From Ornithinimicrobium flavum (GTDB lineage Bacteria; Actinomycetota; Actinomycetes; Actinomycetales; Dermatophilaceae), in the NCBI RefSeq assembly GCF_004526345.1, contig NZ_CP038213.1, forward strand, positions 2,356,001 through 2,420,000: a DNA stretch of 64,000 nucleotides, in the 5' to 3' direction. A program made the position numbers and the translations under genes. Of this stretch, positions 1 to 64,000 are shown in pieces. Under the pieces are notes generated by a model that saw nothing but the letters and a program-made list of their open reading frames with translations, was not told the DNA's origin and searched no databases. Every line of letters begins with the position of its first letter. The stretch's first letter is position 1.

Positions 1-887
1 CGCGGACCGAACTCGAAGATCTCCTTGGGCATGAGGAAGCCCTTGCTGGAGGTGAACATCACCAGCGCCAGGCCGATCAGACCACCGATGAGGGAGGGGA
101 ACTCCGGGCCGGCGAGGAAGGCGACGGCGACGTAGGGCACCGTCATCGCCACCGAGGCGTAGATCGCGAAGGGCCAGATCTTCAGGCCCTCGGCGAAGCT
201 CCTGCGCTCCCCGAAGAAGCCGGTGAGGAAGACCGAGATGAGCAGCGGGATGAGCAGCCCGGCGATCGCGTGGATGACCGAGACCTGGCTGGCGATCTGC
301 GCGACGTACTCCATGTGGGTCAGGCCGAGCTCGGCCTCCCTGGCCTCGACACCGGGGTCCCCGGCCAGGCCGTTGCCGACGCCGACGATCATCGGCGTGC
401 CCACCGCCCCGAAGGAGACCGGGGTCGACTGGATGATCAGGCCGACCATGACGGCGGCCATCGCCGGGAAGCCCAGCGCCAGCATGAGCGGGGCCACCAC
501 CGCGGCGGGGGTGCCGAAGCCGGAGGCGCCCTCGATGAAAGAGCCGAAGAGCCAGCCGATGATGATCGCCTGGACGCGCCGGTCGGGCGAGATCGAGTTG
601 AACCCGGCCCGGATGGTGCTCATGGCACCGCTGGCGATGACGGTCGACAGGAGCAGCAGGGCGCCGAAGACGATGTAGAGCAGGGTAATCGCGACGACCA
701 GCCCCTCGATCGTGGCGGCGGCGACCGCGGTCGGGTTCATCTTCCACACGCTCATCGCGATGATCACGGTGACGACGTACCCGACGGGCATGGCGTACTT
801 GGCCGGCCAGCGGAAGCCTGCCAGGAGCACACCGACGACCACGATGGGCGCGATCGCAAGGAGGCTCAGCACTGCAAGGTTGTCCAC
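1..887 (-). CDS. lldP: L-lactate permease (LctP/LldP family), partial, 3' end outside the window
   Basis: Integral membrane carrier expected to import L-lactate and related 2-hydroxy acids with protons. The reverse strand reads open from GTG at 887 to the window edge, giving about 295 N-terminal residues of a family usually near 550. The visible part is almost entirely hydrophobic helices. It includes the family-typical stretch [20 protein letters not shown] and, further on, [18 protein letters not shown]. The GTG is chosen because AGAAAGG lies about 8 bases upstream. A promoter and a GntR-type operator precede it. An FMN alpha-hydroxyacid oxidase gene lies far away at 57001-58263, so no lactate operon is visible here. 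Family assignment is secure; the precise substrate is inferred. Confidence 0.9.
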
Positions 888-925
888 GTTGACACCTTTC
901 TGGGGCGGGTCGGCCCGGGAGGGAT

Positions 926-977
926 TGGCCTGACCATTCGACGGTTGCACTATGCCCGTCGGTCGGGGTCACGTCAA
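926..977 (-). promoter_or_regulatory. Probable promoter and GntR/FadR-type operator of the lactate permease gene
   Basis: On the minus strand TTGACG (972-977) and CATAGT (949-954) are separated by exactly 17 bases, a good sigma-70-type promoter pointing at the permease gene. At 926-936 lies TGGTCAGGCCA, which fits the FadR-subfamily pattern TNGT-N3-ACNA with one mismatch, just downstream of the expected start of transcription. A lactate-responsive repressor of the LldR type binding there would block transcription. The regulator gene is not in the window, so the regulator identity is inference. Confidence 0.55.
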
Positions 978-1053
978 GAACCTCGCGCGGCCAGTCCGCG
1001 TCGGCCGGCCGCCCCGGGGGGCGCGCCCGACGGCGGCCGGCCCGGGGACACGA

Positions 1054-1086
1054 CGAAGGCCGGGCACCTGGGGTGCCCGGCCTTCG
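1054..1086 (-). terminator. Strong hairpin terminator downstream of tRNA-Ala
   Basis: The 15-base arms 1054-1068 and 1072-1086 pair perfectly around a 3-base loop. The hairpin lies 6 bases past the 3' end of the tRNA on the minus strand. There is no long T run, which is common for actinobacterial terminators. Confidence 0.75.
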
Positions 1087-1091
1087 GTCCG

Positions 1092-1164
1092 TGGAGCTGA
1101 GGGGATTCGAACCCCTGACCCCCTCCATGCCATGGAGGTGCGCTACCAACTGCGCTACAGCCCC
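1092..1164 (-). tRNA. tRNA-Ala, anticodon GGC
   Basis: The 73-base minus-strand sequence folds as a canonical cloverleaf. The acceptor arms are GGGGCTG and CAGCTCC and the D stem is GCGC/GCGC. The anticodon stem is CCTCC/GGAGG around loop ATGGCAT, which gives anticodon GGC. The T arm is AGGGG-TTCGAAT-CCCCT. The CCA end is not encoded. It reads alanine GCC codons, heavily used in a genome this GC-rich, and it is followed by a strong hairpin terminator. Confidence 0.97.
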
Positions 1165-1239
1165 GTGAGGACTGGATCACTTTACCCAGCCGATCGCGCA
1201 TTTCCCAAATCGCAGGTCACGCGGCCCGGACGGCCGTTC

Positions 1240-1874
1240 TCAGCGGTCGGTCACGCTCCCGATCCCTGGCGTCACACCGACGTTCCAGCAGTCCAGGCGC
1301 CAGCCGGTGCGGTGCTCGACCAGCTCGGCCCAGTGGCAGTTGTGGAGGCCCACGAGGGACAGCCACGCCTGCCGGTAGGTGAGGCCCACGACCTCCGCGA
1401 CCAGCGCCCGGCTGGCGAGCCCGTGGGTGGCGACGACGGCCGTCTCTCCCGCCCCGAGCTCGGTGAGGAGCTCCTCGAACGCCTCCCCCGTGCGCACCTG
1501 CAGGTCGGCGACCCGCTCCCCCGTCCCCCGCGGACGACGTCCTCCCCCCGGTCCAGCGCGGCGAGCACCTCCGGCTCCTCCCGCGCGATCTCGGCGTGGG
1601 TCCGGCCCTCCCACCGGCCCACATCGATCTCCCGCCACCGCGGGTCGGTCCGCACCGGCATCCCGGTGCGGCTCCCGAGCGCCGACGCGGTCGACGCGGC
1701 GCGGTCCAGGTCGCTGGCGACCAGCCGGCTCACCCCGCGTCCGGCGAGCACCTGCGCGGCGGCCTGCGCCTGCTGCCGACCCCGGTCCGACAGGGGGGTG
1801 TCCAGGTGCCCCTGGTAGATCCCGCCCGCGTTGTGCGCGGTCTCGCCGTGCCGCCAGACGATGACGCGCCGCAT
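1240..1874 (-). CDS. Histidine phosphatase (phosphoglycerate mutase-like), interrupted by one apparent frameshift
   Basis: Phosphohistidine phosphatase superfamily protein of about 211 residues once repaired. The N-terminal part from ATG 1874 carries the catalytic RHGETAHN motif at residues 7-14. The C-terminal part, with the second conserved His in VVATHGLASR, is in a different frame and ends at 1240. The frames join if one C is added to the C5 run at 1525-1529, so a missing base is the simplest explanation. The gene follows nadD-rsfS on the same strand, the usual actinobacterial place for a phosphoglycerate mutase-like gene. The substrate cannot be read from the sequence; members of this family act on many phosphorylated metabolites. 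Confidence 0.8.
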
Positions 1875-1897
1875 ACCAGGTCGCCCCGCGTGCGGGG

Positions 1898-2275
1898 TCA
1901 GGCCTCCGCAGCCGGGCGGGACTCCGGCATGACGACCACCGGGCAGTCCTTCCACAACCGCTCGAGGCCGTAGAACTCCCGGTCCTCGCTGTGCAGCACG
2001 TGCACCACGATGTCGCCGAAGTCGAGCAGGACCCAGCGGCCCTCCTTCTGGCCCTCCCGGCGCAGCGGCTTGGCGCCGAGGCGCGACAGCCGCTCCTCGA
2101 CGGCCTCCACGATGCTGTCCACCTGGCGCTCGGAGGGCGCCGAGGCGATGACGAAGACGTCGGTCAGCGCCAGCTGGTCCGACACGTCCAGGCCGAGGAC
2201 CTCCTCGGCGAGCTTGTCCTGGGCCGCGGCCCCGGCCGCCTGGGCGAGCTCGGTCGCGCGTTGCGTGGCTGTCAC
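1898..2275 (-). CDS. rsfS: Ribosome silencing factor RsfS
   Basis: Small protein (125 residues, usual for the family) that binds ribosomal protein uL14 and blocks joining of the 30S and 50S subunits when nutrients are short. The body matches the Iojap/RsfS fold. The conserved run from DVFVIASAPSERQVDSIVEA through GRWVLLDFGDIVVHVLH and REFYGLERLW is intact. It lies 3 bases downstream of nadD on the same strand, a pairing seen in most bacteria. The phosphatase gene follows 23 bases later, so the three genes are probably one transcript. Confidence 0.95.
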   Translation of the reverse strand: MTATQRATELAQAAGAAAQDKLAEEVLGLDVSDQLALTDVFVIASAPSERQVDSIVEAVEERLSRLGAKPLRREGQKEGRWVLLDFGDIVVHVLHSEDREFYGLERLWKDCPVVVMPESRPAAEA

Positions 2276-2278
2276 TGA

Positions 2279-2860
2279 TCAGTCCTCACGGTAGAGATGG
2301 TGCTTGGCGATGTACTGGACGACCCCGTCGGGCACGAGGTACCACACCGGCTCACCGTCGGAGGTCCGCTCCCGGCAGTCCGTGGAGCTGATCGCCATGG
2401 CCGGGACCTCCAGCAGCGTCACGCGGTCCTTGGGCAGGCCCTCCCCCGAGAGCTCGTGGCCCGGTCGGGTCACGCCGACGAAGTGAGCCAGCTCGAAGAG
2501 CTCGTCCACGCCCTTCCAGGACAGGATCTGGGCCAGGGCGTCGGCCCCCGTGATGAAGTAGAGCTCGTCGTCCGGGCGCTGCCGGTGCAGGTCGCGCAGG
2601 GTGTCCAGCGTGTAGGTCGGCCCGTCCCGCTCGATATCGACCCGGCTCACCTGGAACCGCGGGTTGGAGGCGGTCGCGATGACGGTCATGAGGTAGCGGT
2701 GCTCGGCCGGCGTGACGCGGCTGACGTCCTTGCGGTAGGGCTGTCCGGTCGGCACGAAGACGACCTCGTCCAGGCCCAGCAGGTGCGCCGCCTCGCTGGC
2801 GGCGACCAGGTGGCCGTGGTGGATGGGGTCGAAGGTCCCACCCATCACCCCCAGACGCAT
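2279..2860 (-). CDS. nadD: Nicotinate-nucleotide adenylyltransferase NadD
   Basis: Converts nicotinate mononucleotide and ATP to deamido-NAD in NAD biosynthesis (cytoplasm). The 193-residue protein begins [17 protein letters not shown], containing the nucleotidyltransferase [11 protein letters not shown] signature. It ends with the second conserved motif [14 protein letters not shown], where ISSTxxR contacts ATP. Length is normal. The ATG overlaps the stop of the preceding small membrane protein gene by one base (TGATG), suggesting translational coupling. rsfS follows immediately. Confidence 0.97.
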
Positions 2861-3084
2861 CAGTGGGCGCTGGAGCCTCGGGCGGTGTCCGGGCTGCTGT
2901 GCCCCTCGGCCACTCCGTGGGGGTCCAGCGCGAGGGTGTTGCGGAAGGCGTAGACCAGGCCCAGCAGCGCCAGGAAGATCACCATGGCGATGACACCGAA
3001 GATGACCGGGGGGAACGGCAGCTCGTTGACGACGGGGGGATGGCCGCTCTCGGCGGCCGTGAGCAGGCTCAGCGCAGACGTCAT
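2860..3084 (-). CDS. Small single-pass membrane protein of unknown function
   Basis: A 74-residue protein with one clear membrane helix at about residues 27-47 ([20 protein letters not shown]), a short N-terminal segment and a hydrophilic, Ser/His-containing tail. I do not recognise a named family. The ATG at 3084 is preferred over an upstream in-frame start at 3117 because a -10-like TAGAGT lies 7 bases before it, suggesting a leaderless transcript. Its stop overlaps the nadD start, so it is probably translated together with nadD. proA ends 55 bases upstream on the same strand. Confidence 0.6.
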
Positions 3085-3138
3085 GCGGGTCACTCTACTG
3101 TGCCGGACCCCGCTCACCCACCGAGCACGCCGCCCGCT

Positions 3139-4425
3139 TCACCGGATCTGGCCGTCGCCCTCCACGATCCACTTGGTCGTCGTCAGCTCCGGCAGCGCCA
3201 TCGGCCCGCGCGCGTGCAGCTTCTGGGTGGAGATTCCGATCTCGGCCCCGAATCCGAACTCGCCGCCGTCGGTGAACCGGGTGGAGGCGTTGACGAGCAC
3301 CGCCGCCGCGTCCACCTCGGCGGTGAACCGGCGCGCGGCTGCCCGGTCCGAGGTCACGATGGCCTCCGTGTGGCCGCTGGTGTGCTCCTGGATGTGGGCG
3401 ATCGCGGCGTCCAGGTCGGGCACGACCCGGGCCGAGAGGTCCAGGGACAGGAACTCGGTGTCGTCGTCCTCCTCGGTGATGGCGACGTGCGCGGCCCCGG
3501 CGGACTCGGCATACTCCTCCATCGCCCGGTCCCCGTGCACGGTGACGCCCGCCGAGGCCAGCTCGGCCATGATGGCGGGCAGCACCCGGCCGGCCGCGTC
3601 CTGGTGCACCAGCAGCGACTCGGCCGCGTTGCAGACCGACGTGCGGTGGGTCTTGGAGTTGGTGAGGATGCGCACGGCCATCTCGGTGTCCGCAGCGGCG
3701 TCCACGTAGACGTGGACGTTGCCGACGCCGGTCTCGATGACCGGGACGGTGGACTCGGTCACGACCGTCCGGATCAGGCTCGCCCCGCCGCGCGGGATGA
3801 CCAGGTCCACGAGACCCCGGGCGGTCATGAGGGCGCGGCCGGCGTCGTGCCCTCCCTCGGTGAGCAGGTTGATCGCCTCGGGGTCCAGACCCTGCGCCGC
3901 CAGGGCGTCACGCATGACCTGTACGAGGGTGGTGTTGGTCGAGGCCGCGGCCGAGCCGCCGCGCAGGATGACGGCGTTGCCGCTCTTGAGAGCCAGCCCG
4001 GCGGCGTCCACGGTGACGTTGGGCCGGGCCTCGTAGATCATGCCTACGACGCCCATGGGCACCCTCACCTGCCGCAGCTGCAGGCCGTTGGCCAGGGTCG
4101 AGCCCCGCACCACCTCCCCGACCGGGTCGGGCAGGCCCGCCACCTGGCGCAGCGCCTCGGCCACCGCGTGCACGCGGTCCTCGTCCAGGCGCAACCGGTC
4201 CAGGAGGTTGGCCGGCAGGCCCCGCTCCCGGCCGCGCCGCTGGTCCTCGTCGTTCGCGGCGACGACCTCGGCCGTGGCGGCGTCGATCGCGTCGGCCAGC
4301 GCGTGCAGCGCCCCGTCCTTGCGGGACCGGGTGAGCAGGGCGAGCTCGCGGGCGGCGAGCCGCGCCCTGCGTGCGACGGCGTGGACGTGCTCGACGACCT
4401 CGGGGTCGATCGCGGTGGTGGTCAT
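3139..4425 (-). CDS. proA: Glutamate-5-semialdehyde dehydrogenase (gamma-glutamyl phosphate reductase)
   Basis: Second step of proline synthesis: NADPH-dependent reduction of gamma-glutamyl phosphate to glutamate 5-semialdehyde. The 428-residue protein has the aldehyde-dehydrogenase-like fold. [19 protein letters not shown] lies in the cofactor-binding half. The catalytic cysteine is in [14 protein letters not shown], and the C-terminal block [17 protein letters not shown] is typical. A longer open frame reaches 4923, but ATG 4425 is chosen because AGGAGAGG lies about 7 bases upstream and the family homology starts here. proB lies 100 bases upstream on the same strand, giving the usual proBA order. 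Confidence 0.97.
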
Positions 4426-4525
4426 GGCGTTCCTCTCCTGGTGCCGGACGACGAGGGGTCGGACGGGTGGCGGGTATGTGGCGACGCGGGCCGGCCGGTC
4501 GCGCGGCCGGTCCGCGCGGGGGCGG

Positions 4526-5650
4526 TCACAGGACGACGAGGTCGTCGCGGCGGACGACCGGTCGGGACGCGGGGGCGCCGGTGCGCAGCCGGACGCCACG
4601 GTCCAGGCGGCGCCCGACCAGCGGACGCAGCTCCTCGGCGTCGTAGCCCACGAGCCCGCGGGCGACGACCGCCCCCTGCTGGTCGACCAGGTCGACCGTG
4701 TCCCCCATGGCGAAGCGGCCCTCGATGCGCAGCACCCCCACGGGGAGCAGGGAGGTCTGCCGCTGCACCACCGCCTCGACCGCACCGTCGTCGAGGACGA
4801 CCCGGCCGGCGGCGTGGGTGGCGTGCGCCAGCCAGCGGCGGCGGGCCGAGCTCTTGTCGCCGACCGGCGTGAAGAGGGTGCCGACGTCCTCCCCGCCGAG
4901 GGCGGCCCCGGCCTGGTCGGCACTGGTCAGCAGCACCGGGATGCCCTCCAGCACGGCCATGTGCGCCGCGGCGACCTTCGTGGCCATCCCTCCCGTGCCG
5001 ACCCCGGAGCCGGCCTTGGAGACGTCCACGCCGGCGACGTCGTCGGCACCGGCCACCAGCGGGATCCGCCGGCTCCCGGGGTCGCGCGGGTGCCCGGTGT
5101 AGAGGGCGTCCACGTCGGAGAGCAGGACCAGGGCGTCGGCGTCCACGAGGTGGGCGACGAGCGCCGCCAGCCGGTCGTTGTCACCGAAGCGGATCTCGTC
5201 GGTGGCGACCGTGTCGTTCTCGTTGACGATCGGCACCACCTCGAGCTCCATCAGCCGCTCGAGGGTCCGGGAGGCGTTGACGTAGTGGCTGCGCCGGTGC
5301 ATGTCGTCGGCTGTGAGCAGCACCTGACCGACCTGCACCCCGTGCATCGCGAAGACCCGCGTGTAGGCGGTCATGAGCAGCCCCTGCCCGGCGCTGGCCG
5401 CGGCCTGCTGGGTCGCCAGGTCCTTGGGCCGCCGGCTCAGCCCCAGGGGGACCATCCCCGCGGCGATGGCCCCGGAGGACACCAGGACCACCTGGGTCCC
5501 GGCGAGCGCCTTGCGGGCCAGCAGGTTGGACAGGGCCTGGAGCCGGAAGCCGTCCAGACCGCCCCCGGGTCTGGTCAGCGACGAGGACCCCACCTTGACG
5601 ACGATCCGCCGGGCCTCCCTGATGAGGCGACGGTCGGGGATCTCAGCCAT
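4526..5650 (-). CDS. proB: Glutamate 5-kinase with C-terminal PUA domain
   Basis: First committed step of proline synthesis: ATP-dependent phosphorylation of glutamate, normally feedback-inhibited by proline. The amino-acid kinase domain covers about residues 12-265, with VVKVGSSSL near the N terminus, VSSGAIAAG, and [19 protein letters not shown]. The remaining 100 or so residues form the PUA domain. Length 374 is typical of the PUA-containing form. No Shine-Dalgarno is obvious. TAGTAT lies 6 bases before the ATG (5657-5662) in an unusually AT-rich patch, so a leaderless promoter directly in front of proB is likely. obgE ends 57 bases upstream. Confidence 0.97.
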
Positions 5651-5707
5651 GGCTGAATACTATTCCAGGTTGCTGCATACTCATGCATCCCCCTTGGGCC
5701 GGTCGGC

Positions 5708-7216
5708 CTACTCCTCGGGGTCGGACCACTTCCCGGCCCGCCGCTCCGCGGCCATCTCCTGGCGGGCAGCCTCGGCCGCGTCCATCTTGCTGTGGAAGGC
5801 CTCCCGCTTCTCGGCGCGGGTCGGGCGGTTGCGCTCGTCGAGCCGCAGGTCCGTGCCACGCCGGCCCAGGACCTCGCCGGCCCCGGCCATCGTCGGCTCC
5901 CAGTCGAAGACCACCGCGTCGTCGGCAGGTCCGATGAGCACGGTCGAGCCCGCCACGGCCCCAGCCCTGAGCAGCTCGTCCTCCACGCCCAGCCGCCCGA
6001 GCCGGTCCGCCAGGTAGCCGACGGCCTCGTCGTTGCTGAAGTCGGTCTGACGCACCCACCGGGTCGGCCGCTCCCCCACCACGCGGAAGACCTCGCCGTC
6101 GTTGGTCATCTCCCGCACGACGGAGAAGCCCTGGTCGTCCATCGCCCTGGGCCGCACGACGACCCGGCTCGGCGCCACGACGACCTGCTCCTCCCGGGCC
6201 CGCCTGACGTGCCCCGCGAGGGCGTAGGTCAGATCCTTGAGCCCGTGGTGCGCCACGGCGGAGACGATGTGGACCTCGTAGCCCTGCTCCTCGAGGTCGG
6301 GGCGCACCATCTCGGCGAGCTCCCGCGCCTCCGGCACGTCGGCCTTGTTGAGCACGACCACCCGGACCCGCTCGGCGAGGGGGATGCCCCCCAGCTGGCC
6401 GTGGGGCACGTAGGCGGCCAGCTCGGCCTCGATGACCTCCAGGTCGGTGAGGGGGTCACGCCCGGGCTCGAGGGTGGCGCAGTCGATGACGTGGACGAGC
6501 ACGTGGCAGCGCTCGACGTGCCGGAGGAACTGCAGCCCCAGCCCCTTGCCCTCCGACGCGCCGGGGATGAGCCCGGGCACGTCGGCGATGGTGAAGCGCT
6601 CCCCGCCGGCCGTCACCACGCCCAGGTTGGGGACCAGGGTGGTGAAGGGGTAGTCCGCGATCTTGGGCCTGGCCGCGGACAGGACGCTCACCAGCGAGGA
6701 CTTGCCGGCGGAGGGGAAGCCGATGAGGGCCACGTCGGCGAGCGTCTTGAGCTCGAGGACGACCTCGCTCTCCTCCCCCGGCTCGCCCAGCAGGGCGAAG
6801 CCGGGTGCCTTGCGGCGGGGGGAGGCCAGGGCCTTGTTGCCCAGCCCACCGCGGCCGCCGCGGGCGGCGACATACTCGGCGCCCTCGCCCACGAGGTCCG
6901 CCAGGACCTCCCCGGAGCGGGTCGTGACGACGGTGCCGCTGGGCACCGGCAGGATCAGGTCCTCCCCCTGCGCGCCGTTGCGCTCCGACCCCTCACCGGG
7001 CTTGCCGTTGGGAGCGCTGCGGTGCGGACCGTGGTGGTAGTCGATGAGCGTGGTGACCTGCGGGTCGACGCGCAGCACGATGTCCCCGCCCCGGCCGCCG
7101 TTGCCCCCGTCCGGACCGCCGAGCGGCTTGAACTTCTCGCTGTGGACCGAGGCGACGCCATGGCCGCCGTTCCCCGCGCGCAGGTGCAGCACGACGCGGT
7201 CGACGAAGTTGGCCAT
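5708..7216 (-). CDS. obgE: GTPase ObgE/CgtA
   Basis: Essential P-loop GTPase associated with the 50S subunit, ribosome assembly and stress signalling. The 502-residue protein shows three parts. A glycine-rich Obg domain covers residues 1 to about 158 ([19 protein letters not shown]). The G domain follows, with [10 protein letters not shown] (G1), [16 protein letters not shown] (G3) and NKAD (G4). A C-terminal OCT domain and a charged tail end the protein. ATG 7216 is preceded by AGAGGA about 8 bases upstream. It follows rplU-rpmA as in most bacteria, but a 34-base palindrome separates it from rpmA. Confidence 0.97.
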
Positions 7217-7275
7217 GGACAGATCCTCTCAGGAGATCCGGTCGCCGGCAGCGGCCGACCGGTCGGGAACGCAGA

Positions 7276-7309
7276 CGACGTCGGTGGGGCAGCTGCCCCA
7301 CCGACGTCG
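7276..7309. terminator. Perfect 34-bp palindrome between rpmA and obgE (terminator or attenuator)
   Basis: The two 17-base arms are exactly complementary: 7276-7292 reads CGACGTCGGTGGGGCAG and 7293-7309 is its reverse complement, so there is no loop beyond the hairpin turn. It lies downstream of rpmA and upstream of obgE, both on the minus strand. It could partly terminate rplU-rpmA transcription and set a lower level for obgE. No T run follows. Confidence 0.6.
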
Positions 7310-7332
7310 CGGATGCTGTGCGGTGTCGCGCC

Positions 7333-7605
7333 TCAGGCGTCGACGGTCGCGGCCTCTGCGGCCACGATGTTCACGGTCTTGCGGCCACGCTTGGAGCCGA
7401 ACTCCACCACGCCCGGGACGAGCGCGAACAGCGTGTCGTCACCGCCGCGGCCCACACCCTCACCGGGGTGGAAGTGGGTGCCGCGCTGACGGACGAGGAT
7501 CTCGCCGGTGCCGACGACCTGGCCGCCGTAGCGCTTCACGCCGAGGCGCTGGGCGTTCGAGTCACGACCGTTCTTGGTCGAGGACGCACCCTTCTTGGTT
7601 GCCAT
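7333..7605 (-). CDS. rpmA: 50S ribosomal protein L27
   Basis: Small basic protein (90 residues) whose N-terminal tail reaches the peptidyl-transferase centre of the 50S subunit. The sequence starts [20 protein letters not shown] and contains [20 protein letters not shown], both diagnostic. There is no N-terminal extension of the kind that is cleaved in Firmicutes. It follows rplU by 36 bases on the same strand. Confidence 0.98.
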
Positions 7606-7641
7606 CTGTCCTGCCTCCTGGGTATGCGGTGCGCCGGCGCC

Positions 7642-7950
7642 TCAGGCGTCGATCGCGGTGATCTTGACCTGGGTCAGCGGCTGGCGGTGGCCCTGCCGCT
7701 TCTTGTAACCGGTCTTGTTCTTGAACTTCTGGATGACGATCTTGGGGCCCTTGGCGGCGCCGACGACCTCGGCGGTCACCGTGACCTTGCCGAGCGCGTC
7801 GGCGTCGGAGGTGACGGTGGACCCGTCGACCAGCAGCAGGGGGGCGAGCTCGACGGTGTCGCCGGCCTGCGCCTCGACCTTGTCGATGGTCAGCATGTCA
7901 CCGACGGAGACCTTCTCCTGACGGCCGCCGGCACGGACGATCGCGTACAC
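7642..7950 (-). CDS. rplU: 50S ribosomal protein L21
   Basis: A 102-residue ribosomal protein that contacts 23S rRNA in the 50S subunit. It starts [18 protein letters not shown] and contains the C-terminal conserved block [20 protein letters not shown]. It is the first of the rplU-rpmA pair, 158 bases downstream of the RNase E/G gene. Confidence 0.98.
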
Positions 7951-8108
7951 GTTGAACTCACTTCCTGCTCAGTCTGGGTGGGGTACGTAGCTCCCGGGGC
8001 GGTCCGGGTCGAGCCGTCGCGCGGTGTCGACGTCTGCGAGACCGGTCCCGGAGGACCCGGGGCGAACCGACGCACCAGACTACCGTGCGCATCGCCCCGG
8101 GACCAAAC

Positions 8109-11014
8109 TCAGCCGCCGGTGGTGCCGGGAGCTGAGGACGCGTCGTCCTCGGTGGCTCCCGTCGGGGGGCCGGCCGGTGCCACCACGCGTCCGCGACGGC
8201 GTCGCTTGGGCGCAGGGGCGGGCTCGGGCTGGGGCTCGGGGGCCGGCTCGGGCTCGGGCTGGGGGGCCTGCTCGGCCGCCTCGGGCCGGAAGGCCTGCTC
8301 GGCCGCCTCGGGCCGGGGGGCCGGCTCGGGCTGGGCAGCTGCCTCGGGCGCCGCAGGCTCGGAAGACCGCTCCTGCCTGTCGCCCTCCACGCTCGTCCCC
8401 ATACCGTCGAGGGTGGCCCGGGCGACGTCGTCGGCGACCTCCGAGGAGCCACCCACCTGCATCGCGGCGGCGTGGGCCGCGGCAGCGATCTGCGCCGGGG
8501 TGGGGCCGTTGGGGTTGGGGGGGCAGGACGTTCTTGCCCTCCATCGAGGTCGTGCCGGTGCTGGCGGCCCGACCCTTCCCACGCCCGCGGCGGGAGCTGC
8601 CCGAGGAGCTCGCGGCCGAGCCGTTGCCGGACCCGTTCGATCTGTCCTCCCCACCGCCGCGCCCGACGGGCTCGGTCTGCACGACGACGCGCGCGGCCCG
8701 CGCAGTGGGCGCAGGTCTCGGAGAAGACCTCGATGAGACCGGAGCCCACGCGCTTGCGCGTCATCTGCACCAGCCCCAGCGAGGTCACCTCGGCGACCTG
8801 GTGCTTGGTGCGGTCCCGGCCCAGGCACTCCAGGAGCCGTCGCACCACCAGGTCCCGGTTGGCCTCCAGGACCATGTCGATGAAGTCGATGACGATGATG
8901 CCGCCGATGTCGCGCAGCCGCAGCTGCCGGACGATCTCCTCGGCGGCCTCGATGTTGTTCTTGGTGACCGTCTCCTCCAGGTTGCCCCCGGAGCCGGTGA
9001 ACTTCCCGGTGTTGACGTCGACGACGGTCATCGCCTCGGTGCGGTCGATGACCAGGGAGCCGCCGGAGGGCAGCCACACCTTGCGGTCCATGGCCTTGGC
9101 GATGGCCTCGTGCACCCGGTAGGTGGTGAAGACGTCGGCGCTGCCGGTGTACTTCTCGACGCGGTCCGCCAGGTCCGGTGCCACACCGTCGATGTAGTGC
9201 TTGACCTCGTCCCAGGCCTGCTCGCCGGACACCACGAGCTTGCTGAAGTCCTCGTTGAAGACGTCCCGGATGACCCGGACCGTCATGTCGGGCTCCCCGT
9301 GCAGCAGGGCGGGGGCGTTGGCGCTGTTGCTGCGGGCCTGGATGCGCTCCCAGGCAGCCGTGAGCCGCTCCACGTCGGCCCGCAGCTCGGCCTCGGAGGC
9401 ACCCTCGGCCGCGGTGCGGACGATCACGCCCGCGTCGTCCGGCACGACCTCCTTGAGGATCTTCTTCAGCCGCGCCCGCTCGTTCTCCGGCAGCTTGCGG
9501 GAGATGCCGGTCATCGAGTTGCCCGGGACGTAGACCAGGAAGCGACCCGGCAGGGAGACCTGCGAGGTGAGCCGGGCGCCCTTGTGACCGATCGGGTCCT
9601 TGGTGACCTGCACCAGCACGGACTCGCCGGACTTCAGGGCGTTCTCGATGCGCCTGGGCTCGCCCCCCGACATCCCGGCGGCGTCCCAGTTGACCTCACC
9701 GGCGTACAGGACGGCGTTGCGCCCCTTGCCGATGTCGACGAAGGCTGCCTCCATGGAGGGCAGGACGTTCTGCACCCGGCCGAGGTAGACGTTGCCGGCC
9801 ATCGTGCTCTGGGCGGACCGGGACACGTAGTGCTCGACGGGGACGCCGTCCTCCAGCACCGCGATCTGGGTGCGGTCCTCCAGGCCCCGGACGACCATCA
9901 CCCGGTCGACGCTCTCCCGCCGGGCGAGGAACTCGGCCTCGGTGATGACGGTGCGCCTGCGACCGGCCTCCCGGCCCTCCCGGCGGCGCTGGCGCTTGGC
10001 CTCCAGGCGGGTGGACCCCTTGACCGAGGTCACCTCGTCCTGGGCGGTGCGCTCCGTCTGCCCGCTGCGGCTGCGGCGGCGGCGGCGCCGCGTGCCGCTG
10101 CCGGCCTCGTCCGCGTCCTCGCCCGACCCCTCCGGTCCCTCGCCGTCCGGCGCGCCGTCGGCGTCGCCGGGCGACGGGCGGCCCCCTCCCGAGGCCGACC
10201 CTCGGCCACGGCTGCGCGTCCGGCGGGAGCCCCCGGAGGATCCGGGTCCGCCCGCGTCCTTGTCCTCGTCCTGAGCTGCGGCCCCGTCGCCCCCGTCCGC
10301 CGCGTCGCCCGTGTCGCCCTGCCCCGTGCCGTCCTCGCCCCCGCCGCGCGTGCGGCGGCCCTTGCCCCCGCGGCGGCGGCGGCTCCGGCCGCGGCCGGAG
10401 CCCTGGTCGTCGTCGAGATCGTCCCCGTCGCGGTCGTCCCGCTCCCGGTCGCTGTCGTCCTGGTCCCGGTCGTCCCGGTCGCGGTCCTCGACCCCCGTCG
10501 GGTCCTGCGGCCCGCTCCCCCCGTGCGCCGGCGCGGAGGGGGAGGTGACCGCAGCGGTCGCGCGGCGCGAACGTCGACGGGGCAGGTCGCTGAGGTCCGG
10601 GGCCTGGAACACCAGACCGAAGGAGGGCATGACCGGCGGCGGCGCCACGGCACCGGACCCCACGTCCCCGGGCTCGTCCTCGCCGTCCTCGCCGTCCTCG
10701 CCGTCCTCGCCGTCCTCGCCGTCCTCGCCGTCCTCGCCGTCCTCGCCGTCCTCGTCCTCGTCGTCGTGGTCGTCCTCGTCGTCAACATCCTCGTCGGCGG
10801 GACCGGCAGCGGCCCGGGCCGGGACACCCCCGAGGTCGTCGGCACCGTCCGTGGACGCACCCGGCACTCCCCCGCCGGAGGTGAAGAGCGCCTGGGCGGC
10901 CGCAGCCAGCTCGGCGGCGCGGGCCGCGCGGTCGTCGGCCGAGCCCGTGGACGCTGCGCCCTGGGTGTCTTCCTCGCCGGTCGTGCTCTGCTCTGTGGTG
11001 ATCTCGTCAGACAC
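8109..11014 (-). CDS. rne: Ribonuclease E/G, with two apparent frameshifts near the C-terminal end
   Basis: Single-strand endoribonuclease for mRNA decay and rRNA/tRNA processing, about 967 residues when repaired. The N-terminal third is low complexity, rich in Asp/Glu and Arg/Gly, with an acidic Glu-Asp-Gly repeat. The catalytic part follows: the S1 domain (AGNVYLGRVQNVLPSMEAAF), the metal-binding aspartates in VVDVNTGKF and IVIDFIDM, and the zinc-link cysteines in ETCAHC. The frame then breaks twice. One base is in excess near 8690-8697, and one G is in excess in the G run near 8517-8524. Restoring both gives a Pro/Glu-rich tail ending at 8109. The catalytic core is complete before the first break. 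Rearranged tails are tolerated in this family, but sequence error is likelier. Confidence 0.88.
10676..10747 (-). repeat. 9-bp tandem repeat, eight exact copies, inside the RNase E/G gene
   Basis: The 9-base unit GTCCTCGCC (plus strand) is repeated eight times without a mismatch and encodes Glu-Asp-Gly on the minus strand. Because the unit is a multiple of 3, copy-number change keeps the frame. It lies in the acidic N-terminal region outside the catalytic domain, so length variation between strains is expected. Confidence 0.95.
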
Positions 11015-11372
11015 GGTGTGCCCTCCAGGTCACGCCGGGTAGCCCACACCGGGGGCTTGCGCCCGCTGCCCGCGTGCCGCGGGTGGGTCGTCGCGACCGG
11101 TTGGCCGGGACGGAAGTCGTCCAGTTCACCGTTCGGTTCGCGCAGGCGCGGCACCGTCGGGTGCGGTGGGAGTCGGCTCGACGCTCCATCTGACTCGAGG
11201 GCGACGCGCGTGCCGGCCGGCGGCCGCACTGCGTGGGGACTCGCACCGGGTCGCTCAGCACGGTGTGGCGCACTGCTCGACCACGACGGAGTATCTCACA
11301 CCGGCCTCGCCCGGGACGTATCCCGACGCGGCGGACGTCGGTCGCCGCGTGGCGGCAGGGGTGACCGGCGTG
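11015..11372. other. Intergenic region upstream of the RNase E/G gene; no gene seen
   Basis: No convincing coding region was found in these 358 bases; open frames here are shadows with Arg/Ala-rich composition. The region separates the DUF2344 gene from the RNase E/G gene on the same strand and probably holds the promoter and a long 5' leader. At its upstream end a 7-bp hairpin (11359-11365 with 11372-11378) overlaps the DUF2344 stop codon and may act as a terminator. Long leaders are common for RNase E genes because they can be cleaved in autoregulation, but no specific structure is shown here. Confidence 0.5.
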
Positions 11373-12155
11373 TCACCCGCCCAGTGACGCGGCGACGTCC
11401 TGCCCGTGCACCGGCCCCTGACGCAACCGGGTGCTGACGGGGCGGGGCAGCTCCACGGCGGCCACCTGCCGCAGGGCACCCCAGATCTCCTCCGGCCGCA
11501 CCGTGGGGGTGGTGTGTCGGACGCTGGCCAGGAGGACCACGTCCCCCTCCTCGACCGGGACGCTGCGCAGCTCCGGCGGACCGTCGACCTCCCGGTGCCC
11601 GACGACCGCGAGGTCCAGGACGGCCGCCCGGACGTCCAGGTCGCGCGGGCCCTTCTTCATCATGCGGGTGACGTGGAGCTCCCCCCGGTCCAGGAACGCG
11701 GCGACGGCGGACCGCATACCGGCCGCGTCGATCCCTGCCTCCTGGGCACGGAACCGCAGGGCCCACAGGCTGCCCTCGAGCCGGTCGGCGAGCGCCCCCG
11801 GGAGGTCGGCGGCGTCGGCGACCTCGAGGACGTCCAGCCCGTCCGGCAGGGCGGCGTCCAGCAGGGGCACCACGGAGGCGGGGTCGAGGGCCCGGGTCAG
11901 GGAGATCTCGACGTACTCCGCCTCCGACGCGGCCCCCGTCGGCGCGGCGTTGGCGTAGGAGATCTTGGGGTGCGGGTGGAAACCACCCGAGTAGGCCATC
12001 GGCAACCCGGCCCTGCGCACGGCCCGCTCCAGGGCGCGCTGGAAGTCCCGGGTGGAGGTGAAACGCATCCGCCCGCGCTTGGCGTAGCGGACCCGCAGCT
12101 TCTGCACGGCGGGATCGGGGTCAGGGCCCTCGGGGACGCGTCGGGAACCGGCCAT
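11373..12155 (-). CDS. DUF2344 (TIGR03936-type) radical-SAM-associated protein
   Basis: A 260-residue protein of the family usually encoded directly beside, or fused to, a B12-binding radical SAM protein. Conserved features include VRYAKRGRMRFTSTRDFQRA near the N terminus, and then MAYSGGFHPHPKISYANAAP. ATG 12155 is chosen because homology starts just after it, and TACCCT lies 8 bases upstream, suggesting a leaderless transcript; an open frame extends to 12254. Its function is not established; the family is thought to cooperate with the radical SAM partner. Here the partner (15159-17126) is displaced by about 3 kb because serC and serA lie between them on the opposite strand. Confidence 0.85.
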   Translation of the reverse strand: MAGSRRVPEGPDPDPAVQKLRVRYAKRGRMRFTSTRDFQRALERAVRRAGLPMAYSGGFHPHPKISYANAAPTGAASEAEYVEISLTRALDPASVVPLLDAALPDGLDVLEVADAADLPGALADRLEGSLWALRFRAQEAGIDAAGMRSAVAAFLDRGELHVTRMMKKGPRDLDVRAAVLDLAVVGHREVDGPPELRSVPVEEGDVVLLASVRHTTPTVRPEEIWGALRQVAAVELPRPVSTRLRQGPVHGQDVAASLGG

Positions 12156-12330
12156 GGCTGCAGAGGGTACCGGCGCGCTCCGCGGCGGGCGTGGTCGAGA
12201 ACACACCGGGGACCTCGACGTCACGTCAGGCGGGACGGGTACGGTGGACCGCAACGCTCGACGCCGAGCCCCACCGGGCCGGTCCTGCCTGCGCCCGGGC
12301 CCCCGTCGCCTACGTCCCGAGGGAGCGCCA

Positions 12331-13410
12331 GTGCGCGTCTACAACTTCTCCGCCGGCCCCGCCACCATGCCGCTCGAGGTGCTCGAGCGAGCGCGGGAGG
12401 AGATGACCGACTGGCGCGGGTCGGGGATGTCGGTGATGGAGATGTCGCACCGCAGCCCGGAGTTCGTGGGGATCGCCGCCGAGGCCGAGGCCCGGATGCG
12501 TTCCCTGCTGGGGGTGCCGGACGACTACGCGGTCCTCTTCCTGCAGGGCGGGGCCACCGGTCAGTTCGCGGCCGTCCCCCTCAACCTCACCGCCGAGGGT
12601 GCCGGCGCGGCCTACCTCAACACCGGCGCCTGGTCGAAGAAGGCGATCGGCGAGGCCCGGAAGTACCTCGACGTGCAGGTGCTGGCGGACGAGAAGGAGT
12701 CCAACTACTCCACCGTGCCGTCGCAGGACAGACTCCAGGTGCCGCCGGGCGCGGCCTACCTGCACTACACCCTGAACGAGACGATCGGCGGCGTGGAGTT
12801 CCCCTACGTCCCGGACGCGGGAGGGGTCCCGCTCGTCACCGACGCCAGCTCGACGATCCTGTCGAGGCCGCTCGACGTCTCGCGGTTCGGCGTCGTCTAC
12901 GCCGGCGCCCAGAAGAACCTCGGCCCCTCCGGCCTGGTCGTGTCCATCGTCCGCAGGGACCTCCTGGGTCGGGCCCGGCCGCAGACCCCCGGGGTGCTGG
13001 ACTGGACCGCCATGGCGGAGGCCGACTCCATGCTCAACACCCCGCCCACGCTCGCGTGGTACCTCCTCGGGCTCGTCCTGGAGTGGGTCGAGGACCAGGG
13101 TGGCCTGACCGCGATGGCCGAGCGCAACCGCGCCAAGGCCGACCTGCTCTACGGAACGATCGACGCCTCGGGCTTCTACTCCAACCCGGTGGCCCCGGAG
13201 GCACGGTCCTGGATGAACGTGCCGTTCCTCGTGCCCGACCCCGACCTGGAGAAGCCGTTCGTGGCGGCGGCCGCCGAGGCCGGGCTCTCCGGTCTGGCCG
13301 GCCACCGCAGCGTCGGCGGGATGCGGGCCTCCATCTACAACGCCATGCCTGTCGAGGGCGTCCAGGCCCTCGTGGACTTCATGACCGACTTCGAGCAGAC
13401 GAACGGCTGA
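12331..13410 (+). CDS. serC: Phosphoserine aminotransferase
   Basis: PLP-dependent transamination of 3-phosphohydroxypyruvate to phosphoserine in serine synthesis. The 359-residue protein begins VRVYNFSAGPATMP and contains GGATGQFAAVPLNL. The PLP lysine is in VYAGAQKNLGPSG, and the C-terminal RSVGGMRASIYNAMP is diagnostic. GTG 12331 is preferred over an upstream open frame from 12154 because GAGGGAG lies 5 bases before it and the protein matches the family from its first residue. serA starts 5 bases after its stop, giving a two-gene serine operon. Confidence 0.97.
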   Translation: MRVYNFSAGPATMPLEVLERAREEMTDWRGSGMSVMEMSHRSPEFVGIAAEAEARMRSLLGVPDDYAVLFLQGGATGQFAAVPLNLTAEGAGAAYLNTGAWSKKAIGEARKYLDVQVLADEKESNYSTVPSQDRLQVPPGAAYLHYTLNETIGGVEFPYVPDAGGVPLVTDASSTILSRPLDVSRFGVVYAGAQKNLGPSGLVVSIVRRDLLGRARPQTPGVLDWTAMAEADSMLNTPPTLAWYLLGLVLEWVEDQGGLTAMAERNRAKADLLYGTIDASGFYSNPVAPEARSWMNVPFLVPDPDLEKPFVAAAAEAGLSGLAGHRSVGGMRASIYNAMPVEGVQALVDFMTDFEQTNG

Positions 13411-13415
13411 CCCTC

Positions 13416-14606
13416 ATGAGCAACGGCACCTTCCCGATCCGGACCCTCAACGCGATCTCGCCGGTCGGCCTGCAGCGCCTCGACCGCGACGTCTTCGACC
13501 TCGGCACCGACATCGCCGAGCCGCGCGGGATCCTCGTCCGCTCCGCGGACCTGCACTCGATGGAGATCCCGGACAGCCTCTACGCGGTGGCCCGCGCCGG
13601 GGCCGGGACCAACAACATCCCGGTGGACGCGCTGGCCGCCCGGGGGATCGTCGTGTTCAACACCCCCGGGGCGAACGCCAACGCCGTCAAGGAGCTGGTC
13701 GTGGCCGGCATGCTGCTGGCGGCCCGGAACCTCTACCACGCGGCCGACTACACCCGGGACCTCGTCGCCGAGCAGGGTCTGTCCGGCAAGGAGCTGGACG
13801 CGCAGGTGGAGGCGGGCAAGAAGCAGTTCGCGGGCTTCGAGCTGCCCGGCAAGACCCTCGGCGTGATCGGCCTGGGTGCGATCGGGGTGCTCGTGGCCAA
13901 CCAGGCCCAGGCCCTCGGGCTGCGGGTGCTCGGCTACGACCCCGCGATCACGGTCGAGCGGGCCTGGCAGCTCTCCCCCAACGTGGAGCAGGTCGAGTCC
14001 GTCGAGGAGCTGTTCTCCCGCTCCGACATGATCACCCTGCACGTCCCCCTGGTCGAGGGCACCACCGGCCTGGTGAGCGCCGAGCGGATCGCCATGATGC
14101 CCCGGGGCGCGGTCGTCCTCAACTTCGCCCGCGGCGGTGTCGTGGACGAGGCGGCGGTCATCGCGGCCCTGGACTCCGGGCACCTGCACTCCTACGTCAA
14201 CGACTTCCCCACCGAGGCCGGGGCCGTCCACCCCCGGGTCATCACTCTGCCCCACCTGGGTGCCTCGACCGGCGAGGCGGAGGACAACTGCGCGGTGATG
14301 GCCGTGGACCAGCTGCAGGACTTCCTCCTGCACGGCAACATCCGCAACTCGGTGAACTACCCGACCGTCGTCATGGCGCGCACGCCCGGGACGACCCGGC
14401 TGGCCATCTTCAACCAGAACAAGCCGACCATGATCAGCCAGATCACCTCGGCCCTGGGTGAGGCCGGGCTCAACGTCGCCGAGTTCACCAACAAGGCCCG
14501 CGGCGACGTCGCGTACACCCTGGTCGACGTCGAGGGCGAGGTCAGGGACGAGCTGAAGGAGAAGATCCTGGCGATCGACGGCGTCATCCGGGCCCGCAAG
14601 ATCTGA
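13416..14606 (+). CDS. serA: D-3-phosphoglycerate dehydrogenase, short ACT-containing form
   Basis: First step of serine synthesis: NAD-dependent oxidation of 3-phosphoglycerate. The 396-residue protein has a substrate domain, the Rossmann signature LGVIGLGAIGVLVA, and the catalytic His in TLPHLGASTGEAEDN. A C-terminal ACT domain covers about the last 75 residues (LAIFNQNKPTMISQITSAL). It has no extra substrate-binding insert of the roughly 530-residue mycobacterial type. The start at 13416 lies 5 bases after serC. A much longer open frame reading back to 11406 is a shadow. It ends at the repeat-rich intergenic region. Confidence 0.97.
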   Translation: MSNGTFPIRTLNAISPVGLQRLDRDVFDLGTDIAEPRGILVRSADLHSMEIPDSLYAVARAGAGTNNIPVDALAARGIVVFNTPGANANAVKELVVAGMLLAARNLYHAADYTRDLVAEQGLSGKELDAQVEAGKKQFAGFELPGKTLGVIGLGAIGVLVANQAQALGLRVLGYDPAITVERAWQLSPNVEQVESVEELFSRSDMITLHVPLVEGTTGLVSAERIAMMPRGAVVLNFARGGVVDEAAVIAALDSGHLHSYVNDFPTEAGAVHPRVITLPHLGASTGEAEDNCAVMAVDQLQDFLLHGNIRNSVNYPTVVMARTPGTTRLAIFNQNKPTMISQITSALGEAGLNVAEFTNKARGDVAYTLVDVEGEVRDELKEKILAIDGVIRARKI

Positions 14607-14627
14607 GGTCACTCCAGATCCCTCTCC

Positions 14628-14723
14628 ACCGGCCGCGCGGTCTGGTTGCCCTCCCGGCGACCGGCCGCGCGGTCTGGTTGCCCTCAGTCGCACCAGCCGC
14701 GTGGTGTGGTTGATGCCCGGCCC
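14628..14723 (+). repeat. 32-bp repeat cluster A, three degenerate units
   Basis: Units start at 14628, 14660 and 14692, exactly 32 bases apart. Each begins ACCGGCCGCG (third unit ACCAGCCGCG), has five variable bases, then TGGTTG and an 11-base tail that differs between units. The same core, in the opposite orientation, forms cluster B. Confidence 0.85.
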
Positions 14724-14968
14724 GACGGGTGAGATCCAACCACCCGGGCCTGCGGACGGGTGGCCGCGGGTCAGGAGTCCCAGCTCTCGTCATACCCAGA
14801 GGTGTCGGCGCTCGGCACCGCCGGCGCCGGTAGTGAGCAAGCGACCGGCGCAGCGAATGGTGTGAGGTGACCAAGATCCTGGGCCACCCCGTCGACAGGT
14901 CTGTCGCCGACTGGAACGTGGGGGGGCAAACCGGTTTCCGCGTCGAGAACCGACCAACCGCGGGTTGC

Positions 14969-15105
14969 GGCCGGTCGACCCCAGGCCAACCACGCGGCGC
15001 GGCCGGTCGACCCCAGGCCAACCACGCGGCGCGGCCGGTCGACCCCAGGCCAACCACGCGGCGCGGCCGGTCGACCCCAGGCCAACCACGCGGCGCGGCC
15101 GGTCG
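14969..15105 (-). repeat. 32-bp repeat cluster B, four identical units plus a partial fifth
   Basis: Identical 32-base units start at 14969, 15001, 15033 and 15065, with a partial unit from 15097. Read on the minus strand the unit contains ACCGGCCGCG, five bases, and TGGTTG, matching cluster A. The identical copies indicate recent tandem amplification, so copy number is likely to vary between strains or to be miscounted in assembly. Confidence 0.95.
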
Positions 15106-15158
15106 GGAGATGAGTCCGCCTTCGGCGCCGTCGCGCCGCCGCGTGGGGTCCAGGTCGG

Positions 15159-17126
<1,968 letters not shown>

Positions 17127-17165
17127 GGCTCCAGGGTAGGCAGGGAACCGCCCGGTGCCGAATCC

Positions 17166-19004
17166 TCAGCCCTGGTAGAAGGCGTCCAGCTCCTCCCGGT
17201 ACTTCTGGGTGACCACCTTGCGCTTGAGCTTCATGCTCGGGGTGAGGTCACCCTCCTCCACGGACAGGTCGTGGTCGAGGATGTGGAACTTCTTGACCTG
17301 CTCGTGGCGGGCGAGCTTGGCGTTGAGCTGGTCGACGTAGCCCTGGACCATCTCGCGGGTCTGGTCGGAGGTGACGATCTGCGCGTAGCTGTCCCCCGCC
17401 ATGCCGTTCTTGGCTCCCCACGCCGCGATGGAGTCCGGGTCGAGGGTGATGAGCGCGGAGACGAAGTTGCGGTGCTCGCCCTCCACGATGAGCTGGCTGG
17501 CGTAGGGGCAGATGCCCTTGAAGAGCGACTCGATGTAGGACGGGGCGACGTACTTGCCGCCCGAGGTCTTGAACAGGGCCTTCTTGCGGTCGGTGATCCG
17601 CAGGTAGCCGTCCTCGTCGACCTCACCGATGTCACCGGTGTGCAGCCAGCCGTCCTGCAGGGACTCGTGGGTGGCGTCGTCGTTCTGGTGGTAGCCGGTC
17701 ATGATCCCCGGGCCCCGCAGGAGCACCTCGCCGTCCTCGGCGATCCGCACCTCGGTGCCGGGCAGCGGCCAGCCGACGGTGCCGATCCTGTTCCTCGTCG
17801 GGTCCGGCCGGTTCACGAACGAGGCGGCGCTGGACTCGGTGAGACCGTAACCCTCGATGATCGTCAGCCCCATGGCGTCGAACCAGCGACCCACGTCGTG
17901 GTTGAGCGCCGCCGAGCCTGAGATGAAGAAGCGGATCCGCCCGCCGAAACGGTCCCGGATCTTGGAGAGGACCAGCTTGTCGGCCAGGCCGTACTTCGCC
18001 TTGAGCAGGCCCCCGGGCTCACCGCCCGCGGCGCGGATCTCCGCGACCTCCTTACCGACGCCGCCGGCCCAGCCGAAGAGCTTGGCCTTGACCCCTCCCT
18101 CGTCGGCCATCATCGTGGTGATCCGGCCGTAGGCCTTCTCGAAGATGCGCGGCGCGGCGCCCATGAAGGTCGGCCTGACGACGGCGAGGTTGGGGACGAT
18201 CTGCTCGACCCGGCCGTCCACCGCGGTCGCGAAGCCCATCTGCAGCGGCAGCATGAGCAGGAGCTTGCCGAAGACGTGCGCGAGCGGCAGCCAGAGGTAC
18301 TGCAGGTCGTCCTCCGACAGGATCTGCAGCGCGTCCACGGCGGCGCCCTCGTAGGTCCACGCCGAGTGCGGCAGCCGCACGCCCTTGGGTCGGCCGGTGG
18401 TGCCGGAGGTGTAGATGATGGTGGCGAGGTGCTCCGGGGTCAGCCCGTCGATCCGCTCGTCGACCACCCCGGGCTCGGTCTCGAGCCGCGCCCGTCCCCG
18501 CTGCTCCAGCTCGGCGAAGCTGATGACGTCGCCGCCGTCGCCGCTCCCGTCGACCACGACGATCTTGAGCACGCCGCCCAGCTGCTCCCGGTGCGAGAGG
18601 ACCTTGTCGACCTGCTCCTGGTCCTCGGCGATGACGACGCGGCTGTCGGAGTCGGTGATGACGAAGGCCACGTCGTCCGGCAGCATCGTGGGGTAGATCG
18701 TCGTCGTCGCCCCGCCGGCGCACATCACGGCCAGGTCGGACAGGACCCACTCGATCCGGGTCGAGCTGGCCAGCGCCACCCGCTCCTCGGGCTGGACCCC
18801 CAGGTCGATGAGGCCCGCGGCCAGGGCGTAGGCACGCTCCTTGGTCTGCGCCCAGGTCAGGGACGGCCACTGCTCACCCTCGGGGTAGCGGAACGCCTCG
18901 CGGTCGGGGCTCTTGGCGACCCGGTCACGGAACAGGTGACCCACGCTGACCGCTCGCTGCTCGAGGATCGCGGTGTCGTAGGTCTCGTCGGCCAGTCGGG
19001 CCAT
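17166..19004 (-). CDS. Long-chain fatty acid-CoA ligase (AMP-forming)
   Basis: Activates fatty acids to acyl-CoA through an acyl-adenylate. The 612-residue protein carries the AMP-binding signature IIYTSGTTGRPKGV and EGYGLTESS. GWLHTGDIGEVDEDGYLRITDRKK marks the hinge to the C-terminal domain, which ends with a conserved lysine region PSMKLKRKVV. Length and motifs match the FadD15-like long-chain class common in Actinobacteria. ATG 19004 is preferred to a start at 19040 because AAAGGAG lies directly before it. The chain-length preference cannot be told from the sequence. Confidence 0.93.
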   Translation of the reverse strand: MARLADETYDTAILEQRAVSVGHLFRDRVAKSPDREAFRYPEGEQWPSLTWAQTKERAYALAAGLIDLGVQPEERVALASSTRIEWVLSDLAVMCAGGATTTIYPTMLPDDVAFVITDSDSRVVIAEDQEQVDKVLSHREQLGGVLKIVVVDGSGDGGDVISFAELEQRGRARLETEPGVVDERIDGLTPEHLATIIYTSGTTGRPKGVRLPHSAWTYEGAAVDALQILSEDDLQYLWLPLAHVFGKLLLMLPLQMGFATAVDGRVEQIVPNLAVVRPTFMGAAPRIFEKAYGRITTMMADEGGVKAKLFGWAGGVGKEVAEIRAAGGEPGGLLKAKYGLADKLVLSKIRDRFGGRIRFFISGSAALNHDVGRWFDAMGLTIIEGYGLTESSAASFVNRPDPTRNRIGTVGWPLPGTEVRIAEDGEVLLRGPGIMTGYHQNDDATHESLQDGWLHTGDIGEVDEDGYLRITDRKKALFKTSGGKYVAPSYIESLFKGICPYASQLIVEGEHRNFVSALITLDPDSIAAWGAKNGMAGDSYAQIVTSDQTREMVQGYVDQLNAKLARHEQVKKFHILDHDLSVEEGDLTPSMKLKRKVVTQKYREELDAFYQG

Positions 19005-19044
19005 CAGCAACTCCTTTGTCGGGCTGGTCCTTCGGCTCATCCTC

Positions 19045-20186
19045 TCAGGTGCGCACTCTCCGGACCAAGCCCCCTCGCGGGTCGGTCCGCTGCTGGGCGC
19101 AGGCGAGCAACCCGAGCGCGAGCCAGCAGGCCAGCATGGAGGACCCGCCGTAGGACAGGTAGGGCAGCGGCAGGCCCGTCACCGGCATCAGCCCGAGGTT
19201 CATCCCCACGTTCTGGAAGGTCTGGAAGGCGAACCAGCAGGCCACGCCGACGGCCACCAGCCGGCCGAAGGGGTCCTGGCTGCGCAGCCCCACGACGAGC
19301 GCCCGCAGCACCAGGAACCCGAGCAGCACCAGCAGACCGAGGCAGCCCAGCAGCCCCAGCTCCTCGCCGGCGACGGAGAAGACGAAATCGGTGTGCTGGA
19401 ACGGGATGAAACCGCCCTGGGTCTGGGGCCCCTCCCCCAGGCCGGTTCCCGACCAGCCGCCGGACCCGATGGCCAGCCGCACCTGCCGGGTCTGGTAGCC
19501 GATCCCCTGCGGGTCCAGGCTCGGGTCCCGGAAGGCCAGGAGCCTGTCGACCTGGTAGGGGTCGAGGAGCGGGACCCGCACGGCCGCGACGACCGCGGCG
19601 ACCGTGCCGCCCAGGGCCACCAGGGTCCACCGCCCGGACGCACCGGAGGCCGCGACCACCCCGATGGTGAGCACGCCCAGGACGAGAGCGCTGCCGAGGT
19701 CGGGCTGCAGCATGATGAGCCCGACCGGCACCGCCGCCAGGACCCAGGCGAGCAGGACCTCCCGCCACCCCGGCGGTCGGTAGGGGTCGCGGCCCTCGGC
19801 GAGGATCATCGCCAGCCCGATCACCAGGGCGATCTTGGCCAGCTCGGCCGGCTGCAGGGAGAAGCCGCCGGGCAGGAAGAGCCAGGAGCGGGAGCCGTTG
19901 ACCGTCTGGCCCAGCGGCGTCAGCACCAGGGCGAGCCCGGCCAGGCCGCCGAGGTAGAGCCACGGCGCCACCGCCCGGAGCCAGCGCACGTCGACCGCCA
20001 CCAGGGCCAGCGCCAGCACGATCCCGATCGCCGCGTTGACGAGGTGGCGCACCGCCAGCGCCGACCCCGCCCAGGCGTGGGTGGCCGACCAGATGAGCAG
20101 GGCGCCGACGAGGGTGAGCCGAGGGCCGCGACGAAGGGGGCCCAGTCGGTCCGGGCGTACCGCTCCCGCAGCGGCCGGGTCGGCAT
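19045..20186 (-). CDS. rodA: RodA/FtsW-family peptidoglycan glycosyltransferase, one apparent frameshift
   Basis: Membrane SEDS protein that polymerises peptidoglycan with a class B penicillin-binding protein. About 380 residues when repaired, nearly all in membrane helices. Family blocks include NGSRSWLFLPGGFSLQPAE, IMLQPDLGSA, FQHTDFVFSVAGEELGLLG and the C-terminal LPLPYLSYGGSSM. The first 23 codons from ATG 20186 are in a different frame from the rest; one base is missing near 20119. It lies 10 bases after ribF and 40 bases before the acyl-CoA ligase gene. No penicillin-binding protein gene is adjacent, so RodA rather than FtsW is inferred only from general similarity. Confidence 0.85.
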
Positions 20187-20195
20187 ACCCGCGGC

Positions 20196-21165
20196 CTAGC
20201 TGAGCAGCGCCCGGGTGCGGTCGACGTCGGCGGCCATCTGCCCCATGAGGGCCTCGAGGGAGTCGAACCGCACGTTGGAGCGCAGCCGCTCCACGAAGTC
20301 GACCCGGACGACCTCTCCGTAGAGGTCCAGGTCGGTGCGGTCCAGGACGTAGGCCTCCACGGTGCGGCGCACGACGTCGTCGAACGTGGGGTTGGTCCCG
20401 ACCGAGATGGCTGCCGGCAGCCGCCGGTCCGGATGGTCCTCCGGGAGGGCCGGCCGTTCCAGCCAGCCGGCGTAGACGCCGTCGGCGGGGACGAGGCCCT
20501 CGCTGTCGGGGGACAGGTTGGCCGTGGGGTAGCCGAGCTCCCGTCCCCGGTGATGACCGTGCACCACCTCTCCGGACACGCGGTGGGGGCGGTCGAGGAT
20601 CTCGGCGGCGGTGACCACGTCCCCCTCCGCCAGCGCTGCGCGCAGCGCGGTGGATGACCAGGCGCGCATCCCCTCGGCCATCGTCGCCGACCGTCCCCTG
20701 CACGACGACCTCGAAGCCGTAGGCGGCCCCCAGCTCGCGCATCGTGTGCTCGTCCCCGCTGTTGTGCAGCCCGAACCGGCTGTCGTGCCCGAGGACGACC
20801 ACCTCGGCCCGTAACCCCTCGACGAAGGTCTCGCGGACGAACTCCTCCGGGGTGAGCAGGGCGTACTCCGGGGTGAACTCGATGACGACGACCCCGTCGA
20901 GGCCCACCTCCTCCAGCAGGTCGAGCCGGTGCTCGAGGCCCGCGATCTCCTCGGGTGCGCGCTCGGGGTGCAGGACGGCCACCGGGTGGGGGTCGAAGGT
21001 GACCGCGACCGCGGCCAGCCCCCGCTCCCGGGCCAGGGAGGTCACCGTCGACAGGACGGCCCGGTGCCCCCGGTGGACCCCGTCGAAGTTGCCGAGGGTG
21101 GCGACGGTGGGGCCCAGGTCGGCCGGGACGTCGTCCAGGGAGGTCCAACGATGCACGGCGGTCAC
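20196..21165 (-). CDS. ribF: Bifunctional riboflavin kinase/FAD synthetase RibF, one apparent frameshift
   Basis: Makes FMN from riboflavin and then FAD. The N-terminal FAD synthetase half is in one frame, with ATLGNFDGVHRGHRAVL, TFDPHP and VLGHDSRFG. The C-terminal flavokinase half is in another: SSTALRAALAEGDV, GRELGYPTANLSP, DGVYAGW, ISVGTNPTF. The frames meet near 20682, where one base appears to be in excess; repaired length is about 322, normal for the family. Because RibF is usually essential, the break is probably a sequence error. The start may be GTG 21165, 1 base after truB, or GTG 21156, which has TAGAGT 7 bases upstream. Confidence 0.9.
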
Positions 21166-21166
21166 T

Positions 21167-22123
21167 CTACTTCGCGCCGGCGGGGGCGAGGACCACGTGG
21201 GGGCGGGCGTCCGGCCGGCTCTCGTCCAGGACGGCCACCAGCGTCCCGTCCGGGGCGAACGCGGCGACCGGTCCCTCCCGACCCGGGCGCTCGGAGGGGA
21301 TCCGCTGCCCGTACCCCAGTGCGCGCGCCTCCTGCGCCGTCAGCTCCCGCGCCGGCAGCGCCGACCTCGCGGCGTCAGCGAGGTCAACGAGCTGGGCCGC
21401 GGGTCCGGGCCCGACCTCGGGGTCGAGCTGCTCCAGGCTCACCGCCCGGTCCAGGCCCAACCCTCCGACCCGGGTGCGCCGCAGCGCGGTGAGGTGCCCT
21501 CCCACGCCCAGCGCGGCCCCCAGGTCCCGCGCCAGGGCGCGCACGTACGTGCCCGAGGACACCTCCACCTCGACATCCACGTCGAGCAGACCCCCGGGCA
21601 CCGGCGCGCCCTGCCGATCGTGCTCCCCCGCCCGGCGCAGCGTCAGCACCTCGAAGCGGGTCACCCTCACCGGTCGCGCCGCCAGCTGGACGTCCTCGCC
21701 GGACCGGACCCGGGCGTAGGAGCGCTTCCCGTCGACCTTGATCGCGCTCACGGCGCTGGGGACCTGCTCGAGGTCGCCGGTGAGGGTCGTGACGGCGGCG
21801 CGGACCTGCTCCTCGGTGAGGTGCCCGGCGTCGGCCCCACCGGTGGCCTCCCCCTCGGCGTCGTCGGTGAGGGTCGACCGGCCCAGGCGCACGGTCGCGG
21901 CATACGCCTTGTCGTGCCCGACGAGGAAGGTGAGCAACTTGGTCCCCCGGTTCACCCCCACGACCAGGACCCCGGTCGCCATCGGGTCCAGGGTGCCCGC
22001 GTGCCCCACCCGTCGGGTGCAGCAGAACCGTCGCAACCGGGCGACGACGTCATGGCTGGTCCAGCCGGCCGGCTTGTCGACGACGAGCAGACCGTCCCCG
22101 ACGGGCGTCGGGTCGGCCGTCAC
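21167..22123 (-). CDS. truB: tRNA pseudouridine-55 synthase TruB
   Basis: Forms pseudouridine at position 55 in the T loop of tRNAs. The 318-residue protein begins after GTG 22123 with LLVVDKPAGWTSHDVV. It has the catalytic aspartate in RVGHAGTLDPMATGVL, then VPSAVSAIKVDGKRSYARVR and SSGTYVRALARDLG. A C-terminal PUA-like actinobacterial extension follows. The start GTG overlaps the rbfA stop (GTGA), and ribF begins just after its own stop, so rbfA-truB-ribF are probably translated together. Confidence 0.97.
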   Translation of the reverse strand: MTADPTPVGDGLLVVDKPAGWTSHDVVARLRRFCCTRRVGHAGTLDPMATGVLVVGVNRGTKLLTFLVGHDKAYAATVRLGRSTLTDDAEGEATGGADAGHLTEEQVRAAVTTLTGDLEQVPSAVSAIKVDGKRSYARVRSGEDVQLAARPVRVTRFEVLTLRRAGEHDRQGAPVPGGLLDVDVEVEVSSGTYVRALARDLGAALGVGGHLTALRRTRVGGLGLDRAVSLEQLDPEVGPGPAAQLVDLADAARSALPARELTAQEARALGYGQRIPSERPGREGPVAAFAPDGTLVAVLDESRPDARPHVVLAPAGAK

Positions 22124-22599
22124 GGACGCCCGGCGTCCGGCTCGGCGTCCTGAGGGGCGGAGCCGGCCTCCTCCGAGGCCGGGCGGGGCTTGCGGTAGGG
22201 GTCCTCGTCCCCGGCGTAGCCGGCCGCCCGGCGCGCGGCGGCGAGCTCGGCGTCCCGCTCGGCCACCTGGCGCAGCAGGTCGTCCATGTGCTGGGCGTCC
22301 TCCGGCAGGGCGTCAAGGATGAACTCGAGGCTCGGCGTCAGACGGATGCCCAGCCCGCGCCCGACGAACGAGCGGAGCCTGCCGCGGTACTGCTCCAGGA
22401 CCTCCGCGGCGGTCGCGCGGTCCTCCTCCGTCCCCAGGACGGTGTAGAAGACGCTGGCGTGCTGGAGGTCACCCGTCACCCGGACGTCGGTGATCGTGAC
22501 GAAGCCGACCCGCTCGTCCTTGACCACCTGCGAGAGTCCCTGGGTCACCAGCTGCTTGGTCCGCTCGGCGATCCTGCGGCTGCGTGCCTGGTCGGCCAT
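22120..22599 (-). CDS. rbfA: 30S ribosome-binding factor RbfA
   Basis: Late 30S-subunit maturation factor that helps process the 16S rRNA 5' end. The 159-residue protein starts MADQARSRRIAERTKQLV and contains VGFVTITDVRVTGDLQHASV and RLTPSLEFILD, with a disordered Pro/Glu-rich tail of about 40 residues. ATG 22599 is chosen over an upstream frame to 22749 because AGGAGGA lies directly before it. A -10-like TAGGAT at 22652-22657 on the minus strand may be its own promoter. It is separated from infB by a gene on the other strand, which breaks the usual infB-rbfA contact. Confidence 0.96.
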   Translation of the reverse strand: MADQARSRRIAERTKQLVTQGLSQVVKDERVGFVTITDVRVTGDLQHASVFYTVLGTEEDRATAAEVLEQYRGRLRSFVGRGLGIRLTPSLEFILDALPEDAQHMDDLLRQVAERDAELAAARRAAGYAGDEDPYRKPRPASEEAGSAPQDAEPDAGRP

Positions 22600-22728
22600 G
22601 TCTCCTCCTGAGGTCCGTACGGCGTGGCCCACGCGGGGTGGGAGCCAGCCCATCCTACGGAGGCGGCGGCCCTGCGCAGACGACGCGGGGTGACGGGCCG
22701 GGCGTGCGACCGGGGCGCGGTGGCTCGG

Positions 22729-22752
22729 CACGGGCACGGGCACGGGCACGGG
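22729..22752. repeat. Short CACGGG tandem repeat, four copies
   Basis: Four exact copies of CACGGG lie in the roughly 290-base divergent spacer between rbfA and the copper-chaperone lipoprotein gene. No function is evident; it may simply be a slippage product in GC-rich DNA. Confidence 0.8.
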
Positions 22753-22889
22753 CCCAGGTTCGCCTGCTACGTTCTCGCATCCCTTCGCGGTCCGGGCGCC
22801 GCCCCCCGACCCCCACCCCTCGACCCCGCCGACCTCCGCGCGACCGTCGTGATGCGGTGCCCCGGGGCTCGCGCCTCCAGGAGACTCCC

Positions 22890-23420
22890 GTGCGCACCAC
22901 CTGGCCCCTCCTCGTCCTCACCTCGGTCCTCGTCCTGCTCCCCGGCTGCGGCTCCGGGTCCGAGCGGACCGACTCCGGCGACGCCGAGTCCGCCGCCATC
23001 GTCGACACGGTGGAGGAGGACCTCATGCTCGTCGACGGCTGGGCCGAGGCCACCGACGGGGTGAGGACCGGCGTCTTCGGCACGCTGGTGAACAGCTCGG
23101 AGCAGGACATCTCCCTCGCCCGCGTCGAGAGCGAACTCACCGCACTGGTCGAGCTGCACGTCACGGTGGACGGAGCCGCGGGCGGCCTGATGGAGCCGGC
23201 CGACGACGGCTTCGTCGTCCCCGCGGGCGGCGAGCTGGTCCTGGAGCCCGGTGGTGACCACCTGATGCTGCTGCAGCTGGACGCTCCGGTCGAGACGGGT
23301 CAGGACCTCGAGCTGACCCTGGTCACCGCCGACGGGCAGGAGTATGCCGTGACCGTCACCGTGCGCGACGCACCGGGGGCAGCGGTGCCGCGCCGGGTCG
23401 GAACGGTCCTGCTGGCCTGA
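22890..23420 (+). CDS. PCu(A)C-type copper chaperone lipoprotein
   Basis: Extracytoplasmic copper carrier of the family that delivers copper for cytochrome oxidase assembly. The 176-residue precursor has an N-terminal signal ending in a lipobox (LPGC), so it is expected to be anchored to the outer face of the membrane. The copper-ligand pattern is nearly canonical: His in ELHVTV, Met in GLMEP ten residues later, and HLM in GGDHLMLL 22 residues further on. The usual HM pair has Val in place of the first Met. GTG 22890 is preceded by AGGAG 6 bases upstream. It stands alone on the plus strand between rbfA and infB. Confidence 0.8.
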   Translation: MRTTWPLLVLTSVLVLLPGCGSGSERTDSGDAESAAIVDTVEEDLMLVDGWAEATDGVRTGVFGTLVNSSEQDISLARVESELTALVELHVTVDGAAGGLMEPADDGFVVPAGGELVLEPGGDHLMLLQLDAPVETGQDLELTLVTADGQEYAVTVTVRDAPGAAVPRRVGTVLLA

Positions 23421-23426
23421 GGGCTG

Positions 23427-23472
23427 CAGCACGAGGCCCGGCCCACCGAGGGGTGGACCGGGCCTCGTGCTG
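23427..23472. terminator. Bidirectional hairpin terminator between convergent genes
   Basis: Arms of about 20 bases pair with one internal mismatch, beginning CAGCACGAGG on the left and ending CCTCGTGCTG on the right, around a short loop. It lies between the copper-chaperone stop (23420) and the infB stop (23483), so it can serve both strands. Confidence 0.8.
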
Positions 23473-23482
23473 ACCGCACGGG

Positions 23483-26347
<2,865 letters not shown>

Positions 26348-26544
26348 GGTGTGGTGTCTCCTTGGTTGTTGCGCCACGACCGGGGCCACAGGGGCTCAGC
26401 CGCGACTAGTGCTGGTGGGTGCTCATCGCTGAGTACTCATCGGGTGCTCATCAGCGTCAAACCCGCTTCCGGTTCCTCGATGACAGGCCCTGGTCAGGAC
26501 CCGCCCTTGCTGAGCGACCGGGTCGGGCGACCCGGTCGGGTGTG

Positions 26545-26868
26545 TCATTCCTGCTGCTGCTCCAGCCGCTCCTGCACGGCGCTCGCATCGGTCTGGCTGC
26601 CCGCCGGGAGGCGGAGGGCCCGACCGAACGCACGTCGCGCGATCGCGGTCTGCAGGCACTGGGGGTCAGGGTGCACGTATGCGCCCCGGCCGGCACCGCG
26701 TCGACGCTCGTCGGGCCGGAGGATCCACCGTCCGGTGGCCTCGTCCCGACGCGCGACGACGCGCAGCAACACGTGCTGCTCGTCCCGTCCCCGGCACCCC
26801 ACGCACGTGCGGACCGGCGTGTGCCGTGCAGGTGGCGAGGTGGGGCCGCGACGGACAGCGTCATCCAT
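26545..26868 (-). CDS. ylxR: YlxR-family (DUF448) RNA-binding protein
   Basis: A 107-residue basic protein with the family motif TPVRTCVGCRGR, then GRGAYVHPDPQC and AFGRALRL. YlxR proteins bind RNA and are encoded between nusA and infB in very many bacteria, as here. The ATG comes one base after the nusA stop (TAGGATG), indicating coupling. A 197-base gap to infB contains three near-copies of GTGCTCATC (26419, 26433, 26444) of unknown meaning. Confidence 0.9.
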   Translation of the reverse strand: MDDAVRRGPTSPPARHTPVRTCVGCRGRDEQHVLLRVVARRDEATGRWILRPDERRRGAGRGAYVHPDPQCLQTAIARRAFGRALRLPAGSQTDASAVQERLEQQQE

Positions 26869-26869
26869 C

Positions 26870-27922
26870 CTACACGCCGGCAGCGTCCGACCCCTCCTCC
26901 GGCTCGCGCGCCTCGGCCGGGCCGCCCCGGTCCTGCTGCTCCTCGGTGTCGGCGCGGATGTCGATCTTCCAGCCCGTCAGCCGGTTGGCGAGCCGGGCGT
27001 TCTGCCCCTCCCGCCCGATCGCCAGGGAGAGCTGGTAGTCCGGCACGACGACCCTGACCTGGCGGGTCCTGGTGTCCACGACGCGGGCCGACTGGACCCG
27101 GGCCGGGGACAGCGCCGCGGCGACGAAGCGCGCGGGGTCCTCGTCGTAGTCGACGATGTCGATCTTCTCGCCCTGCAGCTCGCTCATGACCGCCCGCACC
27201 CGCTGGCCCATGGGCCCGATGCACGCCCCCTTGGCGTTGACGCCGGGGACCGTGGAGTGCACGGCGATCTTGGTGCGGTGCCCCGCCTCCCGGGCCAGGG
27301 CGGCGATCTCGACCGTCCCGTCGGCGATCTCGGGGACCTCGAGGGCGAAGAGCCGCTTGACCAGGCCCGGGTGCGTCCGGGACAGCATGATGTGCGGTCC
27401 GCGCGAGCCGCGCTTGGCGCTCACCACGAAGCACCGCAGCCGCTGCCCGTGCTCGTAGGTCTCCCCCGGCACCTGCTCGGCCACGGGGAGCTCGCCCTCC
27501 ACGGTGCCGAAGTCGACGGAAACGAACCGCGGGTCGTTGCTCTGCTGGATGATGCCCGAGACGATGTCCCCCTCCCGCGCCCGGAAGTCACCGAGCACGG
27601 CGTCGTCCTCGAGCTCGCGCATCCGTTGGGTGATGACCTGCCGGGCCGTCGAGGCCGCGACCCGCCCGAAGCCCTCCGGGGTGTCGTCGTACTCCGGGCC
27701 GGGCTCGCCCCGGGTGCCGTCCTCCAGGACGGGAGGGTCCTCCCGGGCCCACACGACCACGTGACCGGTGCTGCGGTCCAGCTCGACGCGGGCGTGCCGG
27801 GCGTGCCCCTCGAGCCGCTGGTAGGCGGAGAGCATCGCCTGCTCGATCGCCTCCACGATGACGTCCATGGGGATCTCGCGCTCGCGCTCCAGCAGGCGCA
27901 GGGCAGCCATGTCGATGTCCAT
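26870..27922 (-). CDS. nusA: Transcription termination/antitermination protein NusA
   Basis: RNA polymerase elongation factor that modulates pausing, termination and antitermination. The 350-residue protein has an N-terminal polymerase-binding domain starting [18 protein letters not shown]. An S1 domain and two KH domains follow ([28 protein letters not shown] is in the first KH). It lacks the acidic C-terminal repeats of enterobacterial NusA, as expected for Actinobacteria. The start overlaps the rimP stop by one base (TGATG). Confidence 0.96.
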
Positions 27923-28434
27923 CAGTCGTCCTTTCCGTCGGGCCGGGAGAACTCGACCTGCACGAGGGCCCTGGTGACGTCGGCCAGGGCCACGGGCGTG
28001 TCGGGTGCGGTCTCCAGCGTGAGGGCGGTCGCGCCGACGGAGGTGATCCGGTCGGTCGTGGTCGTGCCGTCGGCCAGGGTGAGCCTGACCAGCCGGCCCA
28101 CGTTGCGGCGCAGCTGGTCACGGGTGGTGAGCGGGCGGTCGAGGCCGGCCGAGCTGACCTCCAGCGTGTAGGGGGCCTCACCCAGGTGGTCGGAGGCGTC
28201 GAGGGCGTCCGACACCGTCCGCGTGGCCTGCGCGACCTCGTCCAGGGTCAGGGGCTCGACGCTGCTCGTGTCGTCGTCCGTCGGCAGGTCGGTCAGGTCC
28301 CGGGCGAGGAAGACCCGCACGAGGCGGCGGCGGCCCGCCTGCTGCAGGGTGGCGCCGTCCACCACCACGCCCGTCCCGGCCAGCGCGTCGGAGGCCAGCT
28401 GCGTGATCGTCTCGGGGCTGGGCCGGGCGTCCAT
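27922..28434 (-). CDS. rimP: Ribosome maturation factor RimP
   Basis: Assists assembly of the 30S subunit. The 170-residue protein contains [20 protein letters not shown], the strongest family block, and an SH3-like C-terminal domain. ATG 28434 is preferred to the open frame reaching 28692 because GAGGAGCAGG lies directly upstream and homology begins there. It is first in rimP-nusA-ylxR-infB and has a likely promoter about 80 bases upstream. Confidence 0.95.
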
Positions 28435-28510
28435 CCTGCTCCTCGTCTCTTCTGCTGTGGGCCGTGGACCGGGCAGCCTGAGCCGCCGGTCCGGTCGGCC
28501 GGAAGGGGCT

Positions 28511-28539
28511 AGCCTACCGTCTGAGATGATCCCCGTCAT
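28511..28539 (-). promoter_or_regulatory. Likely promoter of the rimP-nusA-ylxR-infB operon
   Basis: On the minus strand ATGACG (28534-28539) and TAGGCT (28511-28516) are 17 bases apart and point at rimP. The region overlaps the start of the divergent DUF4439 gene, whose own -10 element (TAGCCT or TACCGT) lies in the same stretch, so the two promoters may compete. Confidence 0.45.
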
Positions 28540-29599
28540 GCCCGCCGCGTCGCCCGACCCGACCCGTGGGGCGGGCCCGACCCGGCGCAGCGTCCTGCAG
28601 GTCGGCCTGCTCGCCCTGGGGGCCACGGCGCTGGCGGGGTGCACCGAGGGACGCCCCCGCACCCCCTGGTCCCCGGACCCCGACACCGACACCGACGGCG
28701 CGCTGCCGCCGGGCCTGCCTCCCGACGGCGAGCTGCTGCTGCTGGCCCGTCAGCGCCTGCACCGCTACCGCGGGGTGCTGGTCCACGTGCGACCCGTCTC
28801 GAGCACCGGGCGGTCGGTCGCCCGACAGCTGGCGGACATGTGGGCGGTCCAGCAGGACCGGCTGGAGCAGCTGCTCGTCCTGGCCGGGGTCGACCTGCCC
28901 GACCTCGCGGACGTCGTGGTCGACCTCCCGGACGTGGCCGGGGCCTCGGGCCCCCCGCCCGACGAGGCGGCCGCCTCCACCGGGACGGACGACGCGGCGG
29001 CCACCAGCGCCCCGGCGGGGCTGGCCCCCGACGTCCTCGGGACCGAGATCCGCGCCGACCTCGACGGGGCGCTGGAGGAGCTGACGCGCTCCACGGTCAC
29101 CAACCGTGCCGTGCTCACCTCCCTCCTGGCCCAGCACAGCGAGGCGGCCCGCCTGCTCGGGGCGGCCGTGCACCACGAGCCCCTGGTGGGACCGGTGGGC
29201 GCCGCAGCGGTGCCCGTCCTGCAGGTGACCCGCCCGGCCGTCTTCGGCCTGGAGGTCGTCGCCGCCCGGTCCCGGGGTGAGGAGCGCGAGCTCTACGAGT
29301 CGGTGCTGCGACCGCTGCAGCGGATCACGCGGTCCCTGACGAGCCTGGCCGGCGAGGCCGCCCCCGTGCCCCCGCTCGGATACGACCTGCCCGAGCCGCT
29401 CGACGACGAACCGTCCCGCATGGCGCTGGCGCGGGGCCTCGTCCAGGACGTGGCCCCGGCCGCGCTCTCGGCCGTCGGCCGGGCGGGCAGCGACGTGGGC
29501 CAGCTCCGCTCGGTCGTCCGGATCGTGGCCGAGTCGGCCATGTGGTCCCGCGAGCTGGGCGCCGAGGCGGCGCCGTTCCCCGGTATGACGCTTCCGTGA
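28526..29599 (+). CDS. DUF4439 ferritin-like-domain lipoprotein
   Basis: A 357-residue exported protein with a twin-arginine-like N terminus (TRRSVLQVG), a hydrophobic stretch and a lipobox (LAGC), so it is probably a Tat-exported lipoprotein. The C-terminal part, about 130 residues of Ala/Arg/Leu helices, matches DUF4439, a ferritin-like fold found in Actinobacteria beside rimP. No metal-binding role can be proven from what is visible. ATG 28526 is used; ATG 28538 is an equally possible start. Its stop overlaps the start of the kinase gene (GTGA), so the two are translationally coupled. Confidence 0.7.
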   Translation: MIPVMPAASPDPTRGAGPTRRSVLQVGLLALGATALAGCTEGRPRTPWSPDPDTDTDGALPPGLPPDGELLLLARQRLHRYRGVLVHVRPVSSTGRSVARQLADMWAVQQDRLEQLLVLAGVDLPDLADVVVDLPDVAGASGPPPDEAAASTGTDDAAATSAPAGLAPDVLGTEIRADLDGALEELTRSTVTNRAVLTSLLAQHSEAARLLGAAVHHEPLVGPVGAAAVPVLQVTRPAVFGLEVVAARSRGEERELYESVLRPLQRITRSLTSLAGEAAPVPPLGYDLPEPLDDEPSRMALARGLVQDVAPAALSAVGRAGSDVGQLRSVVRIVAESAMWSRELGAEAAPFPGMTLP

Positions 29600-30603
29600 G
29601 CCGGGCGCTGCGCCAGGAGGACCTCCCTCCGGCCCTGCTGCAGGACCTGGACGGCCGCCCCGCCGACCGGACCACGGGCCCCCAGACCCGGGCGCCCCGG
29701 GTCGACGGGACCAGCTGGCTGGACCAGCTCCCCCGGAGGGTGGCCGAGGCCCTGGAGCGGTGGGATCTGTCCCGGGACGACACCCAGCCCCTGCGGTCCG
29801 GCTACACGGCGCTGGTCGTGCCCGTGCGCCGCCCGCGGGGTGACCGCGGCGCGCTCAAGGTGGCGTGGCCGCATACCGAGTCCGACACCGAGCACCTCGC
29901 CCTGCGGGCGTGGAAGGGCCGCGGCGCCGTGGAGCTGCTGGCCGCCGACCCGCCGAGCGCGACCCTCCTGCTCGAGCGCCTCGACCCCGACCGCGACCTG
30001 ATGACCGGCCCGGTCGTGGCGACGACCGAGGTGCTGGGCACCCTCCTGCGGCGGCTCGACCGACCGGCACCGCCCTGGGCCCCGCCGCTGTCCGCCGTGC
30101 TGGCACGCATCGGGGACCGGCTCGACCGGCTCCACCACGACCCGGCGGCCGGACGGTCCTTCCCGCGCAGGCTCACGCAGCAGGCACGGTCCCTCACCCG
30201 GGACCTGCTGGCCGGGAGCACCGGCGACACCGGCGACCATCCGCTGGACCGACGGATGGTCCACACCGACCTGCACCAGATGAACGTGCTCTGGCGGCCC
30301 GACCCCGGCGAGTGGGTCGCGATCGACCCCAAGGTCCTGGCGGGAGACCCGCACTGGGCCCTCGCCCCGGCCCTGTGGAACCGGTGGGACGACGTGCTGG
30401 CCGCCGCCGACGCCCGCAGCCACCTGCGGCTGCGTCTCGGCCTGCTCTGCGACGCCGCGGGGCTGGACGAGGACCGTGCCACCGCCATGACCATCGTCCG
30501 TCTCGTCGCCGAGGCGGCTCGGAGCATCGAGGAGGGCGGCGCGGACCGCGAGACCTGGGTGGCCAGGGCGGTGACGATCGTCAAGGCCGTCCAGCCGGGG
30601 TGA
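29596..30603 (+). CDS. APH(6)/hydroxyurea-type small-molecule phosphotransferase
   Basis: A 335-residue protein of the aminoglycoside/hydroxyurea antibiotic resistance kinase family (PF04655). The catalytic loop is [11 protein letters not shown] and the metal-binding segment [23 protein letters not shown], both typical. GTG 29596 overlaps the DUF4439 stop. Chromosomal members with no mobile context often have unknown substrates, so resistance to streptomycin or hydroxyurea should not be assumed. An open frame from 29542 is longer but less likely. Confidence 0.75.
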
Positions 30604-30635
30604 TCACCCGGCCGGCAGCGCCTACGGTGGAGGGC

Positions 30636-32590
30636 ATGGCCGACCGCCTCGCGCGCAGCACCTCCCCCTACCTGCAGCAGCACGCCGACAACCCCGTGGA
30701 CTGGTGGGAATGGGGGCCGGACGCGTTCGCCGAGGCCCGGCGACGCGACGTCCCGGTGCTGCTGTCGGTCGGGTACGCCGCCTGTCACTGGTGCCACGTG
30801 ATGGCGCACGAGTCCTTCGAGGACGAGCAGATCGGTCGGCTGCTGACCGAGGACTTCGTGGCGGTCAAGGTCGATCGCGAGGAGCGGCCCGACGTCGACG
30901 CGGTCTACATGGAGGTCACCACCGCCCTCACGGGGCACGGCGGCTGGCCGATGACCTGCCTGCTGACCCCTGACGGCGAGCCCTTCTGGGCTGGCACCTA
31001 CCTCCCCCGCGACCGGTTCGAGCACCTCCTGCGCACGGTGACCGCGCAGTGGAGGACCGACCCCGGGCGGTTGCGCGAGGGGGCCCGTTCCATCGTCACG
31101 ACGCTGCGCGGCGCGCAGGCCCGAGCGGACACTCCCGGTCCCGTCGGCGCGACCGCCGCCGTCGGTGAGGACGCTCTGGCCGCCGCCGTGGAGACCCTCG
31201 CCCGGGACTACGACCACCGGTGGGGCGGCTTCGGGGACGCGCCGAAGTTCCCACCGTCGATGGTGCTCGCGTTCCTGCTGCGTCACCATGGCCGCACCGG
31301 TGGGTCCTCCGCCCTGCAGATGGTGCGCGGCACCTGTGAGGCGATGGCCCGCTCGGGCACCTACGACCAGCTCGGCGGCGGCTTCGCCCGGTATGCCGTG
31401 GACCGGGCCTGGACCGTGCCGCACTTCGAGAAGATGCTCTACGACAACGCGCTCCTGCTGGGGGTCTACACCGACCTGGCCCGCGTGGACGACACCGCTC
31501 GCCCCTGGGCCTCCCGGGTGGTGCGCGAGACGGTGGACTGGCTGCTGCAGGAGATGTGGACCGAGCAGGAGGCCTTCGCCAGCAGCCTGGACGCCGACAC
31601 CCAGGGCCAGGAGGGGCTGACCTACGTCTGGACCCCCGAGCAGCTGCGGCAGGCCCTGGGGGACGAGGACGGCGACCGGGCCGCCGCCCTGCTCGGGGTC
31701 ACCGAGGCCGGCACCGTCGAGCGCGGGGCGTCGACGCTCCGGCTCCCGGCCGACCCGGACGACGCGGCCTGGTGGGCGTCCGTCCGCGAGCGGCTCCACC
31801 TGACCCGCACCCTGCGCCCCCAGCCCGGGCGGGACGACAAGGTGGTGACGGCCTGGAACGGTCTGCTCATCTCCTCCCTGGCCACCGCCGGCTGGGCCTT
31901 CGAGGAGCCGGACTGGGTCGACGTCGCGGCTCGGTGCGCCCGCTTCCTGCTGCGGGTCCACGTGGTGCACGGCCGGTTGCGGCGCAGCTCCCGGGACGGC
32001 TCCGTCGGCCCCGCCCTCGCGGTCGCGGAGGACTACGGCAACCTCGCCGACGGGCTGCTGGCCCTCCACCGGGCCACCGGTGACAACAGCTGGCTCGGGG
32101 CGGCCACCGACCTCCTCGCCGAGGCGGTCGACCTCTTCGGCGCCCCGGACGGCACCTTCGCCGCCACCGGGCACGACGCCGAGCCGCTCGTCCTCACGCC
32201 GACCTCCCGGGGCGACAACGCCGAGCCGGGCGGCCTGTCCTCCCTGGTCGTAGCGCTGGCCAGGCACGGCGCCCAGGCCGCCAGCAGCACCCACCTGGAC
32301 GCCTCCCTCGCCGCCCTGCGCGGGATGGCCTCGCTCATCACGCAGGCGCCCGGTTCGCCGGGTGGGCCCTGGTGGCCGCCGAGGAGCTGGTGGCCGGGCC
32401 CGTCCTTCCGGCTCTCCCCCGCCACCGGGCGGGGGACCCTCTCGGACGCGCGCGGCGCACCCCTGTGGGCACCCTCGTCGTCGACGGTGACGCCGGCACC
32501 CCGACCGTGGACGGTCTGCGCGCCGCGACGGTCTGCCGCGGCACGGTCTGCGGCCTGCCCGTCACCGATCCCTCCGGCCTGCCTTCCTGA
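30636..32590 (+). CDS. YyaL-like thioredoxin-domain/six-hairpin protein (DUF255), one apparent frameshift
   Basis: About 651 residues when repaired. The N-terminal thioredoxin-like DUF255 domain has [15 protein letters not shown] and the CxxC motif in [13 protein letters not shown]. The middle and C-terminal parts form the alpha/alpha-barrel ([22 protein letters not shown] block, [15 protein letters not shown]). The expected C terminus [13 protein letters not shown] is in another frame; one base is missing near 32350 in a CCC run. TACGGT lies 7 bases before ATG 30636, so transcription may be leaderless. The reaction is unknown; members are annotated as thioredoxin-domain proteins. Confidence 0.85.
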
Positions 32591-32622
32591 AGCGGGCAGC
32601 CGCACGGCCTACAGTGCCAGCC

Positions 32623-33963
32623 ATGAAGCGACGCCGTCCCTTCCGCCTCACCGCGCTGGCCGTGCTGCCGCTCGTCCTCACCGGGTGCGGCGTCCTCGGT
32701 GGCGGCGACGACGACCCGTCGGCCGGGGACGGCAGCACGTCGAGCGCACCGGCGACGGCGGCCGCCCCACCGCCCGGCACCGACGGGGGTGGCACGGACG
32801 ACGACACGGACGGCACGGACGACGACGACGAGGGCGCCTCACCGCAGGCCACCGGGGAGGCCACCGGGCCGGTCGAGGTCACCATCGCCGCCTCGGGCGA
32901 CGTGCTGGCGCACTCCTGGGTCAACACCAGCGCCCGGATGTACGCCGGGCACCCCGAGCGCGACCTCTACCCCGTGGACGGGGCCAGCTACGACTACACG
33001 CCGATGTTCGCCGACATCGCCGACCTGGTCTCGGGCGCCGACCTGGGGATCTGCCACATGGAGACCCCGCTGTCCCCCGACAACACCGGGCTGTCCGTCC
33101 CGGACACCCTGTCCTTCAACACCCCCCGCGAGATGGCCGACGCGCTGGCCGGGGCGGGCTACGACGGGTGCGACTTCGCCTCCAACCACACCATGGACCG
33201 GGGCATCCAGGGCGTGGCCGACACCGAGCAGGTCCTGCGCGACGCGGGGATGGGGTATGCCGGACCGACGGCCCAGGAGGACCGGGCCGGGGTGGCCGAG
33301 GTCTACGACGTCGCGACGTCGACGGGCTCGGTGCAGGTGGCCCACCTGGCGTACACCTACACCTACCCCAACGCCGGCGGGCCCACCCTGGACGTCCCCG
33401 GCGAGGCACCCTGGCTGGTGGAGGCCTCCTGGCCCAACCTGGGCAGCGAGGGGATCCTCGGGCACGCCGAGCAGGCGAAGCAGGACGGCGCGGACTTCGT
33501 CGTGGTGTCCATGCACTGGGGCAACGAGTACCAGTCGCAGCCGACGGACCAGCAGCGGCAGATCGCCGCGGACCTGCTCGCCTCCGACGCGGTCGACCTC
33601 ATCCTGGGCACCCACGTGCACGTCATCCAGCCGTGCGAGCGGATCAACGGCAAGCACGTGATCTACGGGCTCGGCAACTCCTTGTCCAACCAGTCACCGA
33701 TGACCGCCTCGTCGTTGGTGCCGGCCACCCAGGAGGGGATGGTCGCCGTCCTCACGCTCACCCGGGACGAGGACGGGTCGGTCTCGACGGCCATGCGCTA
33801 CCAGCCGACCCGGGTGGAGATCCCGCCGGAGCGGGCGCCGGGCCACATCATCCGCCTCGTGTCCCCCACCACCTATCCCGAGACCTGGGAGCGCACCGTG
33901 TCGACCGTCGACTCCCTGGGCGGGTGCGGCGCCGAGCCGATCGACCCCGACCAGGCGGGTTGA
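32623..33963 (+). CDS. CapA-family (poly-gamma-glutamate synthesis-type) lipoprotein
   Basis: A 446-residue exported lipoprotein (lipobox LTGC) with an Asp/Gly/Thr-rich linker. A metallophosphatase-like CapA domain follows: [37 protein letters not shown] and [25 protein letters not shown]. No other capsule genes are next to it, so poly-gamma-glutamate synthesis is not implied; a role at the cell surface is inferred from the signal. TACAGT lies 7 bases before ATG 32623, again a leaderless pattern. A terminator hairpin overlaps its stop codon. Confidence 0.85.
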
Positions 33964-33986
33964 CCCACCCGGCGGCGGGTCAACCC
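33957..33986. terminator. Bidirectional terminator containing both flanking stop codons
   Basis: GGGTTGACCC (33957-33966) pairs exactly with GGGTCAACCC (33977-33986) around a 10-base loop. The TGA of the CapA-like gene lies in the left arm and the TGA of the convergent TauE-like gene in the right arm, so one 30-base element serves both genes. Confidence 0.75.
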
Positions 33987-34777
33987 AGCAGCTGGCGCAC
34001 CGTGTCGTAGCCGATCTTGACGATGAACGCCGAGAGCACCACGACGAAGAACACCCGCACGAAGCCGCTCCCCCGCGAGACCGCGACGCGGGCCCCGAGG
34101 TAGGCCCCGAGGACGTTGCACGCCCCCATCACCAGACCGACCTCCCACAGGACCACCCCCTGCGGCACGAAGACCACCAGCGCGGCCAGGTTGGTGGCGA
34201 CGTTGGCCACCTTGGCCTTGGCACTGGCCTCGAGGAAGCCGTAGCCGAGGGCGCTGACCAGGGCGAAGACGAAGAAGGACCCGGTCCCCGGCCCGAGCGC
34301 CCCGTCATACGCCCCGACCACCAGACCGATGAGCACCGCTGTCGCCAGGTGCCGCCGCGGGTGACGGTGGCCGAACCTCAGCGCCGCCATGCGGCCCATC
34401 GTGGGCCGCGCCAGCGTGTACGCGCCGACGCCGAGCAGCACGACCAGGATGACCGGGTTGAACAGCTCCCTGGTGAACAGGAAGGCCACCCCCGCGCCGC
34501 CCAGGCTGCCGGCGAACGCCGCACCGGCCAGCGGGAGCGCCGTGCGCAGGTCCGGCCGGACCCGACGCAGGTAGGTGACCGAGCTGGTGACGGTCCCCAT
34601 CACCGAGCCGAGCTTGTTGGTCGCCAGCAGCTGGACGGGTGAGGCCCCGGGCAGACCGACCAGGAGGGCCGGCAGCTGGATGAGGCCACCCCCGCCCACC
34701 ACCGCGTCCACGAACCCGGCGGCCAGCCCGGCCAGGGCCAGGAAGAGCAGGACGCCGGGCTCGAGGCCCTCGATCAC
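33980..34777 (-). CDS. TauE/SafE (TSUP) family membrane transporter
   Basis: A 265-residue protein with about eight membrane helices, homologous to sulfite/organosulfonate exporters. The family signature near the N terminus is present as [19 protein letters not shown] followed by NKLGSVMGT, and a related motif recurs in the second half ([33 protein letters not shown]). The GTG start overlaps the proS stop (GTGA), so it is co-translated with proS. The substrate is not predictable. Confidence 0.88.
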
Positions 34778-36549
34778 CCGCGGATCTCGGTGACCACCTC
34801 GGCGACCGCCGCGTCGACGGCGACCTCACGGCGCTCGCCGGTCGCGCGGTCCTTGATCTCGACGGTGCCCTGCTCCAGGCCCTTGCCGACCACGACGATC
34901 GTCGGGACGCCGAGGAGCTCGGCGTCCTTGAACTTCACGCCCGGGCTCACCTTGACCCGGTCGTCGTAGACGACGCTCAGACCGGCGGCCTCCAGCTCGG
35001 CGACCAGGCCCTCCGCGTGCGCGAAGATGCCATGGTCCTTGCCGGTGGCCACGACGTGGACGTCGGCCGGCGCCAGGGCGCGCGGCCAGCACAGCCCCAG
35101 GTCGTCGTGGGTGGCCTCGGCGACCGCCGCGACGGCTCGCGACACACCGACCCCGTAGGAGCCCATCGTCACCGTGACCAGCTTGCCGTTCTCGTCGAGG
35201 ACCTTGAGGTCGAGCGCCTCGGCGTACTTGCGACCGAGCTGGAAGATGTGGCCCATCTCGATGCCGCGCGCCAGGGTCAGCGGACCGGCACCGTCGGGGC
35301 TGGGGTCGCCCTCACGGATCTCGGCAGCCTGGATGGTGCCGTCGGCGGTGAAGTCACGCCCCAGGACCAGGTCGAAGACGTGCTTGCCGTGCTCGTCGGC
35401 GCCGGTCACCCAGGCCGAGCCCTCCGCGACGGCCGGGTCGAGCAGGTAGCGGATCGTCGACGGGCTGTCCGACCCCAGCATCCTCGGACCGATGTACCCC
35501 TTGACCAGCATCGGGTAGGCCGCGAAGTCGGCGTCGCCGAAGGGGGCCCACTCGGCGGGGGCCACCTGCGCCTCGAGCCGCTTGGCGTCGACCTCACGGT
35601 CACCGGGCAGGCCGATCGCCAGGGGCTCCGTCCTCCCGTCGGGGTGGGTGAGCAGGACGACGACGTTCTTGAGCGTGTCGGCGGCCGTCCAGGCCCGCCC
35701 GTCGGCGCGGGGGTGCAGCTCGTTGGCCCGGTCGACCAACGTCTCGATCGTCGGGCTGTCGGGGGTGTCCTCGACGTGCGCCGGGGGCGTCGCCCCGACG
35801 ACGGCAGGGTCGACCGGCGGCGCCTGGGGCACCACGACCGCCTCGACGTTGGCGGCATACCCCGACGCCTCGCAGCGCACGAAGGTGTCCTCGCCGACGG
35901 GCGAGACGGCGAGGAACTCCTCGCTGGCGGAGCCTCCCATGGCGCCGGAGTCGGCATACACGATGACGTAGTCGAACCCCAGCCGGTCGAAGATCCGGAC
36001 GTAGGCCTCCCGGTGCCGCTGGTAGGCGGCCTCCAGCCCGGCGTCGTCGACGTCGAAGGAGTAGGAGTCCTTCATGACGAACTCACGACCCCGCAGCAGG
36101 CCGGCGCGCGGACGCGCCTCGTCGCGGTACTTCGTCTGGATCTGGTAGAGCGTCAGCGGCAGCTCCTTGTAGGAGCTGTACATGTCCTTGACCGCGAGGG
36201 TGAACATCTCCTCGTGCGTGGGCCCGAGCAGCATGTCGACCCCCTTGCGGTCCTGCAGCCGGAAGAGGTTGTCGCCGTACTCCGTCCAGCGGCCCGTCGC
36301 CTCGTAGGGCTCGCTCGGCAGGAGCGCGGGGAAGCTGAGCTCCTGCCCGCCGATCGCGTCCATCTCCTCGCGCACGATCTGCTCGACCTTGCGCAGCACC
36401 CGCAGGCCCAGCGGCAACCAGCTGTAGACGCCCGGGGCGGCGCGCCGGATGTAGCCGGCCCGGACGAGCAGCTTGTGCCCCGGCAGCTCGGCGTCGGCCG
36501 GGTCCTCGCGCAGGGTCCGCAGGAACAGGGTCGACAGGCGCGTGGCCAC
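34774..36549 (-). CDS. proS: Prolyl-tRNA synthetase, bacterial type
   Basis: Charges tRNA-Pro with proline. The 591-residue length and the presence of the inserted editing domain (about residues 220-400) mark the bacterial ProS form. Class II motifs are visible, for example [17 protein letters not shown] and motif 2 around [19 protein letters not shown]. The C-terminal anticodon-binding domain contains [21 protein letters not shown]. It precedes a transporter gene with overlapping stop and start. Confidence 0.97.
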
Positions 36550-36598
36550 GTGGTGCTCTCCTTCGGGTGGGGTATCGTCCCGGCGCCGTGGGGGTAGG

Positions 36599-36622
36599 GG
36601 TCACCGGGCGCCCGGGCTGACC
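36599..36622. terminator. Hairpin between the cysteine-desulfurase-like gene and proS
   Basis: GGTCACCGGGCG and CCCGGGCTGACC pair with a small bulge to form a GC-rich hairpin downstream of the 36643 stop on the minus strand, likely a terminator for that gene. Confidence 0.5.
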
Positions 36623-36642
36623 GTCCGAGCCTACCCGGTGGG

Positions 36643-37857
36643 TCAGGGGCGGGCGGCCAACTCGGCGACCCCCTCCAGCAGGCGGTCGACCTCCTCGGCG
36701 GTCGTGTAGGGCGCCATGCCGACCCGGACGCCTCCGGCCGGGCCGAGCCCGAGCCGGTGGCTGAGGTCCCAGGCGTAGAAGTGCGACGCCGGGGCGTTCA
36801 CCCTGCGGTCCGCGAGGTGAAGGTGCACCGCGGCCGGCTCCACCCCGTCCACGGTGAACAGCAGGGTGGGGGTCCGGTCTGCGGCCCGCGACCAGATCTG
36901 CACGCCGGGGATCGTCCGCAGGCCCTCCTCGCACCGCACCCTCAGGGCGTCCTCGTGCTCCTCCAGTGCGGCGAAGGAGGCCTTGAGGCGCCCGCGTCGG
37001 GTGCCGGCCTCCCCCGGCGCCAGGTCGGCGAGGAAGTCCACCGCTGCGCACGTGCCCGCCAGCAGCTCGTAGGGCAGGGTGCCCAGCTCGAACCTCTCCG
37101 GGACGGCGTCGCTGGAGGGCAGCAGCTTGTCCGGCCGGAGCTGCTCGAGCAGGTCCGCACGCCCTGACATCACACCGAGGTGCGGCCCGAAGAACTTGTA
37201 GGGCGAGCAGGACAGCAGGTCGGCGCCCAGGTCCTCGCGGGAGACCGCGGCGTGGGCGGCGAGGTGCACGGCGTCGACGTGCACGAGGGCCCCGACGTCG
37301 TGCGCGGCCCTCACGATGCCCTCGACGTCCGGGCGGGTGCCGATGAGGTTGGAGGCCCCGGTGACCGCCACGAGGCGGGTCCGGTCGGACAGGACCGCCC
37401 TCACCGCCTGCACCGGCAGCTCCCCGGTCTCCGGGTCCATCTCCGCCACCCGCAGCGTGGCCCCGACCGCCTCGGCGGCGATCGTCCACGGCCGGATGTT
37501 GCCGTCGTGGTCCAGGGAGGTCACGACGACCTCGTCCCCGGGACCCCAACGCTGGGTCCGGGCCAGGGTGCGGCCCATGTCCATCGCCAGGGCGGTCATG
37601 CTCCGTCCGAAGATCACCGTCCCCGCGTCGGTGTCCAGCAGGTCGGCCATGGCCGCGCGCGCGAGCCGGACCGTCTCCTCCGCCCGTCGCTCGGCGGCCG
37701 TGACCGTGCCCCGGTTGGCGATGGATGAGGTCAGGGTGTCGGCCACGGCCCTGGCCACCGACGCCGGGGTCTGCGAGCCGCCCGGGCCGTCGAAGTGGGC
37801 GGTGCCGGACTCCAGGGACGGGAACTGCGCGCGCACGCGCTCGACGTCGAGACTCAT
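36643..37857 (-). CDS. Cysteine-desulfurase-like class V aminotransferase (TIGR01976-type)
   Basis: A 404-residue PLP enzyme of the cysteine-desulfurase/selenocysteine-lyase fold. FDGPGGSQTPASVARAV lies near the N terminus, DHDGNIRPW contacts the cofactor, and HVDAVHLAAHA carries the PLP-ring aspartate. The Schiff-base lysine is in LSCSPYKFFGPHLG. The active-site loop cysteine of true desulfurases is not evident, so it may act on another amino acid or a sulfur-free substrate. ATG 37857 is used; a TTG at 37884 is possible. No Fe-S assembly genes are nearby. A 22-bp repeat lies upstream. Confidence 0.8.
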   Translation of the reverse strand: MSLDVERVRAQFPSLESGTAHFDGPGGSQTPASVARAVADTLTSSIANRGTVTAAERRAEETVRLARAAMADLLDTDAGTVIFGRSMTALAMDMGRTLARTQRWGPGDEVVVTSLDHDGNIRPWTIAAEAVGATLRVAEMDPETGELPVQAVRAVLSDRTRLVAVTGASNLIGTRPDVEGIVRAAHDVGALVHVDAVHLAAHAAVSREDLGADLLSCSPYKFFGPHLGVMSGRADLLEQLRPDKLLPSSDAVPERFELGTLPYELLAGTCAAVDFLADLAPGEAGTRRGRLKASFAALEEHEDALRVRCEEGLRTIPGVQIWSRAADRTPTLLFTVDGVEPAAVHLHLADRRVNAPASHFYAWDLSHRLGLGPAGGVRVGMAPYTTAEEVDRLLEGVAELAARP

Positions 37858-37878
37858 GGCCCCATCATCGTCACCGTC

Positions 37879-37944
37879 CGTCAAGAACGTGCGTCCGGTC
37901 CGTCACGAACGCGCGTCCGGTCTGGCAGGAACGCGCGTCCGGTC
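37879..37944. repeat. 22-bp tandem repeat, three copies, at the uxuB 3' end
   Basis: Units 37879-37900, 37901-37922 and 37923-37944 share GAACGCGCGTCCGGTC (first unit GAACGTGCGTCCGGTC). The core GAACGCGCGTCC is close to a 12-bp palindrome. The third copy overlaps the uxuB stop codon (37943-37945). The 22-base spacing is about two helical turns, so a repeated protein-binding site is possible; slippage is the plain alternative. Confidence 0.9.
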
Positions 37945-39340
37945 AGGGGGCGGCGACCTCCTGCGCCAGCTCGACGGCCCGGGCGACCACGGCCGGGTCG
38001 GCGAGGCCCCACTGCCCGAGCACGGCGGCGAGCGCCTGCTCCAAGGACCCGGAGACCCGGGACCGGACCTCGTCCTCGTCGGCGTCCGTGAGCGGCGCGC
38101 CCGCGCCGCGGGCGTGCAGCACCCAGGCGGCGACGACGCGCAGGGCTCCGTCGGCCTCGTCGACGCCCCCTGCGGCCAGCGTCGCCCGCAGGGCCGGCAC
38201 GATCCGGACCGGCAGCTTCTGCGACCCGTCCGCGGCGATCTGGGCGAGCAGGTGCCGGATCCGGGGGTTGGCGAAGCGCTCCTCCAGGGCACCGGTGTAG
38301 GCGCGCAGCTGGTCCTCCGGCAGGGTCAGGTGCGGGACCGCCACGTCCCACCACTGCCGGACCCACCCGGCCACGAGCGGGTCGGCGGTCGCCTCGGCGA
38401 CGGTCTCGTGCCCCCGGATCGACCCGGCGTAGGCCAGCAGCGAGTGCGCGCCGTTCAGCAGCCACAGCTTGCGGGTCTCGTAGGGCCGCACGTCGTCAGT
38501 CACGACGGCGCCCACCTCGTCCCAGGCGGGTCGGCCGGCCACGAAGGTCCCGGCGAGGTCCCACTCCGAGAACGGCTCGGTGACGACCACCGCAGGGTCG
38601 GGCACGCCGGTGAGCTCCTCCGCCCGTCGCACGTCCGCCTCCGTGGGCCGCGGCGTGATGCGGTCGACCGCCGTGGTGACGAAGCTGACGTTCTCCTCGA
38701 CCCATGCCGCCAGCCCGGGATCGAGCTCGCGGGCTGCGCCCAGGACCACGCCGCGGGCGACGGCGCCGTTGCCGGGCAGGTTGTCGCACGGGACCACGGT
38801 GAGACCACCCGCCCCGGCCGCCCGACGAGCCGACAGGCCGCTGGCGACCTTGACCGGCATCGTCCTCAGCTCCTCCCGCCGTCCCTCCCGCCAGGCGAGC
38901 AGGTCCGCCCGCACGTCCTCGTCGGTGAGGTCCAGGCTCCCGTCGCCGTCCGCGCAGTAGCCGGCCTCGGTCACCGTCGTGGTGAGGATGGCCACGGCGG
39001 GGTCGGCGAGCGCCTCGTGCCAGGCCGCGAGGTCGGTGCCGGGCCGTGCCCGCACCACGCTCTCGACGACCTCGGCCTCCGCGCCGTCGGCACCGTCCAC
39101 CACCAGCGTGTAGAGACCGTCCTGCGCCTCGAGCAGGTCGGCCACGCCCGGGCTGCGGCCCGTGAAGGCGAGGATCCCCCACCGCTCCTCGGGCGGGCGC
39201 CCCTCGTTGGCGCGGTGGGTGTACCACGCCTGGTGGGCGCGGAAGAAGTTGCCCAGCCCCAGGTGCACCATGCGGACCGGAGGGGCGGGGGTATGCCGTG
39301 ACAGCCCGCCCGTGCGGCCGGTCGTCGTCGCCTCGCTCAT
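37943..39340 (-). CDS. uxuB: Mannitol-dehydrogenase-family uronate reductase, probably D-mannonate oxidoreductase (fructuronate reductase)
   Basis: NAD(H)-dependent polyol/aldonate dehydrogenase of the long-chain family, 465 residues. The Rossmann start is MVHLGLGNFFRAHQAWYT, and VTEAGYC, VPCDNLPGNG and RPYETRKLWLLNGAHSLLAY follow, the last carrying the conserved catalytic lysine region. Together with UxaC directly upstream it should reduce D-fructuronate to D-mannonate; reduction of D-tagaturonate to D-altronate (UxaB activity) cannot be excluded from sequence. ATG 39340 overlaps the uxaC stop (ATGA). The longer open frame to 39595 is rejected. It is the last gene of dctPQM-uxaC-uxuB. Confidence 0.85.
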   Translation of the reverse strand: MSEATTTGRTGGLSRHTPAPPVRMVHLGLGNFFRAHQAWYTHRANEGRPPEERWGILAFTGRSPGVADLLEAQDGLYTLVVDGADGAEAEVVESVVRARPGTDLAAWHEALADPAVAILTTTVTEAGYCADGDGSLDLTDEDVRADLLAWREGRREELRTMPVKVASGLSARRAAGAGGLTVVPCDNLPGNGAVARGVVLGAARELDPGLAAWVEENVSFVTTAVDRITPRPTEADVRRAEELTGVPDPAVVVTEPFSEWDLAGTFVAGRPAWDEVGAVVTDDVRPYETRKLWLLNGAHSLLAYAGSIRGHETVAEATADPLVAGWVRQWWDVAVPHLTLPEDQLRAYTGALEERFANPRIRHLLAQIAADGSQKLPVRIVPALRATLAAGGVDEADGALRVVAAWVLHARGAGAPLTDADEDEVRSRVSGSLEQALAAVLGQWGLADPAVVARAVELAQEVAAP

Positions 39341-40749
39341 AGCCCGAAGACCTCCTTGGGCTGGTCGGTGACGAGGTAGCGCGCGATCTGCATCCCCTCG
39401 TCCTCGGTGAGCCGGTGCTCGGCCACCTGTCCGGCGATGAAGCCGCAGTCCATCCGCCGGGCCATGTCGTGCCGGGCGGGGATGGACAGGAAGGCCCGCG
39501 TGTCGTCGATGAAGCCCGACGTCCGTGTGTAGCCCGCTGTCTCCGTCACCGCCTGACGGAACCGTTTGATCGACTCCGGGGCATCGATGAACCACCAGGG
39601 GACGCCGATCCGCACGCTCGGGTAGAAGCCGGCCAGCGGCGCGAGCTCGCGGCTGAAGATCGTCTCGTCCAGCGTGAAGACCACCACCGTCAGCCCGGCC
39701 GCGGTGCCGAACCGGCTCAGCGCGGGCTGCAGGGCCCGGGTCACCTCGACCGAGACCGGGATGTCCGCGCCGACGTCGGCGCCGAAGGCCTCGAGGGTGC
39801 CGGGGTGGTGGTTGCGGTAGACGGCCGGGTGCAGGGTCATGGTCAGCCCGTCGTCGGCCGCCATCCGGAAGGTCTCGTGCACCATGTGGCGACGGAGCCG
39901 GTCCCCGTCGTCCGCAGTGATGCGACCCGCGCGGGCCTGCGCGTAGAGGCGTTCCGCCTCACCGTCCGCGAGCGGCTCGGTCCCGAGGTCGCGGTGGCTG
40001 TGGTCGGTCGAGACCGCCCCCCGCTGCCGGAAGAACGCCCGACGCTCCTCCATCGCGGCCACCCACCCGGCATACATGCCGGTGTCCTGCCCGGCCACCT
40101 CGCCGAGCCGGTCCACGTCCTGCACCCAGGTCGCCGACGCCGGCTCGAGGTACTTGTCCGGGCGCAGCGTGGGGACGACGCGACGGGGGAAGGAGGGGTC
40201 CTCGGCGAGCGTGCGGTGGTGCTCCAGGTCGTCGCAGGGGTCGTCGGTGGTCGCGAGGAACTCGATGTCGAAGGCGTCCATCAGCGCCCGGGGACGCGAG
40301 CTCTCCCGGCCGATCCAGTCGGCGACCATGTCGTAGATGGCGTCCGCGGTCCCGGCGGAGGGCACGACGTCGACGCCGAAGACCTCGACCAGCTGCTGCT
40401 CCAGCCACAGCCGCATGGGGGTGCCCCGGTAGATCGGCCAGTGCTCGCACAGCAGCCGGAAGGCGCGGCGGGAGTCCTCCTCCGACAGCTCGCCCCGACC
40501 GACCCCGAGGTCGGCCAGGTCGACCCCGCTGGCGTGCATGAGCCGGGTGACGTAGTGGTCGGGGGTGATCAGCAACGAGGCCGGGTCGCGGAAGGGGAGG
40601 TCCTGCGCGAGCCAGGCCGGCGGGACGTGCCCGTGCGGGCTGATGACGGGCAGGTCCGCGACCTCGGCGTAGAGGCGGCGGGCGATCTCCCGGACGCCCG
40701 GGTCGACGGGCAGCAGCCGGTCGGGGTGCAGGGTCAGTCGCTCACTCAT
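39337..40749 (-). CDS. uxaC: Uronate isomerase (glucuronate/galacturonate isomerase)
   Basis: Isomerises D-glucuronate to D-fructuronate and D-galacturonate to D-tagaturonate. The 470-residue protein has the amidohydrolase-like metal site start ISPHGHVPPAWLA, then MDAFDIEFLATTDDPCDDL and FIDDTRAFLSIPARHD, all typical of UxaC. It starts 1 base after the dctM stop and overlaps uxuB, so transporter, isomerase and reductase form one translationally coupled operon. Confidence 0.96.
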   Translation of the reverse strand: MSERLTLHPDRLLPVDPGVREIARRLYAEVADLPVISPHGHVPPAWLAQDLPFRDPASLLITPDHYVTRLMHASGVDLADLGVGRGELSEEDSRRAFRLLCEHWPIYRGTPMRLWLEQQLVEVFGVDVVPSAGTADAIYDMVADWIGRESSRPRALMDAFDIEFLATTDDPCDDLEHHRTLAEDPSFPRRVVPTLRPDKYLEPASATWVQDVDRLGEVAGQDTGMYAGWVAAMEERRAFFRQRGAVSTDHSHRDLGTEPLADGEAERLYAQARAGRITADDGDRLRRHMVHETFRMAADDGLTMTLHPAVYRNHHPGTLEAFGADVGADIPVSVEVTRALQPALSRFGTAAGLTVVVFTLDETIFSRELAPLAGFYPSVRIGVPWWFIDAPESIKRFRQAVTETAGYTRTSGFIDDTRAFLSIPARHDMARRMDCGFIAGQVAEHRLTEDEGMQIARYLVTDQPKEVFGL

Positions 40750-40750
40750 G

Positions 40751-42054
40751 TCACACCAGTCCTAGGGCGGTCGGCAGCCACATCGACAGCTGCGGGACGA
40801 AGACGACGACGAACAGGCCGACGACGATGGCCAGGAGGAACCAGACCAGCTTGCCCACCACCGGCTCGATCCGCAGCCCGGCGACGCGGGCCCCGATGAA
40901 GAGCACGTTGCCCACGGGCGGGGTGATGACGCCCACCGACAGGTTGTAGACGAGGATGGCGCCGAAGTGGACCGGATCGATGCCCATGGAGACCACGATC
41001 GGCAGGAAGATCGGGGTGAAGATGAGGATCGCCGGGGTGGGGTCCATGAAGGTGCCGACCGCCAGCAGGATCAGCATCATGATGATGAGGATCGCCTGCG
41101 GGTTGGTCGTGAGGCCGAGGAGCAGCTCGGACACGAACTCCGGGATGCGGGCGAAGGCCATCATGAAGGACAGCGCCGAGGAGACACCCACCAGGAGCAT
41201 GACGATGGCGGTGGTGCGGGCCGACTCGAGCAGGACCCCCGGCAGCTGGCCGACGCCGAGCTGCCGGTAGGCGAACCCGAGGACCAGGCAGTAGACGACC
41301 GCGATCGCGGCGGACTCGGTGGGGGTGAACCAGCCGAGCAGGATGCCGCCGACGACGATGATGATCATCAGCAGGGAGGGCACGGCCCGCCACAGAGTCA
41401 GCAGGGCCTGGGACAGGCTGGGGCGTGCGCCCGTCTCGGCCACGCCGTACCTCCGGTGCAGGAACATCACCACGACCAGGCAGGCCAGGACCCACACCAG
41501 GCCCGGGCCGACACCGGCCATGAAGAGCGCGGCGATCGAGGTGCTGCTCACCAGGGAGTAGACGATGAAGGTGTTGCTCGGGGGCAGCAGCATCCCGGCG
41601 GGGCGGAGGCCACATTGACGGCGGCGGCGTAGGAACGGTCGTAGCCCTCCTCCCGCATCCGGGGCTGGGTGACCGTGCCGACCGCGGCGGCCGCGGCCAC
41701 GGCGGCGCCGGAGACCGAGCCGAAGAGCCCGTTGGCGACGACGTTGGTGGCGGCCAGGGAGGACGGCAGCCGCCCGGTCATCACCTTGGCGGCGTCGATG
41801 AGCCGCGCGGCGATGCCGCCGGTGTTCATCAGCGCCCCGGCGAGGACGAAGAGCGGGATGGCCAGCAGCGGGAAGCTGTTGGTGCCGGTGAACATGCGTT
41901 GGGCGACGAGGAAGACGGCCCGCTCGGCGCCGAGGAAGACGGTGGCGGCGGCGAGCGACGACAGGCCGATGCCCACCGCGATCGGGAAGCCCAGGGCGAT
42001 GCAGACGACGATGCCGATCAGCAGGACCAGCGCGGCGATGGTCACGGGGTCCAT
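40751..42054 (-). CDS. dctM: TRAP transporter large permease subunit DctM, one apparent frameshift
   Basis: Main transport subunit of a sodium-dependent TRAP importer, about 434 residues and 12-13 membrane helices when repaired. The N-terminal part (GFPIAVGIGLSSLAAA, IPLFVLAGALM, GLFGSVSGAAVAAAAAVGTV) is in one frame. From AGMLLPPSNTFIVYSLV to the end (PTPAILIFTPIFLPIV, GVITPPVGNVLFIGA) it is in another. A base is missing in the C run near 41602. ATG 42054 overlaps the dctQ stop (TGATG). Its context with uxaC and uxuB points to uronate import. Confidence 0.9.
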
Positions 42055-42584
42055 CAGAGGTTCGCCTCCCCGCGCTCCGGCACGTCCCCGCCCACGCCCT
42101 CGTCCAGGACGTAGGGAGGCTCCTTGCCCTGGAGCAGCTCGACCAGGTGGTAGGCGGCGAAGAAGGCGATGATCGCCCCGGTCAGGGGCATGACCGTGTA
42201 CATCCCGCCGACGGTGGCCGGCAGCGAGGACAGCTGCTGGTTCCACGCCCCGGCGCTGGCCCGCAGGCCGCCCCAGACGAGGATGAGCAGTGCCATGGCC
42301 AGCACGGAGACCTGGGCCAGGACCGCGGTGGCCAGCTGACCCTTCGGCGGCTGCTTGCGGACCAGGAAGTCCACCGCGATGTGCCCCTTCTCGGAGAAGA
42401 CCAGGGCGCTGGCGAAGAAGCCCAGCCAGACGAAGGTGTACCGGGCCGCCTCCTCCGACCAGGTGCTGGCCGAGCCCAGGGAGCGGCTCACGACCTGCCA
42501 GACGACGATGAGGACCAGGGCGGCGAAGAGGACCACCGAGGCCCACCTCAGCACCTGGTCCAGCGTGCTCTTGACGATGTTCAC
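42054..42584 (-). CDS. dctQ: TRAP transporter small permease subunit DctQ
   Basis: A 176-residue membrane protein with four helices, matching the DctQ family (ARYTFVWLGFFASALVFSEKGHIAVDF is the typical central block). It has a hydrophilic C-terminal extension of about 35 residues. It lies 7 bases after dctP and overlaps dctM by one base. It links the binding protein to the large permease in a uronate-type TRAP system. Confidence 0.93.
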   Translation of the reverse strand: MNIVKSTLDQVLRWASVVLFAALVLIVVWQVVSRSLGSASTWSEEAARYTFVWLGFFASALVFSEKGHIAVDFLVRKQPPKGQLATAVLAQVSVLAMALLILVWGGLRASAGAWNQQLSSLPATVGGMYTVMPLTGAIIAFFAAYHLVELLQGKEPPYVLDEGVGGDVPERGEANL

Positions 42585-42591
42585 GGGGTCC

Positions 42592-43605
42592 TCACTCTCC
42601 CGCCGCGGCGCGGGCGGCGTCGAACAGGGCCTGCTGGGACGGGGTGGTCAGGAAGCGGTCCTGCAGCGGCTCCAGGGCCTGCGCGAACGCCTCCTCGTCC
42701 ACCTCGTGGAACTGCGCACCACCGGCCTTCGCCTCGGCGATCGCCTCCTCGGTGGCCTCCGCCCACAGCTCGGCGTGCTCGAGGGAGGTGGCCTCCCACT
42801 CCTCGAGGAAGATCTGGCGGTCCTGGTCGTCCATCCCGGCCAGGGTGTCGCTGTTGACGATGAGGTAGTCCAGTCCGACCAGGTGGTTGGTCTCGGACAG
42901 GTGCGGGGCGACCTCGAAGTGCTTCTGGGTGACGTAGGAGACCTCGTTGTTCTCCGCCCCGTCCAGCACGCCGGACTGCATGGCCGTGTAGACCTCGCCG
43001 AAGGCCATCGGGGTGGCCGAGCCGCCCATGGCCGTGACCATCGCCAGGTGGAGCGGGCTCTCCTGCACCCGGATCTTGAGGCCGGCCAGGTCGGCCGGCT
43101 CGGTCACCGGCTTCGAGGTGTAGATGTGACGGGAGCCCTGGGTGAACCCGCCGAGGACGGTGAAGTTCTCCCGCTCCTCCAGCGAGGTGTAGAGGTCGCC
43201 GACGATGGCGTCGTCGTTGATGACCCTCAGCTGGTGCTCCACGTCGTCGAAGACCTTGGGCATGTTGAAGACGAGGAAGTCCGGGTGGAGGTTCTCCAGC
43301 TGGGTGCCGGAGACGATCGCCAGGGCGATGATGTCGTCGGAGACCAGTTGGAGGGCCTCGGCCTGGGCCCCGAGCGTCTCGTTGGCGTAGACGTCGACGG
43401 CCAGACGCCCCTCGGTGCGCTCCTGCAGCCGCCCGTCGAAGCGCTGCAGGGCGATGTAGCTGGGGTGGCCCTCGGCCTGGTTGAGGGCGAGGCGCAGGAC
43501 GGTCCGCTCGTCCTGCCCGCCGGGGGCACCGGCCGCCGAGCACGCCGAGAGCCCGAGCGCGAGGGTCACGGCGAGCACCCCCGCCCGTGATGATGTGGTC
43601 CGCAC
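42592..43605 (-). CDS. dctP: TRAP transporter substrate-binding lipoprotein DctP
   Basis: Extracytoplasmic solute receptor, 337 residues from GTG 43605. It has a signal sequence ending in LSAC, so it is probably lipid-anchored. The substrate-carboxylate arginine lies in GLKIRVQESPLHLAMVTAMG, followed by PMAFGEVYTAMQSGVLDGAE, a block usual for sugar-acid-binding TRAP receptors. An in-frame ATG at 43662 is possible, but the GTG with GAAAGG upstream gives the expected signal peptide. The 19-bp operator lies about 88 bases upstream. Ligand is inferred from uxaC/uxuB: D-glucuronate or D-galacturonate. Confidence 0.9.
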   Translation of the reverse strand: MRTTSSRAGVLAVTLALGLSACSAAGAPGGQDERTVLRLALNQAEGHPSYIALQRFDGRLQERTEGRLAVDVYANETLGAQAEALQLVSDDIIALAIVSGTQLENLHPDFLVFNMPKVFDDVEHQLRVINDDAIVGDLYTSLEERENFTVLGGFTQGSRHIYTSKPVTEPADLAGLKIRVQESPLHLAMVTAMGGSATPMAFGEVYTAMQSGVLDGAENNEVSYVTQKHFEVAPHLSETNHLVGLDYLIVNSDTLAGMDDQDRQIFLEEWEATSLEHAELWAEATEEAIAEAKAGGAQFHEVDEEAFAQALEPLQDRFLTTPSQQALFDAARAAAGE

Positions 43606-43692
43606 TGCCCAAGGCCTTTCGTCGTGGTCGACCCCGACGTCGCGGCGGGACCGTACCGTCATACAAGCAACGCCCCGGGACCGGCGGCACGG

Positions 43693-43711
43693 TGTTGCCA
43701 CAAGTTGCCGG
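43693..43711. promoter_or_regulatory. Operator site 1 between dctP and the LarA-like gene
   Basis: TGTTGCCACAAGTTGCCGG, with TTGCC twice at a 10-base spacing. It matches site 2 (46059-46077, opposite strand) at 18 of 19 positions. It lies in the 140-base divergent promoter region, 35 bases upstream of the LarA-like ATG. The LacI-type protein encoded at 45025-46041 is the obvious candidate to bind it. Confidence 0.75.
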
Positions 43712-43745
43712 TCACGGCCGGCCGGCCGGGCCTAGGCTGACCGGT

Positions 43746-45038
43746 ATGACGAACCTCCCGCTCCCCTGCCGTCTCGTCGGCGGACCGCACGAGCAGGTCA
43801 GCCCCGAGCAGCTCGACGACCTCGTCCGGACGGCGCTGGACGACGTCGAGGACCTGGCCGGACAGGACGTGGTCCTCGTCATCCCCGACGGCACCCGCTC
43901 CTGCCCGCTCCCGCTGCTGGTCGGCACCCTGCACCGCCACCTCTCCCCCGTGGTCGCCTCGCTCACGGCGGTCATCGCCCTGGGGACCCACTCCTACATG
44001 GAGCCCGAGGAGATCGACCGGCTGCTCGGCGTCGGTGGCGAGGGTCGCCCCGGGAGCCTGGAGGAGGCCTTCCCCGGTCTGCGCGTGGTCAACCACGAGT
44101 GGGCGGACCCGGACATGCTCGTCCACGTCGGCACCGTCCCGGCCGCCCGGATCGCCGAGCTGTCCGAGGGGCGGCTCGAGGTGGACGCCCCCATCGTCAT
44201 CAACCGGCACGTCGTGGAGGCCGACACCGCGATCGTCGTCGGCCCGGTCTTCCCGCACGAGGTCGTGGGGATCTCCGGGGGCAACAAGTACTTCATCCCC
44301 GGCGTGGCGAGCCAGGAGTTCATCGACATGACCCACTGGGTCGGCGCGCTCATCACCTCCACCGAGATCATCGGCACGACCGGCATCACCCCGGTCCGCG
44401 CCATGATCAACGAGGGGGCGGCGATGATCCCGACCCGCCGGCTGGCCCTGTGTTGCGTGGTGCGCTCGGGCAGCGGCGACCTGGAGGCGGCCGCCTTCGG
44501 CACCCCGGAGGACGCCTGGGCCGCCACCGCGGCGATCGCCTCCGAGACGCACGTGGAGTGGCTCGACGAGCCGATGCAGCGGGTCATCGCGGTCATGCCC
44601 ACCCGCTACGACGACATCTGGACGGCCGCCAAGGGCGGTTACAAGACCGAGCCCGCGATCGCCGACGGCGGCGAGGTGGTCATCTACGCGCCGCACGTGA
44701 CCGAGGTGTCGGAGACCCACCACGAGATCTACGACATCGGCTACCACTGCCGCGACTACTTCGTGAAGCAGTGGGACGACTTCAGGCACATCCACTGGGG
44801 GGTGCTCGCCCACTCCACCCACCTGCGCGGGCAGGGGACCTACGACCCGCAGACCGGGGAGGAGCGTCTGCGGATCCGGGTGACCCTGGCGACCGGCATC
44901 CCCCGCGAGGTGTGCGAGCGGATCAACCTGGGCTACCTCGACCCGGCCACCGTCGACCTGGAGGCCCTCGCGACGGAGCCCGGCACCACGGTGATCCCCA
45001 ACGCCGGCGAGGTCCTCTACCGGCTCAGGCCGTCCTGA
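43746..45038 (+). CDS. LarA-superfamily nickel-pincer-nucleotide enzyme, predicted D-mannonate/D-gluconate 2-epimerase
   Basis: A 430-residue protein homologous along its length to lactate racemase LarA, which uses a nickel-pincer nucleotide bound to a lysine to remove hydride from C2 of 2-hydroxy acids. His171, Lys181 (GISGGNKYFIPGVAS) and His197 have the same mutual spacing as LarA His174, cofactor-binding Lys184 and Ni-ligand His200. His117 (VNHEW) is the likely second catalytic base. The family is known to include racemases and D-gluconate 2-epimerases. Neighbours (uxaC, uxuB, gnd, larE, larB, larC) favour epimerisation of D-mannonate to D-gluconate over lactate racemisation; this is inference. 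TAGGCT lies 7 bases before ATG 43746, so it may be leaderless. It overlaps the convergent regulator gene by 14 bases. Confidence 0.85.
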   Translation: MTNLPLPCRLVGGPHEQVSPEQLDDLVRTALDDVEDLAGQDVVLVIPDGTRSCPLPLLVGTLHRHLSPVVASLTAVIALGTHSYMEPEEIDRLLGVGGEGRPGSLEEAFPGLRVVNHEWADPDMLVHVGTVPAARIAELSEGRLEVDAPIVINRHVVEADTAIVVGPVFPHEVVGISGGNKYFIPGVASQEFIDMTHWVGALITSTEIIGTTGITPVRAMINEGAAMIPTRRLALCCVVRSGSGDLEAAAFGTPEDAWAATAAIASETHVEWLDEPMQRVIAVMPTRYDDIWTAAKGGYKTEPAIADGGEVVIYAPHVTEVSETHHEIYDIGYHCRDYFVKQWDDFRHIHWGVLAHSTHLRGQGTYDPQTGEERLRIRVTLATGIPREVCERINLGYLDPATVDLEALATEPGTTVIPNAGEVLYRLRPS

Positions 45039-46041
45039 CCGGTCCGGTCGAGCCGCGGACGACCAGCCGGACGGGCACGACCTGGGTCTGCTCCCGTGAC
45101 TCGGTCCCGCCCGCCACCTGGGCCAGGACCGCCCGGGCGGCGATCTCCCCCAGGACGGTGACCGGCTGCGCCACCGTCGTCAGCCCGGGGCGGACGATGT
45201 CGGCGCTGATGGTGTTGTCGAAGCCGACCACGCTCACCTCGTCCGGCACCTCGACCCCCAGCTCCTGCAGGCCCCGGATCACCCCCACGCCGACCTGGTC
45301 GTTGTAGGTCTGGACGGCCGTCAGCCCCGCGCGCACGATCTCCTCCGCCGCGGCCCGACCACCCACCATGGTCGGCTGCACCGGACCGATCCGGACGTCG
45401 GTGAGCATCAGCTCGTGACAGGCCTCGCGGACCGCCCGCCACCGCGCCCCGTCCGCCCAGGACGCGTCCGGCCCGGCGACGTACCCGATCCTGGTGTGCC
45501 CCAGCGAGGCCAGGTGCTCCACGGACCGCCGGACGCCACGGGCGTTGTCGGGGTGGACGCACGGCAGGCCGGGCACCCTGCGGTTGAGCACCACCAACGG
45601 GACCTGCCGGGCGAGCCCCCGCAGCTCGGTGTCCGAGAGGCGGGAGGAGGTGACGATCAGACCGTCGGAGGCCGCCAGCGTGCGGCGCAGGACCTGGCGT
45701 TCCTGCGCCGCCGACTCGCGGCAGTCCGCGACCACCAGGCTGACGTCCGCCTCGGCGGCCGCGTGCTCGGCACCACGGATGATGCCGAAGTAGTAGGGGT
45801 TGGTGATGTCGCTGACCGCCAGCGTGATGACGCCGGCCCGGGACCGGACGGGGGCCCGGAAGAGCGGCTCAGCGCGGTAGCCGAGCCGCTCCGCGGCGTC
45901 GTGGATACGTTGGGCGGTCGCGCTGCTGACCCGGCCGGGGCGGGAGAAGGCCCGGCTCACCGTCGACGGGTGCACCCCGACCTCGCGGGCCACGTCGTAG
46001 ATGGTCGCCCTGCCGGGGCTGCCGGCCTCCTCGCCTGCCAC
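45025..46041 (-). CDS. LacI-family transcriptional regulator of the uronate/nickel-pincer cluster
   Basis: A 338-residue repressor-type protein. The N-terminal helix-turn-helix is TIYDVAREVGVHPSTVSRAF followed by the hinge region. The rest is a periplasmic-binding-protein-like sensor (SDITNPYYFGIIRGAE, VVGFDNTISADIVRPGLTTV). GTG 46041 is used. The gene lies between the LarA-like gene and gnd. A 19-bp sequence 18 bases upstream of its start recurs in the dctP/LarA-like promoter region. This suggests autoregulation and control of both divergent units by a uronate or aldonate signal. Repressor rather than activator is assumed from the family. Confidence 0.93.
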   Translation of the reverse strand: MAGEEAGSPGRATIYDVAREVGVHPSTVSRAFSRPGRVSSATAQRIHDAAERLGYRAEPLFRAPVRSRAGVITLAVSDITNPYYFGIIRGAEHAAAEADVSLVVADCRESAAQERQVLRRTLAASDGLIVTSSRLSDTELRGLARQVPLVVLNRRVPGLPCVHPDNARGVRRSVEHLASLGHTRIGYVAGPDASWADGARWRAVREACHELMLTDVRIGPVQPTMVGGRAAAEEIVRAGLTAVQTYNDQVGVGVIRGLQELGVEVPDEVSVVGFDNTISADIVRPGLTTVAQPVTVLGEIAARAVLAQVAGGTESREQTQVVPVRLVVRGSTGPVRTA

Positions 46042-46058
46042 CCGTCCACCCTATCCCC

Positions 46059-46077
46059 CCGGCAACTTCTGGCAACA
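46059..46077. promoter_or_regulatory. Operator site 2 between the LacI-type gene and gnd
   Basis: The plus strand reads CCGGCAACTTCTGGCAACA; its reverse complement matches site 1 at 18 of 19 positions. It lies in the 94-base spacer between the divergent regulator gene and gnd, 59 bases upstream of the gnd ATG, well placed to control both. Confidence 0.75.
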
Positions 46078-46135
46078 GGCTGTGGCCGACGCGGTCGGCC
46101 CCGACGATGGGGGGACGCCCACCGAAGGAGCTCCC

Positions 46136-47713
46136 ATGACCGCATCCGCAGACCCCCGTCCGTCCGAGCAGCCACCCGCCGCGCCCGAGGAGGCCGCGGC
46201 CGAGCCCGCGACCGCCCCGGCCACCGACGTCCTCGACCCCTCGGGCGGGGCGCCGGGCCCGACTGCGGCGGGCGGGGTCGCTGCCGAGGCCGCCGTGGGG
46301 GTCGTCGGCATGGCGGTCATGGGCAGCAACCTGGCCCGCAACCTCGCCCGACGGGGGCACGTGGTCGCCGTCTTCAACCGCACGACCGCCCGGACCGAGG
46401 CCGTGCTGACGGCCCACGGGCACGAGGGGACCTTCCTCGCGGCGCCGGACCTCGAGACCTTCGTGGCCTCCCTGGTCCGCCCGCGGCGGATCATCGTCAT
46501 GGTGCAGGCCGGGCCGGGCACCGACGCGGTCCTCGACGCCCTCGTCCCCCTGCTCGAGGAGGGTGACATCGTCGTCGACGGCGGCAACGCCCACTACCAG
46601 GACACCCGTCGCCGCGAGCAGCGGCTGCGCGGGGAGGGCCTGCACTTCGTGGGGGCCGGCATCTCCGGCGGCGAGGTCGGTGCCCTCGAGGGACCCTCGA
46701 TCATGCCGGGCGGGTCGCCGGAGTCCTACGCCGCGCTCGGCCCGATCCTGGAGAGCATCGCGGCCGACGTCGACGGCGAGCCGTGCTGCGCCCACATGGG
46801 TCCGGACGGTGCCGGTCACTTCGTCAAGATGGTGCACAACGGCATCGAGTACGCCGACATGCAGTTCATCGCCGAGGCGTACGACCTGCTGCGCGCGGCC
46901 GGGGTCGAGCCGCAGGCGATGTCCGAGACCTTCCGCCGGTGGAACGAGGGCGACCTCGACTCCTACCTCGTCGAGGTCACCGCCGAGGTGCTGGCCCAGC
47001 AGGACGCCCGCACCGGCGACGCCCTGGTCGACTCGATCGTCGACGCCGCGGGTCAGAAGGGCACCGGGTCCTGGACCGTCCAGGCCGCCCTCGAGCTGGG
47101 CGTGCCGGTGAACGCCATCGCGGAGTCGGTCTTCGCCCGCTCGGCCTCGAGCCACCCCGAGCTGCGCGCCGCCGCCCGGGGGGCGCTGGCCGGGCCTGCG
47201 CGGACGATCGACCTCGAGGGTGGTCTCGACCGCTTCGTCGAGGACGTGCGGCAGTCGCTGTGGTCGGCCAAGGTGGTCGCCTACGCCCAGGGCCTGCACC
47301 TCATCCGCGTCGCCTCCGACACCTACGGCTGGGACGTCGACATCGAGTCCGTGGCCCGGATCTGGCGGGCCGGGTGCATCATCCGCGCCCGGCTCCTGGA
47401 GCGGATCCGCAGCGAGTATGCCGCGCACCACCTGGTCACCCTGCTGGAGGCGCCGGGGATCAGGGACGGTCTGGCCGGGACCCAGGAGTCCTGGCGACGG
47501 GTGGTCGGGGTGGCGGCCCGGGCCGGGGTGCCCGTCCCCGGCTTCGCCGCCTCGCTGGCCTACTACGACACCCTGCGGGCGGACCGGCTGCCCGCCGCCC
47601 TCGTCCAGGGCCAGCGCGACTACTTCGGGGCGCACACGTATGGTCGGGTCGATGAAGAGGGCAGCTTCCACACCGACTGGTCCGGGGACCGCTCCGAGGC
47701 CCGTGTCGGCTGA
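46136..47713 (+). CDS. gnd: 6-phosphogluconate dehydrogenase (decarboxylating) with N-terminal extension
   Basis: Oxidative decarboxylation of 6-phosphogluconate to ribulose 5-phosphate and CO2. The 525-residue protein has the Rossmann motif GVVGMAVMGSNLARN only from residue 55, then VFNRTTART (NADP-type), GGNAHYQDT, GISGGEVGALEGPSIMPGG and GAGHFVKMVHNGIEY. The Ala/Pro-rich first 50 residues are extra compared with usual members of about 470-490. ATG 46136 is supported by GAAGGAG 5 bases upstream, so the extension looks real. It heads gnd-larE-larB. Its product position fits the fate of D-gluconate made from uronates after phosphorylation by a kinase not in the window. Confidence 0.95.
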   Translation: MTASADPRPSEQPPAAPEEAAAEPATAPATDVLDPSGGAPGPTAAGGVAAEAAVGVVGMAVMGSNLARNLARRGHVVAVFNRTTARTEAVLTAHGHEGTFLAAPDLETFVASLVRPRRIIVMVQAGPGTDAVLDALVPLLEEGDIVVDGGNAHYQDTRRREQRLRGEGLHFVGAGISGGEVGALEGPSIMPGGSPESYAALGPILESIAADVDGEPCCAHMGPDGAGHFVKMVHNGIEYADMQFIAEAYDLLRAAGVEPQAMSETFRRWNEGDLDSYLVEVTAEVLAQQDARTGDALVDSIVDAAGQKGTGSWTVQAALELGVPVNAIAESVFARSASSHPELRAAARGALAGPARTIDLEGGLDRFVEDVRQSLWSAKVVAYAQGLHLIRVASDTYGWDVDIESVARIWRAGCIIRARLLERIRSEYAAHHLVTLLEAPGIRDGLAGTQESWRRVVGVAARAGVPVPGFAASLAYYDTLRADRLPAALVQGQRDYFGAHTYGRVDEEGSFHTDWSGDRSEARVG

Positions 47714-48569
47714 GCTGCCCCCGCCACCGGCCCACCTCGTCGGGGCGCTGCAGGCCTTCGCGGCCGGTCTGCAGGGCGTGTCCCGGATGGGCGTCGCCTA
47801 CTCGGGCGGGGTGGACTCCTCGGTGCTGCTGGCCCTGGCCCTGCGCGCGCTGGGCCGGGACGGGGTGGTGGCGGTCACGGGCATCTCGCCCAGCCTGGCG
47901 GCCCGCGACCGGTCGCGGGCGCGCGCCGTCGCCGAGGGTCTGGGCGCGACCCTGGTCGAGGTCCGCACCCACGAGATGGACCGGGAGGACTACCGCCGCA
48001 ACGGGGTGGACCGGTGCTACTTCTGCAAGGACGAGCTCTTCTCCGTCATCTCCGACGAGCTGGTGGCCGAGCACGAGTTGGACGCGGTCGCCTACGGCGA
48101 GAACGCCGACGACGCCCTGCGTCCCGACCGGCCGGGAGCGGGGGCGGCGACCGAGCACCGGGTGCTGCGACCGCTGGCCGAGGCCGGTCTGGACAAGGCC
48201 GCGGTGCGCGAGGTCGCGGCGTGGCTGGGCCTGCCCACCGCCGACACCCCGGCCTCCCCCTGCCTGGCCTCGCGGATCCCCCACCACCACGAGGTGACCC
48301 CGGAGAAGCTGGCCCAGGTGGAGCAGGCCGAGGACGCCGTCCTGGCGCTCGGGGTCCCCGACGTGCGGGTCCGCCACCACGGCGACCTCGCCCGCATCGA
48401 GGTGCCCCCCGAGCACCTCGGCACCGTCCTGGCCGCCCGGGGGGAGCTGACCTCGACGCTGCATCGCCTCGGCTTCCGGCACGTCACCGTCGACCTGGAC
48501 GGCCTGCGCTCGGGGGTCTTCACCCTCGACGCGCTGGGGCTGGGCGCTCCCCGGGGCGGGGCCGGATGA
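47703..48569 (+). CDS. larE: ATP-dependent sulfur insertase LarE (nickel-pincer cofactor synthesis)
   Basis: Adds sulfur to the pyridinium dicarboxylate mononucleotide precursor of the nickel-pincer cofactor. The 288-residue protein has the PP-loop YSGGVDSSVLL at about residues 33-43, then RCYFCKDELF and SPCLASRIPH. These hold its only three cysteines. This three-Cys set matches the LarE group thought to bind a [4Fe-4S] cluster rather than the form that sacrifices one cysteine; that is inference. GTG 47703 overlaps the gnd end by 11 bases, and its stop overlaps larB (ATGA). Confidence 0.93.
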   Translation: MSAELPPPPAHLVGALQAFAAGLQGVSRMGVAYSGGVDSSVLLALALRALGRDGVVAVTGISPSLAARDRSRARAVAEGLGATLVEVRTHEMDREDYRRNGVDRCYFCKDELFSVISDELVAEHELDAVAYGENADDALRPDRPGAGAATEHRVLRPLAEAGLDKAAVREVAAWLGLPTADTPASPCLASRIPHHHEVTPEKLAQVEQAEDAVLALGVPDVRVRHHGDLARIEVPPEHLGTVLAARGELTSTLHRLGFRHVTVDLDGLRSGVFTLDALGLGAPRGGAG

Positions 48570-49312
48570 CGCGGGGGGACGGTGGGGGGCCGGAGGAGCT
48601 CGCGCGCGACGTCCCGTACGCCCCCGACGTCCCGCACGCCCCCGACGTCCACCTCGACCTGGGCCGCGCCGAGCGCCGCGGTTATCCGGAGGCGGTCCTG
48701 TGCGACGCCAAGAGCGTCGAGCAGGTGCGGCGGATCGCCGCGCTGTGGCGCGAGAGCGCCACCCCCGGCCCGGTCCTCTTCACGCGGGCGCAGGACGAAC
48801 GGGTCGCCGCCGTCCTCGCCGAGCTCCCCGACGCCCTGCACGACCCCGTCGCACGCATGGTGGTGTGGCCGGCCGAACCCCCTGCGCCGCAGGGTGGCCG
48901 GGTCGTGGTGGTCGCCGCCGGCAGCTCGGACCTGCCCGTCGCCCGGGAGGCGGAGCTGACCGCCCGTCACCTGGGGCGCGAGACCCGGCTCGTCGTGGAC
49001 GTGGGCGTGGCGGGGCTGCACCGGATCCTGGCCCGGCAGGAGGAGCTGCGCGATCCTGCCGTCCGGGCCATCGTCGTGGCCGCCGGCATGGACGGGGCCC
49101 TGCCCTCGGTGGTGGCCGGCCTGGTGAGCGCCCCGGTCGTGGCCGTCCCCACGTCCGTGGGCTACGGCGCCTCGTTCGGCGGCGTCGCCGCGCTGCTCAC
49201 GATGCTCAACACCTGCGCCCCCGGGGTGGCCGTCGTGAACATCGACAACGGCTACGGCGCAGGTCATCTCGCCGCTCAGATCGCGGCGCCGGTCTCCCAG
49301 CCCCGGGCCTGA
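48566..49312 (+). CDS. larB: LarB, carboxylase/hydrolase of nickel-pincer cofactor synthesis
   Basis: Carboxylates the pyridinium ring of nicotinate adenine dinucleotide and releases AMP, the first step of cofactor assembly. The 248-residue protein has a C-terminal domain resembling PurE-type mutases, with IVVAAGMDGALPSVVAGLVS and PVVAVPTSVGYGASFGG diagnostic. The N-terminal part contains a duplicated Pro-Asp-Val element of low complexity. ATG 48566 overlaps the larE stop. Its 3' end overlaps the convergent larC gene by 37 bases. Confidence 0.93.
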   Translation: MTRGDGGGPEELARDVPYAPDVPHAPDVHLDLGRAERRGYPEAVLCDAKSVEQVRRIAALWRESATPGPVLFTRAQDERVAAVLAELPDALHDPVARMVVWPAEPPAPQGGRVVVVAAGSSDLPVAREAELTARHLGRETRLVVDVGVAGLHRILARQEELRDPAVRAIVVAAGMDGALPSVVAGLVSAPVVAVPTSVGYGASFGGVAALLTMLNTCAPGVAVVNIDNGYGAGHLAAQIAAPVSQPRA

Positions 49313-50478
49313 GCGGCGGATTCCGCGGCACGCAGCACCACCCGCAGGGGCACTCCCTGCCGCAGGGCCAGGTCGCGGCAATCCTCCAGCTCCGGGGTCA
49401 CCGTGAGGATCCGCCCGTCCCGGCCACCGATCTTGACGCGAACCGGCTCCCCCAGCACGGGCACCTCGCGCCATCCCCGCTCCAGGGCCGTTCGGCGCAC
49501 GTCGTGCCAGCGGACCCCCAGCGTCGTCGTGTGCCGGAGCAGCAGGTCGACCACCGTGCCGCGGTCATCCGGCTGGGCCAGCGCCGTGACGACGGTGCCG
49601 TGGCGTCCCTTCTTCATCAGCACCGGGGCCGTCCAGACGTCCAGCGCCCCGCCGAGGAGCAGCTCCTCCACGACGACCGGCCAGACGCGGGGGTCGAGGT
49701 CGTCCACGGTGGCGCTGATCTCGACGAGGGTCTGCTCGTGGGGGTGGGGTGAGCCCTCGTGGAGCACGACGCGGGTGACGTTGGCGCGACCCTCGACGTC
49801 CCTGGTGCCGGCGCCGGTCCCGGTCGCGAGCACGCGGCCGCCGGGGCCGGGAGCATGTCCCTCCCCCAGGGCCGCCAGGAGCGCGACCCCGGTCGGTGTG
49901 GCGCACTCCCCCACCAGCGTGCCGTCGGTGCCCGGCACGAGAGCGCTGCCGGTCAGGAGCCCCAGCACCGCGGGCACGGGCACGGGCAGCGTGCCGTGCT
50001 CGGTGCGCACGGTCCCCGAGCCCAGTCCGACCGGTCCGCAGGTGAGGCGGTCGACGCCCAGGTCGGCCAGCGCCGCGCACACCCCGACGACGTCGGCCAC
50101 GGAGTCCCAGGCGCCGACCTCGTGGAAGTGCACCGCCTCCACCGGTATGCCGTGCGCACCGGCCTCGGCCCGCGCCAGCAGCCCGAAGGTGCCCAGCGCG
50201 TCGGCCCGCACGCGCTCGTCGAGGTCGGCCTCCGACAGGAGGGCCCGCAGCTCGTCCCACGCCCGTGCCGGCGACGGCGCGGCGTGGTCCACGACCACGT
50301 GGAGGGCGGCCAGCCCGGCCCGCGTCACCCGCGTCGTGCGGATCTCGACCTCGTCCGGCAGCACCGCCGCGACCGCCCTCCGCACCGCCTCGAGGTCGGC
50401 CCCCGCGTCCAACAGGGCGCCGAGCAGCATGTCCCCGGCGACGCCCGCGGACACGTCCACCCACGCGTGTCGGCTCAC
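49276..50478 (-). CDS. larC: LarC, CTP-dependent nickel insertase, single uninterrupted gene
   Basis: Inserts nickel into the pincer nucleotide. The 400-residue protein has VDVSAGVAGDMLLGALLDAG at its N terminus, HFHEVGAWDSVADVVGVCAA, and the C-terminal ferredoxin-like part (TVDDLDPRVWPVVVEELLLGG, APVLMKKGRHG). Both domains are in one frame, unlike the split larC1/larC2 of Lactiplantibacillus plantarum that needs a programmed frameshift. GTG 50478 is chosen because the conserved sequence begins there; the open frame continues to 50541. It is transcribed towards larB, with overlapping 3' ends. Confidence 0.93.
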   Translation of the reverse strand: MSRHAWVDVSAGVAGDMLLGALLDAGADLEAVRRAVAAVLPDEVEIRTTRVTRAGLAALHVVVDHAAPSPARAWDELRALLSEADLDERVRADALGTFGLLARAEAGAHGIPVEAVHFHEVGAWDSVADVVGVCAALADLGVDRLTCGPVGLGSGTVRTEHGTLPVPVPAVLGLLTGSALVPGTDGTLVGECATPTGVALLAALGEGHAPGPGGRVLATGTGAGTRDVEGRANVTRVVLHEGSPHPHEQTLVEISATVDDLDPRVWPVVVEELLLGGALDVWTAPVLMKKGRHGTVVTALAQPDDRGTVVDLLLRHTTTLGVRWHDVRRTALERGWREVPVLGEPVRVKIGGRDGRILTVTPELEDCRDLALRQGVPLRVVLRAAESAAQARGWETGAAI

Positions 50479-50539
50479 GTCTGCGACCCTACCCCTCCGG
50501 CGCAGGACCGCCCGCGCGGCGACCGTAGGCTGTCGCGCC

Positions 50540-51424
50540 ATGACGCTCTCCGCTGACGACCTGCGCCCCCTGCGGCACGACGCGGTGGACGGCGACCTGC
50601 GGTCGTGGCGGGACGTCGAGCTGCCGGGCCTGGACCGTCGGGCGGAGGTCTACGTCTGGCTGCCGCCGGGCTACGACGACGGCGACGACCGCTACCCGGT
50701 GCTCTACCTGCACGACGGGCACAACCTGTTCCTGCCCGAGCGGGCCACCGGCGGGGTGACGTGGGACGTCGACCGCGCCATGAGCGCGCTGGCGCGCGAC
50801 GGCATACCCGCCGTCGTGGTGGCGGTGCCGTGCCACCCGACCGAGCGGGGGGAGGAGTACACGCCCCACCACCTCCCCGGCGTCGGCGGTGGCCGGGCGG
50901 ACCGCTACGCGACCTTCCTCGCCGACCACCTCAAGCCGGCGGTCGACGCCGCGCTGCGCACCCGCCCGGAGCCCGAGCACACCCTCACGGCCGGCAGCTC
51001 GCTCGGCGGCGTGGTCAGCGCCTACCTGTGGAGCAGCCGGCCGGACGTCTTCGGCGGCGCCGGAGTCTTCTCCCCTGCCTGGTGGTGGCCGGACACCACC
51101 GTCGGCGAGCGGGGCCTGGCGGACGTCGAGCAGGTCCTGGTGGAGGGTCGGCCCCTGGGCCGGGTCTACCTCGACGTCGGGGGCCGGGAGCACCACCTGG
51201 ACGAGGACGTCCGGCGTCACTACGTCGTCGCCGCCGAGCGGCTGGCCGCCCGCCTGCGCGAGGCGGGGGTGCCGCTGCGCTACGTCTTCGACTCGCAGGC
51301 CTACCACTTCGAGACGGCCTGGGCCGAGCGGTTCGCCCCCGCGGTCCGCTGGCTGCTCCGGGGGTATGCCGTGGCGCCGCCGCCCTACGTGCAGCGCGAC
51401 CTGCCCGCGCAGGAGGACGTGTGA
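50540..51424 (+). CDS. Alpha/beta-hydrolase esterase (PF00756-type)
   Basis: A 294-residue cytoplasmic hydrolase of the esterase D/enterochelin-esterase-like fold. YPVLYLHDGHNLF lies near the N terminus, the nucleophile serine is in TAGSSLGGVVSAYLW, and the probable catalytic histidine is in AYHFETAWAE. No signal peptide is seen. TAGGCT lies 8 bases before ATG 50540, suggesting a leaderless transcript. Its stop overlaps the start of the transporter gene (GTGA). The substrate is unknown. Confidence 0.8.
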   Translation: MTLSADDLRPLRHDAVDGDLRSWRDVELPGLDRRAEVYVWLPPGYDDGDDRYPVLYLHDGHNLFLPERATGGVTWDVDRAMSALARDGIPAVVVAVPCHPTERGEEYTPHHLPGVGGGRADRYATFLADHLKPAVDAALRTRPEPEHTLTAGSSLGGVVSAYLWSSRPDVFGGAGVFSPAWWWPDTTVGERGLADVEQVLVEGRPLGRVYLDVGGREHHLDEDVRRHYVVAAERLAARLREAGVPLRYVFDSQAYHFETAWAERFAPAVRWLLRGYAVAPPPYVQRDLPAQEDV

Positions 51425-52407
51425 CGCCCGACCCCGCGGTGCGGCACACCCCGTCCGCGGAGGAGGGGGCCGCGCTGCGCACCCGCGCCAACCTGCTGCT
51501 GGTCCTCACCGCGGCGATCTGGGGGCTGGGGTTCGTGGCCCAGCGCCTGGGGGCCGACCACATGGGGGCGATGAGCTACAACGCCGCACGCTTCGCCCTG
51601 GGTGCGGTGTCCCTGCTGCCGCTCGTCTGGTGGTTCGCACGGCAGGGCCGGCGCTCCCCGCTCGTGGTGCCGGAACCACCGGCCGGCGAGGTCTACGACG
51701 AGACGCCCCCCTCCCCCGGACGCAGCCGGTCCTCGCTGCTGCCGGGGTTGGCCGCCGGCGCCGTGCTGTTCTCGGCGGCCGGGCTGCAGCAGCTCGGCCT
51801 GGAGACGACCACCGCGGGCAAGGCCGCCTTCATCACCGGCCTCTACATCGTGCTCGTGCCGGTCCTCGGCCTGGCGGTCGGCCACCGCGCGGCGCGTGCC
51901 GTGTGGGTGGGGCTGGGCCTGGCGGTGCCGGGGCTCTACCTGCTGAGCATGACCGACGAGCTGACGATCGCCACCGGCGACCTGCTCGTGCTGGTCGGCG
52001 CGGTCTTCTGGGCCGTGCACATCCTCGTCATCGACCACTTCGTGCGCACGGTGGACGCGCTGCGTCTCTCGGCCGTGCAGTTCGCGGCGTGCGCACTGCT
52101 GTCGGCCGGTGTCGCTCTGGTCGTGGAGGACCGGCCCTTCTCCGGGCTCGGTCCCGCGGCCGGGGCCGTGCTCTACGCGGGCCTGCTGAGCGTCGGCGTC
52201 GCCTACACCCTGCAGGTGGTCGCCCAGCGGCACGCGAAGCCCTCGCACGCCGCGCTGCTGCTCAGCCTGGAGGCGGTCTTCGGCGCGCTCGGGGGGTGGC
52301 TGCTGCTGGACGAGGTGGTGAGCGCACGGATGCTCCTCGGGTGCGCGCTGGTGATGACCGGGATCGTCGTCTCGCTGCGCGGGGCAGGCCCGACCGCCCC
52401 CGACTGA
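51421..52407 (+). CDS. EamA/DMT-family transporter
   Basis: A 328-residue membrane protein with ten predicted helices in two EamA repeats, starting after a short hydrophilic N terminus with LLLVLTAAIWGLGFVAQRLG. The second repeat ends HAALLLSLEAVFGALGGWLL. Between helices 2 and 3 there is a hydrophilic insert of about 35 residues. GTG 51421 overlaps the esterase stop, so the two are co-translated. Substrate unknown; family members export amino acids or other metabolites. Confidence 0.88.
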   Translation: MTPDPAVRHTPSAEEGAALRTRANLLLVLTAAIWGLGFVAQRLGADHMGAMSYNAARFALGAVSLLPLVWWFARQGRRSPLVVPEPPAGEVYDETPPSPGRSRSSLLPGLAAGAVLFSAAGLQQLGLETTTAGKAAFITGLYIVLVPVLGLAVGHRAARAVWVGLGLAVPGLYLLSMTDELTIATGDLLVLVGAVFWAVHILVIDHFVRTVDALRLSAVQFAACALLSAGVALVVEDRPFSGLGPAAGAVLYAGLLSVGVAYTLQVVAQRHAKPSHAALLLSLEAVFGALGGWLLLDEVVSARMLLGCALVMTGIVVSLRGAGPTAPD

Positions 52408-52441
52408 CGGGTCGGTCGGACCGCCCGGCCCGACCGACCCG
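52408..52441. terminator. Bidirectional hairpin terminator between eamA-type gene and livF
   Basis: CGGGTCGGTCGG (52408-52419) pairs exactly with CCGACCGACCCG (52430-52441) around a 10-base loop, directly after the transporter stop and 13 bases before the livF end. Confidence 0.8.
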
Positions 52442-52453
52442 ACACGGGCGTCG

Positions 52454-53164
52454 TCAGTCGCGCTCGAGGCCCAGGTAGGCCGCGACGATGCCCTCGTCGG
52501 CGAGCAGCTCGGCCGCCGGGCCGGACTGGGCCACCTCGCCGCTGGCCAGCACGTAGCCGTGGTCGGCGGCGCGCAGCGCGCGGCGGGCGTTCTGCTCCAC
52601 GAGAAGCACGCTGGTGCCCCCGGCTCGGATGTCCTCGATGACGCGGAAGACCTCGTCCACCACCTTGGGCGCCAGTCCCATCGACGGCTCGTCCAGCAGC
52701 ATGAGCGCCGGCTCGGCGACGATGGCGCGCCCGATCGCGAGCATCTGCTGCTCGCCGCCGGACAGGCTGCCGGCGGGCAGCCGACGCCGCTGCGCCAGGA
52801 CCGGGAACCGGTCGTAGACCTCCTGGGTGCGGGCCCCGGAGGTGTGCCACGCCCCGAGCTGGAGGTTCTCCTCGATCGTCATGGACGCCAGGATCTGGCG
52901 GCCCTCCGGCACCTGCACGAGCCCCCGGCGCACGAGGGAGTGCGCGGCCGACCGGGTGACGTCGGCGCCGTCGAAGGTGATGCGGCCCTCGGAGGGGCGC
53001 ACCACCCCGCTCACGGCGTTGATGATCGAGCTCTTGCCCGCCCCGTTGGCCCCGACCAGGGTGACCAGCCCACCCCGGGGGACGGTGAAGCTGACCCCGC
53101 GCACGGCGTGGACGCGGCCGTAGGAGACCGTCAGGTCCTCGACCTGCAGGATGTCCTCGCTCAT
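52454..53164 (-). CDS. livF: Branched-chain amino-acid-type ABC transporter ATPase LivF
   Basis: A 236-residue ATPase with Walker A GANGAGKSSI, signature SLSGGEQQMLAIGRAI and Walker B ALMLLDEPSMGLAPK. The last two are typical of LivF. It is the last gene of livK-livH-livMG-livF; its ATG overlaps the livMG stop. Substrates of such systems range from Leu/Ile/Val to urea and short amides, and nothing here decides which. Confidence 0.93.
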   Translation of the reverse strand: MSEDILQVEDLTVSYGRVHAVRGVSFTVPRGGLVTLVGANGAGKSSIINAVSGVVRPSEGRITFDGADVTRSAAHSLVRRGLVQVPEGRQILASMTIEENLQLGAWHTSGARTQEVYDRFPVLAQRRRLPAGSLSGGEQQMLAIGRAIVAEPALMLLDEPSMGLAPKVVDEVFRVIEDIRAGGTSVLLVEQNARRALRAADHGYVLASGEVAQSGPAAELLADEGIVAAYLGLERD

Positions 53165-54876
53165 CGCGCCTCCTCCGTCTCGTGCCCCGGGGGCGTCGCG
53201 TCGTCGCCACCGAGGTAGGCCTCGACGACCGCCGGGTCGTCGATGATCTCCTCCGGCGTCCCGCTGGCGATCACCTCGCCGAAGTTGAGCACGACGATCC
53301 GGTCACAGGTCTTCATGACCATGCCGACGTTGTGCTCGATCAGCAGGATGGTCAGGCCCTCGGCCGCCAGGGAGGCGATGAGCGCCGAGAGCGCGTCCGC
53401 CTCCACGTGGTTCATGCCGGCCGCCGGCTCGTCGAGGATGAGCAGCGAGGGCTCGGCCGCCAGGGCGCGGGCGATCTCGAGGCGCCGCTGGTCGCCGTAG
53501 GACAGCGACCCCGCGTCCTCGCCGGAACGGTCGCCTAGCCCCACGCGCTCCAGGCAGCGGGCGGCGTGGGCGGCCACCAGCGCCTCGTCCCGGCGGGCGC
53601 CGGGCAGCCACAGCAGCCGCCGCAAGAAGGTGGGCCGGCTGACCACGTGCGCACCCACCAGCACGTTCTCCAGCGCCGAGAGGCGGGGGAAGAGCTTGGA
53701 GTGCTGGAAGGTGCGGCTCACGCCGGCCTGCGCGACCTTGTGGACCGCCGTCCGGCCCGGCGTCGTGCCGAGGACCTCGAAGGTCCCTGAGGACGGCGGC
53801 ACGAGGCCGCTGACCATGTTGACCAGGGTGGTCTTGCCCGCACCGTTGGGGCCGATGAGGCCGACCACCTCTCCGGAGGCGACCGTCAGGTCGACGTCGC
53901 GCACCGCGTGCACGCCGCCGTAGTCCTTGTTGCCGCCGCTGACCCGCACGACCGTCTCGCCTGCGGCCGGCATCGCCCGCCCGGACGCGCGGAGCAGGGC
54001 GGCGCCGTCGTCGCCGTCGACGTCGTGGCCACCCGCGGGCACGCGGACCCGTCTGCGGGGTAGGAGGGAGGCCAGGCCCCCGGGCAGGAAGATGATGACC
54101 ACGAGCAGCAGCGCGCTGGCGATGAAGGGCCGGATCCATCCCGCCTCGACGCCGACGGCGCGCAGGATCTCCGGGACGGAGGTCATGAAGGCCCCGCCCA
54201 GCAGCGGGCCGAGCCACACCGTGGATCCGCCCACCACGGCCATAACGAGGCCGTCGATGGCGGTGGTGAAGGAGAAGTCCTCGGGGGCCAGCAGCCGCAC
54301 GTAGTAGGCCCACAGCACTCCGTAGAGGCCGGCCACCGCACCGGCGGTGACGAACGCCGACAGCCGGTGCCGGCCGACGTCGATGCCCATGGCGCGGGCG
54401 GCCAGCTCGTCCTCGCGGATGGCGGCCAGCGCCCGGCCGTAGCTGCTCGGCCCCTGCCGCCAGAACCAGTACGCCACCAGGGCGAGCAGGACCCAGGCCA
54501 TGAGCGGGGTGACGACCTTGGGCACCGACATGCCGTTGGCGCCGCCGGTCCACTCGGCGTTGATGAGCAGGATGCGCACGGCCTCGGCGAAGCCGAGCGT
54601 GGCGATGGCCAGGAAGACGCCACGCAGGTGCATCGTGGGCAGCCCGAGCAGGACCGCGGCGAGCGCCCCGACGACCATGCCGACCACGATCGCCACCAGC
54701 AGGGCCGGCAGGTCGCCGACATCCGCGGGCGAGGGCGCCTGCGCCGCCGCCGTGAAGCCGCCCAGCGCCGCGAACCCCGCCTGGCCCAGGCTGAGCTGGC
54801 CGGCGACGAGGACGGCGTAGAAGGAGTAGGCGAAGATCGCGTTGATCGCGATGAAGACGAGGACGGACTCGCCCAT
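53161..54876 (-). CDS. livM: Fused ABC permease-ATPase LivM-LivG
   Basis: One 571-residue protein joins a LivM-type permease (about residues 1-290, GQLSLGQAGFAALGGFTAA, AIREDELAARAMGID) to a LivG-type ATPase (from about residue 325). The ATPase has Walker A GPNGAGKTTL, signature LSYGDQRRLEIARAL and Walker B LLILDEPAAGMN. A linker of about 35 residues separates them. The reading frame is uninterrupted, so this is a real fusion. Start ATG 54876 overlaps the livH stop; a GTG at 54879 is equally possible. Confidence 0.93.
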   Translation of the reverse strand: MGESVLVFIAINAIFAYSFYAVLVAGQLSLGQAGFAALGGFTAAAQAPSPADVGDLPALLVAIVVGMVVGALAAVLLGLPTMHLRGVFLAIATLGFAEAVRILLINAEWTGGANGMSVPKVVTPLMAWVLLALVAYWFWRQGPSSYGRALAAIREDELAARAMGIDVGRHRLSAFVTAGAVAGLYGVLWAYYVRLLAPEDFSFTTAIDGLVMAVVGGSTVWLGPLLGGAFMTSVPEILRAVGVEAGWIRPFIASALLLVVIIFLPGGLASLLPRRRVRVPAGGHDVDGDDGAALLRASGRAMPAAGETVVRVSGGNKDYGGVHAVRDVDLTVASGEVVGLIGPNGAGKTTLVNMVSGLVPPSSGTFEVLGTTPGRTAVHKVAQAGVSRTFQHSKLFPRLSALENVLVGAHVVSRPTFLRRLLWLPGARRDEALVAAHAARCLERVGLGDRSGEDAGSLSYGDQRRLEIARALAAEPSLLILDEPAAGMNHVEADALSALIASLAAEGLTILLIEHNVGMVMKTCDRIVVLNFGEVIASGTPEEIIDDPAVVEAYLGGDDATPPGHETEEAR

Positions 54877-55751
54877 CACACCTCCCGCACGCGCTTGCTG
54901 CCGAACAGCCCCTGCGGCCGCACGACGAGCAGCAGGAACAGCAGCCCGAACGCGACCACGTCACGCCAGCTGGAGGCCAGGTACTGCACCGCGAACACCT
55001 CCGCCAGGCCGAGGATCAGCCCGCCCACGAGCGCGCCCGGGAGCGACCCCATACCTCCGACGATGATGACCGCCAGACCCTTGAGCTCGATGGCCGAGCC
55101 CATGCCCAGCTGGGCGGAGTTGACGTTCATCGCGAACAGCGCCCCGGCCACCGCGCCGAGCGCGGAGGACAGCGCGAAGGTCGTGGCCGTCACCCGGTCG
55201 ACGTCGAGCCCCAGGACCGTGGCGGCCCTGGGGTTCTCCGCCACCGCGCGCATGGCGCGGCCAAGCCGGCTCCGGGCGACCAGCCAGGTCAGGCCCAGCA
55301 TGAGCAGGACCGAGATCACCAGGATCGCGACCTGCAGCAGCGTCACGCGCGCCCCGGCCACCTCGAAGGTCGTGCTCGGGAAGGCGTCGACGGGGAACCG
55401 CCGGGTGTCCGGGCCGTAGCGCCACAGCAGCAGCGCGATGAACATGCCACCCAGCCCGATGGACCCGATCAGCCCCGCGAAGTGCGCGTCGGGTCTGCCC
55501 TTGAGCGGGCGGAAGGCCACCCGCTCGATCACCAGGCCCAGGACGGCACCGAAGACGGCGACGAGCGGCAGCGCCACCCAGATGGACAGGCCGCCGACCG
55601 CGACCAGCTCGATCCCGACGAACGCCGCGGCCGCGAAGACCGCCGGGTGGGCCAGGTTGAGCCGGTCGAGGATGCCGAAGACGAGGGTGAACCCGATCGC
55701 GAAGAGCGCGTAGATGGACCCGAGGAAGAGCCCGTTCAGCAGCTGCTGCAT
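54876..55751 (-). CDS. livH: Branched-chain amino-acid-type ABC permease LivH
   Basis: A 291-residue permease with about eight helices. Typical blocks are GLFLGSIYALFAIGFTLVFGI at the start, AVAENPRAATVLGLDVDRV (the ATPase-contacting EAA-like loop) and KGLAVIIVGGMGSLPGALVGG. It follows livK by 4 bases and overlaps the LivM-LivG gene. Confidence 0.95.
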   Translation of the reverse strand: MQQLLNGLFLGSIYALFAIGFTLVFGILDRLNLAHPAVFAAAAFVGIELVAVGGLSIWVALPLVAVFGAVLGLVIERVAFRPLKGRPDAHFAGLIGSIGLGGMFIALLLWRYGPDTRRFPVDAFPSTTFEVAGARVTLLQVAILVISVLLMLGLTWLVARSRLGRAMRAVAENPRAATVLGLDVDRVTATTFALSSALGAVAGALFAMNVNSAQLGMGSAIELKGLAVIIVGGMGSLPGALVGGLILGLAEVFAVQYLASSWRDVVAFGLLFLLLVVRPQGLFGSKRVREV

Positions 55752-55755
55752 CGGC

Positions 55756-56931
55756 TCAGTTGAGCGGCGTGAAGGCGCCGCCCTCGATCACCTGCACGAC
55801 GGCGGGGTGCTCGGAGTCACGGTCGGCGTTGATCGACAGGGTGCCCAGGACGGTCTCCAGGTCCTGCACCCCGGACAGGTTCTCCTTGATGGCCTCGCGC
55901 TCGCCGGAGCAGCCGGCGCGGACGGCCGCGTCGATCACGGTCAGGCCGGTGTAGGCCTGGGCGGCGAACTGGTCGGGCTTGGAGCCGAACTTCTCCTCGA
56001 AGTCGGCCAGGAAGGCGGTGTTGAGTTCGCCCTCGGAGGCGGAGTTCCAGGCGGCGCCCACGACGACGCCCTCGGCGGCCTCGCCGGCGTCCGACATCAG
56101 CTTGGGGTTGTTGAAGCCGTTGCCGCCGATGATGGGCACCTCGATGCCGAGCTCGCGGGCCTGGGTGACCAGCGGGATCGCGGCCTCGATGAGGCCCGAG
56201 ACCACGATGGCGTCGGGCTGGGCGCCCTTGGCCTCGGTCAGCAGGGCGCGGAAGTCCGTGTCGGCCTTGGAGAAGGTGAGCGTGTCGAGAACCTCGACGC
56301 CCTGCTCCTCGAGCGCGGAGGCGAAGACGTCGTAGCCGGACTCGGTGAAGGCGTCGTCGTTGGAGTACATCACGACGACCTTCTCCAGGCCGTACTCCTC
56401 CTTGGCCACCTCGACCGTCTGCGGGATGACCTGCGCCTCGGTGAGGGAGACGCGGAAGATGTAGTCACCTTGCTCGGTGATGCCGGCGGCGGTGTTGGAG
56501 ATCGCCACGACCGGCACGCCGGCCTCCTGCGCGATCGGCTGGGCCTGGAAGGCGCCGTTGGAGAGCGTCGGGCCCAGGATGACGCTCTTGTCCTCGGCGA
56601 ACTGCTCGAAGACGGTGATGCCCTGGCGGGGGTCGGTGCCGTCGTCCTCGATCGTCAGCTCGTAGGTGACGCCCTCCTTCTCTTTGAGCTTCTCGGCGGC
56701 CAGCTCCAGGCCCTTCTTCTGGGACTCGCCGTAGGAGGCGGCGGCACCCGTCAGCGACAGCGCCGCGCCCACAGGCACCGGCGCCTCGATGACGCAGGAG
56801 TCACCGCTGCCGGAGCCGGCCAGCTCGCCGGCGCCGTCTTCGGCGCCACCGTCGCCGCCACCCTCGCCGCAGGCGGTGAGGACGAGGGCCAGGGTCCCCG
56901 TCAGGGCGAGGGTCTTCATGGTCGTCTTCAT
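55756..56931 (-). CDS. livK: Amino-acid-type ABC substrate-binding lipoprotein LivK
   Basis: A 391-residue lipoprotein (lipobox LTAC) of the periplasmic-binding-protein type I family. It has an acidic Gly-rich linker and then PVGAALSLTGAAASYGESQK, VVVMYSNDDAFTESGYDVF and IPIIGGNGFNNPKL. ATG 56931 is preferred to the start at 56958 because AGAAGGAA precedes it and it gives a normal signal peptide. It is first in the liv operon. The ligand is not predictable. Confidence 0.93.
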   Translation of the reverse strand: MKTTMKTLALTGTLALVLTACGEGGGDGGAEDGAGELAGSGSGDSCVIEAPVPVGAALSLTGAAASYGESQKKGLELAAEKLKEKEGVTYELTIEDDGTDPRQGITVFEQFAEDKSVILGPTLSNGAFQAQPIAQEAGVPVVAISNTAAGITEQGDYIFRVSLTEAQVIPQTVEVAKEEYGLEKVVVMYSNDDAFTESGYDVFASALEEQGVEVLDTLTFSKADTDFRALLTEAKGAQPDAIVVSGLIEAAIPLVTQARELGIEVPIIGGNGFNNPKLMSDAGEAAEGVVVGAAWNSASEGELNTAFLADFEEKFGSKPDQFAAQAYTGLTVIDAAVRAGCSGEREAIKENLSGVQDLETVLGTLSINADRDSEHPAVVQVIEGGAFTPLN

Positions 56932-57000
56932 GGTGTTCCTTCTCGGGTTGTCGGGCACGGGTCGTGGATGAGGGTGTGGTGCTGGCGTCGCTGCCGGTGG

Positions 57001-58263
57001 TCAGGGGGCCGCGAACGGCTCGGCATCGAGGACGTCCCGGGTATGGCGTGCCGGTGGCACGTGGTCGGGCCCCAGCTCCTCCAGGCGTGAGACCCCCAGC
57101 AGGCGCAGGGTGCGGTGCACCTGAGAGATGAGGATCTCCAGGGAGCGGGCGACGCCGGCCTCCCCGCCGGCCATCAGGCCGTAGAGGTAGGCGCGGCCGA
57201 CCATGACGGCGTCGGCGCCGCGCGCCCCCGCCGCCACGATGTCGCCGCCGTGGAGGACGCCGCCGTCGAGGAGCAGCGGCACGTCGGGACCGACGGCGTC
57301 GCGCACCTCCGGCAGCAGGTCGAGCGGGGCGACGGCCCGGTCGAGCTGGCGCCCGCCGTGGTTGGACAGCACGAGGCCGTCCATCCCCAGCGCGACCAGC
57401 TCGGCGGCGTCCTGAGGGTGCTGGACCCCCTTGACGACGATCCGGCCCGGCCACTCCTGCCGGAGCCAGGCCAGGTCGTCGGTGGTCACGCCGGGGTCGA
57501 ACATGCGGTCCACCAGGTCGGCCACGGTGCCGCCGGAGGAGCGCAGCGAGGCGAACTCGATGGGCTGGCTGGTCAGCAGATCGGCCCACCACCGGGGATG
57601 CAGCGCCATACCCCCGAGCGTGCGGGCGGTGAGCGCCGGAGGGATGGTCAGCCCGTTGCGGACATCGCGTAGGCGCTGCCCGGCGACGGCGGTGTCGACC
57701 GTCAGGACCAGGGTCCCGTAGCCCGCCGCGGCCGCCCGACGGATCAGCGCGGCGGAGGCCTCCCGGTCCTGCCAGAGGTAGAGCTGGAACCAGCGCTGGA
57801 CGTCCGGCACGTCGGCCGCGAGGTCCTCGACCGAGACCGTCCCCATGGTCGACAGCGTGTAGGGCACGCCCGCCGCGGCGGCGGCCCGGGCGACCGCCCA
57901 CTCCCCCTGGGTGTGCATCATCCGGGTGAAACCGGTCGGCGCGAGCACGAGCGGGACCGGGCTCGTCACCCCCAGCAGCTCGACGCCCGGGTGGACGTCG
58001 CGGACGTCGCGCAGCACACGCGGGCGGAACTCCACGTCGGCGAAGGCGCGGCGGGAGCGGGCCAGCGACAGCTCGCCCTCCGCGGCACCGTCCACGTAGT
58101 CGAAGACCGCCCGCGGGGTGCGGCGACGGGCGAGCACGCGCAGGTCCTCGATCGTCTGGGCGCGTCGAAGGGCTGCGGCGTTGCGGGCCAGCGTCGGCGG
58201 CTCGACCCTCACCAGCGGGCGCAGCTCGGACCACGTGGGGACGCGGCGACGCAACGGTGACAC
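57001..58263 (-). CDS. FMN-dependent alpha-hydroxyacid dehydrogenase/oxidase
   Basis: A 420-residue flavoprotein of the L-lactate dehydrogenase/glycolate oxidase/mandelate dehydrogenase family. Visible are FDYVDGAAEGE near residue 54, PTGFTRMMHTQGE, LVLTVDTAVAGQRLRD, the catalytic histidine and substrate arginine in LSNHGGRQLD, and the phosphate-binding DGGVLHGGDIVAAGARGADAV. It is a single-domain enzyme with no cytochrome. GTG 58263 has AGGAG upstream and a probable promoter at 58295-58323. The substrate may be L-lactate, but no lactate permease is adjacent. It lies 69 bases downstream of livK on the same strand. Confidence 0.88.
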   Translation of the reverse strand: MSPLRRRVPTWSELRPLVRVEPPTLARNAAALRRAQTIEDLRVLARRRTPRAVFDYVDGAAEGELSLARSRRAFADVEFRPRVLRDVRDVHPGVELLGVTSPVPLVLAPTGFTRMMHTQGEWAVARAAAAAGVPYTLSTMGTVSVEDLAADVPDVQRWFQLYLWQDREASAALIRRAAAAGYGTLVLTVDTAVAGQRLRDVRNGLTIPPALTARTLGGMALHPRWWADLLTSQPIEFASLRSSGGTVADLVDRMFDPGVTTDDLAWLRQEWPGRIVVKGVQHPQDAAELVALGMDGLVLSNHGGRQLDRAVAPLDLLPEVRDAVGPDVPLLLDGGVLHGGDIVAAGARGADAVMVGRAYLYGLMAGGEAGVARSLEILISQVHRTLRLLGVSRLEELGPDHVPPARHTRDVLDAEPFAAP

Positions 58264-58294
58264 CGGGGGGGCTCCTGGTCATGAACGGTGAATG

Positions 58295-58323
58295 TTTATG
58301 CGTGAGGACGGATGCACACACAA
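58295..58323 (-). promoter_or_regulatory. Likely promoter of the alpha-hydroxyacid oxidase gene
   Basis: On the minus strand TTGTGT (58318-58323) and CATAAA (58295-58300) are 17 bases apart and 31 bases upstream of the GTG start. The patch is clearly AT-richer than its surroundings. Confidence 0.5.
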
Positions 58324-58402
58324 CGCGGGCAGCCTACATCCGTGGCGGGCCGAGCCCAAGGGTGGGACCCGGACCGTTGCCCGACTGTGATGAGGTGGGG
58401 CG

Positions 58403-60505
58403 GTGAACACGTCGAGCACCTCCAGCACGCCCAGCACGCCGACCGACGGCGCCTCGCCCGACCCGCACCTGTGGCTGGAGGAGGTGGAGTCGCCCGAGGC
58501 GCTGTCGTGGGTGGGCGAGCGCAGCCGGGCGGCGGAGGCGGTGCTGACCGCCCACCCTCGCTACGCCTCGCTCCACGCCGGCATCCGGGAGGCCCTCGAG
58601 GCACCCGACCGGATCCCGCTCGTGCAGCAGGTGGGGGAGCACCTCTACGGCTTCTGGACCGACGCCGAGCACCCGCGCGGGGTATGGCGCCGCACCACCT
58701 GGGACTCCTACCGCACCGACGAGCCGCGGTGGGAGGTGCTCGTCGACGTCGACGCCCTCGCCGAGGAGGAGGGTGTGCCCTGGGTCTGGCAGGGCGCCAG
58801 CCTGCTGCGACCCACGCTGGACCGCGTCCTGGTCCACCTGTCGCGCGGCGGCGCCGACGCGGGCACCACCCGCGAGCTGGACCTGACCACGGGCGGCTGG
58901 GTCCCCGCTCCGGAGGGCTTCGCCAAGCCCGAGGCGAAGGGACGCCTGGTCTGGCGCGACCGGGACCACGTCTTCCTCACCACCGCCGACGACCCGACCG
59001 GGGCGACCCGGTCGGGATACCCACGGACGGCCCGCCTCTGGCGCCGCGGCACGTCGCTGCAGGAGGCCACCGTCGTGCACACCGTCCCGGAGGAGGACCT
59101 GGGGCTCTTCGTGCAGCACGACCAGGTCACCGGCCGCACGGTCCTGCACCGGGCCCTGGCCTTCTACCGTGAGCAGACCCTGCTCGTCACCGACGCCGGT
59201 GTGCTCCCGCTCGACCTGCCCGAGACGGGTGAGGCCTCGGTGCACGGCGACCACGCGGCCGTCCGGCTGCGCCACACCTGGACGCCCGACCCCGACCGCC
59301 CGGCTGCGAGCTTTCCCGCGGGCAGCCTGCTCGTGGCACCCCTGGACGCCGTGGCCACCGACGCGGCACGTGCCCCCTGGACGGCCCTGTTCACCCCCGA
59401 CGACCGCTCGGCGCTGGTGGACCTGACCTGGACCCGGCACCACCTGGTGACGACCGAGCTGGTCGACGTCCGGCACACCGTCCACCTGCACGTCCCGGAG
59501 GGGGACGGGTGGACCAGCACCGACCTCACCGACCGGCTCGACGTCGGCCTGCGCACGGTCAGCGTGAGCGCGGTGGACGACGACGCCAGCGACGACCTGT
59601 GGCTGGTCACGACGGGTTTCCTGGACCCGATGACCCTCTCGGTCGCGCACGTCGGCCCCGACGGGTCGGCCCGCCTCGAGCGGCTCAGGGCGGCGCCGGA
59701 GCGGTTCGACTCCGGTGGCCTGGCGGTGTCGCAGGAGTGGGCGACCTCCGCCGACGGCACCCGCGTGCCGTACTGGCAGGTGGGCCCCGCCGACCTGCCC
59801 CTGGACGGCACCACCCCGACGGTCCTGCACGGCTACGGCGGGTTCGAGCAGGCGCTCACCCCCGCCTACGACCCGATCGTGGGGCGTTCCTGGCTGGCCG
59901 ACGGGCACGTCCACGTCGTCGCCGGGATCCGGGGCGGGGGCGAGTTCGGCCCGCGCTGGCACCAGGCCGCTCTGCGGCAGGACCGGCACCGCGCCTACGA
60001 GGACTTCGTGGCCGTGGCTCGCGACCTCGTCGCACGCCGGGTCACGTCCGTGGAGCGTCTCGGCTGCACCGGCCGGTCCAACGGCGGGCTGCTCGTCGGC
60101 AACATGATCACCGGCTACCCCGAGGACTTCGGCGCGGTGGTCTGCCAGGTGCCGCTGCTGGACATGCGGCGCTACCACCTGCTCCTGGCCGGTGCGTCCT
60201 GGACGGCGGAGTACGGTGACCCCGAGGACCCCGAGCAGTGGCGGTGGCTGCAGACGTTCTCGCCCTACCAGCGCTTCGACGTCGCCCGTCCCACGCCGGC
60301 GGTCTACCTGGCCACCTCCACCCGCGACGACCGCGTGCACCCCGCCCACGCCCGCAAGATGGCCGCGCTCCTGGCCGAGCACGGCCGGGACGTGACCTAC
60401 TGGGAGAACACCGAGGGTGGTCACGGCGGGGCCAGCACCCCCGAGCAGTGGGCGACCTGGCACGCCCTCGCCTGGGCCTTCCTGCACGCCCGGCTCGCGG
60501 CCTGA
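58403..60505 (+). CDS. Prolyl oligopeptidase-family serine peptidase (S9)
   Basis: A 700-residue cytoplasmic peptidase. The N-terminal part is a seven-bladed propeller starting DPHLWLEEVESPEALSWV. The C-terminal alpha/beta-hydrolase domain carries the nucleophile in GRSNGGLLVGNM, the aspartate in TSTRDDRVHPAHA and the histidine in EGGHGG. GGFEQALTPAY and the catalytic arrangement match prolyl oligopeptidases. GTG 58403 is preceded by GAGGTGGGG. No signal peptide is seen. It is divergent from the alpha-hydroxyacid oxidase gene. Confidence 0.93.
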   Translation: MNTSSTSSTPSTPTDGASPDPHLWLEEVESPEALSWVGERSRAAEAVLTAHPRYASLHAGIREALEAPDRIPLVQQVGEHLYGFWTDAEHPRGVWRRTTWDSYRTDEPRWEVLVDVDALAEEEGVPWVWQGASLLRPTLDRVLVHLSRGGADAGTTRELDLTTGGWVPAPEGFAKPEAKGRLVWRDRDHVFLTTADDPTGATRSGYPRTARLWRRGTSLQEATVVHTVPEEDLGLFVQHDQVTGRTVLHRALAFYREQTLLVTDAGVLPLDLPETGEASVHGDHAAVRLRHTWTPDPDRPAASFPAGSLLVAPLDAVATDAARAPWTALFTPDDRSALVDLTWTRHHLVTTELVDVRHTVHLHVPEGDGWTSTDLTDRLDVGLRTVSVSAVDDDASDDLWLVTTGFLDPMTLSVAHVGPDGSARLERLRAAPERFDSGGLAVSQEWATSADGTRVPYWQVGPADLPLDGTTPTVLHGYGGFEQALTPAYDPIVGRSWLADGHVHVVAGIRGGGEFGPRWHQAALRQDRHRAYEDFVAVARDLVARRVTSVERLGCTGRSNGGLLVGNMITGYPEDFGAVVCQVPLLDMRRYHLLLAGASWTAEYGDPEDPEQWRWLQTFSPYQRFDVARPTPAVYLATSTRDDRVHPAHARKMAALLAEHGRDVTYWENTEGGHGGASTPEQWATWHALAWAFLHARLAA

Positions 60506-60517
60506 GCCGGCCCGCGG

Positions 60518-61358
60518 TCAGAGCAGGACGGTGGCGAAGGTGCCGGTGCGGACGAACCCGGCGCGGCGGTAGGTGGCGACCGCCCGCTCGTTGAAGTCGT
60601 TGACGTAGAGGGTCACGACCGGGGCCACGTGCGCGATGGTGTGCTCGACGACGGCGGCCATCGCCGGTGCCGCCAGGCCCCGGCCCCGCCAGTCGGGGTG
60701 GACCCAGACTCCCTGCACCTGCGCGACACCGAGGGCGACCGACCCCAGGTCAGCCTTGAAGACGACCTGCCCCTCCTCGACCCGGACCAGCGAGTGCCCC
60801 TGCTCGATGAGCTGGGCCACGCCGCCCCGGTAGCCGGCGCCGCTGCCGCGGTACGGCGGGTAGCCGATCTCCTCGGTGAACATGGCCGCCGCCGCCGGGA
60901 CGAGGATGTCCAGCTCGTCCGTCGGCAGGGCGCACGTCCGGGTCGACCGGTAGCCCCAGGACGGAGGGACGGGTCTGCATCGTCATGACCAGCTGGTTGC
61001 GACGCACCTCGCGCGGCGGACCCCAGTGCCGCTCCAGGCGGCCCCACAGGTCGAGCACCTGGTCGGCCGGACCGAAGACCGAGCTCGCGCTCGCCCTGCG
61101 ACGCACAACCTTGGCCGCCAGCGCGGCGATCGCACGGGGCCCGGCCTCGACCGGCACCACGTTGGCCGAGCACCAGCACAGCGCGGCCTCGTCCCCCGCC
61201 TCGTAGCCGAACAGCGGACCGCGGGTCCCCACCAGCCCCGACTCCCGGATCCGCGCCGCCACGAAGACGTTCGTCACCGGGTCCTGGGCGCACACCTCCA
61301 GCGCGCGCGGGACGTCCTGCAGGCCGTAGGCCCGCACCGGGGACAACGTGCGCAACAT
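60518..61358 (-). CDS. DUF4081-GNAT acetyltransferase, one apparent frameshift
   Basis: About 279 residues when repaired. The N-terminal DUF4081 part starts at ATG 61358 (LSPVRAYGLQDVPRALEVCA). The C-terminal GNAT domain has the acetyl-CoA motif VWVHPDWRGRGLAAPAM and ends LYVNDFNERAVATYRRAGF. The frame changes near 60963, where one base seems in excess. This two-domain family is common in Actinobacteria; substrate unknown. It is convergent with the S9 peptidase gene and divergent from glpD. Confidence 0.85.
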
Positions 61359-61495
61359 GACCCCAGCCTGCCGCACCGGCCCCGCGACCGCGACACGGGC
61401 CCGGTGCGCGCAGGGACGACCCCGCCCCTGCGCCACCCCGGTCCATAACGCAGGATGGTGCGCAGGAGCGAGCGAGCAGGCGAAAGAGGACGCAG

Positions 61496-63259
61496 ATGCA
61501 ACCACGCGCACTGACCGGCCGGAGCCGGGACGAGGCCCTGCGGGTGCTGGCCGACAGCGGTCGGGACGGCGGGGAGCCCCTGGACGTGCTGGTCGTCGGG
61601 GGCGGCGTCACCGGAGCCGGCGTGGCCCTCGACGCCGCCACCCGCGGCCTGACGACGGTGCTCGTGGAGGCCGGCGACTGGGGGTCGGGCACCTCGCAGT
61701 GGTCGACCAAGCTGGTCCACGGCGGCCTGCGCTACCTGCAGATGCTCGACTTCAAGCTGGTGCACGAGGCGTTGACCGAGCGGGGCCTGCTGCTGCGCAC
61801 CCTCGCCCCGCACCTCGTCAAGCCCATGCCCTTCCTCATCCCGCTGGAGCACCGCCTCTGGCAGCGCGCGTACTACGGCGCCGGGGTCACCCTCTACGAC
61901 CTGCTGGCCAACGCGATGCCGGGCCGCCGCGCGCTCCCGATCCACCAGCACCGCACCCGCCACGGCCTGCAGTCGGAGTTCCCCGACCTCGACTACGACG
62001 AGGCGATCGGCGCGGTGAAGTACTGGGACGCGACGGTGGACGACGCCCGCCTGGTCACCACCCTGGTGCGCACGGCCCACACCTACGGGGCCCACCCCGC
62101 CTCCCGCACCCGCGTCACCAGCATCGTCAAGGACGCGTCCGGGCGTGCGGTGGGCGCCCGGCTGCTGGACCTCGAGACCGGCCGGGAGCTGGAGTGCCGC
62201 GCGCGCCACGTCATCACCTGCACCGGGGTGTGGACCGGTGACGTCTCCACCCTGGCCGACACCGACGGCGGCCTGACCGTCCTGGCGTCCAAGGGCATCC
62301 ACCTCGTGGTGCCGCGGGAGAAGATCTACGGCAGCAGCGGGCTCTTCCTCCAGACCGAGCGGTCGGTCCTGTTCTTCATCCCCTGGTCCCGCTACTGGAT
62401 CATCGGCACCACCGACACCCCGTGGACGCTCGACCGGGGCCACCCCCTGGCGACCTCCGCCGACATCGACTACGTCCTGAGCCACGCCAACGAGGCGCTG
62501 GGCGCCGAGCTCACCCGCGAGGACGTGGTCGGCTGGTATGCCGGGCTGCGACCGCTGCTGCAGCCCGGCACCAAGGAGGGGACCGACTCGGCGAAGGTCA
62601 GCCGCGAGCACACCGTGGCCAGCCCGGTGCCGGGCCTGACGGTGGTCGGGGGCGGCAAGCTCACGACCTACCGGGTCATGGCGCGCGACGCCGTCGACTT
62701 CGCCCTGGGCGCCGACGCCGAGGCCCTCGGGAGCATCACGGCGGAGATCCCGCTGGTCGGGGCCGTCGGCGAGGCGGCGATGCGGCGGCGGATGCCCGCG
62801 CTGCGGCGCGAGTTCGGCTGGACCGAGCAGCAGACCGACCACCTCCTGCACCGCTACGGCTCGCTCATCGAGGAGCTGCTGGACCTCATCGCCGAGGACT
62901 CCTCCCTGGCCGAGCCGCTGGAGCACGCCCCGGCCTACCTGCGGGCGGAGGTCGCCTACGCGTGCATCAGCGAGGGGGTGCTGCACCTGGAGGACATCAT
63001 GATGCGCCGGACCCGCCTGGTCTACGAGGTGCCGGACCAGGGTGAGGCGGCCGTCCCGGAGATCGCCGAGATCGCCGAGCAGTGGCTCGGGTGGGGTATG
63101 GAGCGGATGGAGGCCGAGGTGGAGCGCTACGGCGCCTGGGCGCGAGGGGTGCGCGCCGCGGCGCAGGCCCCGGACGACGCGGCGGCGCTGGCGGCCTTCG
63201 AGCGGGAGGTCGGGCCGGGCTCGCCCACCGCCGTGGGGCACGCGAGGACCGGGCGGTGA
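61496..63259 (+). CDS. glpD: FAD-dependent glycerol-3-phosphate dehydrogenase GlpD
   Basis: Membrane-associated oxidation of glycerol 3-phosphate to dihydroxyacetone phosphate, passing electrons to quinone. The 587-residue protein has the FAD motif [45 protein letters not shown] and [11 protein letters not shown], plus a C-terminal DAO_C domain. The glpK start overlaps its stop (GTGA), giving a glpD-glpK operon for glycerol use. Confidence 0.96.
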
Positions 63260-64000
63260 CCCGGTTCGCCGGCCACGTGCTGGCCATCGACCAGGGCACG
63301 ACCAGCACCCGGGCCATCGTCTTCGACCACGACGGCCGGGTGGTCTCGGTGGGCCAGAAGGAGCACCGGCAGATCTTCCCCCGGGCCGGCTGGGTGGAGC
63401 ACGACCCGGTCCAGATCTGGGACAACACCCGGGAGGTCATCGGTCTGGCCCTCGGCAAGGCCAACCTCACCGGGGAGGACCTCGCCGCCATCGGCATCAC
63501 CAACCAGCGTGAGACCACCGTCGTCTGGGACCGGGAGACCGGGGAGCCGGTCCACCCCGCCATCGTCTGGCAGGACACCCGGACGACAGCGCTGGTGGAG
63601 CAGCTCGGAGGCGAGGTGGGCCCCGACCGTTTCCGCGACGTGTGCGGGCTGCCCCTGGCGACCTACTTCTCCGGCCCGAAGATCCGCTGGATCCTCGACC
63701 ACGTGGACGGGGCGAGGGAGCGGGCGGAGGCCGGTGAGCTGCTCTTCGGCACCACCGACTCCTGGCTGGTGTGGAACCTCACGGGCGGCCCGGACGGCGG
63801 CGTGCACGTCACCGACGTGACCAACGCCTCCCGCACGATGCTCATGGACCTGCGGACCCTGCAGTGGTCGCCGGAGGTGTGCGAGGCCATGGGTGTGCCC
63901 ACGGCCATGCTGCCGCAGATCCGGTCCTGCTCGGAGGAGTACGGCCGCAGCAGCAAGCTCGGCGTGCCCATCGCCGGGATCCTCGGGGACCAGCACGCCG
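63256..64000 (+). CDS. glpK: Glycerol kinase GlpK, partial (3' end outside the window)
   Basis: ATP-dependent phosphorylation of glycerol. The first 248 codons are visible, about half of a protein normally near 500 residues. The FGGY kinase start is [19 protein letters not shown], followed by [25 protein letters not shown] and the segment with the catalytic aspartate near GILGDQHA at the edge. GTG 63256 overlaps the glpD stop. Confidence 0.96.

Follow-up and report, generated by a model that had tools for sequence, protein, structure and literature searches.

A predicted nickel-dependent exit from D-mannonate to D-gluconate in the uronate gene cluster of Ornithinimicrobium flavum

How does an actinobacterium dispose of D-mannonate if its uronate gene cluster contains no mannonate dehydratase gene, and why do nickel-pincer (NPN) cofactor genes sit beside gnd in that cluster? 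We addressed both questions in a 64,000-nucleotide stretch of the O. flavum genome (contig NZ_CP038213.1, positions 2,356,001 to 2,420,000, forward strand; the window). A preliminary description had placed a TRAP importer, uxaC, uxuB, a LarA-superfamily gene, gnd, larE, larB and larC in one block. ORF and profile searches recovered each of these genes where it had been described, together with lacI, in the locus 37943-50541 (Table 1). UxaC, DctP, Gnd, LarE, LarB, LarC1 and LarC2 scored above curated NCBIfam cut-offs. The NPN biosynthesis set of larB, larC and larE is present.

Table 1. Predicted genes and operator-like sites of the cluster (window coordinates)
Feature	Position	Strand	Evidence or location
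uxuB-like, predicted D-fructuronate reductase (mannitol dehydrogenase family)	37943..39340	-	Pfam PF01232 + PF08125
uxaC, glucuronate isomerase	39337..40749	-	NCBIfam NF002794 513 bits (cut-off 387); Pfam PF02614
dctM, TRAP large permease, broken frame, start approximate	40751..42057	-	TIGR00786, C-terminal part only
dctQ, TRAP small permease	42054..42584	-	best NCBIfam YiaM 58 bits, below cut-off 260
dctP, TRAP solute-binding protein	42592..43701	-	NF037995 + TIGR00787 above cut-off
operator-like site TTGCCACAAGTTGCCGG	43695..43711	+	dctP/larA divergent promoter region
gntE-like larA homologue, predicted nickel-pincer D-mannonate/D-gluconate 2-epimerase	43746..45038	+	
lacI-family regulator, predicted cluster repressor	45025..46041	-	PF00356, PF13377
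second operator-like site TTGCCAGAAGTTGCCGG	46059..46075	-	lacI/gnd divergent promoter region
gnd, 6-phosphogluconate dehydrogenase	46136..47713	+	NF006765 677 bits (cut-off 413)
larE, sulfur transferase of nickel-pincer cofactor synthesis	47703..48569	+	TIGR00268 277 bits (cut-off 150)
larB, nickel-pincer cofactor synthesis	48566..49312	+	NF033503 265 bits (cut-off 175)
larC, nickel insertion protein	49276..50541	-	TIGR00299 + NF052512 above cut-off; PF01969 404 bits

For the uxuB product, fructuronate reductase was the top NCBIfam model, at 262 bits versus a cut-off of 603, followed by DalD (246 bits), so that its name leans on context; the best solved relative was 4im7 YdfI (233 bits; mannitol dehydrogenase 229). 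The TRAP importer genes are present as described, but dctM is split across two reading frames near 41585-41602, where an intact relative aligns in both frames. Its match to TIGR00786 (255.7 bits, below the 268.5 cut-off) is confined to the C-terminal part. Because of this frameshift the importer may be inactive, unless a base call is wrong. The true start of dctP probably lies inside the called ORF, and that of larC may be near 50478 instead of 50541; the gnd start was placed by a ribosome-binding-like GGAG, and GTG is the presumed start of larE.

The block had also been called regulon-like, and both its overlapping genes and its promoters bear this out. The uxuB start and the uxaC stop share an ATGA, as do larE and larB, and gnd overlaps larE. 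Near-identical sites, TTGCCA(C/G)AAGTTGCCGG, occupy both divergent promoters, one in the dctP-larA gap and one in the lacI-gnd gap. In a pattern scan of the 3.71 Mb genome, one mismatch or fewer was found at these two sites only; at up to 3 mismatches, the pattern occurred at 11 places versus 13 for the reversed pattern. TTGCCANNNGTTGCC was found again upstream of larA in relatives, and 49 of the 80 named larA loci contain a lacI homologue. Repression of the two divergent promoters is the likely role of the LacI-type regulator, to be lifted once the substrate or an intermediate is present, with TTGCCA(C/G)AAGTTGCC as its candidate target.

The LarA homologue carries a Lar_N domain and the LarA fold. 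By sequence and fold, its closest match was GntE2 of Thermotoga maritima (4nar), for which D-mannonate/D-gluconate 2-epimerase activity is proven. Aligned to 4nar, the O. flavum protein keeps the full set of seven residues for catalysis (D48, H82, H171 and K296) and NPN binding (R51, K181 and H197), and they are invariant in 28/28 aligned sequences. The same holds for E172-V173, which corresponds to the E-V or E-S loop signature given for LarAH groups 18-20 in PMC7583248. At the substrate side, one of four positions is identical to GntE2 (E155, S156, G286, N348), namely E172, while V173, A295 and G352 represent changes of S to V, G to A and N to G. Six NCBIfam LarA models were listed, and the protein reached the cut-off of none; the best was that of group 18, NPN_18_hexonate (NF052594), at 150 bits versus 500. 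In a tree with 4nar as outgroup, the 4nar branch spans 7.2 changes per site, which makes the tree uninformative on group 19 versus group 20. Related proteins, among the named matches, are mostly called lactate racemase in current databases.

We then considered the remainder of the genome, a single contig of 3.71 Mb that is 99.7% complete. The preliminary description had noted that uxuA is missing from the cluster, and a search of the whole genome gave no match for this mannonate dehydratase either (our control detected it in 5/14 genomes). KDPG aldolase (PF01081; detected in 8/14 control genomes) likewise had no match genome-wide, and Edd was not detected. A ManD-type mannonate dehydratase was rejected after inspection of the three MR_MLE proteins. 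The gluconate kinase, described as the missing link, was indeed not found in the cluster; two GntK gluconokinases (TIGR01313, above cut-off) are encoded elsewhere, one of them beside a gluconate permease. Membership of the gntK genes in the regulon of the cluster is unsupported, as no operator site with one mismatch or fewer lay beside either of them in the genome-wide scan. A co-regulated uxuA-kdgK pathway together with no D-mannonate/D-gluconate epimerase activity, or the lack of any gluconate kinase, had been named beforehand as findings that would count against the proposal; with no match for uxuA or KDPG aldolase and with two gluconokinases, the proposal stands at the sequence level.

Together, these findings support the route proposed in the preliminary description, in which the cluster probably encodes the conversion of glucuronate via fructuronate and mannonate to gluconate, the last step likely being catalysed by the nickel-pincer LarA homologue. 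UxaC would isomerise D-glucuronate to D-fructuronate, and UxuB would reduce this to D-mannonate. LarA, with its nickel cofactor, would then invert C2 via a hydride-transfer step to yield D-gluconate. After phosphorylation by one of the two GntK enzymes, 6-phosphogluconate would be oxidised by Gnd to ribulose 5-phosphate, by which the carbon would enter the pentose phosphate pathway. Since dehydratase and aldolase of the usual route were not found, O. flavum likely has no way to process mannonate other than this shunt.

Does this pattern recur among relatives? Among 396 genomes of the order, we found larA in 44, uxuA in 36 and uxaC in 172. uxaC was present in 42 of the 44 larA genomes and uxuA in none of them, and this co-occurrence survey, which had been suggested as a check, thus supports the shunt. 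Neither larA nor uxuA occurred in 82 of the 172 uxaC genomes, so other exits exist. gnd is adjacent to larA in 21 of the 80 named loci; within the order alone its enrichment was not significant (5/43 versus 0/20, p 0.17). Neither uxaC nor uxuB was near larA in 23/80 named loci and 16/43 order loci, several of which are short contigs. The full locus occurs in the cultured relatives Ornithinimicrobium pekingense and Knoellia sp. Soil729. The cluster of some relatives includes a gluconokinase candidate, either gntK or a gluconokinase-like FGGY gene. The kinase counts, however, speak against a general rule. GntK scored above cut-off in 15 of the 44 larA genomes versus 28 of the 36 uxuA genomes. 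Counting FGGY kinases near larA raises the former to 25/44, although 8 of these 25 rest on an FGGY type with xylulokinase as best model. With GntK searched genome-wide and FGGY near larA only, no kinase was detected in 19/44. A KDPG aldolase homologue was present in 27 of the 44 larA genomes.

The preliminary description knew of no account of the complete route, but there is one: a mannonate-to-gluconate shunt in T. maritima was put forward in 2012 (Rodionova 2012, as cited in PMC6978723, PMC7583248 and PMC3750489), and GntE epimerase activity was demonstrated in 2020 (PMC7583248). T. maritima GntE2 (LarAH20) sits in the UxaR regulon gnd-uxaR-uxaE-uxaD-gntE-gntK, which also has a kdgA-kdgK-uxuB-uxuA operon, whereas neither UxuA nor KDPG aldolase was detected in O. 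flavum. T. maritima uses a GntR-type regulator and the O. flavum cluster has a LacI-type one, and gntK lies within the UxaR regulon but outside the O. flavum cluster. With the Ashwell isomerase pathway (UxaC-UxuB-UxuA-KdgK-KdgA) the cluster has the first two steps in common, while UxuA and KdgA of that pathway were not detected in the genome. Corynebacterium glutamicum GntE1 (LarAH19), likened here by description only, is likewise actinobacterial, belongs to a uronic acid context and acts as a gluconate 2-epimerase in vitro. No Lar_N match was found in our C. glutamicum control genome, which may mean that a different strain is the source of GntE1, and Corynebacterium was absent among the best 120 of 8000 matches listed in a protein search from a Nocardia LarA.

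The KM of GntE1 for D-mannonate is 120 mM, and its authors doubt that D-mannonate is the native substrate (PMC7583248). Mannonate might instead be phosphorylated first and the LarA homologue epimerise 6-phosphomannonate to 6-phosphogluconate, an order of steps demonstrated in Lactobacillus suebicus extracts (PMC6978723). That route also joins mannonate to 6-phosphogluconate without UxuA but in a different step order; its genes are unidentified there, and PMC6978723 does not contain the term LarA. The very high KM of GntE1 for free mannonate and the FGGY or GntK kinases that share loci with larA and gnd in some relatives would fit it. We nevertheless consider it improbable, since GntE2 and LarAH15 from Phytophthora both accept free D-mannonate, the substrate-side positions defined in print (E172, V173, A295, G352 in the O. 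flavum enzyme) showed no basic residue, and the genome encodes two GntK-type kinases, the E. coli GntK being cited in PMC6978723 as unable to use mannonate. A phosphate-binding pocket, with 4nar N348 facing the invariant H359, was dropped because the alignment sets N348 at G352.

The GntE1 authors suggested for group 19, from the high KM and the uronic acid context, an aldaric or uronic acid substrate, for example D-glucarate to D-mannarate (PMC7583248). One of the three MR_MLE proteins does match talarate/galactarate and galactonate dehydratase models, but weakly (69-92 bits, far below cut-off). It scored best as muconate cycloisomerase (199 bits, below the cut-off of 335) and adjoins a catechol 1,2-dioxygenase (above cut-off), and the glucarate dehydratase model was absent among the listed matches of all three proteins. 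As this reading also leaves the linkage of uxuB and gnd, and of gntK in some relatives, to larA unexplained, we regard it as very unlikely. Just as doubtful is a dehydratase of an unrecognised family acting on mannonate, with the LarA homologue serving another hexonate and gnd linked by chance: the 82 uxaC genomes noted above indicate that unknown exits occur in the order, but O. flavum has no KDPG aldolase match, larA and uxuA are mutually exclusive in our sample, and gnd adjacency recurs. Against the preferred reading, epimerisation of free D-mannonate, stand the kinase outside the cluster, the UxuB score below its family cut-off, the high KM of GntE1 and the three differing substrate-side positions. 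The survey adds the larA genomes with no kinase detected, those with a KDPG aldolase homologue, the loci with neither uxaC nor uxuB near larA, the uxaC genomes with neither larA nor uxuA, and the non-significant gnd enrichment within the order.

In the titles, abstract openings and passages searched, we found no earlier description of the shunt in Actinomycetota. New here are Actinomycetota in which the shunt appears to replace mannonate dehydratase; new, too, is a context argument on the role of GntE1-type enzymes. We regard it as evenly balanced whether, in a broad part of Actinomycetota, a nickel-pincer epimerase has replaced rather than supplemented mannonate dehydratase, making growth on glucuronate obligately nickel-dependent and sending all uronate carbon into the pentose phosphate pathway by way of gluconate and Gnd; GntE1-type enzymes would then have D-mannonate, or its 6-phosphate, as their true substrate. 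If so, the NPN cofactor genes beside gnd would be accounted for, and the lactate racemase names on these proteins would be corrected. The function of GntE1-type enzymes, open in print, would become a direct genetic test, in organisms where no UxuA route runs alongside the GntE shunt. A central sugar-acid pathway of many actinobacteria would then depend on a metal cofactor that is among the rarer ones, and their growth on uronates would be limited by the supply of nickel.

The cluster at 37943-50541 contains all the components that the preliminary description had assigned to one block: a TRAP importer, uxaC, uxuB, larA, gnd, larE, larB and larC. uxaC and uxuB share an ATGA overlap, as do larE and larB, and gnd overlaps larE by 11 bases, provided that larE begins at its GTG. 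Because of the gnd/larE and larE/larB overlaps, the layout places gnd, larE and larB in one transcription unit. dctM of the TRAP importer is divided over two reading frames at 41585-41602, which is either a sequencing error or a young pseudogene; its homologue in O. pekingense is intact. An FGGY kinase was sought in the window without a match.

Genes and operator-like sites of the predicted shunt cluster
Feature	Position	Strand	Remark
uxuB, uxaC, dctM, dctQ, dctP	in cluster 37943-50541	minus	in that order
larA	in cluster 37943-50541	plus	after dctP
lacI	between larA and gnd	minus	
gnd, larE, larB	after lacI	plus	
larC	last gene of cluster 37943-50541	minus	
Operator-like site TTGCCACAAGTTGCCGG	43695-43711		divergent promoter region
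One-base variant of TTGCCACAAGTTGCCGG	46059-46075	other strand	second divergent promoter region

The proposed bypass of mannonate dehydratase agreed with the content of the host genome (a single contig of 3,712,913 bases, 99.73% complete). UxuA and KDPG aldolase gave zero matches in the complete genome, and two GntK proteins were found over cut-off, one encoded directly beside a gluconate permease gene. The LarA search returned the window gene only, and the single match to the IlvD/Edd family was ilvD (over cut-off). The enolase-superfamily C-terminal domain, searched to catch ManD and glucarate dehydratase, gave three matches, two of which, both over cut-off, were menC and enolase. The remaining match had muconate cycloisomerase as its best model (199 bits, short of the 335 needed), scored 69-92 bits, far under cut-off, with sugar-acid dehydratase models, and is encoded next to a catechol 1,2-dioxygenase (over cut-off). 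We rejected it as a sugar-acid dehydratase on these weak scores and, because of its best model and its neighbour, read it as a putative protein of catechol catabolism. That is, UxuA, KDPG aldolase, Edd and ManD are without a match and GntK and Gnd are present; therefore, mannonate has no recognised dehydration route, and gluconate has a kinase and Gnd.

According to the available portions of the cited papers, the enzyme and the shunt are already known, since Rodionova 2012 (as told in PMC6978723) put forward a route in which mannonate is epimerised to gluconate and gluconokinase and Gnd then act, and the activity of GntE1 (C. glutamicum) and GntE2 (T. maritima) was demonstrated in PMC7583248. 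The literature further places both gnd-uxaR-uxaE-uxaD-gntE-gntK and kdgA-kdgK-uxuB-uxuA in the T. maritima UxaR regulon, names gntE among the enzymes predicted to serve mannonate utilisation in Thermotoga (PMC7953866), adds a eukaryotic GntE (PMC11770544), and ties group 19, that of GntE1, to uronic acid metabolism, with doubts of the authors about the substrate (PMC7583248). In the portions available, two reviews (PMC6353982 and PMC12076931) describe the dehydratase route; LacI-family uronate regulators are mentioned in PMC4052901, and methods for NPN enzymes in PMC11796402. In the accessible text of the literature searched, we found no earlier description of a stand-alone shunt in Actinomycetota that lies next to a LacI-type regulator and carries cofactor genes of its own. 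Our C. glutamicum control genome had no Lar_N match, though GntE1 was reported from this species; the protein that was characterised may belong to a different strain.

The anticipated association of larA with uronate genes was borne out among 396 evenly drawn genomes of the order. Homologues of the window LarA (E 1e-60 or better) occurred in 44 genomes of 19 genera, UxuA in 60 (56 over cut-off) and UxaC in 172. uxaC was present in 42 of the 44 larA genomes versus 130 of the 352 others, and none of the 396 genomes had both LarA and UxuA, whether the four weak UxuA matches were counted or not. Among the 172 uxaC genomes, 0 of the 42 with larA had uxuA versus 48 of the 130 without larA (Fisher 1.7e-7, which overstates independence, 24 of the 44 larA genomes belonging to one family, f12). 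Counted by genus, 18 of 61 uxaC-holding genera had larA with uxaC and 20 had uxuA with uxaC, and none was shared (p 2e-4). Neither gene was found in 82 of the 172 uxaC genomes, in which mannonate may leave by a different exit or fructuronate may have a different fate.

Gene neighbourhoods were compared in the best 80 of 554 larA loci (up to 10 kb per side, many shortened by contig ends; actinobacterial by record title, except one MAG labelled Acidobacteria). These 80 named loci held uxaC (52), uxuB (53; either, 57), lacI-like genes (49), gnd (21), larE (30), larB (27), larC (28), gntK (3) and FGGY kinase genes (16), and uxuA in none. The order survey contributed 43 further larA genomes, with at least seven loci common to both sets; near larA these had uxaC or uxuB (27), gnd (5), gntK (4) and FGGY (14), and again no uxuA. 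uxaC, uxuB, gnd and a kinase gene stood all together in 8/80 named and 4/43 order loci. Around 20 survey uxuA genes there were uxaC (12), uxuB (13) and no gnd, versus gnd near larA in the named (p 0.006) and order loci (p 0.17).

Where gntK lies near larA, it follows larA on the same strand in four loci (L056, L057, L060, L161; 24-102 bases between aligned stretches) and is on the opposite strand in the remaining three (L067, L132, L176). FGGY genes directly follow uxuB on the same strand in 14/16 named and 5/14 order FGGY loci, including O. pekingense (L103), at 36-162 bases between aligned stretches. Of this first FGGY type, the four scanned (L049, L115, L158, L171) scored highest with the NCBIfam gluconokinase model (296-368 bits, short of its cut-off of 648), and gluconate kinase 3gbt was the best solved match of L049 (277 bits). 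In the second type, from eight f12 loci, the one scanned (L073) was best matched by xylulokinase. Across 80 genomes (all 44 with larA and the first 36 of 48 with uxaC and uxuA), a KDPG aldolase homologue was present in 27/44 versus 34/36 (p 5e-4), and GntK over cut-off in 15/44 versus 28/36; the latter goes against a simple rule. GntK or an FGGY kinase near larA was found in 25/44 larA genomes, 8 by the xylulokinase-like type only. The largest weak points are three: the 19 larA genomes with no kinase detected (GntK genome-wide, FGGY near larA), GntE1 with its high KM, and the interrupted reading frame of dctM.

At ≤3 mismatches the TTGCCACAAGTTGCCGG pattern matched the window twice, against a mean of 0.13 by chance (two reached in 2/100 shuffles), and beyond these sites the whole genome had no operator-like match at ≤1 mismatch. 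Both sites are direct repeats of TTGCC with a 10-base period and no palindrome. Operators of the LacI family usually are palindromes. When the pattern was relaxed to TTGCCANNNGTTGCC, with three free positions picked after relatives had been looked at, it occurred at ≤1 mismatch in the 300 bases preceding larA in 35/79 named loci (one of the 80 is without upstream DNA), and in 32/49 of those with a lacI homologue; the background was 1.3% of 1452 random stretches from the same loci. The genes and their layout, the sites, the presence or absence of matches in the genome, the mutual exclusion within the sample and the fold match are observed. To these the proposed mechanism adds predicted steps: each cluster enzyme would act on its assigned substrate, the LacI protein would regulate the cluster, carbon would flow into the pentose phosphate pathway, and growth would depend on nickel.

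Among the matches listed, the window LarA was closest to that of Ornithinimicrobium sp. W1679 (91% identity); O. pekingense had 89%. The host is accordingly read as an Ornithinimicrobium-like actinobacterium. In the tree the neighbours of the window LarA are O. pekingense, two Propionibacteriaceae and one member of the host's own family (G342), and three others of that family (G122, G213, G296) stand apart. A genome of the host's genus (G257) had no larA, uxaC or uxuA match. Because of this genome and the split of the family in the LarA tree, movement of the cluster from one family to another is probable. The MAG labelled Acidobacteria (L104, QEUR01000095.1) encodes an 88% identical LarA with uxuB, uxaC, lacI, gnd and larE, and is probably a mis-binned actinobacterial contig. 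LarA homologues of 57-58% identity are also encoded on Embleya plasmid records (NZ_CP108777.1 and NZ_CP108785.1; 3.1 and 5.7 Mb). One surveyed genus, g41, comprises a larA genome without uxaC (G097) and a uxuA genome (G083), and is thus a place for studying a switch between the larA and uxuA enzymes.
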